Shown one piece after another: positions 1 through 40,004 of a DNA stretch of 40,004 bases. Where the stretch lies: contig JASJCU010000018.1 of NCBI GenBank assembly GCA_030065815.1, positions 1 to 40,004 of the forward strand, read 5' to 3'. Position numbers and translations under genes: made by a program. Source of the stretch: Gammaproteobacteria bacterium (GTDB lineage: Bacteria > Pseudomonadota > Gammaproteobacteria > Chromatiales > Chromatiaceae). The notes under the pieces are model-generated. The model searched no databases. It had not been told where the DNA came from and was given only the letters and a program-made list of their open reading frames with translations. How positions within the stretch are numbered: the first letter of the stretch is position 1; every line of letters begins with the position of its first letter.

Positions 1-255
1 GTGCGCGAGGCGGAAGCGGCGGCCGACCAGGCGACAGTTGCGGAACACCTCCTTGACCTGCTCCGGCCGCGCATCGGTGGCGACGTCGAAATCCTTCGGC
101 TCGCGCCCGAGCAGCAAGTCGCGCACGCCGCCGCCGACCAGGTGAGCCTGGAATCCGGCCGATTTCAGCCGGTAGAGCACCTTCAGCGCATTTGGCGAGA
201 TATTGGCGCGCGATATCGAATGCTGATCGCGGGGGATGACGACAGGATGGGAGAT
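1..255 (-). CDS. pcnB: Poly(A) polymerase I, N-terminal part (cut by the window edge)
   Basis: Adds poly(A) tails to RNA 3' ends and so promotes their decay. The 85 visible codons match the PcnB N terminus: an IPR..H.ISR..IS lead-in, then [12 protein letters not shown] (about residues 39-50), KDFDVATDA (about 54-62) with the two catalytic aspartates of the nucleotidyltransferase fold, and [13 protein letters not shown] at the edge. The reading frame is unusual. An in-frame TAG lies at 262-264 and no ATG, GTG or TTG follows until a GTG at 178-180, which is inside conserved sequence. The likely start is ATC at 253-255, with a GGTAGG element 5 bases upstream; a second ATC at 235-237 is possible. 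E. coli pcnB is known to use the rare start AUU, so a non-standard start fits the family. The CCA-adding enzyme is a less likely alternative because the IPR..H.ISR lead is typical of PcnB. Confidence 0.88.
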
Positions 256-293
256 GGCGGCCTACCGGTGACGATATCGGGATGCGGACTGCC

Positions 294-299
294 ATGATA
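294..299 (-). promoter_or_regulatory. Possible -10 element of pcnB
   Basis: On the minus strand the hexamer TATCAT (5 of 6 to consensus) lies about 40 bases upstream of the proposed ATC start of pcnB. That would give a leader of roughly 30 bases. No -35 match is visible in the GC-rich sequence upstream, so this is tentative. Confidence 0.3.
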
Positions 300-553
300 C
301 ACGCACCGGCGGCGCGGCCGCAGCCACCGGCGGTGCACCGACATGCGAGGTCGCGACCTGTCCAACCATGCCGTCGCCGAGGTCGGCATCGACGTTGCCA
401 ACCGTGCATACCCGCGTGGCGACCCGGCGATCCCGAGCACGGATCGCGAGACTCCGACATCTGAACACCTTGCAATGGCGCACGCGGCAAATGGCGATCC
501 GCCCGGCCCCGCGCACGCCCGCGTCGGCCGCCGAGCGGGCCTGGCAAAGGCGC

Positions 554-559
554 TATAAT
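554..559 (+). promoter_or_regulatory. Perfect -10 hexamer of the valS promoter
   Basis: TATAAT on the plus strand lies 35 bases upstream of the valS ATG, in otherwise very GC-rich DNA. It would place the transcript start near 565 and give a leader of about 30 bases containing the AGCAGGA ribosome site. No good -35 hexamer is present at 16-18 bases spacing, so the call rests on the -10 match alone. Confidence 0.5.
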
Positions 560-594
560 CCGTGCCTTTCGCCACCGCAGACTGCAGCAGGACC

Positions 595-3432
<2,838 letters not shown>

Positions 3433-3747
3433 CGCGCACGGCACGGGGCGCGCGAAGGCACGACCGCGCAGCGGGCCGGCGGCGCGGCGATCCCTTGGCC
3501 TGTAGTCGTCACGCCACGCACCGGTGCCTGGGCGCCGCCGCAGCGCGGCACTGACGCTGTGTGCGCAGGGCCGGCCCGACCCCTGTCGACTGGCCTGCGA
3601 CGCCGCTCGCGGGGCCGGACGGGCGTGCCGATCGGCCGGTGGACCGGCCTACCGCGTCATCGCCACCGCAGCGGTGCCATGGCAACCGACATCACTGCAC
3701 GCGGCAGCTCAACGGTCCGCGTCGCCTCCGGCCGTCGTCGCGTCGCG
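3433..3747. other. Convergent intergenic region between valS and the Gln-rich gene
   Basis: About 315 bases separate the ends of two convergent genes. No credible gene is visible. Open frames on the plus strand are low-complexity translations of GC-rich DNA. A GGCCGG-TGGA-CCGGCC hairpin at 3634-3649 could help end transcription, but it has no T-run on either strand. Confidence 0.4.
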
Positions 3748-4248
3748 TCAACGCGACAGCGGCGGCCGCTGCAGCCTGAAGCGGTCGAGCTGCTGCTGTT
3801 GCTGCAGCTGGAACTGCCGCTGCAGATCGAGACCCTGCAGATGCGGCGGCACGGGCCCCGGTGGCAGGGTCCGGCCACGCAGGTTCAACTGCTGCAGCTG
3901 CTGCTGCTGTCGCTGCTGCAGTGCGCGTTGCGCGTCACGCTGCTGCCGACCGAGCTGGCGTTGCTCGCGTTGTCGGGTCAGGCGCTCGCTCGGTGTCAGG
4001 TAGCCCGGCAGCCGCTGGACGCGGTCGAGCTGCTGCGCGCTGGCCCGATTCGTCTGCTCCAGCTCGCTGACATTGCCCGGCGGCGTCACTGCGCCGAGCG
4101 GTGTCGCCAGCAGCACGCAGACGCAGGCCAATGCCGCGCGCCGGCGGCGCCGCGGCGACGCGCCGCCCGGATGCGCAGGGAATGGCCGGTTGGCGCGGCG
4201 GTCGGCGTTCAGGGGTCGGGTCGGCGGTCGTGCAGGCTGTCGCGTCAT
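3748..4248 (-). CDS. Exported glutamine-rich small protein, function unknown
   Basis: I do not recognise a family for this 166-residue protein. The ATG at 4246-4248 is preceded by AGGAG at 8 bases spacing. The N terminus is long and basic (residues 1-37 end in five arginines). It leads into a hydrophobic stretch, AALACVCVLLATPLGAV, so export or membrane anchoring is likely. The mature part is charged and glutamine-rich with no obvious globular core: LQQRQQQQLQQL near the middle and LQRQFQLQQQQQLDRF near the C terminus, with arginines spaced like an extended or coiled-coil segment. The plus strand under it is rich in CTG and CAG triplets, so the repeats could expand or contract by slippage. 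It lies downstream of rapA on the same strand, 359 bases away. That this is a real gene rests on the ribosome site and the signal-like segment. Confidence 0.6.
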   Translation of the reverse strand: MTRQPARPPTRPLNADRRANRPFPAHPGGASPRRRRRAALACVCVLLATPLGAVTPPGNVSELEQTNRASAQQLDRVQRLPGYLTPSERLTRQREQRQLGRQQRDAQRALQQRQQQQLQQLNLRGRTLPPGPVPPHLQGLDLQRQFQLQQQQQLDRFRLQRPPLSR

Positions 4249-4607
4249 CTGCAGTACTCCTGTTGTCTGCTGCGGCGATCTGCGCCGGTGTTCGGCGCGG
4301 TCGCGCGCCGCGGCAGCGCTACCGGGGCCGGCAACGCCGTGCGCTGCCGCCGGCGCCCGGCGAACCGGCTGGTGCCGACGCCAGTCGTGGCGGTCACGTC
4401 GCCGTTCGAGCACGCATGACGGCGAGCCGTTTCCGCCGTTGCGGACCGTCCGGCGTCGCGGTGCAACGGGCATGGGTATCGCACGCCGGGCACGGGTACT
4501 CGTCGAGGATAGCATGCGAATCGGGACGATCCACGGACACCGTCGCGCGGGCCACGCGGCCGCCGTCGACGTGCCGGCGCGGGCTGCGCGATTGCCGGGT
4601 CGATCGC
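4249..4607. other. Intergenic region between rapA and the Gln-rich gene
   Basis: These 359 bases lie between the rapA stop and the start of the glutamine-rich gene, both on the minus strand. The frame of the downstream gene stays open up to 4515, but that upstream part is Arg/Pro/Ala-rich and lacks a family signature, so I leave it out. A weak minus-strand -10-like TATCCT preceded by TGC lies near 4505-4515. I see nothing else that I can support. Confidence 0.4.
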
Positions 4608-7379
4608 TCAGCGCATCACGACCAGCCGCACGGCGTCCAGGCGCACACGGGTCGCCGCCAGGTGCGCCGTGAGCGCCGAGCGGCGCGCCTCCAGGTGTTC
4701 GATCTCGTCGTCACGGACATTCGGATTGACCACCGACAGTGCCCGCAGACGCTCGACCTCTGCCGTCAGCTCGCACTCCACGTCGGCCTGCGCCTCGGCG
4801 ACGACGCCGGCACCGGCCCGCTCGGCGAGGCGCGTCGCATGCGCCATCAACACCTTTACAGCTGCGCCCTGCGATCTGACCACGGTCTCGACAAGCTTGG
4901 CGTTGTGCGCGATACACAGGCCGGCCAGCGCGTCGTGGGCGATGCCGTCGGCGACGTCGTTGCCCTGGGCGTCGAGCAGGTAGCGCAGGCAGGTCGGCGG
5001 CAGGAAGCGCTGCATTTCCAGCCCGGCCGGCGCCAGGCACTCGACGACGAACAGCGCCTCGACCAGTACCGTGCCCGTCTTGTAGTCGGGATGGCTGCAC
5101 ACGGTGATCGCCGCCGACCCGAGCTCACCGCTGACAACGAAGTCGGTGCAACCGCGGACCATCGGATGCTCCCAGGTCAGGAACTGGCGGTCTTCGTGGG
5201 CCAGCGCGTCAGCGCGCTGAAACGTCACGGTCGTCGCCCCGGTCATCAGGCCGGGAAGGTGGTCGCTGAGCATGTGTGCGCCACGCCGCAGCACGACCGA
5301 ACGCCCCGGCCCGCTCTCGTGTTCGACGCCGAACGCGTCCCAGTAGCGACCCATGAAGTCGGGCAGCGCGACGGCGCCGTCGTCGGCGCGCAATCCGGCG
5401 ACCAACTCGGCGCCGCGCCCGGGGGAATGCGAGTGCATCTCGAGCAACCGGTCGCGTCCGCTCTCGAGCTCGGCGTTCAGGCGCGCCGTCAACGCGGCCG
5501 CGTCTGCGACCAGCGTAGCGGCCCGCGCGGGTTCGGACAGCGCGGCGTCCAGTGCATCGGCCAACGCCGAGTACACCGCGCTCGCCGCCGGGCAGACCGC
5601 CTCGAAGCTGCCGAGCCCGTCGCGATACCAGCGCAGCAGTACCTCGCTCGCGGCACCTTCGAGATAAGGCACGTGCAGTTCGATGGTGGCGCGCTGACCG
5701 ATGCGATCGAGGCGCCCGATGCGCTGCTCGAGCAGATCGGGCTCGCGTGGCAGGTCGAACAGCACGAGGTGGTGGGCGAACTGGAAGTTGCGGCCCTCAC
5801 TGCCGATCTCCGAGCAGACCAGCACCTGTGAACCCTCTTCGTCGTCGGCGAAAAACGCCGCGGCGCGGTCGCGGGCAACGATCTCCATGCGTTCGTGGAA
5901 CATCGCCGCATGGATCGCGCAGCGCTCGAGCAGGTAATCGCGCAGGCCGATCGCGGTATCGGCGCGCGCACAGATCACCAACACCTTGTCCGGTGCCAGG
6001 CCACGCAGCAGGTCGCGCAGCCAGGCGACCCGCGGGTCCTTGTCGAGCCATGAGCGCGGCGCGCGGCGCTCCGGCGTCGGATCGGCGACGTGCTTGCGGT
6101 AGGCGGCGGGCAGCGGCAACGGGTAGGTGTGCAGACGACGCTGCGGGAAGCCGCGGATCGCGTGCCGGGTGTTGCGGAACAGCACCCTGCCGGTGCCGTG
6201 ACGGTCGATCAGACGCGCGACGACGTCGTCGGCAGAGAGTCCGCTGACATCGCCCAGCAACTCGGCAAGCCGGCGTCGCTGGTCGGCATCCAGCGCTTCG
6301 CCATCGAGCAGGCACGACGCGATCCGCGCGACCGGCGCGTAGGCCGCCTCCTCGGCCGCGAAGGCGGCAAAGTCGTGGAAACGCTGCGGGTCGAGCAGGC
6401 GCAGGCGACCGAAATGCCCGACCCGGCCGAGCTGCTCGGGCGTCGCGGTCAGCAGCAGCACGCTCGGCGTCCGCCCGGCCAGCGCCTCGACCAGCTGGTA
6501 CGCGAGACTGCTCTCGTGCTCGTTCCATTCGAGGTGGTGGGCCTCGTCGACGATCAGCAGGTCCCAGTCGCCGGCGATGGCCGCACGTGCGATCTCGGCG
6601 TCGTCGGTCAACAGCGACAGGCTGCACAGCACGCGCTGCTCGGCATGAAACGGGTTGTCGGCATCGGCCGCGGCGAAACGCTCGGCGTCGAAAACCGCGA
6701 ATGCCAGGTTGAAGCGGCGCAGCATCTCGACCAACCACTGGTTGACCAGCGCATCCGGCAGCACGACGAGCACGCGCTGCACGCGCTCGGTCAGGATCAG
6801 GCGGTGCAGGATCAGGCCGGCCTCGATGGTCTTGCCGAGCCCGACCTCGTCGGCCAGCAGCACGCGCGGCGACGGACGCCCGGCGACTTCGGACGCGATG
6901 TACAGCTGGTGCGGGATCAGGTCGATGCGCGGTCCGCGCAGGCCGAAGACCGGCGAACGCCACTGCTGCGCGGCCTGGATCCAGGATTGGTAGCGCAGCG
7001 TGAACCAGACGTCCGGGTCGATGCGCCGTGCCAGCAGCTTGTCCTGCGGGCGGTTCAGGCGCAGGTGATCGCTGAGCAGCTGTTCGGCCAGCTCGACGTC
7101 GGCATCGTCGGTATCGCGACAGCGGTAGCGCAGCAGGCCGTCCCGGTCTGTGACGTCGACGACGACCAGATGACGGCCGTCACGGTCCTGTACCCGGTCG
7201 TCGGCGGCGAAGCGCACGCGGCTCAGCGGCGCATTGTGCGTCGCGTAGTTACGCGTCTGACCGCTGGCCGCGAACAACACCCGGACCTGGCGGGCGTCGA
7301 CGGACTCGACGATGCCGAGGCCCAGGTCGGGCTCGGCGTCGCTGATCCAGCGCTGTCCCGCTTTGAAGTCCTGCTGCAC
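4608..7379 (-). CDS. rapA: RNA polymerase-associated SWI2/SNF2 ATPase RapA
   Basis: RapA (HepA) binds RNA polymerase and uses ATP to help recycle it from stalled post-termination complexes. The 923-residue product is close to the usual length of about 970. An N-terminal Tudor-like region (about 1-105) begins AGQRW.SDAEPDLGLG. The SNF2 ATPase lobe has Walker A LADEVGLGKT at 175-184 and the Walker B box DEAHHL at 278-283. The second helicase lobe carries the motif VI sequence QRIGRLDRIGQ. A long C-terminal RapA-specific region follows. The start is GTG at 7377-7379; this matches the family N terminus, although only a weak GGGTGTG element precedes it. rapA is divergent from rdgC, 118 bases away. 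Confidence 0.96.
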   Translation of the reverse strand: MQQDFKAGQRWISDAEPDLGLGIVESVDARQVRVLFAASGQTRNYATHNAPLSRVRFAADDRVQDRDGRHLVVVDVTDRDGLLRYRCRDTDDADVELAEQLLSDHLRLNRPQDKLLARRIDPDVWFTLRYQSWIQAAQQWRSPVFGLRGPRIDLIPHQLYIASEVAGRPSPRVLLADEVGLGKTIEAGLILHRLILTERVQRVLVVLPDALVNQWLVEMLRRFNLAFAVFDAERFAAADADNPFHAEQRVLCSLSLLTDDAEIARAAIAGDWDLLIVDEAHHLEWNEHESSLAYQLVEALAGRTPSVLLLTATPEQLGRVGHFGRLRLLDPQRFHDFAAFAAEEAAYAPVARIASCLLDGEALDADQRRRLAELLGDVSGLSADDVVARLIDRHGTGRVLFRNTRHAIRGFPQRRLHTYPLPLPAAYRKHVADPTPERRAPRSWLDKDPRVAWLRDLLRGLAPDKVLVICARADTAIGLRDYLLERCAIHAAMFHERMEIVARDRAAAFFADDEEGSQVLVCSEIGSEGRNFQFAHHLVLFDLPREPDLLEQRIGRLDRIGQRATIELHVPYLEGAASEVLLRWYRDGLGSFEAVCPAASAVYSALADALDAALSEPARAATLVADAAALTARLNAELESGRDRLLEMHSHSPGRGAELVAGLRADDGAVALPDFMGRYWDAFGVEHESGPGRSVVLRRGAHMLSDHLPGLMTGATTVTFQRADALAHEDRQFLTWEHPMVRGCTDFVVSGELGSAAITVCSHPDYKTGTVLVEALFVVECLAPAGLEMQRFLPPTCLRYLLDAQGNDVADGIAHDALAGLCIAHNAKLVETVVRSQGAAVKVLMAHATRLAERAGAGVVAEAQADVECELTAEVERLRALSVVNPNVRDDEIEHLEARRSALTAHLAATRVRLDAVRLVVMR

Positions 7380-7431
7380 CGATCACACCCGATTCGACGA
7401 AAGCCGCGCATTGTACCGGCAAGGCGCTGGC

Positions 7432-7445
7432 GCCGCCCGGGCGGC
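7432..7445. repeat. 14-bp GC palindrome between rapA and rdgC
   Basis: GCCGCCCGGGCGGC is a perfect palindrome in the divergent rapA/rdgC intergenic region, just upstream of the possible rdgC -10 element. It could bind a dimeric regulator, but palindromes arise easily in DNA this GC-rich. Confidence 0.3.
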
Positions 7446-7450
7446 TCCGC

Positions 7451-7456
7451 GATAAT
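7451..7456 (+). promoter_or_regulatory. Possible -10 element of rdgC
   Basis: GATAAT matches the -10 consensus at 5 of 6 positions and lies 41 bases upstream of the rdgC ATG. The ribosome site GGAGGA (about 7484-7489) follows in the leader. No clear -35 hexamer is visible. Confidence 0.35.
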
Positions 7457-7497
7457 CGCCGCCCTTTCCGCATCCCGCCACCGGAGGATCCCGACGC

Positions 7498-8400
7498 ATG
7501 TGGTTTCGCAATCTGCAGCTGTATCGCCTGATCGAACCCTTTGCGCACAGCGCGGAATCACTGCATGAAACGCTCGGCGGGCGCGCGTTCAAGCCGTGCG
7601 CCGGCCTCGACACCCACAGCCTTGGCTGGGTACCGCCGGCCGGCCGCGAGGCCACCGAACGCGTGCATGCGAGCAACGGCCGGATCATGCTCTGCCTGCG
7701 GCGCGAGGACCGCATCCTGCCGGCATCGGTGGTCCGCGAACATGTCGACGACAAGGCCGAGGCCATCGCGACCGCCGAGTCGCGCCCGGTCGGCCGCGCG
7801 GAGCGACAGCGCCTGCGCGACGAGGTCATGACCGACCTGCTGCCGCGGGCGTTCACGCGCTCAAGTCACCAATTCGCCTACATCGACCCGGCCGCCGGCT
7901 GGATCGTCGTCGACAGCGCGACGCCGAACAAGGCCGAGGCACTGCTCGGCGTGCTGCGCGAGACCGTCGGCAGCCTGCGGGTCAAGCCGCTCGCCGTGAC
8001 CGCGGCGCCGTCGACTGTCATGACGCGCTGGCTCGAAGGTACGCCGGCCGCGGGTTTCGCGCTCGGCGACGAGTGCGAGCTGAAGGAACCGGTCGACAAC
8101 GGCGGCATCGTGCGCGGTCGCCGCATCGACCTGGCGAGCGCCGAGGTGCGATCGCATCTCGATGCCGGCATGCAGGTCGCCAAGCTCGCCGTCACCTGGC
8201 AGGAACGCATCGGCTGCCTGCTGTGCGACGACCTCGTCGTCCGCCGCCTGCGTTTCCTCGATCTGGTCATGCAGGAGGCCGCGGACGCGGCGGCCGACGA
8301 CGCGCTGGCGCGCTTCGACGCCGATTTCGCACTGATGGGCATGGAGCTGGCGCGCTTCATCCCGGACCTGGTCGCGGCCTTCGGCGGCATCGATGACTAG
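7498..8400 (+). CDS. rdgC: Recombination-associated protein RdgC
   Basis: RdgC is a ring-shaped, non-sequence-specific DNA-binding protein of the nucleoid. It limits RecA-promoted strand exchange and helps with replication restart. The 300-residue product aligns along its whole length with E. coli RdgC (303 aa): MWFRNLQLYRL at the N terminus, LGWVPP near residue 42, a central LLPRAFTR, and a C-terminal RFDADF.LM..ELA segment. The ATG at 7498 is preceded by GGAGGA at 8 bases spacing. The gene is divergent from rapA and convergent with tcdA, 48 bases apart. Confidence 0.96.
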   Translation: MWFRNLQLYRLIEPFAHSAESLHETLGGRAFKPCAGLDTHSLGWVPPAGREATERVHASNGRIMLCLRREDRILPASVVREHVDDKAEAIATAESRPVGRAERQRLRDEVMTDLLPRAFTRSSHQFAYIDPAAGWIVVDSATPNKAEALLGVLRETVGSLRVKPLAVTAAPSTVMTRWLEGTPAAGFALGDECELKEPVDNGGIVRGRRIDLASAEVRSHLDAGMQVAKLAVTWQERIGCLLCDDLVVRRLRFLDLVMQEAADAAADDALARFDADFALMGMELARFIPDLVAAFGGIDD

Positions 8401-8412
8401 CCTGCACGCGCC

Positions 8413-8438
8413 GACGACCCGTGGGCAGCACGGGCGTC
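8413..8438. terminator. Hairpin between the convergent rdgC and tcdA genes
   Basis: GACG-A-CCCGTG pairs with CACGGGCGTC across a 5-base loop, giving a 10-bp stem with a single bulged A. It lies 12 bases after the rdgC stop and 10 bases after the tcdA stop, and could act in both directions. No T-run follows on either strand, so it is not a textbook intrinsic terminator. Confidence 0.4.
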
Positions 8439-8448
8439 TGCAGCCGCT

Positions 8449-9207
8449 TCAGCGCTTGGCCGGCGGCGTCGCCAGGCGCTCGATCACGTAGCCGGCGGCC
8501 GCCAGGCCAAAGCTTGCCGTCACCGCCACCGATGCACCGTAACCCGCACAGTTCAGCGATCCCTCCGGTGACGCGTCGCAGCCTCCGGGTGACTCCTGGG
8601 GTTCATCGGACCAGACGCAGGGCACGCCGAAGCGACGCTGGGGATTGGTCGGGAAACCGTATTCCCGGCGCAGTATCCGGCGCGTACGCGCGAGCAGCGG
8701 GTCCTGCTCGGTGCGGCGCAGATCGCCGATCCTGATCCGCGTCGGGTCGCGCTGCCCACCGGCGGCGCCGACCGTGATCAGCGGCTGCCGGCGGCGTCGG
8801 CAGTGCGCGATCATCGCCGCCTTGACGCGGAAACTGTCGATGCAGTCGACCACCCATGCACAGTCGGCGGCGACGACGTCGGCGACGTTGTCACGGGTCA
8901 CGAACGCGTCCACAGCGATCACGTCACAGCGCGGGTTGATCTGCGCGACGCGCTCGCGCAGCACGTCGATCTTGGCGCGACCCAGCTCGGCATCGAGCGC
9001 CTGCAACTGCCGGTTCATGTTCGACTCAGCGACATGGTCCATGTCGATCAGGGTCAGGCGGCCCAGCGCGCTGCGTGCCAGCGCCTCGACCGCCCACGAA
9101 CCGACCCCGCCGACCCCGACGACGCAGACATGGGCGTCGTTCAGCGCGGCCAGCGCGTGCGCGCCGTACAGGCGGGCGATGCCGCCGAAACGCCGTTCGA
9201 AATCCAA
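8449..9207 (-). CDS. tcdA: tRNA threonylcarbamoyladenosine dehydratase
   Basis: TcdA (CsdL) is an E1-like enzyme that uses ATP to cyclise t6A37 of ANN-decoding tRNAs to ct6A. The 252-residue product begins MDFERRFGG.ARLYG, as the family does. It has the nucleotide-binding loop GVGGVGSW at 31-38, LIDMDHV near 53-59, NMNRQ at 63-67, D.IDS in the middle and a closing GYGASV.VTA.FG. The start is TTG at 9205-9207. Conserved sequence begins exactly there and a strong GGAGG lies 7 bases upstream; extending the open frame to 9459 would add non-conserved Arg/Ala-rich residues across the neighbouring promoter. It is divergent from mnmH, another anticodon-loop modifier, and the two probably share a promoter region. 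Confidence 0.95.
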   Translation of the reverse strand: MDFERRFGGIARLYGAHALAALNDAHVCVVGVGGVGSWAVEALARSALGRLTLIDMDHVAESNMNRQLQALDAELGRAKIDVLRERVAQINPRCDVIAVDAFVTRDNVADVVAADCAWVVDCIDSFRVKAAMIAHCRRRRQPLITVGAAGGQRDPTRIRIGDLRRTEQDPLLARTRRILRREYGFPTNPQRRFGVPCVWSDEPQESPGGCDASPEGSLNCAGYGASVAVTASFGLAAAGYVIERLATPPAKR

Positions 9208-9237
9208 ACCCGGCCCTCCAAAGCGTCGCGCCGAGGC

Positions 9238-9245
9238 GGTATAGT
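9238..9245. promoter_or_regulatory. Overlapping divergent -10 elements of tcdA and mnmH
   Basis: The sequence GGTATAGT reads as TATAGT on the plus strand (towards mnmH) and as TATACC on the minus strand (towards tcdA). It is the only AT-rich patch between the two divergent genes. It lies 31 bases from the tcdA start and 82 bases from the mnmH start. No good -35 hexamers are visible, so opposing transcription from this spot is inferred. Confidence 0.4.
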
Positions 9246-9326
9246 AGCGGTTCGGCGGTGCCGGGGCCGAGACCCGCCCGCCGCGGATACTCCTGCCGGA
9301 CCGCCAACGCGGCAGGCCTCGCGACG

Positions 9327-10460
9327 ATGAACACGCCAGCACCAGCCGAGCAAATCGAAGACTACCGCGACCTGTTCCTCCACGACGTGCCGCTGCTCGA
9401 CGTGCGCGCACCGGTCGAGTTCGCCGCGGGCGCCTTCCCGAGCGCGCGCAACCACCCACTGGTCGACGACGCCGAACGCCATCGCATCGGCATCGCGTAC
9501 AAGGACGCCGGCCAGCAACGCGCAGTCGCGCTCGGCGAGACGCTGGTCAGCGGCGCGCTCAAGGCCGAGCGCATCGCCACCTGGCGTGACTTCGTCGCGC
9601 GTCACCCCGGCGCGGTGCTGTACTGCTTCCGTGGCGGCATGCGCTCGCAGCTCAGCCAGCAGTGGCTGCACGACGAGGCCGGCCTCGACGTCCCGCGGGT
9701 GCGCGGCGGTTACAAGGCCATGCGACGCTTCCTGATCGACGAACTCGCCGCCAACGGCAGGCGCTGCAGGCCGGTCGTGATCGGTGGCCGCACCGGCGTC
9801 GGCAAGACGCGCCTGCTGCTGGGTTGTGATGCACGCATCGACCTCGAGGGCCTCGCCCACCATCGCGGCTCGGCTTTCGGCCACCATCCGCAACCGCAAC
9901 CGTCACAGATCGATTTCGAGAACGCGGCGTCGATCGCGCTGCTCAAGCACGTCGCGGCGGACAACCGCGCCTTCGTCGTCGAGGACGAGAGCCGCAACAT
10001 CGGCAGCCGCCACGTTCCGGTTCCGTTGTTCGACGCGATGCAGGCCGCACCGCTGGTGCTGCTCGAGGCCAGCGACGACGAGCGCGTCGAGATCACGTTG
10101 CAGGAGTACGTGCACGACGCGCTCGCCGAGTTCGTCGTTCACTATGGCGAAGAGGCCGGGCGCGAGCACTGGGCTGCGTATCTGCGCAACAGTCTCGACC
10201 GCATCCGCAAGCGCCTCGGCGGCGACCGCCATGCGCGCGCCCGGACCCTGCTCGACGACGCGCTCGACGCGCACGCGAGTCGTGGCGATACCGACGGGCA
10301 CCGCGCCTGGATCGCGTTTCTGTTGCGCGAATACTACGACGGCATGTACACGTACCAGTTGGAGAAGAAGGCGCAGCGTACGGTGTTTCGCGGCGCCGCC
10401 GACGGGGTCCGGGACTACCTCGCCGATCACTTCGGTATCGTCGCGGCGGGGACGGTGTAA
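9327..10460 (+). CDS. mnmH: tRNA 2-selenouridine synthase
   Basis: MnmH (SelU, YbbB) replaces the sulfur of s2U34 in the wobble position of certain tRNAs with selenium, via geranylation and selenophosphate. The 377-residue protein has the expected two parts. The N-terminal rhodanese domain begins FLHDVPLLDVRAPVEF and has the active cysteine C100 in YCFRGGMRS. A P-loop domain follows, with GGRTGVGKT at 153-161. Then come SAFG and FVVEDESRNIG segments typical of the family; usual length is about 360. The ATG at 9327 is the first start compatible with the family N terminus; the frame stays open further upstream but crosses the tcdA start. Its TAA overlaps an ATG (TAATG at 10458-10462) that opens a 12-codon ORF leading into the next gene. 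Function requires SelD elsewhere in the genome. Confidence 0.95.
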   Translation: MNTPAPAEQIEDYRDLFLHDVPLLDVRAPVEFAAGAFPSARNHPLVDDAERHRIGIAYKDAGQQRAVALGETLVSGALKAERIATWRDFVARHPGAVLYCFRGGMRSQLSQQWLHDEAGLDVPRVRGGYKAMRRFLIDELAANGRRCRPVVIGGRTGVGKTRLLLGCDARIDLEGLAHHRGSAFGHHPQPQPSQIDFENAASIALLKHVAADNRAFVVEDESRNIGSRHVPVPLFDAMQAAPLVLLEASDDERVEITLQEYVHDALAEFVVHYGEEAGREHWAAYLRNSLDRIRKRLGGDRHARARTLLDDALDAHASRGDTDGHRAWIAFLLREYYDGMYTYQLEKKAQRTVFRGAADGVRDYLADHFGIVAAGTV

Positions 10461-10498
10461 TGAAACACCGGCACATCGAACTGGGCCTGTCTCCGTGA
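10460..10498 (+). other. 12-codon mini-ORF linking mnmH to the protease gene
   Basis: An ATG overlapping the mnmH stop (TAATG) opens a 12-codon ORF, MKHRHIELGLSP. Its TGA at 10496-10498 overlaps the GTG that I take as the protease start (GTGA). A GGGA-type ribosome site lies upstream of the ATG. The arrangement suggests translational coupling from mnmH through the mini-ORF to the protease, rather than a functional peptide. Confidence 0.35.
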
Positions 10499-11781
10499 TC
10501 TGCAGCCCTTGTCTCCACCGTCGACCGCTGGCACGACTGATGCCGCTCGTGCTGGTCGTGATCGGCATCATGCTGCTCTGCGCACGGTCGGCTCGGGCAC
10601 TCGATTCGCAGCAGGTATTCGAGAGCAACGAGAGCGCGGTGTTCCAGATCCGCGTGATCAACCGCGAGACCGACAAGAAGTCGAGCATCGGCTCGGGCTT
10701 CATCTACGCCAGCCGCCGCGACATGGTCACCAACTACCATGTCGTCAGCCAGTACATCGAGCGTCCGGACGACTACGAACTGCGCTACCTGGCTGCCGAT
10801 GGCCGTGAGGGCGTGCTGGAGCTGGTCGCCGTCGACGCGGTCCACGATCTGGCGCGCGTGCGTGCCGACGTCGACCTCGGCACGCCGTTGCCGGTCGGCG
10901 AGCCGCCGCCGCGCGGCGCCCCGCTGTTCGCGATGGGCAATCCGCTCGATCTCGGCCTGACGATCGCCGCCGGCACCAACGGCGGCGTCCTCAGCCAGAC
11001 CGACGGCAGCCGCATCCTGTTCGCCGGCAGCCTGAACCCCGGCATGAGCGGCGGGCCGACATTCGACGAAGACGGCGTCGTCGTCGGGGTCAACGTGTCG
11101 ACCGCCCGCAACGACATCAGCTTCATCGTGCCGACCCGTTACCTCGGTCGTCTGAACGGCAGCGCTGCGCAGGACCCGTCGTCGCTGCTCGAACAGATAG
11201 CAACGCAGATTCGCGGCTACCAGGTCGACTACATCGGCGACATCATCGACGCCGAGTGGCCGATGACGACGATCCGACAGGTGCAGGTGCCGGGGGCCGT
11301 GTCGCCGACGGTCCGTTGCTGGGACGCCAGCCCTAAGGGCAAACCCGAGAACCTGTACCGGCAGTACGCGATCAACTGCAAGAACGAGAACGATATCTAC
11401 CTGACCGACCGGCTCGAAGTGGGCAAGGTGCTCTACGAATACGCGTGGCTGGAAACGGCCGAGATGGAACCGCAGCGTTTCTACCGGCTCTACGAGGCGT
11501 TCAACGACAGCCAGTTCGGCAGTCGTGCGGGCAAGGACGACGTCACGCGGTTTCGCTGCGAGACGGGCTTCGTCCACGTCAGCACAGAGGTCATGAAGAC
11601 CACGGTCTGTCGCCGCGACTACAAGCGTTACCCGGGGCTCAGCGACGTGCTGTTCACATCGGCGCTGGTCGGTCGCGAGCGCACCGGCTTCATCTTCAAT
11701 ATCGACCTGTCGGGCACCGACGCAGCGACCGCGGCGAGATTGATCGCGCGCTTCCTGGGAGAGATCGAATGGCGGCCCTGA
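10495..11781 (+). CDS. Exported trypsin-like serine protease with an extra C-terminal domain
   Basis: This is a predicted secreted or periplasmic chymotrypsin-fold endopeptidase of 428 residues. From the GTG at 10495 the protein starts with a basic region (HRRPLAR), a hydrophobic core LVLVVIGIMLLCA, and a signal-peptidase-like ARSARA/L site. The ATG at 10540 would remove the basic region, so GTG is preferred. The triad is visible as His82 in TNYHVVS, Asp118 in VHDLARV and Ser185 in NPGMSGGPTF, with GSGF upstream as in HtrA-like enzymes. There is no PDZ domain. Instead about 200 C-terminal residues with four or more cysteines (RCWDASP, INCKNEN, RCETGF, TTVCRRDYKRYPG) form a domain I do not recognise. 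The gene overlaps the following FHA gene by 13 bases, suggesting that they act together. The substrate is unknown. Confidence 0.85.
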   Translation: MICSPCLHRRPLARLMPLVLVVIGIMLLCARSARALDSQQVFESNESAVFQIRVINRETDKKSSIGSGFIYASRRDMVTNYHVVSQYIERPDDYELRYLAADGREGVLELVAVDAVHDLARVRADVDLGTPLPVGEPPPRGAPLFAMGNPLDLGLTIAAGTNGGVLSQTDGSRILFAGSLNPGMSGGPTFDEDGVVVGVNVSTARNDISFIVPTRYLGRLNGSAAQDPSSLLEQIATQIRGYQVDYIGDIIDAEWPMTTIRQVQVPGAVSPTVRCWDASPKGKPENLYRQYAINCKNENDIYLTDRLEVGKVLYEYAWLETAEMEPQRFYRLYEAFNDSQFGSRAGKDDVTRFRCETGFVHVSTEVMKTTVCRRDYKRYPGLSDVLFTSALVGRERTGFIFNIDLSGTDAATAARLIARFLGEIEWRP

Positions 11782-12728
11782 TACTGGAGATCGTTTCGCG
11801 GCACGTCAGCCAGTATGTCCCTGTCGACAAACCGACGCTGCGTGTCGGGCGTGCATTCGACAACGACGTGATCCTTACCGACCCGGCGGTGTCGCCGTAC
11901 CATTTCCTGATCCACAAGACCCCGCGGGGAGGCTACGAACTGCGGCCGCTGGCAGACGAGAATGGAATCCGCACCGGGCGTCACCGCATCGACGATGCCG
12001 TCGCGCTCGACCAGCTGCCGTTCGAGTTCGATGCCGGGCGTACCCGCTTTCGCGTCATCGACCGTGCACAGCCGGTCGCACCGACGCGCCTGATGAGCTG
12101 TCGCAACGGCGGCGCCTGTATCTTCGGCCACTGGAGCTGGGCGCTGGCGTTGTTCGCCGTCATGGTCTTGATCAGCGCATTCGAAAACTACCTGCAAACG
12201 CACCAGACCCTGAGCTGGGAGTCGTTCTGGCAAGACCAGCTGACGATCACCGCAACGGCGTTGAGTCTGTCGGTCGGCCTGCTGTTGCTCAACCGCGTGG
12301 TCTCTCACCGCTGGGACTACCCGGCGTCTCTCAGTTTCGTCAGTATCGCGCTGATTGCCGCCTTCGCGCTCGACCAGGTCGCCCAGTTAACCAATTACTT
12401 CTTTACTTCGGAGCTACCGGCGTTTGCGATCAATCTGGCATGGCTCGCGGTGTTGATGCCCCTGGCCACGGCCTGGTTCCTGATCCGGCTCAACCACGCC
12501 GGCAATATCGCCGCAACATTCGTCATCGTCGCGCTGTTCTCGCCAGCCGCCTACGTGCAGGTCAAAGAACTGGCGTCTCACTATGACCTGTTCGACGAAT
12601 TCAGCAAGAAGACCTATTACAGCAATTCGCTCCACCCGCGAGACTGGCGCATGCAGGCAACGGTCTCTATCGAGACGTTCCTGTCGGACAGCCTGCTGAT
12701 GCAACCTCCGGCGCCGGCCGAAGAATAA
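11769..12728 (+). CDS. FHA-domain membrane protein with about five transmembrane helices
   Basis: The 319-residue protein has an N-terminal FHA domain (about residues 1-95) with the phosphothreonine-binding pattern LRVGR..DNDVIL.D..VSPYH. FHA domains read phosphothreonine, so it may sense Ser/Thr phosphorylation. After a linker come about five hydrophobic helices: roughly 118-137, 158-180, 188-205, 221-241 and 246-262. A short hydrophilic tail ends MQPPAPAEE. The membrane part matches no family I know. The ATG at 11769 has GGGAG about 6 bases upstream, inside the end of the protease gene. Overlap with the exported protease gene implies coordinated production. No Ser/Thr kinase or phosphatase gene is present in this window. 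Confidence 0.85.
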   Translation: MAALILEIVSRHVSQYVPVDKPTLRVGRAFDNDVILTDPAVSPYHFLIHKTPRGGYELRPLADENGIRTGRHRIDDAVALDQLPFEFDAGRTRFRVIDRAQPVAPTRLMSCRNGGACIFGHWSWALALFAVMVLISAFENYLQTHQTLSWESFWQDQLTITATALSLSVGLLLLNRVVSHRWDYPASLSFVSIALIAAFALDQVAQLTNYFFTSELPAFAINLAWLAVLMPLATAWFLIRLNHAGNIAATFVIVALFSPAAYVQVKELASHYDLFDEFSKKTYYSNSLHPRDWRMQATVSIETFLSDSLLMQPPAPAEE

Positions 12729-12867
12729 AATAAATACTTTGTTCACATATCGGCCAAGCCGCCCACATTGCAATCCAAAGTTGACACGGATATATTTCCA
12801 GTCCTGACGATCTACAATTTCCTTAAATCGAGCAAGGGCGTACCCTTTACTTTGGAGTTTCTAACGA
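12729..12867 (+). promoter_or_regulatory. AT-rich promoter region of the coiled-coil/winged-helix gene
   Basis: These 139 bases are far more AT-rich than anything around them. They hold a perfect TTGACA at 12781-12786, TATATT at 12791-12796 and TACAAT at 12813-12818. TTGACA and TACAAT are 26 bases apart, too far to form one ordinary sigma-70 promoter, so the exact promoter is unclear. A GGAG at 12854-12857 lies 10 bases before the ATG. Local AT-richness is typical of regions bound by nucleoid proteins, so autoregulation by the downstream product is possible. Confidence 0.5.
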
Positions 12868-13287
12868 ATGGCAAAAAAATCCCTGTCGAACCTGAGCGCT
12901 GACGAGCTCTATGAACTGGCTCGCGAACGCGAACAACAGGAAGCCGAGGAGGCCAAGGAAGCCGTGCGTGCACAGCTCGAGGCACTGCGCGATCAGCGTC
13001 GCGAGACCGTGGCCCGGCACCGTAAGGAGCTCGCCGCGATCGACGCCGAGATCCGCAGCCTCGGCGGCCGCACGACGCGTGGACGGCGCCGCCGTGCGGC
13101 CGGCGGTAGCGTTACCGATCATGTCCTGGAGATCGTCAGTGGCTCGAAGAAGATCTCGACCAAACAGATCAAGGCCGAACTGGAGACCCGCGGCGTGGTC
13201 GCCAACAACCTCGCGCAGACGCTGGCGTACCTGAAACGCCAGGGCAAGGTAACCTCCCCGGCACGCTCGATCTACTCGCCCGCCTGA
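12868..13287 (+). CDS. Small coiled-coil plus winged-helix protein, putative DNA-binding
   Basis: The 139-residue protein has three parts. Residues 6-65 are a highly charged helix (LSADELYELAREREQQEAEE and onward) predicted to form a coiled coil and mediate dimerisation. Residues about 66-80 are a basic linker, GRTTRGRRRRAAGG, suited to DNA backbone or minor-groove contact. Residues about 82-139 look like a small winged helix: VTDHVLEIVSG, then ISTKQIKAELETRGV, then LAQTLAYLKRQGKV and a short wing. The architecture resembles that of small nucleoid-associated or silencing proteins, but I recognise no named family. It has its own AT-rich upstream region and is followed by a hairpin, so it may be transcribed separately from its neighbours. 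DNA binding is inferred from architecture only. Confidence 0.75.
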   Translation: MAKKSLSNLSADELYELAREREQQEAEEAKEAVRAQLEALRDQRRETVARHRKELAAIDAEIRSLGGRTTRGRRRRAAGGSVTDHVLEIVSGSKKISTKQIKAELETRGVVANNLAQTLAYLKRQGKVTSPARSIYSPA

Positions 13288-13293
13288 CACCGG

Positions 13294-13316
13294 CGGCCGC
13301 GTCCAGCGCGCGGCCG
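13294..13316 (+). terminator. Hairpin after the winged-helix gene
   Basis: CGGCCGCG and CGCGGCCG form a perfect 8-bp stem with a 7-base loop, beginning 6 bases after the stop codon. There is no T-run. It may end or attenuate transcription before the GTPase pair. Confidence 0.4.
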
Positions 13317-13386
13317 ACACCCCGCGCCCCGGCGGCACGCAACCACTGCCGGGCGCCGGCGGGGACATCTGGTGTAGGGTAGCGGC

Positions 13387-13419
13387 ATGACAAAAACCGC
13401 CCCGGCGCCACCCGCATGA
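13387..13419 (+). other. 10-codon mini-ORF that ends on the start of the first GTPase gene
   Basis: The ATG at 13387 opens a 10-codon ORF, MTKTAPAPPA, whose TGA overlaps the GTPase ATG as ATGA at 13416-13419. An AGGG element lies 7-10 bases before the mini-ORF, whereas no purine-rich ribosome site precedes the GTPase ATG itself. Translation of the GTPase may therefore depend on ribosomes finishing this mini-ORF. Confidence 0.35.
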
Positions 13420-14906
13420 GTCTCCCGCGCAGCATCCGCATCCTGGTCGCGATGGCCGTGCTGGTCCTCGGCCTCGCGGCGCTGCTGCTGATACTGACCC
13501 TCGGCGAGGCGGCGTTGACCATCCGGGCACAGCTCGCCGACGCGCCGTTGTGGCTGCAGGCCGCGTGGTGGGGGCTGGTCGGCGTCGTCTGCTCGCTGTT
13601 CACCTGGCTGATCTGGCGCCTGCTGCGCGCGCCAGGTCCGACGCCTGACCGACCCGCTGACGACGCAGCGGCAGGCGCCGACGCCGATAGCGTCGCGGCG
13701 GCGATGGCTGACGCCGAGTCGCTGGGTGCCGATACCAGCGACGTGCGCCGCGAGCTCGACAGGCTTGCCCGGCGCCAGGCGGCCGGCGACATCCATGTCG
13801 CATTGTTCGGCGAGATATCGACCGGCAAATCGGCGCTGATCAACGCCCTGTTGCCGGACGCCGAGGCCCGCAGCGACGTCCGCGGCGGCACGACCCGCGA
13901 TCTGGTCAGTTACACCTGGACGAGCGCCTCCGGCGACCGCCTGATCGTGACCGACATGCCGGGTACCGCCGAGGCCGACGGCGTCCTCGACCGGCTTGCC
14001 GAGGACGAGGCGCAGCGCGCGCACATCGTGGTCTACGTGACCGATGGCGATCTCAATCGCGCCCAGCACACGGCCTTGCGGGCGCTGCTCGCGATCCGCA
14101 AGCCGGTCATCCTCGCGCTAAACAAGAGCGATCGTTACTCGGCCGCCGAACGCGCGGCACTGAGCGGGCGGCTGCGCGAGCTGCTCGGCGACGCGCCCAA
14201 CGCCGAGCTCGTCGAGGTGTCCGCGGCGACCCAACGCCAGGTCGTCAAGGTCCTGCCCGACGGCAGCGAGCGCAGCGAGAGCCGCAGCGTCGCGCCACGT
14301 GTCGACGCGCTCGCCCTGGCCTTGCAGCGCCAGATCGACGGTCGGCAGGAGATCCTCGACCGGCTGCGCGACAGCGCGACCTTCGTGCTCGCCCGCCAGC
14401 AACTCGACCGCGCGATCGCGGCGTCCCGGCGGCAGCGTGCCGACAGGCTGGTCGACGGCTACGCCGGCAAGGCCGTGGTCGGCGCGCTGGCGGCGATCAC
14501 GCCGGGCTCCGACCTGCTGATCCAGGGCTACCTCGGCACCCAGCTGGTGCGCGAGCTGGCGGCGTTGTACGACACCAAGGTCGGCAAGGTCGATAGCGAG
14601 CTGCTGCTGTCGCTGGTCCAGCACCATGTCGGCAAGGCCCACACGCTGCTGCTGGCGGTCGCCGGAAACGCACTGAAGGCCTTCCCCGGCGTCGGTACGC
14701 TGGCTGGCGGTGCACTGCACGCGGTCGCCTACGGCATCATCTTCCGGACCCTCGGGAGGGCGCTGACGACGACGCTCGAGACCCGCGGCGAGCTGCACCC
14801 GCGGCAGACCGCGAAACTGTTCGAGGAGACATTGGGTGAAGATCTGGAAACGTCTGCGCGCGGTATTGCCAGACTGGTTGCCGAGCGGGCGCGCCGCGCC
14901 GAGTGA
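13416..14906 (+). CDS. Membrane-anchored GTPase with DUF697-like C-terminal region (first of a pair)
   Basis: The 496-residue protein starts with two hydrophobic segments (about 8-29 and 48-70), giving an inner-membrane hairpin. A dimeric-type GTPase domain follows: P-loop GEISTGKS at 132-139, a G2-like GGTTRD at 157-162, DMPG at 180-183 and NKSD at 236-239. The C-terminal third is helical and hydrophobic, with GYAGKAVVGALAAITPGSDLLI and later LTLL- and Gly-rich helices, resembling the DUF697 region of YcjF-type proteins. G3 is DMPG rather than the usual DTPG. The ATG at 13416 lacks its own ribosome site and overlaps the stop of a mini-ORF. The gene overlaps the next, paralogous GTPase gene by 71 bases. 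A role in membrane dynamics or stress is plausible but unproven. Confidence 0.82.
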   Translation: MSLPRSIRILVAMAVLVLGLAALLLILTLGEAALTIRAQLADAPLWLQAAWWGLVGVVCSLFTWLIWRLLRAPGPTPDRPADDAAAGADADSVAAAMADAESLGADTSDVRRELDRLARRQAAGDIHVALFGEISTGKSALINALLPDAEARSDVRGGTTRDLVSYTWTSASGDRLIVTDMPGTAEADGVLDRLAEDEAQRAHIVVYVTDGDLNRAQHTALRALLAIRKPVILALNKSDRYSAAERAALSGRLRELLGDAPNAELVEVSAATQRQVVKVLPDGSERSESRSVAPRVDALALALQRQIDGRQEILDRLRDSATFVLARQQLDRAIAASRRQRADRLVDGYAGKAVVGALAAITPGSDLLIQGYLGTQLVRELAALYDTKVGKVDSELLLSLVQHHVGKAHTLLLAVAGNALKAFPGVGTLAGGALHAVAYGIIFRTLGRALTTTLETRGELHPRQTAKLFEETLGEDLETSARGIARLVAERARRAE

Positions 14907-16194
14907 CACGGTCCCGGACGGCGACGCGCACCTCGCGCTGGCCCGCGAGAGCCTGCGCGAGCTGCTCGACGACGAGCGCGTACCGGCCGAGGTGCGCGAC
15001 GCCCTGAGCGACGACTACCGCCAGGTCGAGTCGATGCTGGACAAGCTCGAACACGGCCATATCCACATCGCAGTCTTCGGTCGGGTCAGCGTCGGCAAAT
15101 CCGCACTGGTCAATGCGCTGCTCGGCGAGCAGCGCTTCGCGACCAGCCCGCTGCACGGCGAGACGCGCACGATCCAACACGGCCAGTGGCACGAGTTCCG
15201 CGACGGCAACGTTTTCCTTATCGACACACCGGGGATCAACGAGGTCGGCGGCGAGGCGCGCGAACAACTGGCGCGCGACGTGGCCGGACGCTCCGACCTG
15301 GTCGTGTTCGTCGTCGACGGCGACCTGACGAAGGTCGAGATCGACGCCCTGCGCACGCTGGTCGACACGCGGCGGCCGCTGATCCTGGTGCTCAACAAGG
15401 TCGACCGTTACACCGACGAGGAACGGCAACAACTGAGCGCGGCGTTGCACGAACACAGCCGCGGCCTGCTGCCCGCCGAGCACCTGGTCAGCGCGGCCGC
15501 GCAACCGGCCGCGCAGTGGGTGGTGCGCGTCGACGCCGACGGCAACGAGCGCGAGGAGCAGCGGACGCCGCCGCCGCGGGTCGACGCGCTCAAGGCGCGC
15601 CTGTGGGAGGTGCTGGAGAACGAGGGCAAGACACTGGCGGCGCTGAACGCGTCGCTGTTCGCCGGCGAACTCAGTGACCAGGTCGCCACCCGTGTCATAA
15701 CGGCGCGACGCACCCTCGGCGAACGCGTGATCCGGACCTGGTGCATCGCCAAAGGCGTCGCGGTCGCGCTCAACCCGGTCCCGGTGGCCGACCTCGCGGC
15801 GGCCGCGATCGTCGACGTCAGCATGGTCGTACACCTGTCGCGGGCCTACGGGCTGCCGCTCAGTCGCGCCGAGGCCGGGGGCCTGGTGAAGACGATCGGT
15901 GCCCAGATGCTCGTGTTGATTGGCACGGTATGGGCGGTCCACCTGATCGCATCGGCACTGAAGCTCGGCACCGGCGGGCTGTCGGCCGTTGTCACCGGAG
16001 GCGCCCAGGGGGTCGTCGCGTACTACAGCACCTACGTCGTCGGGCGCGCCGCGGAGCGCTACCTGGCCAACGGCAGGTCGTGGGGCGAAGCCGGCCCCAA
16101 GCTGGCGGTCAAGGAGATCCTCGACAGCCTCGATCGCGATTCGATCGTCGAACAGGCGAAGGCCGACATTCGCGCACGGCTCGGCACCGGCTGA
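14836..16194 (+). CDS. GTPase with DUF697-like C-terminal region (second of a pair)
   Basis: The 452-residue protein is a paralogue of the preceding gene product but lacks its N-terminal membrane hairpin. The GTPase domain has GRVSVGKS at 82-89, GETRT at 108-112, the canonical DTPG at 130-133 and NKVD at 187-190. The C-terminal part is alternately amphipathic and hydrophobic, with NPVPVADLAAAAIVDVSMV and MLVLIGTVWAVHLIASAL, as in DUF697 proteins. It may insert in or peel onto the membrane. The start is GTG at 14836, with GAGGAG 8 bases upstream inside the previous gene. The 71-base overlap in a different frame points to coupled translation and a heteromeric partnership. YcjX/YcjF-like and bacterial dynamin-like pairs are the nearest concepts I know; neither is shown by sequence alone. 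Confidence 0.82.
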   Translation: MKIWKRLRAVLPDWLPSGRAAPSDTVPDGDAHLALARESLRELLDDERVPAEVRDALSDDYRQVESMLDKLEHGHIHIAVFGRVSVGKSALVNALLGEQRFATSPLHGETRTIQHGQWHEFRDGNVFLIDTPGINEVGGEAREQLARDVAGRSDLVVFVVDGDLTKVEIDALRTLVDTRRPLILVLNKVDRYTDEERQQLSAALHEHSRGLLPAEHLVSAAAQPAAQWVVRVDADGNEREEQRTPPPRVDALKARLWEVLENEGKTLAALNASLFAGELSDQVATRVITARRTLGERVIRTWCIAKGVAVALNPVPVADLAAAAIVDVSMVVHLSRAYGLPLSRAEAGGLVKTIGAQMLVLIGTVWAVHLIASALKLGTGGLSAVVTGGAQGVVAYYSTYVVGRAAERYLANGRSWGEAGPKLAVKEILDSLDRDSIVEQAKADIRARLGTG

Positions 16195-16212
16195 GACCAG
16201 AATGCGTTTTTT
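16180..16212 (+). terminator. Weak hairpin and T-run at the end of the GTPase pair
   Basis: CTCGGC-ACCG-GCTGAG (one G-T pair) spans the stop codon of the second GTPase gene, and a run of six Ts lies at 16207-16212. The 11 bases between stem and T-run are more than an intrinsic terminator normally has, so function is doubtful. Confidence 0.3.
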
Positions 16213-16262
16213 GTTGTTTACCGATTTTCCAATCCGCGATATCTCGGGGTGATGAGAAACCG

Positions 16263-16286
16263 CCGGCCGGCGACCGTGCCGGCCGG
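16263..16286. repeat. 9-bp perfect inverted repeat upstream of the GlsB remnant
   Basis: CCGGCCGGC and GCCGGCCGG are separated by GACCGT. The repeat lies 29 bases before the ATG of the GlsB-like remnant. No T-run follows. It may be an operator or a leader hairpin of the former gene. Confidence 0.4.
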
Positions 16287-16315
16287 TCACGGCAACAACC
16301 GCCCCGGGAATCGTC

Positions 16316-16540
16316 ATGCCGGTCTGGGCCCTTGTCGTTTGGCTGATCATCGGTGTCGCGGCGGGTTCGTCGCCCACAGAATCATGGGCCGCCGGGCGCC
16401 GGGCGGGCTGCTCGGCGACCTCGTGCCCGGCACCCTCGGTGCACCGGTCGGCGGCTTTGGCCGGTCGCTGCGCGGCATCGCCGGCACCGGCGACCTCGCG
16501 CCCGGCATGGCGCCGCCGCCACCGCCACCGTGGTGGCGCA
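16316..16540 (+). pseudogene. Frameshifted GlsB/YeaQ/YmgE-family membrane protein remnant
   Basis: GlsB/YeaQ/YmgE proteins (transglycosylase-associated family) are small inner-membrane proteins of about 80-90 residues, often stress-induced. Here the ATG at 16316 opens MPVWALVVWLIIGVAAG, the family's first helix, and then the frame is lost. The family sequence continues in the next frame as FVAHRIMGRRAPGGLLGDLV and GTLGAPVGGFGRSLRGI. Restoring one T at about 16366 (GGTTCG to GGTTTCG) joins the two parts. Beyond residue 60 the sequence runs into APPPPPPWW with no final hydrophobic helix in any frame, so the gene is degraded at more than one place. A base-calling error could explain the frameshift but not the missing third helix. 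Confidence 0.7.
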
Positions 16541-16609
16541 AACGCCGATCGTGCCGATCCGCCAACGCGTTGCGGCCCGCGGACCTGCCGCCGCGGCGCC
16601 GATGCGCGG

Positions 16610-17158
16610 TCAGCGCATGAACCTGCCGGCCATACCGATCACGTCATCGAGGATCGACCCGTCCTTGTCGGCGTCGAGGAAACCGGCCAGCAGGCTGCCC
16701 AGGCCACCACCCTGGTCGCCGGCGAGCTGATTCGGTGCCGACGCGAAGCCCTGCTTCGCCATCGCCCCCATGGCCGCACTGGCCAGCAGCGGCAGCATCT
16801 TCTTCAGGACCCCGCTGTCCACGCCGCTGCGCTCGGCGGCGCGCGACGCGACCTCGCGGCTGACGTCCTTGCTGCCGAAGATATGGCCGAGGATGCCGTT
16901 GCCTTCGACGACGGCTGCCTGGTCGGTCAATGCCGCCGGCTGCTCGATGTAACGGCTGTGATTGCCGCGCGACAACGCACCGATCAGGTCGTCGAGCCCC
17001 TGGCCGCTGGCGGCGTTGTTGCTGAACCCCTTGCTCAAGGCCGGTACCAGCGCACCGATCGCCGATCGTGCCTGGCCCTCGTCGAGCTGGAAGTTGTTGG
17101 CCACCTGGCGCACGACGTCGCCGTTCTGTGCGTTCATGATCATGTCGAGGAGATTCAT
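16610..17158 (-). CDS. DUF937 (YidB-like) protein
   Basis: The 182-residue protein fits the DUF937 family, of which E. coli YidB is a member; its function is not established. It begins with a helical segment, NLLDMIMNAQNGDVVRQVANNF, followed by LDEGQARSAIGALVPAL. Repeated helical motifs come later (ERSGVDSGVLKKMLPLLASAAMGA). It ends in a glycine-rich turn and an acidic LDADKDGSILDDVIGMAGRF that resembles a calcium-binding loop. No signal peptide is visible, so it is probably cytosolic. The ATG at 17158 has GGAG 9 bases upstream. It lies 74 bases downstream of the DUF2970 gene on the same strand. Confidence 0.85.
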   Translation of the reverse strand: MNLLDMIMNAQNGDVVRQVANNFQLDEGQARSAIGALVPALSKGFSNNAASGQGLDDLIGALSRGNHSRYIEQPAALTDQAAVVEGNGILGHIFGSKDVSREVASRAAERSGVDSGVLKKMLPLLASAAMGAMAKQGFASAPNQLAGDQGGGLGSLLAGFLDADKDGSILDDVIGMAGRFMR

Positions 17159-17232
17159 GGCTCGGCTCCGGGTAAGTTGTGATCAGCGAATGGCCTGCCT
17201 GCGCGGCGGCCCGACGATAATGCGGCGGCCGG

Positions 17233-17448
17233 TCATTTGCCGGCGATGCCGACAACCAGCTGCACGACGCCCCACACCAGGAGTATGAACACCACGGTCA
17301 GCAGGACGCCGACGGCGATGAAGTCACGCGCCCGACCGTGGGTGAAGTCACGCTCGCGGGTGGCGTTCTTCTGCACACCGGCGAACGACGAGACCACGCT
17401 TCCCAATACCTGGAAGAAACTCAGTCGCTTGTCTCGTTCGGATGCCAC
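17233..17448 (-). CDS. DUF2970 small membrane protein
   Basis: This 71-residue protein has the DUF2970 pattern: a cytosolic segment SFFQVLGSVVSSFAGVQ, the signature RERDFTHG near residue 35, and one C-terminal transmembrane helix, FIAVGVLLTVVFILLVWGVV. The function of the family is unknown. The start is GTG at 17446-17448, which gives the usual family length; the open frame runs further upstream but is not conserved in character. A weak GGGG element precedes it. It is divergent from the tandem-receiver gene and probably co-transcribed with the DUF937 gene. Confidence 0.82.
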   Translation of the reverse strand: MASERDKRLSFFQVLGSVVSSFAGVQKNATRERDFTHGRARDFIAVGVLLTVVFILLVWGVVQLVVGIAGK

Positions 17449-17572
17449 CGGGGACCCCGCTGCGATGATGCCGCGCTCGCAGTTTGCCAGAAATCCCACC
17501 GCCGGGTAGGTGTCCGGCGACCCGATCCGAGGCCGGCAGGCCCGGGTAAAGCAACGCCGCCGCCCGCCGCTA

Positions 17573-17594
17573 TTGCCCGATACCGATCGGGCAA
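17573..17594. promoter_or_regulatory. 9-bp inverted repeat next to the ribosome site of the response regulator
   Basis: TTGCCCGAT and ATCGGGCAA form a perfect 9-bp inverted repeat with a 4-base centre. The right arm ends 3 bases before the AAGGG ribosome site and 13 bases before the GTG start. In RNA it would be a stable stem-loop beside the ribosome site; in DNA it could be an operator between the divergent response-regulator and DUF2970 genes. Confidence 0.5.
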
Positions 17595-17607
17595 AAAGGG
17601 AATCGCG

Positions 17608-18402
17608 GTGAGTTCCATCGGACTGCACGAACTGGTTGTCATGGTCGTCGAGCCGTCGGCGGTGCAGCGCCGCATCGTCTGCAGGGCCCTGCTCGACAGC
17701 GGCGTCGCGACGATCCTCGACAGCGACTGCGGCGCAGACGCCTTCGCCCGGCTGCGCAACGAATGCCCCGACCTCGTCATCAGCGCGATGTACCTGCCGG
17801 ACATGACGGCGATCGACCTGGTACAGCGTCTGCGCGAGTCCGCCGAGCACGCGGATACGCCGTTCGTGCTGGTCTCGAGCGAGACCCGCTTCCGCTACCT
17901 CGACCCCATTCGCCAGGCCGGCGTGGCCGGCATCCTGCCGAAGCCGTTCACCGATCAGCAGCTGCGCACGGCACTCAGCGCGACCGTCGACCTGCTCGAC
18001 GACAGCACCGACGCCCGGGTGCTCGAGGACCGCGGACTACGCGCCCTGGTCGTCGACGACAGCAGCCTGTCGCGCAAGCACGTCACCCGCGTGCTGAATT
18101 CCCTGGGTATCGACCACGTCGATCACGCCGCTGACGGTGTCGCTGCAATCGCACACATCCGCGATCACCTGTACGACATCGTGATCACCGACTACAACAT
18201 GCCGCACATGGACGGCAAGGAACTGATCGATCACATCCGCCACGATTCCGCGCAGACGACGCTGCCGGTGCTGATGGTGACCGGCGAGGACAACGCCAGC
18301 CGCCTGTCTGCGGTGCAGCAGAGCGGCGTCTCGGCGATCTGCGACAAGCCGTTCGAGCCGTCGGTGATCCGCGACCTGGTGCAGCAGATCGTCGACGCCT
18401 GA
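17608..18402 (+). CDS. Tandem-receiver response regulator with a degenerate first receiver
   Basis: The 264-residue protein consists of two CheY-like receivers and no output domain. Receiver 2 (about 144-264) looks functional: acidic pair D150-D151, phospho-acceptor D195 in ITDYNMPHMDG, T225 and K247 in CDKPF. Receiver 1 (about 8-130) keeps the fold signs (MYLPDM, LPKPF with K112) but has Ala60 where the phospho-acceptor Asp belongs (VISAMYLPD) and EP instead of the acidic pair, so it cannot be phosphorylated in the usual way. It may act as a dimerisation or partner-binding module. The GTG at 17608 has AAGGG upstream. No histidine kinase is nearby, so its input is orphan. Similar stand-alone double receivers act in chemotaxis- or c-di-GMP-type networks; which applies here cannot be told. 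Confidence 0.88.
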   Translation: MSSIGLHELVVMVVEPSAVQRRIVCRALLDSGVATILDSDCGADAFARLRNECPDLVISAMYLPDMTAIDLVQRLRESAEHADTPFVLVSSETRFRYLDPIRQAGVAGILPKPFTDQQLRTALSATVDLLDDSTDARVLEDRGLRALVVDDSSLSRKHVTRVLNSLGIDHVDHAADGVAAIAHIRDHLYDIVITDYNMPHMDGKELIDHIRHDSAQTTLPVLMVTGEDNASRLSAVQQSGVSAICDKPFEPSVIRDLVQQIVDA

Positions 18403-18423
18403 CCGGCGGCCGCGAGGGGGTCG

Positions 18424-20940
18424 TCACATCCGCCGCTTGGTGAAGCGCGTTGCCTGCGCAGAGGCCGGATCGTCCGGCCAGAAATGCTTTGGGTAGCGAC
18501 CGCGCATCTCTTTCTTGACCTCGGCGTAAGCGCCGCGCCAGAACGCCGCGAGGTCGCGGGTCACCTGCAACGGGCGGCCGGCCGGCGACAGCAGGTGCAA
18601 TACCGGAACGACGCGGCCTTCGGCCAGCGTCGGCCCCTCGCTGAGCCCGAGGACCTCCTGCAACGGCAGCGCCAGCACCGGCTCGCCATCGAAACGGTAC
18701 GCGATGCGCCGACGCGTCCCGGCCGGGGTTGCGAACTGGGTCGGCAGCAACGCATCGAGGCGCTGCTGGCGCTGCCAGCCGAGTTCGGCACGCAGCACCG
18801 CATCGAGATCCAGGGCGCGCAATTGACGCGCCCCCTGCCCGGGCTTGAGCCACGGCGACAGCCAGTCGTCGAGGGTCTGCAGCAGGCCCTGGTCGGAGAA
18901 ATCCGGCCAGCCACGATCCGGCTCGAGGCCGCGCAGCAGCTCGACCCGGGCACGCAGTTCCGCGGCGCCGTCGAACCAGCGATCGAGACCGTCCTCGCGG
19001 ATCCGTGCGAACAGGCAATCGAGCACCGGGTCGCCGTCCCGCAGGGGCACCGGCGCATCGTCGATGACCAGCGCGCCGAGGCGGCGCACGCGACGCGCGA
19101 CGACGTCGCCGACGGCGACATCCCAACGCACATCGCGGACGACCTCGATCTGGTCGGCGAACAGCCTGTCGAACGCGTCCGCGTCCAGCCGCGCGGCCAG
19201 CCACGCGCGACCGTCGCGCTGCCCGGCGTCGACACTGGCGACGACCAGGAAGCGGTTGCCGACCAGCGGGTCGCGCGGATCGACGAGGACGGCACGGCCG
19301 TTACGCATCAGGTAGCGCCCGCTGGCGCGCGACGTGCGGATCGCGACCCGGTCCGGGTAGGCGAGCGCCAGCAGCCCGCCGCTGCCCGCCTGCGCCGGGT
19401 CGTCACCATCCCGACGCGCGAGCTGCCGCAACTGCCGTGCGGCGCGGTCGATGCGTCGCAGTGCCGCACGATCGAAGCCCGGCGCCAGCGGCGTGCCGGC
19501 ACGCAGCGCGGCCAGCGCATCGAGTCGCGCGTCGATGCCGACGCCGACGATTGCGGCCTGTGTCCCGCGCAGCGGATCGCGCTCGGACAACAGCGCGGCG
19601 ATATCCGCGACCGACGCCGACCCGCCACTGCCGGCGGCCAGCATATGGGCAAGGCGCGGGTGCACCGGGAAGCGCACCATGTCGCGCCCCAACGGCGTGA
19701 TGCGCTGACTGGCATCGAGCGCACCCAGTTGCTGCAGCAACGCGACCGCCTGGTCCCAGTGTGCCGCCGGCGGCGCATCCAGCCAGCGCAACGCCGTCGG
19801 ATCGCCGACCCCCCAGCCGGCGAGTTCGAGCGCCAGCGGCGCGAGATCGGCCTCCCGGATCTCCGGCGTTGTCCAGTCGTCGAGCCGGGCCTGGCGGGCC
19901 TCGGTCCATGCCCGGTAGCAACGGCCCGGACCGAGGCGTCCGGCCCGCCCGGCGCGCTGCAGCGCCGATGCCTTGCTGATCCAGCGCGTCTCGAGGCGCG
20001 TCAGCCCGGTGTTCGGATCGAAGCCCGGGCGCCGCGCGAGACCGCTGTCGACGACCGCGTCGACGCCGTCGATCGTCAGGCTGGTCTCGGCAATGTCGGT
20101 CGCGAGGATCACGCGGCGGCCGGGACCGCGCCCGCCCAACACCCGGTCCTGGGCGTCGGCCGGCATGTCGCCGTGCAGCGTCTGCACGTCGACCGCCTCT
20201 CCCCAGCGCGCGCCGACTGCCGCGCGCACGCGCTCGATCGCACGTCGCCCGGGCAGGAACACCAGGACGTCACCGTCGCAGTCGTCGATCGCCTGCGCCA
20301 GCGGCGCGATGCAGGCCATGTCCTGCTGCGAACGCTCAGCGTCGCGGGTCGCGTAGCACAGGTCGACCGGATGACTGCGGCCATCGGCGCGGATCACCGC
20401 GGCAGCCATCAGGCGCTGCAGCGGTTCGACGTCCAGCGACGCCGACATCGCCAGCAGGCGCAGATCGTCGCGCAGGCCGTCGCAGACGTCGAGACACAGT
20501 GCCAACGACAGGTCGCCCGACAGGTTGCGTTCGTGGAACTCGTCGAAGATCACCAGGCCGACGCCATGCAGTTCCGGATCGTTCTGCAGCCGGCGCACCA
20601 GCAGGCCCTCGGTCAGGACCTCGATGCGGGTCGCCGCACCGATGCGGCGTTCGAAGCGCACCTGGTAGCCGACCGTCGCGCCGACGGCCTCGCCGAGCAA
20701 GGCGGCCATGCGCCGCGCCGCCATGCGCGCCGCCGGGCGCCGCGGTTCCAGCATCAGGATCTTGCGACCGGCCAACCATGCCTGGTCGTACAACAGCAAT
20801 GGCACCAGCGTGGTCTTGCCCGATCCGGGCTCCGCGCACAGCACCGCATGGCCGCATTGCAGCGCGTCGTGCAACGCCGGCAGGCAGGACGTGACGGGCA
20901 GATCGGGTAGCGACCCGCGGCTGGTTTTTTGTCGCGTCAA
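18424..20940 (-). CDS. hrpB: ATP-dependent helicase HrpB
   Basis: HrpB is a DEAH-box-related RNA helicase found widely in proteobacteria; its cellular role is not settled. The 838-residue protein aligns with E. coli HrpB (about 810). P-loop GSGKT lies at 39-43, EPRRPAARM at about 65-73 and DEFHERNL at 133-140. Then come the SAS box MSAS, ATDIAETSLTI and QRAGRAGRLGPG. The diagnostic HrpB tail carries TRDLAAFWRGAY, KKEMRGRYPKHFWPDDP and TKRRM. The start is TTG at 20938-20940 with GGAAG upstream; no ATG or GTG is available before the conserved part. It is convergent with the response regulator (21 bases) and divergent from mltF. Confidence 0.96.
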   Translation of the reverse strand: MTRQKTSRGSLPDLPVTSCLPALHDALQCGHAVLCAEPGSGKTTLVPLLLYDQAWLAGRKILMLEPRRPAARMAARRMAALLGEAVGATVGYQVRFERRIGAATRIEVLTEGLLVRRLQNDPELHGVGLVIFDEFHERNLSGDLSLALCLDVCDGLRDDLRLLAMSASLDVEPLQRLMAAAVIRADGRSHPVDLCYATRDAERSQQDMACIAPLAQAIDDCDGDVLVFLPGRRAIERVRAAVGARWGEAVDVQTLHGDMPADAQDRVLGGRGPGRRVILATDIAETSLTIDGVDAVVDSGLARRPGFDPNTGLTRLETRWISKASALQRAGRAGRLGPGRCYRAWTEARQARLDDWTTPEIREADLAPLALELAGWGVGDPTALRWLDAPPAAHWDQAVALLQQLGALDASQRITPLGRDMVRFPVHPRLAHMLAAGSGGSASVADIAALLSERDPLRGTQAAIVGVGIDARLDALAALRAGTPLAPGFDRAALRRIDRAARQLRQLARRDGDDPAQAGSGGLLALAYPDRVAIRTSRASGRYLMRNGRAVLVDPRDPLVGNRFLVVASVDAGQRDGRAWLAARLDADAFDRLFADQIEVVRDVRWDVAVGDVVARRVRRLGALVIDDAPVPLRDGDPVLDCLFARIREDGLDRWFDGAAELRARVELLRGLEPDRGWPDFSDQGLLQTLDDWLSPWLKPGQGARQLRALDLDAVLRAELGWQRQQRLDALLPTQFATPAGTRRRIAYRFDGEPVLALPLQEVLGLSEGPTLAEGRVVPVLHLLSPAGRPLQVTRDLAAFWRGAYAEVKKEMRGRYPKHFWPDDPASAQATRFTKRRM

Positions 20941-21030
20941 TGACTATCTTCCGAACTCGGCAGGCCGGCGCCGCACCGGTCAACAGGAGCGGGGGTTGAA
21001 TCCAGACTATACGACAGCCGGGACGGTGGC

Positions 21031-22464
21031 GTGACGCGCGCGGCCCGGGTCCGTCGACGGCTGGCGATCGTGTTGGCCAGCTGCGCGCTGGCCGCCGGTG
21101 TGTTTGGCGTCGCGCTGCTGCTGTCGCGCCCGCCGCTGCCGGTCGTCGACCGCGTGCAGCAGCGCGGCGAACTGGTCGTCGCCATGCGCGAGGCGCCGAG
21201 CACCTACCACGAGGGTGCGGGCGGCCCCGACGGCTTCGAGTATGCGCTGGTCCGCGGCTTTGCCGACCACCTCGGCGTCGATGTGCGCTTCGTCTTTCCC
21301 GGAACCCTGGTCGAACTTCTCGACGACACGATGCGCGGCGCCGTACACCTGGCCAGCGGCGGTCTGGCGGTAACGCCATCGCGCCGGCAGCGGCTGCTGT
21401 TCTCGAACGCGTACGAGGTCGTCGACGAGCAGCTGATCTATCGGCGCGGCAGCGAGCGACCGCGCTCGCTCGACGACATCGCCGCCGGCGACCTGCACGT
21501 GATCGGCGGGTCCAGTCATGAAGAGACGCTGACGTCGCTGCGCAACGGTGCCCATCCCGGCCTGGGCTGGATCTCGCGCCGCGACGTCGGCGTTGCGGCG
21601 CTGCTCGATGCCCTCGAACGCGGCGAGATCCGCCTGACCATCGTCGACTCGAACGAGGTCGGGCTCAGCCAGCGGCTGTACAAACGCGCCGCCGTCGCGT
21701 TCGATATCGGCGAACCGCGCGCGATCGCGTGGGCGTTTCCCAAGCGCGCTGACAGCAGCCTGCGCGATGCCGCAAACGCCTACCTCCGCGAGATCGACAA
21801 CGACGGCAGACTGCAGCGGCTGCGCGCGCGCTATTTCGGCCACGCCGGCCGCCTCAACTTCGTCGACACCCGCGACTTCTGGCGCGCCGTGCGCGACCGC
21901 CTGCCGGCGTATCGGGCGATGTTCGAACAGGCCGCCGCCGACACCGGGCTCGACTGGCGGCTGCTTGCCGCGATCGGCTACCAGGAGTCGCACTGGCGCG
22001 CCGACGCGGTATCGCCGACCGGGGTCCGCGGCATCATGATGCTGACCCAGGCGACTGCGAAGCAGATGAAGATCAGCGACCGCAACGATCCGGCGCAGAG
22101 CATCACCGGCGGCGCCCGCTACCTGCGCGTGGTCGAGAAGAAGATCCCCGAGCGCATCCCGCAACCCAATCGTCTGTGGCTGACGCTGGCCGGGTACAAC
22201 ATCGGTTTCGGCCACCTCGAGGATGCACGTATCCTGACCCAGCGCGACGGCGGCAATCCGGACCTTTGGATGGACGTCAAGCAGCGCCTGCCGCTGCTGG
22301 CGAAGAAAAAGTACCACACGACGGTGCGGCACGGATTTGCACGCGGCGGCGAACCGGTGACGTACGTCGACAACATCCGCAACTACTACGACATGCTGGT
22401 GTGGTTCACGACGACCGCCGACGACGCCACCCGCGAGCGCCTGCTCGCCCAAGCCGACGACTAA
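21031..22464 (+). CDS. mltF: Membrane-bound lytic murein transglycosylase F
   Basis: MltF cleaves peptidoglycan glycan strands to 1,6-anhydro ends in the periplasm. The 477-residue protein has an N-terminal hydrophobic segment (about 10-32). A solute-binding-protein-like domain follows (about 38-270), with RGELVVAMREAPSTY and the typical LASGGLAVT. The SLT catalytic domain is C-terminal, with catalytic Glu319 in IGYQESHW, then SPTGVRGIMMLT and AGYNIGFGHL. Length and order match E. coli MltF (518). The start is GTG at 21031. There is no lipobox, so it is anchored or exported by the hydrophobic segment. It is divergent from hrpB, 90 bases apart, and convergent with the hydrolase gene. Confidence 0.95.
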   Translation: MTRAARVRRRLAIVLASCALAAGVFGVALLLSRPPLPVVDRVQQRGELVVAMREAPSTYHEGAGGPDGFEYALVRGFADHLGVDVRFVFPGTLVELLDDTMRGAVHLASGGLAVTPSRRQRLLFSNAYEVVDEQLIYRRGSERPRSLDDIAAGDLHVIGGSSHEETLTSLRNGAHPGLGWISRRDVGVAALLDALERGEIRLTIVDSNEVGLSQRLYKRAAVAFDIGEPRAIAWAFPKRADSSLRDAANAYLREIDNDGRLQRLRARYFGHAGRLNFVDTRDFWRAVRDRLPAYRAMFEQAAADTGLDWRLLAAIGYQESHWRADAVSPTGVRGIMMLTQATAKQMKISDRNDPAQSITGGARYLRVVEKKIPERIPQPNRLWLTLAGYNIGFGHLEDARILTQRDGGNPDLWMDVKQRLPLLAKKKYHTTVRHGFARGGEPVTYVDNIRNYYDMLVWFTTTADDATRERLLAQADD

Positions 22465-22485
22465 GCCCCGACGACTAGGACCCGG

Positions 22486-23436
22486 CTACTGGCCGAGCGC
22501 CTCGGCCTCCATCGACAGGAACACCTGGTAGGCGTTGCGCCGGTTGGCCGCGGCGAAGGCCGGCAGCTTGTCGAAGCGGCTCCAGTCGGTCTCGGCATAG
22601 GCGCTGGCGAAATCCTGCAGCTCGTCGACCGCGGCACCCATGACCTCGCGCAGGTAGGCGAGGTATTCCCGCGTCCGCGACACGGCACCGACCGGGTCCC
22701 TCGCCGCCGGCCCGTGACCCGGCACCAGGGCCCTGAGCCGCCCGGTCTCGAGGCTGGACAAGGTCTCCAGCCATTGCCTGGTGTCGGCATCGCCGACGAA
22801 CGGAATACGACCCTCGAAGATGATGTCGCCGGAATACAGCACGCCATCGTCGACGACGAACAGCGTCATGTCACCGTCGGAATGGGCGCTGCCGAGATAG
22901 TTGACCTGGAACGTCAGTCCGCCCTGCTCGAAGCGGTAGGCATCCTCGATCAGGCGGTCCGGTGCGACCAGGCGGGTGGTGTCGTTGACCCACGGCTCGA
23001 GCGAGAAGCGACGTTCCTCGAGGCGCTCCTGCGCGGTCGGCGAATCGAGGTACTCGTAGGCGCCGCGCGGCGCCAGGATCTCGGCGCCCTCCTCCTTGAA
23101 CACCTGCAGACCGTAGATGTGGTCGGCATGGTAGTGACTGACGATCACCCGGGTCACCGGCCTGTCGGTGATCTCGCGGATGCGCTGGCGCAGCGCATAG
23201 GCCAGCGACGGCGAACCCAGCCCGTCGAAGACGACGACGCTGTCGGCGGTGACGACAAAGCCGGCGTTGGAGATGAAGCCGGCGTTCTCGGTCGCCATAC
23301 CGGCCGCGCCGAGCACGTAGTAGCTGTGTTCGCCGACCTGCTTCAGCGGCATGTCGACGTCGACAGGAGGATAAGGATCGGCGGCGAGCGCCGCGGCCCC
23401 CAAGCACAGCGCAATGACGAAACAAGCAGTCTTCAT
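22486..23436 (-). CDS. Periplasmic metallo-beta-lactamase-fold hydrolase, SoxH-like
   Basis: The 316-residue protein has a signal peptide (MKTACFVIALCLGAAALAA, cleaved about residue 19) and a complete metallo-beta-lactamase core. SHYHADH gives H101, H103, D105 and H106. A further histidine lies in GSAHSDGDM, a bridging Asp in LYSGDIIFEG and the last His in VPGHGP. A C-terminal helical region of about 70 residues follows. It most resembles the SoxH-like or quinoprotein-relay zinc metallohydrolases, periplasmic proteins of uncertain substrate that occur near sulfur-oxidation or quinoprotein genes; none of those genes is in this window. A true beta-lactamase is unlikely given the VGEHSYYVLG.AGM start. 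The ATG at 23436 has GGAG 4 bases upstream. It lies 98 bases after tadA, on the same strand. Confidence 0.85.
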   Translation of the reverse strand: MKTACFVIALCLGAAALAADPYPPVDVDMPLKQVGEHSYYVLGAAGMATENAGFISNAGFVVTADSVVVFDGLGSPSLAYALRQRIREITDRPVTRVIVSHYHADHIYGLQVFKEEGAEILAPRGAYEYLDSPTAQERLEERRFSLEPWVNDTTRLVAPDRLIEDAYRFEQGGLTFQVNYLGSAHSDGDMTLFVVDDGVLYSGDIIFEGRIPFVGDADTRQWLETLSSLETGRLRALVPGHGPAARDPVGAVSRTREYLAYLREVMGAAVDELQDFASAYAETDWSRFDKLPAFAAANRRNAYQVFLSMEAEALGQ

Positions 23437-23497
23437 GTTCTCCGGGCTCCTGACCGGGGATCGTCTGCGACGACCGCGGAATGGCTGTGACAGCGGG

Positions 23498-23534
23498 CGC
23501 GCCGCGCCCTTGACGGGCACCGCCCGGCGGCGCG
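23498..23534 (-). terminator. Long GC hairpin directly after tadA
   Basis: Immediately after the tadA stop (minus strand), CGCGCCGC pairs with GCGGCGCG across 21 bases that can themselves fold. It may stop or slow transcription before the downstream hydrolase gene. There is no T-run. Confidence 0.3.
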
Positions 23535-25584
<2,050 letters not shown>

Positions 25585-25650
25585 GCAGCAATTCCCCAAC
25601 AAGGACGAGGCGGACCGGACGGCCCACGGGAAGCGTCGCCGGCGCGGTAA

Positions 25651-27187
<1,537 letters not shown>

Positions 27188-27300
27188 CTGCGGGGCCCGC
27201 TGCCACGGTGTTGCCAGGCCCGACCCCGGCATGCCGCGACGGCGCCTGGCGCGGCGCGCCGCCGACCCGGCCGTTCGACGGCCGAGACGCTTGGAAGACC

Positions 27301-28677
27301 ATGCCACCTGCGCAATCCAGCCAACGCGATGTCTACACGGTCAGCCGCCTCAACGCCGAGGCGCGCGCCGTGCTCGAGGGGAGCTTTCCGCTGCTCTGGG
27401 TCGAGGGCGAGATCTCCAACCTGGCGACCCCGCGTTCCGGCCATCTCTATTTCAGTCTGAAGGATGCCCAGGCACAGGTGCGCTGCGCGCTGTTTCGCGG
27501 CAAGCGCCAGCTGTTGCGCTTCGCGCCGGCCGACGGCGACCAGGTCGTGGCCCGGGCGCGGATCGGTTTCTACGAACCTCGCGGAGATTTTCAACTGCTG
27601 ATCGAGCACCTGGAGCCCGCTGGCGCGGGCTCTGCGCAGCGCGCATTCGAGGCGCTCAAGGCCAAGCTGCAGGCCGAGGGACTGTTCGACAGTGCACGCA
27701 AGCGCGACCTGCCGACGTTCCCACGACGGATCGGCGTCATCACGTCGCCGTCCGGGGCCGCGGTACGCGACGTGCTGCAAGTGCTGGCGCGACGCGCGCC
27801 GCATATCGCGGTCACGATCTTCCCGACCCGGGTGCAGGGCGCGGACGCGCCCGACGAGCTCGTCGAGGCGCTCGACACAGCGCTACGGCGCGCCGATTGC
27901 GATGTCTTGCTGCTGACGCGCGGCGGCGGCTCGGTCGAGGACCTGGCGGCGTTCAACGACGAGCGGCTGGCGCGGCGGATCAGCGCCGCGACGATCCCGA
28001 TCGTCAGCGCGGTCGGCCACGAGATCGACGTGACGATCGCCGATTTCGTCGCCGATCGCCGGGCACCGACGCCGTCGGCCGCCGCCGAGCTGATCAGCCC
28101 GGACGCCGCGGCGCTGAACCAGGCCGTGGACCGCCTCGACGAGCGCCTGCGCAATGCCCTGCGGCGTCGCCTCGAGCGCGGTCGGGACGACGTCACCAAG
28201 CTGTCAGGTCGCCTGCAGCGGCAGTCGCCGGCGGCCTGGCTGCGCCAGCAGCAACAGCGTCTCGACGACATCGACGCGCGCCTGGCGCGCGGCCTGCGTG
28301 GCGCGCTCGAGCGGCGTCGCGAACGCGTCGACGTGGTGCGCCGGCGCCTGCACGCGCAGAGCCCCGGACGTCGCGTCGCGCTGCTGGCACAGCGCGTCGC
28401 CGGATTGCCGGCGCGCCTGCAAACGGCGATGCGGTCGGCGCTCGGCGGTCGCCGCGAGCGGCTCGCGGCGGTCGCACGCGAGCTGCATGCGGTGAGTCCC
28501 CTGGCAACCCTGCAGCGCGGCTACAGCGTGCTGCGGCGCGCGCAATCGCAACAGGTCATTGACAGCGTCACGGAGATCACGCCGGGCGACCGCCTGCAGG
28601 CGTTGCTCGCCGACGGCCGCGCCGAGCTGACCGCAACGGGCATCGAGGTCGTCGAACTCAAGCCGCCCGGGGATTGA
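27301..28677 (+). CDS. xseA: Exodeoxyribonuclease VII large subunit
   Basis: XseA is the catalytic subunit of ExoVII, which degrades single-stranded DNA in both directions. The 458-residue protein has an N-terminal OB fold (VYTVSRLNAEARAVLEGSF, then LWVEGEISNL). The catalytic region has RIGVITSPSGAAVRDV, RGGGSVEDL, AVGHEIDVTIADFVADRRA and TPSAAAE. Long Arg-rich helices follow, and the C terminus has LQRGYSV and GDRLQ. The ATG at 27301 is preceded by GGAAG and matches the family start; the frame opens earlier, at 27208, with unconserved residues. The small subunit gene xseB is not in the window. It is convergent with der, 10 bases apart. Confidence 0.97.
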   Translation: MPPAQSSQRDVYTVSRLNAEARAVLEGSFPLLWVEGEISNLATPRSGHLYFSLKDAQAQVRCALFRGKRQLLRFAPADGDQVVARARIGFYEPRGDFQLLIEHLEPAGAGSAQRAFEALKAKLQAEGLFDSARKRDLPTFPRRIGVITSPSGAAVRDVLQVLARRAPHIAVTIFPTRVQGADAPDELVEALDTALRRADCDVLLLTRGGGSVEDLAAFNDERLARRISAATIPIVSAVGHEIDVTIADFVADRRAPTPSAAAELISPDAAALNQAVDRLDERLRNALRRRLERGRDDVTKLSGRLQRQSPAAWLRQQQQRLDDIDARLARGLRGALERRRERVDVVRRRLHAQSPGRRVALLAQRVAGLPARLQTAMRSALGGRRERLAAVARELHAVSPLATLQRGYSVLRRAQSQQVIDSVTEITPGDRLQALLADGRAELTATGIEVVELKPPGD

Positions 28678-28687
28678 TCGCCGCCGC

Positions 28688-30082
28688 TCACCTGTTGCCG
28701 CGCACGTGCTTCATCAGCCGTCCGCGTTTGCGGCGCTGTCGCTCGGTGAGCTTGTTGCGGCGTCCGGCGTAGGGGTTGTCGCCGGACTTGAACTCGATGC
28801 GCAACGGCGTACCGCGCAGCCGCAGTACGCTGCGAAAACGGTTGACCAGGTAGCGCCGGTAGGCCGGCGGAACCTTGTCGGTCTGGTTGCCATGGATGAC
28901 GATGATCGGCGGGTTCTTGCCACCCTGGTGGGCGTAGCGCAGCTTGATGCGCCTGCCGTGCACGAGCGGTGGCTGGTGCTCGGCGACCGCATCTTCGAGG
29001 ATGCGTGTCAGCTCCGGGGTCTTGAAGTCCGACATCGCCGCGGCGTATGCGGCGTCCACGGCCTGCAACAGGTGGCCGACGCCGCTGCCGTGCAACGCCG
29101 ACACGAATCGCCAGTCGGCGAAATCCAGAAACGGCAGGCGTCGCTGTAACTCCTGTCTGACGCGCTCGCGTTCGCCCGCGTCGAGGCCGTCCCATTTGTT
29201 GATGACAACGACCAGCGCCCGGCCGCTGTCGACGACGTGACCGGCGAGCCCGGCATCCTGCTCGCCGATGCCCTGCTGCGCATCCACCACCAGCAGCACC
29301 ACATTGGCCTGCTCGATCGCCTGCAATGTCTTGATGACGCTGAACTTTTCGACCGTCTCGCTGATCCGCGCGCGACGCCGCACGCCGGCGGTGTCGATCA
29401 AGGTGTAGTGCCCGCCGTTGCTGTCGAACGGGATGAAGATGCTGTCGCGCGTGGTACCGGGCTGGTCGAACGTGACGACGCGCTCCTCGCCGAGCAGGCG
29501 GTTGACCAGCGTCGATTTGCCGACGTTGGGACGGCCGACGAACGCGATCTGCACCCGCTGCGGGTCGGTCTGGCCGTCCGGCGTCTCGCTGTCCGGGAGA
29601 TCGGCGAGCACGCGATCGATCAGGCTGCGCACGCCGCGCCCGTGCGCGGCGGCGATCGGCACCGGTTCGCCGATACCCAGCGCGAAGTAGTCGCCGCTGA
29701 TGCTGTCGTAATCGAGGCTCTCGGTCTTGTTGACGACCAGCGTCACCGGTTTGCCGGCGCGCCGCAGCCCGCTGGCGATCGCGTCGTCACCCGCGGTCAG
29801 CCCGTCGCGCGCATCGACGATGAACAGCACACGGTCGGCCTCGCCGATCGCGTGCTGCACCTGCTGCTGCATCAACACGTCGACGCCTTCGCGGTCGTCG
29901 CCGATACCACCCGTGTCGACGACGACGAAGGGCCGCTTGCCGAGCCGGCCGACGCCGTACTGGCGATCGCGGGTCAGCCCCGGCTGGTCAGCAACCAGGG
30001 CGTCGCGGGTGCGGGTCAGGCGATTGAACAGCGTCGACTTGCCGACATTCGGACGGCCGACCAGGGCGATGACCGGGAGCAC
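28688..30082 (-). CDS. der: Ribosome-assembly GTPase Der
   Basis: Der (EngA) carries two tandem GTPase domains and a KH-like C-terminal domain, and matures the 50S subunit. The 464-residue protein has GRPNVGKS at 9-16 and again at 183-190. DTGGI lies at 56-60 in domain 1 and DTAGV in domain 2, with NKWD as the G4 of domain 2. The domain 1 G4 reads NKTE (118-121) instead of the usual NKTD, a conservative change whose effect is unknown. The start is GTG at 30080-30082, 17 bases after the bamB stop. It is the last gene of the ndk-to-der operon. Confidence 0.98.
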
Positions 30083-30099
30083 GCAAGCGCGTCCGCGGC

Positions 30100-31266
30100 T
30101 CAGCGCGGCAGGCGCACAGCCGCCAGCTGACCGCCGTCGCCCTGGACGTAGAGCACACCGTCGACGACCTGCAGACCGGTCGTGATCGGCTCGCTGCCGA
30201 GCCGCGTGCGCGCGACCAGGCTGCCGTCCTTGTTGTCGAGCCAGTGCAGATAGCCTTCGAAATCGCCGACGACCACCAGGCCACCGAGCGCGGCGGTATT
30301 CGAGAGCCGGCGGTTGGCCAACGCCTTCTGACTCCAGCGTACCGCACCGGAGCGCAGCTCGAGGCCCCAGACGACGCCTTCTTCGTCGGCCACGTAGAGG
30401 CCGTCGCCGTCGGCGGCCATGCCGCTGTACGACGACATCTTGCGCTGCCAGGCGACGCGTCCGCCGCGTTGCTCGAGCGCTGCGACGTTGCCCTGGTAGG
30501 TCGCCGCGAACACGCCGCCGCGCAGGATCAGCGGGTCGCCGTCGATGTCGGCGAGACGTTCGAGTTCGGAGCGCCCGGTCGGTACCGCGACGTTCGCGTC
30601 CCAGACCAGGCTGCCGTTGGCGAGCCGCAGCGCGACGAGCTTGCCGCCGGCCATGCCGACGACGGCGACGCCGCCGGCGAGTACCGGCGAGCTGCTGCCG
30701 CGCAGCGTCAGGACCGGCACCTCGCGCTCATAGCGCCAGCGTTCGCTGCCGGTCGTCGATTCCAGGCCGAACACCTTGCCGTCGACGGTGTGCACGACGA
30801 CGACGCCGTTGGCCGCGCCAGGCGCCGACAGCACCTCGCTGGAAACGCGCACCCGCCAGCGTTCACTGCCGTCGACGACGTTCAGCGCCACCACGTCGGC
30901 ATCGCTGGTACCGATCAGTACCATGCCGTCACCGGCGCCGGGGCCACCCGACAGCGGCAGATCCAGATCCACCTGCCAACGTGTCGCGCCGGACGCCGCG
31001 TCCAGGGCCTGCACCCGCCCCTCGGCGTCGGCGACGTAGACGGTATCGCCGACGACGCGCGGCGACAGGTTCAGGCTCTGCTCGTCGGTACCGGCGCCGA
31101 TGTCGCGCGACCAGATCTGCTGCGGCTGGACCTGGTTCTGCAGATCGACCAGCGGCGACGGCTCGACGACCTCGGTGCTGTCGAACCAGGAAAACGGATC
31201 CGCGACCGTGCCACAACCGGCGAGCGCCAACAGCACCGGCATCCAGATCAGCTGTCGCATCGTCAT
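30100..31266 (-). CDS. bamB: Outer membrane protein assembly lipoprotein BamB
   Basis: BamB is the beta-propeller lipoprotein of the Bam complex, which inserts beta-barrel proteins in the outer membrane. The 388-residue protein has a lipoprotein signal with lipobox LALAGC (Cys18). A series of PQQ-like repeats follows (for example [38 protein letters not shown]). It ends [22 protein letters not shown]. Length matches E. coli BamB (392). The ATG at 31266 lies 5 bases after the yfgM stop. The yfgM-bamB-der order is conserved in Gammaproteobacteria. Confidence 0.96.
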
Positions 31267-31271
31267 CGCCG

Positions 31272-31907
31272 TCAGGATGCCTCGGGCACGCCGCCGACGT
31301 CGATCAGCTTCATGCGCAGCAGCGCCTCGTCGGCAACCCCCTTGGCGAGCGCATCCTGGTAGGCGCTGCGCGCCGCGTCACGGTTGCCGCGGGCCAGTTC
31401 CAGGTCACCGCGCAGCGCCGCGAACTCGCCGGCAAACGCCGGCTCGGAGGGCTTGGACAGCAGGTCACCGAGCAACGGCAGTTCGTTCATGTCGAGCAGC
31501 AGCGCGCCGAGGCGCAGGCGCGCGATATCGCGCAGTGCCGGGTCGGCCGCCTGCTCGGCAACGTAACGCAGGTGATTGCGTGCCACCGACTTCTCACCGC
31601 GTTCGTAGGCCAGCTTCGCCAGCCCGAGCGCGGCGAAACTCGCGTAGGCCGTGCCGTCGTACTCGCCGATCAGGCGCTTGCCCTCTTCCAGTGCCTTGTC
31701 GAAATTCGCCAGCTGCACGGCCTGGCGCATGTTGTCGTACACGATCGACGCGCTCTCCCCCTGGTTCTGCTGGTAGCCCTGCCAGCCCTGCCAGCCACCG
31801 ATGATGGCAAAGCCGAGAACGATGCCGCCGATCACCGACTTGCCGTTCTCCTTCCACCACTTCTTGATCGCTTCGACCTGTTCTTCTTCTGTCTGATAGG
31901 TACTCAT
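31272..31907 (-). CDS. yfgM: YfgM, TPR-containing periplasmic chaperone-like membrane protein
   Basis: YfgM is an inner-membrane protein with a periplasmic TPR-like domain that associates with SecYEG and the chaperone PpiD in E. coli. The 211-residue protein has the family start MSTYQTEEEQVEAIKKWWKE, one transmembrane helix (about 24-40, SVIGGIVLGFAIIGGW), and helical repeats such as YASFAALGLAKLAYERG and HLRYVAEQAADPALRDIA. The ATG at 31907 is 29 bases after the hisS stop, with purine-rich GAGAGA upstream. Confidence 0.94.
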   Translation of the reverse strand: MSTYQTEEEQVEAIKKWWKENGKSVIGGIVLGFAIIGGWQGWQGYQQNQGESASIVYDNMRQAVQLANFDKALEEGKRLIGEYDGTAYASFAALGLAKLAYERGEKSVARNHLRYVAEQAADPALRDIARLRLGALLLDMNELPLLGDLLSKPSEPAFAGEFAALRGDLELARGNRDAARSAYQDALAKGVADEALLRMKLIDVGGVPEAS

Positions 31908-31936
31908 CTGTCGTCTCTCTGTCTCCGCAGCGCCGG

Positions 31937-33208
31937 TCAGTCCAGGCGCTGTTGCAATGTCGCTGGCAGTGCCGCTCGCGGCACCTCGGTCTGCGCCTCG
32001 TCGGCGCGCAACGGTTTCAGCATGACGGTGCCCGCCTCGAGTTCGGCGTCGCCGATCACCACCGCGTAGCGTGCGCCGCTGCGATCCGCACGCTTGAACT
32101 GCGCCTTCATGCCCCCACCCCCGCAGTGTGCCACGACCTCGCGACCCGGGAGCGCGTCGCGCAGCTGCTCGGCCAGCAGCAGGCCGGCGCGGCTGGCGGC
32201 CTCGCCCATCAACACCAGGTAGACGTCGGCAGCGACCGTGCCGGCGCCGGGGTCGATCTCCTCGAGGATCGCGACCAGACGCTCGAGCCCGAGCGCGAAC
32301 CCGACGGCGGCCGCCGGTTTGCCGCCGAGCAGCTCGACCAGCCCGTCGTATCGGCCACCGGCGCAGACCGTGCCCTGCGCACCGAGCCGGTCGGTGACCC
32401 ACTCGAAAACGGTGCGCGCATAGTAATCCAGACCGCGCACCAGGCGGGGATTGAGAATGAAATCGACGCCGCCCTCGGTCAGGGTCTCGGCGATGAAATC
32501 GAGGTGCCGACGCGAGGCGTCGCCGAGATGGGCAGTCAGCGCCGGGGCGCCATCCAGCATCTCGCGCATCGCCGGATTCTTGCTGTCGAGGATGCGCAGC
32601 GGGTTGCTGGTCAGGCGCCGCCGGCTGTCGTCGTCCAACAGGTCGATATGGGATTCGAAGTAGCCGACCAGCTCGTTACGGTACGCCGCCCGCTCCTCGG
32701 CCGTGCCCAGGGTATTGAGCTGCAGCTCGAGGTCATCGATGCCCAGCGCACGCCAGATCCGCGCCGTCATCAGGATGATCTCGGCATCGATGTCCGGACC
32801 CGGCATGCCGAAGGTCTCGACGCCGATCTGGTGGAACTGCCGGTACCGCCCCTTCTGTGGTCGCTCGTGGCGGAACATCGGGCCCTGGTACCAGAGGCGC
32901 TGGGTTTGATTGTGCAGCAGGCCCTGCTCCATGGCCGCACGGACGCAGCCGGCCGTGCCCTCGGGGCGCAGCGTCAGGCTGTCACCATTGCGGTCGTCAA
33001 AAGTGTACATCTCCTTCTCGACGATATCGGTGACCTCACCAATCGAGCGCTTGAACAGCTCGGTGACCTCGAGGATCGGCATGCGGATCTCGCGATAGCC
33101 GTAGGCCGCGAGCACCTCGGCGACGGTACGTTCGACAAACTGCCAGAGCGGCGTGCTGTCCGGCAGCACGTCGTGCATGCCGCGGATCGCCTGGATGTTC
33201 TTTGCCAT
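31937..33208 (-). CDS. hisS: Histidyl-tRNA synthetase
   Basis: HisS charges tRNA-His. The 423-residue protein matches E. coli HisS (424). It begins [16 protein letters not shown], has motif 2 at [14 protein letters not shown], the HisRS-specific [23 protein letters not shown] and motif 3 [11 protein letters not shown]-terminal anticodon-binding domain follows. The ATG at 33208 is chosen from this conserved start. The ribosome site is weak, and the open frame continues upstream to 33259 through a GC hairpin. In most Gammaproteobacteria ispG lies directly upstream; here hisS follows rodZ. Confidence 0.98.
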
Positions 33209-33234
33209 CAGATTACGTTTGGATACATCGTTGC

Positions 33235-33253
33235 GGCCCCGTTGGACGGGGCC
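33235..33253 (-). repeat. GC hairpin between rodZ and hisS, where ispG is missing
   Basis: GGCCCCG and CGGGGCC form a perfect 7-bp stem with a 5-base loop, 24 bases after the rodZ stop and 26 bases before the hisS ATG. No T-run follows. It could be a leader hairpin of hisS, a processing site, or a weak terminator within the operon. Confidence 0.4.
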
Positions 33254-33277
33254 TCGCATTGCTGCCGGTCTGTCGGA

Positions 33278-34378
33278 TCAGGGGTCGAGCGTGAATCGCG
33301 CCACGTTGCCTTTGGCATAACGCAACAGATCGAACGGCTCGCCGTTGACCGTGATCGTGACGACCTTGGCATTGCCGATGACCATCTTGTACGGCGGCTT
33401 GCCGCCCAGTACCTTACGCGTACCCTGGGGCATCTCGCCGAACAGCTTGAAGCGGCGTTCGCTGTCACGCACGTCGACCCAACAGGCACCGCTGAAGTCC
33501 ATGACCACCTGGTGGGTGCCGTCGACCACCGGCGCACCCGGCGCCGCGAGGTCGGTCGCGGCAGCGACGGCCGGCGTGGCCGGGACAACGGCCGTCGCTG
33601 ACGTCGCGGCAATGGCGCTGCTGTCTGCCGGCGCGGCGGCGAGCGACGTGCCCGCGGGCGCCTGGCTCGCGGCCGCTGTCACGGTCGCGACGACCGCCGG
33701 CGACGGCGTGTCCGGGCCCGCCGCCGACGGCGGTGGCAGCGTCAGCGTGCCGTCGCCGAACGCGTCGACCGCCGCTGCTGCAGTCTCTTCCGGCAGATCG
33801 GCGGGCGGCGCCGGCAAGCGCAGGCTGCCGTCAGCCGGTTCGCTGTCGGACATTGGCAGCGACGGTGCGGTCGCCGTGAGGCCGACGCCGGTCGACACCC
33901 CGTCGCCGGCCGGCGCGGCGGCGCGCATCTGCTCGGGTACGATCTCGTCGAGGTAACCGCGCCACCACACCAGGAACAACACGACCAGCCCGATCAGCAA
34001 CAGCCAGGTCATCGCCCCGGCCAGTCCCCGTCCCGGCCCACCATCGGCCGGCAGGGTCGGCGACTGTCGGACCATGGTCGGGTGCTTGTCGTCGTCGGGC
34101 CATTTCTCGTCGAACTGGCGCAGGATCGAATCGACCGGCATACCGACGATGCGCGCGTAATTGCGCAAGTAGCCGCGCACGAACACGCGGGCGCCGATTT
34201 CCGTAAACTCGTCGGCCTCGAGCGCCTCGACGACCGGCGTCGTCAGGTGCAGCTCGCTGGCGATCTTGGCCAGGTCGTACCCCATCGACAGACGAGCGGC
34301 GCGCAGACGCTCGCCCGGTCCCGGCGAAAAGAACTCAGCCACGTTGTTGGTGGTTTGGTCGGACATTACGGCGCTCAT
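33278..34378 (-). CDS. rodZ: Cytoskeleton protein RodZ
   Basis: RodZ links MreB filaments to the elongation machinery and helps set rod shape. The 366-residue protein has an N-terminal helix-turn-helix domain (about 20-90: GERLRAARLSMGYDLAKIAS, VRGYLRNYARIVGM). One transmembrane helix follows (about 121-139, GAMTWLLLIGLVVLFLVWW). A long Pro/Ala/Thr-rich periplasmic linker of about 150 residues leads to the C-terminal beta domain (about 290-366, with CWVDVRDS and GKPPYKMVIGNA). The ATG at 34378 lies 3 bases after the pilW stop. Confidence 0.96.
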   Translation of the reverse strand: MSAVMSDQTTNNVAEFFSPGPGERLRAARLSMGYDLAKIASELHLTTPVVEALEADEFTEIGARVFVRGYLRNYARIVGMPVDSILRQFDEKWPDDDKHPTMVRQSPTLPADGGPGRGLAGAMTWLLLIGLVVLFLVWWRGYLDEIVPEQMRAAAPAGDGVSTGVGLTATAPSLPMSDSEPADGSLRLPAPPADLPEETAAAAVDAFGDGTLTLPPPSAAGPDTPSPAVVATVTAAASQAPAGTSLAAAPADSSAIAATSATAVVPATPAVAAATDLAAPGAPVVDGTHQVVMDFSGACWVDVRDSERRFKLFGEMPQGTRKVLGGKPPYKMVIGNAKVVTITVNGEPFDLLRYAKGNVARFTLDP

Positions 34379-34381
34379 AGG

Positions 34382-35164
34382 TCACTCTATCGATTGTAGG
34401 TACTTGGCTTCATCCGAGTCCGGAAACTTGGCCCGCAGTTTCAGGCGATAGCTTGCCATCAGGTCGGCATCGCCCAGTTGGTTCTCGGTCCTGACGCCGA
34501 GCCAGAGGCTTTCGGCGGTATGTTCGGCGACTTCGGCATAGCGTTGCAGGTAGGCGCGCGCCGACAGGTAGTTGCCCTGCTCGACGCTGATCCGCGCCAT
34601 CGCCAGCAGACTCGGCGCAAAACCTGGATTGAGCTGCAACGCGTTGCGATAATCGCGTTCCGCCCGGTCGCTGTCGCCCGAGCGCTCGATGCACGACCCG
34701 GCATTGTGCGATGCCAGCCACGGCGTGTTGTACAGCGGGTTGTTGAGCGCGCGACGAAACTGCTCGTCGGCCTCCGGGTACTTCTCCTGACTGCACAGAA
34801 ACGAGCCGTAGGCATTCAGCGCGACCGGGTTGCGCGGATCCAGACTGACCGCCTTGACGAACGCCTGCTCGGCCGCTCCGGTCTGGCCGAGTCGCTGCTG
34901 CACCAGCGCGAGCATGTAGTGGGCATTGCTCGACGATGGGTCCACGATGGCCGCCTTCTGCGCGTTCTTGAAGGCCTCTTCGAGGCGCCCTTCCTGCAGA
35001 TAGGCCGCCGACAGTTCGATGTAGATGTCGGCCGGGCTGCGGTGCACCAGCGGCGAACCGAGGTTGCCGGTCGCGTCCTGACCCGAGCCATCGCGCACGG
35101 TTTGGTGTTGACAGCCGGCGATCGACAGCCAGGCGGCGACCAGCAACGCGGCCCTGGACATCAT
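34382..35164 (-). CDS. pilW: Type IV pilus biogenesis/stability lipoprotein PilW
   Basis: PilW (PilF) is an outer-membrane TPR lipoprotein that helps assemble the PilQ secretin of type IV pili. The 260-residue protein has a lipobox LSIAGC (Cys18) and about six TPR units, including [59 protein letters not shown] and [12 protein letters not shown]. The ATG overlaps the rlmN stop as ATGA, so the two are translationally coupled. Its presence suggests that the organism has type IV pili, although no other pil gene lies in the window. Confidence 0.95.
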
Positions 35165-36255
35165 TGGCGGTTTTCCATGACGACGGGAATTCGCCGCAGT
35201 TGGCGGCGGCTGCGATCACGCACCTTGCCGACCAGTTGGCCGCACGCGGCATCGATGTCGTCACCCCGCGTCTTGCGCGTGATCGAGATGATCCCGGCGC
35301 GCTTGAGGCGCTGGCGGAAGGCCTCGACGCGCTCCGGCGGCGACCTCCGGTAACGGGTGTTCGGGAACGGATTGAACGGGATCAGATTGACCTTCGACGG
35401 CACACCCTCGAGCAATCGGATCAGTGCCTTGGCATGCGCGATCGAGTCGTTCACGCCGTCCAGCATCACGTATTCCCACGTGACCTTGCGGCGCTTGTCG
35501 TCCTTGATGAATGCCTTGCACGCCGGGATCAGCACCTCCAGCGGGTACTTGCGATTGATCGGCACCAGCTGGTCGCGCAGCGCGTTGTCCGGGGCGTGCA
35601 GCGATACCGCAAGGCTGACATCACTGACCTCGCGCAGTCGCTGCAACGCCGGCACGACGCCCGACGTGCTGATGGTCACGCGCGACTTCGAGATCATGTA
35701 GGCGAGATCCTCCTGCATCAACTCCATCGCCGGTACGACGTTGTCGAAGTTGGCCAGCGGCTCGCCCATGCCCATCATCACGACGTTGGTCGGTGTCTGC
35801 CCCAGTTCGCGCGTCGCCAGCCAGACCTGGCCGATGATCTCGTCGACACCGAGGTTGCGGTTGAACCCCTGCTGCGCGGTAGAGCAGAACGAACAGTCCA
35901 GCGCACAACCGACCTGCGACGACACACAGATGGTGCTGCGTTCGCCATCGGGTATATGGACGGTCTCGACGTGCTGGCCGTCGCGCAGTTCGAGCACCCA
36001 CTTGGTCGTGCCGTCACCGGCCGGCTGCGTCAACGCGATGCGCGGCAGCACGATCTCGGCGCAGCCACGCAGACGCTCGCGCAGCGCCTTTGGCACATCG
36101 GTCATCGCATCGAAGTCGGTAACGCCGTGCTTGTGGATCCACTTCAGCACGTTGCGCCCGTGGAACGGCTTGGCGCCGAGACCCTCGAAGAACGTCTCGA
36201 TCGACGGCTTCGTCAGGCCGACCAGGTTGGTCTTGGGCGCGCCGTTGTTCATCAC
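35161..36255 (-). CDS. rlmN: Dual-specificity RNA methyltransferase RlmN
   Basis: RlmN is a radical-SAM enzyme that methylates C2 of A2503 in 23S rRNA and A37 in some tRNAs. The 364-residue protein has the cluster motif CALDCSFC (C117, C121, C124). It also has GMGEPL, STSG, SLHAP and NLIPFNPFP. The late catalytic cysteine is in DIDAACGQL and an N-terminal accessory domain is present. The ATG at 36255 (a second lies one codon on) follows the ndk stop by 7 bases. It overlaps pilW by 4 bases. Confidence 0.97.
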
Positions 36256-36262
36256 CGCTCGC

Positions 36263-36691
36263 TCAGCGGGTGCGCTCGCAGACGCCGTCGGGGAAGAAGA
36301 ACGCGATCTCTACGGCGGCCGTGTCCGGCCCGTCGGAGCCGTGCACGGCGTTCTCGTCGACGGTCTTGGCGTGGTCGGCCCGGATAGTACCGGGCGCGGC
36401 TTCCTGCGGGTTGGTCGCACCCATCAGTTCGCGGTTCCTGGCGATCGCGTCGTCGCCCTCGATTACCTGCACCATGACCGGCCCCGACGTCATGAAATCG
36501 ATCAGGTCATTGTAGAACGGCCGCTCCTTGTGCACGGCGTAGAACTCACCGGCCTGCTCGCGCGTCAGGTGCAGCATGCGCGCCGCGACGATGCGCAGCC
36601 CCGCCTGTTCGAAGCGGCTGTAGATGTCGCCAATGACGTTTTTTGCCACAGCATCCGGCTTGATGATGGAAATGGTGCGTTCTACGGACAT
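36263..36691 (-). CDS. ndk: Nucleoside diphosphate kinase
   Basis: Ndk equilibrates nucleoside di- and triphosphates through a phosphohistidine. The 142-residue protein carries His117 in NAVHGSD. It also has [12 protein letters not shown] at the N terminus, the Kpn-loop region LMGATNP and the closing [12 protein letters not shown]. The ATG at 36691 has GGAG 6 bases upstream; a TTG one codon earlier is unlikely. It is the first gene of the ndk-rlmN-pilW-rodZ-hisS-yfgM-bamB-der run. Confidence 0.98.
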
Positions 36692-36694
36692 CAA

Positions 36695-36905
36695 AAACTC
36701 CAGTTAGATCAAACGATAATCGGCCGTTCCGGACGATTCTTTGAGGCGCGCCGCAGACGCCGTTGTGGACGCCCGGGTCGCGCTGCGGCAGACGCCCGGC
36801 TGTCGCATTCGCGCAACGACTCGAAACCGGTTTAAGAATATTAGATTTTGTCTTTTAAATCGGGGGCTTAGTTTACTTCCCAATGGCCCTCGTGCCAACC
36901 GTGCG
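36695..36905 (-). promoter_or_regulatory. Upstream region of ndk, with an AT-rich patch
   Basis: About 210 bases lie between the relA stop and ndk. A patch at about 36835-36875 is strikingly AT-rich against its surroundings and includes TAATAT on the minus strand. It is the likely promoter region of the ndk operon, but I cannot assign -35 and -10 pairs with confidence. I see no terminator for relA. Confidence 0.35.
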
Positions 36906-39125
36906 TCACGACACCTGGCGTTTCACATCGATGACGTCGGGGATCTGTGCCAGGCGCTCGAGCACGCGACTGAGCTGGGCCATGTCGGCAACCTCGGCGG
37001 TAAACCGCATGTTGGCCTGCTCATGGCGCCGATCCGACTGCGTGTTGACGCTCAACACATCGATCTCGGCATTCGCGAACACCGACGAGATATCGCGCAA
37101 CAGGCCCTTGCGGTCACTGGCGAACACCTGGATATCGACCAGGAAACGCGAATCCTGCTGGTTGCCGGCCCAGTCGACATCGATCAGTCGCGCCCGGTTT
37201 TGCGCGTCCATCTTGCGCACCACAGCGCAGTCGTGGCGATGCACGGTCACGCCGCGGCCCTTGGTGATGTAACCGACAACGGCGTCGTAAGGCACCGGCT
37301 TGCAGCACTTGGCCATGTGGGTCATCAGGTCGCCGATGCCGTCGACGACGACCTGGCCGGCGCCGCCGGCCTCGCGCGGCGGCGTGCGTCGGCGCAGCTT
37401 CTCGGGGATCTCGCGATCGGCAATCGCCGCCGCGTCGCGGCGCGCGCGCTCGGCCTGGGTATTGGCAATCTGGATCGCCGACAGCTCGCCACGGCCGATC
37501 GCGGCCAGCAGGTCGTCGCTGGTCTTGAAGTTGAAGCGTGCCGCCAGCTTGTCGAGGTCCGGTTTCGGCACGCTCAATCGCGACACCTCGCGTTCGAGAT
37601 TGGCCCGCCCGATCGCGACGTGCTCGTCGTGATCCTGCTGCTTGAACCACTGGCGCACGCGATTGCGGGCCCGACTGGTCGTCAGGTACCCGGAATGCGG
37701 GTTCAGCCAGTCGCGGCTCGGACCGCCTTCCTTGACGGTCAGGATCTCCACCTTCTGGCCGCTGTGCAGCGACTGCGCCAGCGGCGCGATGTGGCCGTCG
37801 ACCTTGGCACCGCGACAGCGATGACCGACCGACGTGTGGATCGCGTAGGCGAAGTCGACCGGCGTCGCGCCGCTCGGCAGCTCGACGACCTTGCCCTGCG
37901 GCGACAGCACGTAGATGCGGCTGGCCTCGTACTCGGCGTCCTCGTCGGTGGTCTCGAGCGGCTGACCCTCGTCGTCCTGTTGCTCGAGCCAGCGTCGCAT
38001 CCACTCGATGCGGCGCTCGAGTTCATCGTCGTGCTGCTTGCTTTCCTTGTACTTCCAGTGCGCGGCGACGCCGCGTTCGGCATGCTCGTGCATGTCGCGC
38101 GTGCGCACCTGCACCTCGAGGGGTTTGCCGTCATCGCCGACCACGGCGGTATGCAGCGAGCGATAGCCATTGGGCTTCGGGTGGGCGATGTAGTCGTCGA
38201 ACTCGCCCGGCACCGGGCGCCACAGGCTGTGCACCAGGCCGAGCACCTCGTAGCACTGCGGCACGGTATCGACCAGCGCGCGCACCGCGCGCACATCGAA
38301 GACCTGTTCGAAGTCGACACGCTTGCGGCGCATCTTCTTCCAGATGCTGTAGATGTGCTTTGGCCGACCGTTGAGTTCGACATCGATCCCGGCATCGCGG
38401 CACGCCGCGCCGAGGCGTTCGATGACGTCCGCGACGAAGGCCTCACGTTCGCGGCGCTTGCCGTCGAGCTGCTTTGCCAGGCGCGTGTACTCTTCCGGTT
38501 CGAGATAGCGCAGGCACAGGTCCTCGAGTTCCCATTTCAGCTGCCAGACGCCGAGCCGGTTGGCCAGCGGCGCATGCACCAGCTGGGTCTCCCGGGCGAC
38601 CCGGCGTTGCACGTCGGGCGGCAGGACCTTGAGCCGGCGCATCAGCTGCAGGCGCTTCGACAACACGACCAGGATGGCGCGCACGTCATTGGCGATGCCA
38701 AGCAGCATGCGCCGCAGCTTCTCGACACCGCGATCATCGACATTCTCGGCACCGCTGGCCGACAGCTCGCGGATCCGCGACCCCTGCTCGACCATCGCCG
38801 CAACGACCGGGCCGAAGCTCTCGCGTACGGCCGCGGGATCGTAGCGTGGATGACCGGGCATCTCGGAGAGCATCGCGGCGAGCAGCGACTCGACGTCGAG
38901 CTTGAGGCCGTCGAGCGTGTCGACCGTGTACAGCAGCGACAGAAAGCGGTCGAAACCGTCGGGCGCGGGTTCACCGGCATGCGCCTCGCGCGTCAGCGTG
39001 GCGGCCTTGGCCAGCAGCTCGACATCGTGCGCCGGCCGCCGTTCGCGCAGCCCGTTCAGCCAGGCATCGACATCGGCCTGGCTGACAGGCCCTGTGTCGG
39101 GCAGCGAAGAAACGCGTGAGACCAT
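36906..39125 (-). CDS. relA: (p)ppGpp synthetase RelA
   Basis: RelA makes pppGpp or ppGpp on stalled ribosomes during amino-acid starvation. The 739-residue protein matches E. coli RelA (744). The N-terminal pseudo-hydrolase region lacks the HD metal motif, with LLAAMLSEMPGHPRYD where active enzymes have HD..ED. The synthetase region has GRPKHIYSIWKKM at 253-265 and HPKPNGYRSLHT at 315-326. A TGS domain (about 400-460, RIYVLSPQGKVVELP), a zinc-finger region with MAKCCKPVP and a C-terminal ACT domain follow. It is thus a mono-functional synthetase rather than SpoT. The ATG at 39125 has no clear ribosome site. It lies 43 bases after the DUF1015 gene. Confidence 0.95.
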   Translation of the reverse strand: MVSRVSSLPDTGPVSQADVDAWLNGLRERRPAHDVELLAKAATLTREAHAGEPAPDGFDRFLSLLYTVDTLDGLKLDVESLLAAMLSEMPGHPRYDPAAVRESFGPVVAAMVEQGSRIRELSASGAENVDDRGVEKLRRMLLGIANDVRAILVVLSKRLQLMRRLKVLPPDVQRRVARETQLVHAPLANRLGVWQLKWELEDLCLRYLEPEEYTRLAKQLDGKRREREAFVADVIERLGAACRDAGIDVELNGRPKHIYSIWKKMRRKRVDFEQVFDVRAVRALVDTVPQCYEVLGLVHSLWRPVPGEFDDYIAHPKPNGYRSLHTAVVGDDGKPLEVQVRTRDMHEHAERGVAAHWKYKESKQHDDELERRIEWMRRWLEQQDDEGQPLETTDEDAEYEASRIYVLSPQGKVVELPSGATPVDFAYAIHTSVGHRCRGAKVDGHIAPLAQSLHSGQKVEILTVKEGGPSRDWLNPHSGYLTTSRARNRVRQWFKQQDHDEHVAIGRANLEREVSRLSVPKPDLDKLAARFNFKTSDDLLAAIGRGELSAIQIANTQAERARRDAAAIADREIPEKLRRRTPPREAGGAGQVVVDGIGDLMTHMAKCCKPVPYDAVVGYITKGRGVTVHRHDCAVVRKMDAQNRARLIDVDWAGNQQDSRFLVDIQVFASDRKGLLRDISSVFANAEIDVLSVNTQSDRRHEQANMRFTAEVADMAQLSRVLERLAQIPDVIDVKRQVS

Positions 39126-39168
39126 GGCGGGGAGATCGGCCGGCCGGAACCTGCGGCGACCGGGCCGC

Positions 39169-40004
39169 TCAGTCGAGCACGTGGCTGACCAGGCCGTCGG
39201 CCAGCTTGGGTTCGAACCAGGTCGACTTGGGCGGCATCACGTCGCCGGCATCGGCGACATCCATCAGCGCCCGCATCGTCGTCGGGTGCAGCGCGAAGGC
39301 GACGGCCCAGTCGCCGCTGTCGACGCGCCGTTCGAGTTCGCCGAGGCCGCGGATCCCGCCGACGAAATCGATCCTGTCGTCGCGCCGCGGGTCGGCCACG
39401 CCGAGCAGCGGCGCGATCAGGTTGTCCTGCAACAGGCTGACGTCGAGGCGGGCCACCGGATCGTCGGCCTGCACGAGGTCGTCGTGGATGCGCAGGTGAT
39501 ACCACTGTCCGGCAAGGTACATACCGAATTCGCCGCTCGCGGCCGGTTTTACCGGCGCATCGCTCAAGTCGAGATCGAAGGCCGCACCGACCGCGGCAAG
39601 AAACTCCTCGGGACCGGCGCCGTTGAGATCGCGGACGACGCGGTTGTAGTCGAGGATCTGCATCTGGTCGTGCGGGAAGATGACGCTGAGAAAGTGGTTA
39701 TAGCCCTCGTCGCCGGTGTGCGCCGGGTTGGCGGCGCGGCGCGCGTTGCCGACCCGCGACCCGGCGGCCGAGCGATGATGGCCGTCGGCGACGTAGATCG
39801 CCGGCATCGCGTCGAAGGCCGCCGTGAGCTCGGTGATCTGCTCGGCGTCGTCGATGGTCCAGATCTCGTGGCGCACGCCGTCGCGCTCGGCGGTCACGTC
39901 GATGTCCGGCGCCCGCGCCGTAACACGACGCAGGATGCCGTCGACGACCGGGTCGGCGGCGTAGACCAGGAACACCGGGCCGGTCTGCGCGTTGAGCGTA
40001 TCGA
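39169..40004 (-). CDS. DUF1015 family protein (N terminus beyond the window)
   Basis: At least 278 residues are visible, and the frame continues past the right edge as DTLNAQTGPVFLVYAADP. The family hallmark YVADGHHRSAAGSR lies in the middle. GDEGYNHFLSVIFP, QILDYNRVVRDLNG, AVAFALHPTT and the C-terminal MPPKSTWFEPKLADGLVSH complete the DUF1015 pattern. The biochemical function of the family is not established, although the basic DGHHR motif suggests a phosphorylated ligand. Co-orientation with relA, 43 bases apart, suggests co-transcription. Confidence 0.9.
   Translation of the reverse strand, partial: DTLNAQTGPVFLVYAADPVVDGILRRVTARAPDIDVTAERDGVRHEIWTIDDAEQITELTAAFDAMPAIYVADGHHRSAAGSRVGNARRAANPAHTGDEGYNHFLSVIFPHDQMQILDYNRVVRDLNGAGPEEFLAAVGAAFDLDLSDAPVKPAASGEFGMYLAGQWYHLRIHDDLVQADDPVARLDVSLLQDNLIAPLLGVADPRRDDRIDFVGGIRGLGELERRVDSGDWAVAFALHPTTMRALMDVADAGDVMPPKSTWFEPKLADGLVSHVLD

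Follow-up and report, generated by a model that had tools for sequence, protein, structure and literature searches.

Two overlapping DUF697 GTPase genes in Gammaproteobacteria as a candidate membrane-acting pair

The window, by which we mean the whole stretch of 40,004 nucleotides analysed here (contig JASJCU010000018.1, from a member of the Chromatiaceae), carries two GTPase genes in which the end of one is also the beginning of the other, and this raises the question of whether their products act together and, if so, in what process. Gene A (13416..14906) starts with ATG and encodes 496 amino acids, and gene B (14836..16194) starts with GTG and encodes 452; both lie on the + strand, as do all the features described below.

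Two related GTPases with intact GTP-binding motifs

BLASTP aligned A and B with 130 identical residues in 399 columns (33%, E 1e-39), and each protein matched MMR_HSR1 above the Pfam cut-off of 21.9 bits (A 52.5, B 74.3), which bears out the relatedness proposed in the initial annotation and shows that the two are paralogues. The DUF697 tails that it described were also recovered, with PF05128 scores of 35.5 bits for A and 111.1 bits for B against a gathering cut-off of 27.7. Each protein was aligned with relatives picked for spread, A with 46 of 72 near-full-length A sequences (47 rows with the window) and B with 47 of 80 B sequences (48 rows with the window, of which L045 and L046 start at a wrongly picked start codon). 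At E <= 0.001, PF05128 matched all 48 B sequences and 31 of the 47 A sequences. The mirror-tree correlation of A and B was r 0.83 over 52 pairs, a value left unused because it is confounded by the kinship of the species.

Protein A, whose structure model has a mean pLDDT of 83, is predicted to begin with a two-helix membrane hairpin at residues 5-70 (13428..13625), modelled as helices 5-41 and 45-70, with Kyte-Doolittle peaks of 3.2 and 1.7 in the window protein and of 3.0 and 1.9 when hydropathy is averaged over the 47-row alignment. Its GTPase domain, placed at residues 126-309 (13791..14342) by the MMR_HSR1 match and the model, contains G1 GEISTGKS, G3 DMPG and G4 NKSD; after this domain the model predicts a helix of 49 residues, and the DUF697 helical domain occupies residues 328-457 (14397..14786). 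By eye, 14 relatives gave no evident sign of a leader peptide upstream of A (ATG at 13387).

Protein B has no membrane hairpin, and the earlier proposal that one partner alone has a predicted N-terminal hairpin is thereby upheld. Its model is moderately confident (mean pLDDT 69, with residues 317-320 and 364-385 below 50) and begins with a basic, probably amphipathic helix at residues 2-10 (14839..14865), modelled at pLDDT under 50. Over the 48 rows, including the wrongly started L045 and L046, residues 2-12 have a mean hydrophobic moment of 0.61, compared with 0.35 (sd 0.17) for shuffled sequences, and a mean charge of +2.4. The GTPase domain of B, at residues 73-262 (15052..15621), matches this fold and contains G1 GRVSVGKS, G3 DTPG and G4 NKVD, and it is followed by the DUF697 helical domain at residues 276-433 (15661..16134). 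Alignment-based hydropathy marks the DUF697 helices as hydrophobic.

The G3 sequences DMPG and DTPG had been assigned correctly to the two proteins, and their difference had been taken to suggest one active and one altered partner. The G3 motif requires only DxxG, and DMPG of A reads as an ordinary instance of it, given that DxPG is present in 47/47 aligned A sequences (DMPG in 25, DVPG in 12, DLPG in 9 and DIPG in 1). G1 has GKS or GKT and G2 keeps its Thr in all 47, with G4 being NKxD in 45 and NKAE in 2. Since both proteins retain their GTP-binding motifs and DMPG fits DxxG, the division into an active and an altered partner is unsupported.

A dual-coding overlap and the co-occurrence of A and B

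The overlap is 71 nt long (14836..14906), as first reported, and is read out of frame as the C-terminus of A and the N-terminus of B. Within the A coding sequence, a Shine-Dalgarno-like GAGGAG (14823..14828) lies 7 nt before the B start codon, and this start is created by the A codon GGT (14835..14837). These features were counted in 76 loci, consisting of the window and 75 of 80 contigs; the count omits L069, with a frameshift in A, and L077, whose A is truncated at the end of the contig, both of which also overlap, as well as L084 (insertion), L088 and L089 (split), in which the A tail alone overlaps B. The overlap measured 65-104 nt in 75 of the 76 loci and 11 nt in one. With the B start placed at whichever start codon lay closest to the aligned N-terminus, a choice that favours finding one, B began with GTG in 74 loci and ATG in 2, the starts of L045, L046, L048 and L097 being set by hand where the first pick fell inside an inserted linker. 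An SD-like motif preceded the B start in 75/76 loci.

The choice of B start weighs less on the tests of the A codon, the background and the synonymous sites. The A codon that creates this start was NGT or NAT in 76/76 loci, whereas codons for the same residue in the rest of A have this form in a mean of 19% of cases. As background in the same genes, windows of the same phase in the rest of A contain an SD-like motif in 8.9% of cases (2906/32536), and same-phase positions read GTG or ATG in 3.7%. In nine sequences, same-residue sites used identical codons in 72% of cases (355/492) within the overlap versus 51% (5643/11051) outside, and this identity was greater within than outside in 36/36 genus pairs. 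The two genes therefore overlap out of frame, with a conserved ribosome-binding site and a selected start for B lying inside A, and the sequences indicate that the overlap is functional in the gammaproteobacterial loci read, with synonymous sites constrained there.

A, or a piece of it, lay upstream of B in 80/80 B-carrying contigs of named genomes (the best 80 of 371 confirmed), so that the pairing is not due to chance. The presence of A without B was tested in 56 relatives, where A accompanied B in all 16 B-carrying genomes; a reciprocal search with an A profile returned exactly these 16 and no match in the remaining 40. In a class sample of 369 genomes, A was present in 49/49 genomes with a near-complete B (47 with A listed, and G136 and G349 added by tblastn), omitting G190, where A runs off the contig, and G275, where a B fragment stands at a contig end; a phylum sample of 398 genomes gave 12/12. 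The three samples pooled contain A in 71/71 distinct genomes with B, some with the genes apart, and because close relatives are among them these are not 71 independent events. The absence of co-occurrence, which the initial annotation had named as grounds for giving up the pair, is thus rejected.

Separated genes were seen in a few genomes. A and B are unlinked in G076, two genes lie between them in G403, and in the two split genomes (L088 and L089) B has moved with the A tail alone, full-length A being retained elsewhere. The full A copy of both split genomes has AGC at the start-creating codon, by which the B start is lost through a change silent in A. We regard the pairing and the overlap as well supported.

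Possible functions of the pair

On balance, and with modest confidence, we favour a reading in which A and B, one subunit each, make up a heterotypic, translationally coupled, dynamin/IRG-like GTPase system at the cytoplasmic membrane. A would be anchored in this membrane by its N-terminal hairpin, leaving the GTPase and DUF697 domains on the cytoplasmic side, and B would be soluble or peripheral, able to contact the membrane through its basic amphipathic helix and through the hydrophobic helices of DUF697. Ribosomes ending A would initiate B at the GTG within the last codons of A, so that synthesis of B would depend on translation of A and B would be produced next to new A at a fixed ratio. 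The GTPase domains would pair in a nucleotide-dependent manner, giving A-B units that may tether, bend or protect the membrane. The predicted hairpin of A, the amphipathic N-terminus of B and the hydrophobic DUF697 helices all speak for membrane action, and since A and B are found together in the genomes checked, they probably form one uncharacterised membrane-acting machine.

Structural comparison gave evidence on both sides of the dynamin/IRG-like part of this proposal. The best Foldseek matches of B are mitofusin 2, Irga6 and BDLP, and the B model aligned with IRG 1tpz over 258 residues spanning the GTPase and helical domains (Z 17.8, rmsd 6.3) and, at the stated pLDDT of 69, with IRG 4lv8 over 259 residues (Z 18.0, rmsd 7.1), level with plain GTPases. 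Against it count this limited model confidence, low TM-scores normalised by query (0.21-0.35 among the matches listed), the high rmsd of long alignments, alignments of A that, among the matches listed, extend over essentially the GTPase domain (which by itself rules nothing out), GTPase domains closer in sequence score to Der and Era than to dynamins, and an IIGP (PF05049) score for B of 23.8 bits, below the Pfam cut-off of 24, with A not listed; at E <= 0.001, IIGP matched 18/48 B sequences, with none listed for A. Dynamin_N (PF00350, cut-off 27 bits) scored 48.0 with B, in two pieces, and 26.5 with A, but this model is unspecific and matches 12/14 control genomes. B is like vertebrate IRG proteins (e.g. 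Irga6) in aligning over the GTPase and helical domains and in its nearness to the IIGP cut-off, whereas A and B are bacterial and include a hairpin-bearing partner, and homology is known for the GTPase domain alone.

The arrangement of the genes resembles that of paired dynamin-like proteins, in keeping with the comparison to paired large GTPases made at the outset. According to PMC6104087, bacterial dynamin-like proteins mostly come in operon-encoded pairs, and that of Campylobacter assembles as a 2:2 complex. Like A and B, Campylobacter DLP1 and DLP2 (5owv) are two unlike GTPases adjoining in an operon and, in that paper, are thought to form a heterotypic complex; unlike them, A and B have fewer residues (496 and 452 versus 732 in one 5owv chain) and carry DUF697, and the sequence match is limited to the GTPase domain. 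Bacterial GTPases with IRG-like features are already known, the cyanobacterial ones being the most striking, according to PMC1297648. The searches made found no orthology to a characterised pair.

A different reading, which we consider rather unlikely, is that A and B are regulatory GTPases of the Era/Der type, A as a membrane receptor and B as its partner, steering the assembly or targeting of another complex at the membrane on the model of SRP and SR, a receptor-partner GTPase pair. The GTPase domains of A and B have Der and Era as their best sequence matches, scoring better than dynamins, the highest structural Z of A is with Era (19.9, its alignments covering essentially the GTPase domain among the matches listed), and a long overlap would suit a receptor pair at a fixed ratio. 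Opposed to this are the top Foldseek matches of B, the hydrophobic and helical character of DUF697, the lack of any RNA-binding domain listed by Pfam in A or B, and the lack of a conserved partner gene. The commonest families around the locus are A, B and their shadow ORFs, the neighbours differ between lineages, and no conserved third gene was seen across the loci, where lineage-specific neighbours occur in at most about 10; flanks were unevenly sampled because many contigs are short. The lack of a third gene indicating a process also counts against the membrane system that we favour, as does the loose tracking of the pair by RuBisCO and PHA synthase.

The nearest named relative of A and B appears to be cyanobacterial slr1306, whose family (NF049994) is the best NCBIfam match of both and aligns over the GTPase domain and part of the helical region, but with scores (A 95.6 bits, B 159.1 bits) far below the membership cut-off of 490. 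A paper title names slr1306 of Synechocystis as a putative part of the CO2-concentrating mechanism, and the pair could by extension serve inorganic-carbon uptake or CO2 concentration, which we judge improbable. In exploratory trait tests on 51 genomes with the pair, G190 and G275 with a piece of the pair alone among them, and 318 others, RuBisCO (PF00016, which possibly also takes in RuBisCO-like proteins) was commoner with the pair than elsewhere (34/51 versus 148/318, Fisher p 0.0099, uncorrected for relatedness), yet RuBisCO went unmatched in 17 of the 51, of which 15 are 90% complete or more. Carbon fixation as a general role, which leaves these many carriers unexplained, is thus already weakened. 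A role in PHA storage was also rejected for lack of strict tracking, PHA synthase being found in 16/51 pair genomes versus 55/318 others (p 0.022, uncorrected for relatedness) and not in the pair's own genome, so that here too many carriers are left unexplained.

It is distinctly improbable that one partner controls the other without being a GTPase, as IRG quasi-GTPases do: A is more divergent than B (mean pairwise tree distance 1.75 versus 1.13), its G3 consistently differs from that of B, and an IRG/quasi-GTPase tandem is on record in PMC1297648, but the nucleotide-binding motifs of A are conserved across the 47 sequences, NKAE in two included.

A phage-defence or stress island, first suggested as a setting for the genes, was not borne out, since most of the named genes among the nine scanned ORFs that flank the pair have housekeeping roles (RapA, RdgC, ThiF-family) and tblastn gave no match to B in 72,556 plasmid records (E 1e-15) or 50,697 phage records (E 1e-10). 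YcjX and YcjF of Enterobacteria are, like A and B, a pair, YcjF carries DUF697, and PF05128 finds matches in the E. coli control, but YcjX is a DUF463 protein; DUF463 (PF04317) has no match in A, in B or in their own genome and occurs in 1/51 genomes with the pair, so that orthology to YcjX/YcjF is rejected, as initially proposed. A defence or envelope-stress role of the Leo or YcjX/YcjF kind is accordingly very remote, for although the PADLOC models LeoA and LeoBC match the similar GTPase domains, in a table without a cut-off, they do so over 60-267 of 559-601 profile positions.

Implications for DUF697 GTPases

Judging by the open-licence literature, DUF697 GTPases have received little study, and slr1306 is likewise scarce there. 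We put forward tentatively, and with more doubt than the membrane system itself, that A and B represent a hitherto undescribed class of bacterial membrane machine built from two obligate partner proteins, related to the cyanobacterial slr1306 GTPases and conserved as a unit in Gammaproteobacteria and beyond, in which an anchored and a peripheral IRG/mitofusin-like DUF697 GTPase would have their stoichiometry set by a dual-coding start. The finding makes the orphan domain DUF697 a testable system, with two partners and an expected order of assembly, and its coupling site could be switched off by one codon change silent in A, the change that the split-operon genomes made naturally. If the pair remodels membranes, a compact DUF697-based design would join the bacterial dynamin-like proteins, and it would offer an experimental handle on the IRG-like bacterial GTPases described in PMC1297648.

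Occurrence and genomic setting of the pair

Gene A (13416-14906, + strand, 496 aa) and gene B (14836-16194, + strand, 452 aa, GTG start) overlap, with B starting inside the last codons of A in a different frame and 71 nt being dual-coding. The two proteins are paralogous, with 33% identical residues across 399 aligned columns (E 1e-39), and both exceed the Pfam cut-offs for MMR_HSR1 (52.5 bits for A, 74.3 for B) and DUF697 (35.5 bits for A, 111.1 for B), which confirms the initial annotation of overlapping paralogous GTPases with DUF697 tails. A search of their own genome for DUF697 at E 0.001 returned nothing beyond A and B.

Among 56 related genomes, B was found in 16, adjoined by A in all 16, and the reciprocal A-profile search recovered A in exactly the same 16 and in none of the other 40, so that within these 56 relatives, the genomes covered for that combination, A never occurs without B. 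A near-complete B, in some cases split over two contigs, was present in 49 of 369 evenly sampled genomes of the class, all 49 of which also contain A (47 tabulated, plus G136 and G349 by tblastn on contigs); in two further genomes, G190 and G275, A or B is truncated by a contig end, and they give no information on pairing. In a phylum sample of 398 genomes, A accompanied B in 12 of 12. The co-occurrence presupposed by the initial annotation is thus borne out in all 71 distinct genomes with B from the three samples combined, some of them closely related, and the pair is obligate within the genomes sampled. Of 371 confirmed named contigs, the best 80 have titles that include Chromatiales, Thiothrix, Competibacteraceae, Thiosymbion, Sedimenticola and Woeseiaceae. 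One Phycisphaerales-titled record (L104) may come from a mislabelled or contaminated bin, because its pair resembles those of Competibacteraceae.

Pfam names among the nine flanking ORFs are RapA, RdgC, ThiF-family, trypsin-like protease, FHA, DUF937 and response regulator. The stretch 9784-12728, upstream of A and B, encodes the trypsin-like protease and the FHA-domain protein, and ORF families at matching distances appear to recur in about six loci; directly upstream of A is a charged small protein of 139 aa without a Pfam match (12868-13287). Besides A, B and shadow ORFs, no third family occurred in more than about 10 of the 80 loci, many of them on short contigs; among the neighbours that recur within particular lineages are radical-SAM, TsaD-like, Rsd/AlgQ and GPAT proteins. 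At the limit used, relatives of B were absent from 72,556 plasmid records and from 50,697 phage records. Given these flanks and the absence of B relatives from those records, the pair looks like a chromosomal unit and not the phage-defence or stress island considered initially.

The overlap and the start site of B

The start site of B is under selection. We compared 76 loci (75 of 80 named loci and the window), which are related and non-independent, so that overlap and codon figures are descriptive only. The overlap spans 65-104 nt in 75 loci and 11 nt in one; B begins with GTG in 74 of 76 and ATG in 2, in the same relative frame throughout, and all loci but one (75 of 76) carry an SD-like motif 3-8 nt before this start. 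The A codon under this start is AGT (40 loci), GGT (32), CGT (2) or AAT (2), corresponding to four different A residues, every codon being shaped as the B start needs. Elsewhere in the same A genes a mean of 19% of same-residue codons end likewise, GTG or ATG occupies 3.7% of same-phase positions (1218 of 32536), and 8.9% of windows (2906 of 32536) contain the SD-like motif. When nine genus-level sequences were compared pairwise, same-residue sites had identical codons in 355/492 comparisons inside the overlap versus 5643/11051 outside, with greater identity inside in 36/36 pairs. These comparisons indicate that the overlap is functional. Elsewhere in the phylum, eight loci of other classes are arranged differently: judged by candidate starts, B overlaps A by 4 nt at five loci (L138, L140-L143) and by a short stretch at two more (L144, L145), and follows it after a small gap at L146. 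From this, the long overlap looks like a gammaproteobacterial elaboration.

Separated pairs provide a natural experiment. At two loci, L088 and L089, B has been relocated with only the last codons of A, which carry its SD and start, and a full-length A is kept on another contig of these genomes. In this full-length A, AGC replaces AGT, a change silent in A that converts the GTG of B to GCG; a second change, CGT to CGG relative to four intact relatives, is also silent in A and alters the B frame. At one of the two loci, a stop codon has arisen in the relocated end of A, and the B frame is intact. Each frame has changed where it was no longer needed, and both proteins have been retained. Elsewhere, YceI and cytochrome b561 genes lie between A and B (genome G403, L137 2963-4391), a gap of about 2 kb separates them (G782), or they are on different contigs (G076).

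GTP sites and protein anatomy

The GTP sites of both proteins are intact. In the 47 aligned A sequences, G1 always ends in GKS or GKT, G3 is always D(M/V/L/I)PG, and G4 is NKxD in 45 and NKAE in 2; in the 48 B sequences, G1 always ends in GKS, G3 is DTPG in 47 and DTSG in 1, and G4 is always NKxD. The DMPG of A had been taken as the sign of an altered partner beside an active one, a reading that the motifs do not support: G3 requires only DxxG, so DMPG is not a lesion, and A and B both look like working GTPases. Judged from the alignments, the steady DxPG/DTPG difference marks two subfamilies. A FastTree tree sets all B apart from all A plus L139 with a local support of 1.0; for all A against all B plus L139 the support is 0.926. 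Here L139 (G412:C4:40500-43500) is a third DUF697-type GTPase, branching between the two clades and possibly closer to an ancestral, unpaired form.

The AlphaFold2 model of A (47 rows, mean pLDDT 83) begins with a predicted two-helix hairpin (residues 5-41 and 45-70; alignment-averaged hydropathy peaks 3.0 and 1.9), followed by an ill-defined linker, the GTPase domain, a 49-residue helix and more helices. As initially annotated, the predicted hairpin belongs to one partner only; B, modelled with moderate confidence and less well than A (48 rows, mean pLDDT 69), starts instead with a basic amphipathic stretch, residues 2-12 having a hydrophobic moment of 0.61 versus 0.35 (sd 0.17) when shuffled and a mean charge of +2.4 (48 rows, 2 with a wrong start). 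Hydrophobic peaks are found in its DUF697 region near residues 317 and 359. Long inserts separate the amphipathic N-terminus from the GTPase domain in B of L084, L097, L039 and L048.

Related families and proposed mechanism

The main rival to the proposed membrane machine is an Era-like regulatory switch. By sequence, Der and Era are the nearest curated families to the GTPase domains of A and B, slr1306 aside; by fold, the best Foldseek matches of the B model are mitofusin 2, Irga6 and BDLP. IRG chains align with B across the GTPase and helical domains, with high rmsd and a Z tied with plain GTPases, and IIGP reaches 23.8 bits in B against a cut-off of 24, matching 18 of 48 B sequences at E 0.001. 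Several bacterial GTPase groups, the cyanobacterial most strikingly, are described as having IRG-reminiscent features, a relationship not established by the authors of that description (PMC1297648). YcjX was found in 1 of 51 genomes with the pair, in line with its initial separation from YcjX/YcjF. Apart from the pair, its own genome encodes two more GTPases over the Dynamin_N cut-off (C122 5074-5709 and C125 5374-5865, in open frames of 649 and 624 aa). The nearest NCBIfam family to A and B, slr1306, is reportedly tied to CO2 concentration, by the title of a paper cited in PMC5472144, a role that cannot be general for the pair because RuBisCO was matched in only 34 of 51 carriers (148 of 318 genomes without the pair).

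Bacterial dynamin-like proteins are described as mostly paired in operons, and a Campylobacter pair as a 2:2 assembly and proposed membrane tether (PMC6104087); such pairs are the precedent for A and B. The simplest account is a co-translated heterotypic GTPase pair at the cytoplasmic membrane. Synthesis of B would depend on translation of A, and the two proteins would form a complex, with A anchored in the cytoplasmic membrane in the predicted topology and B recruited to it there. Both would cycle GTP, and the helical DUF697 parts would be the membrane-acting or oligomerising portion through which the pair may act on the membrane.
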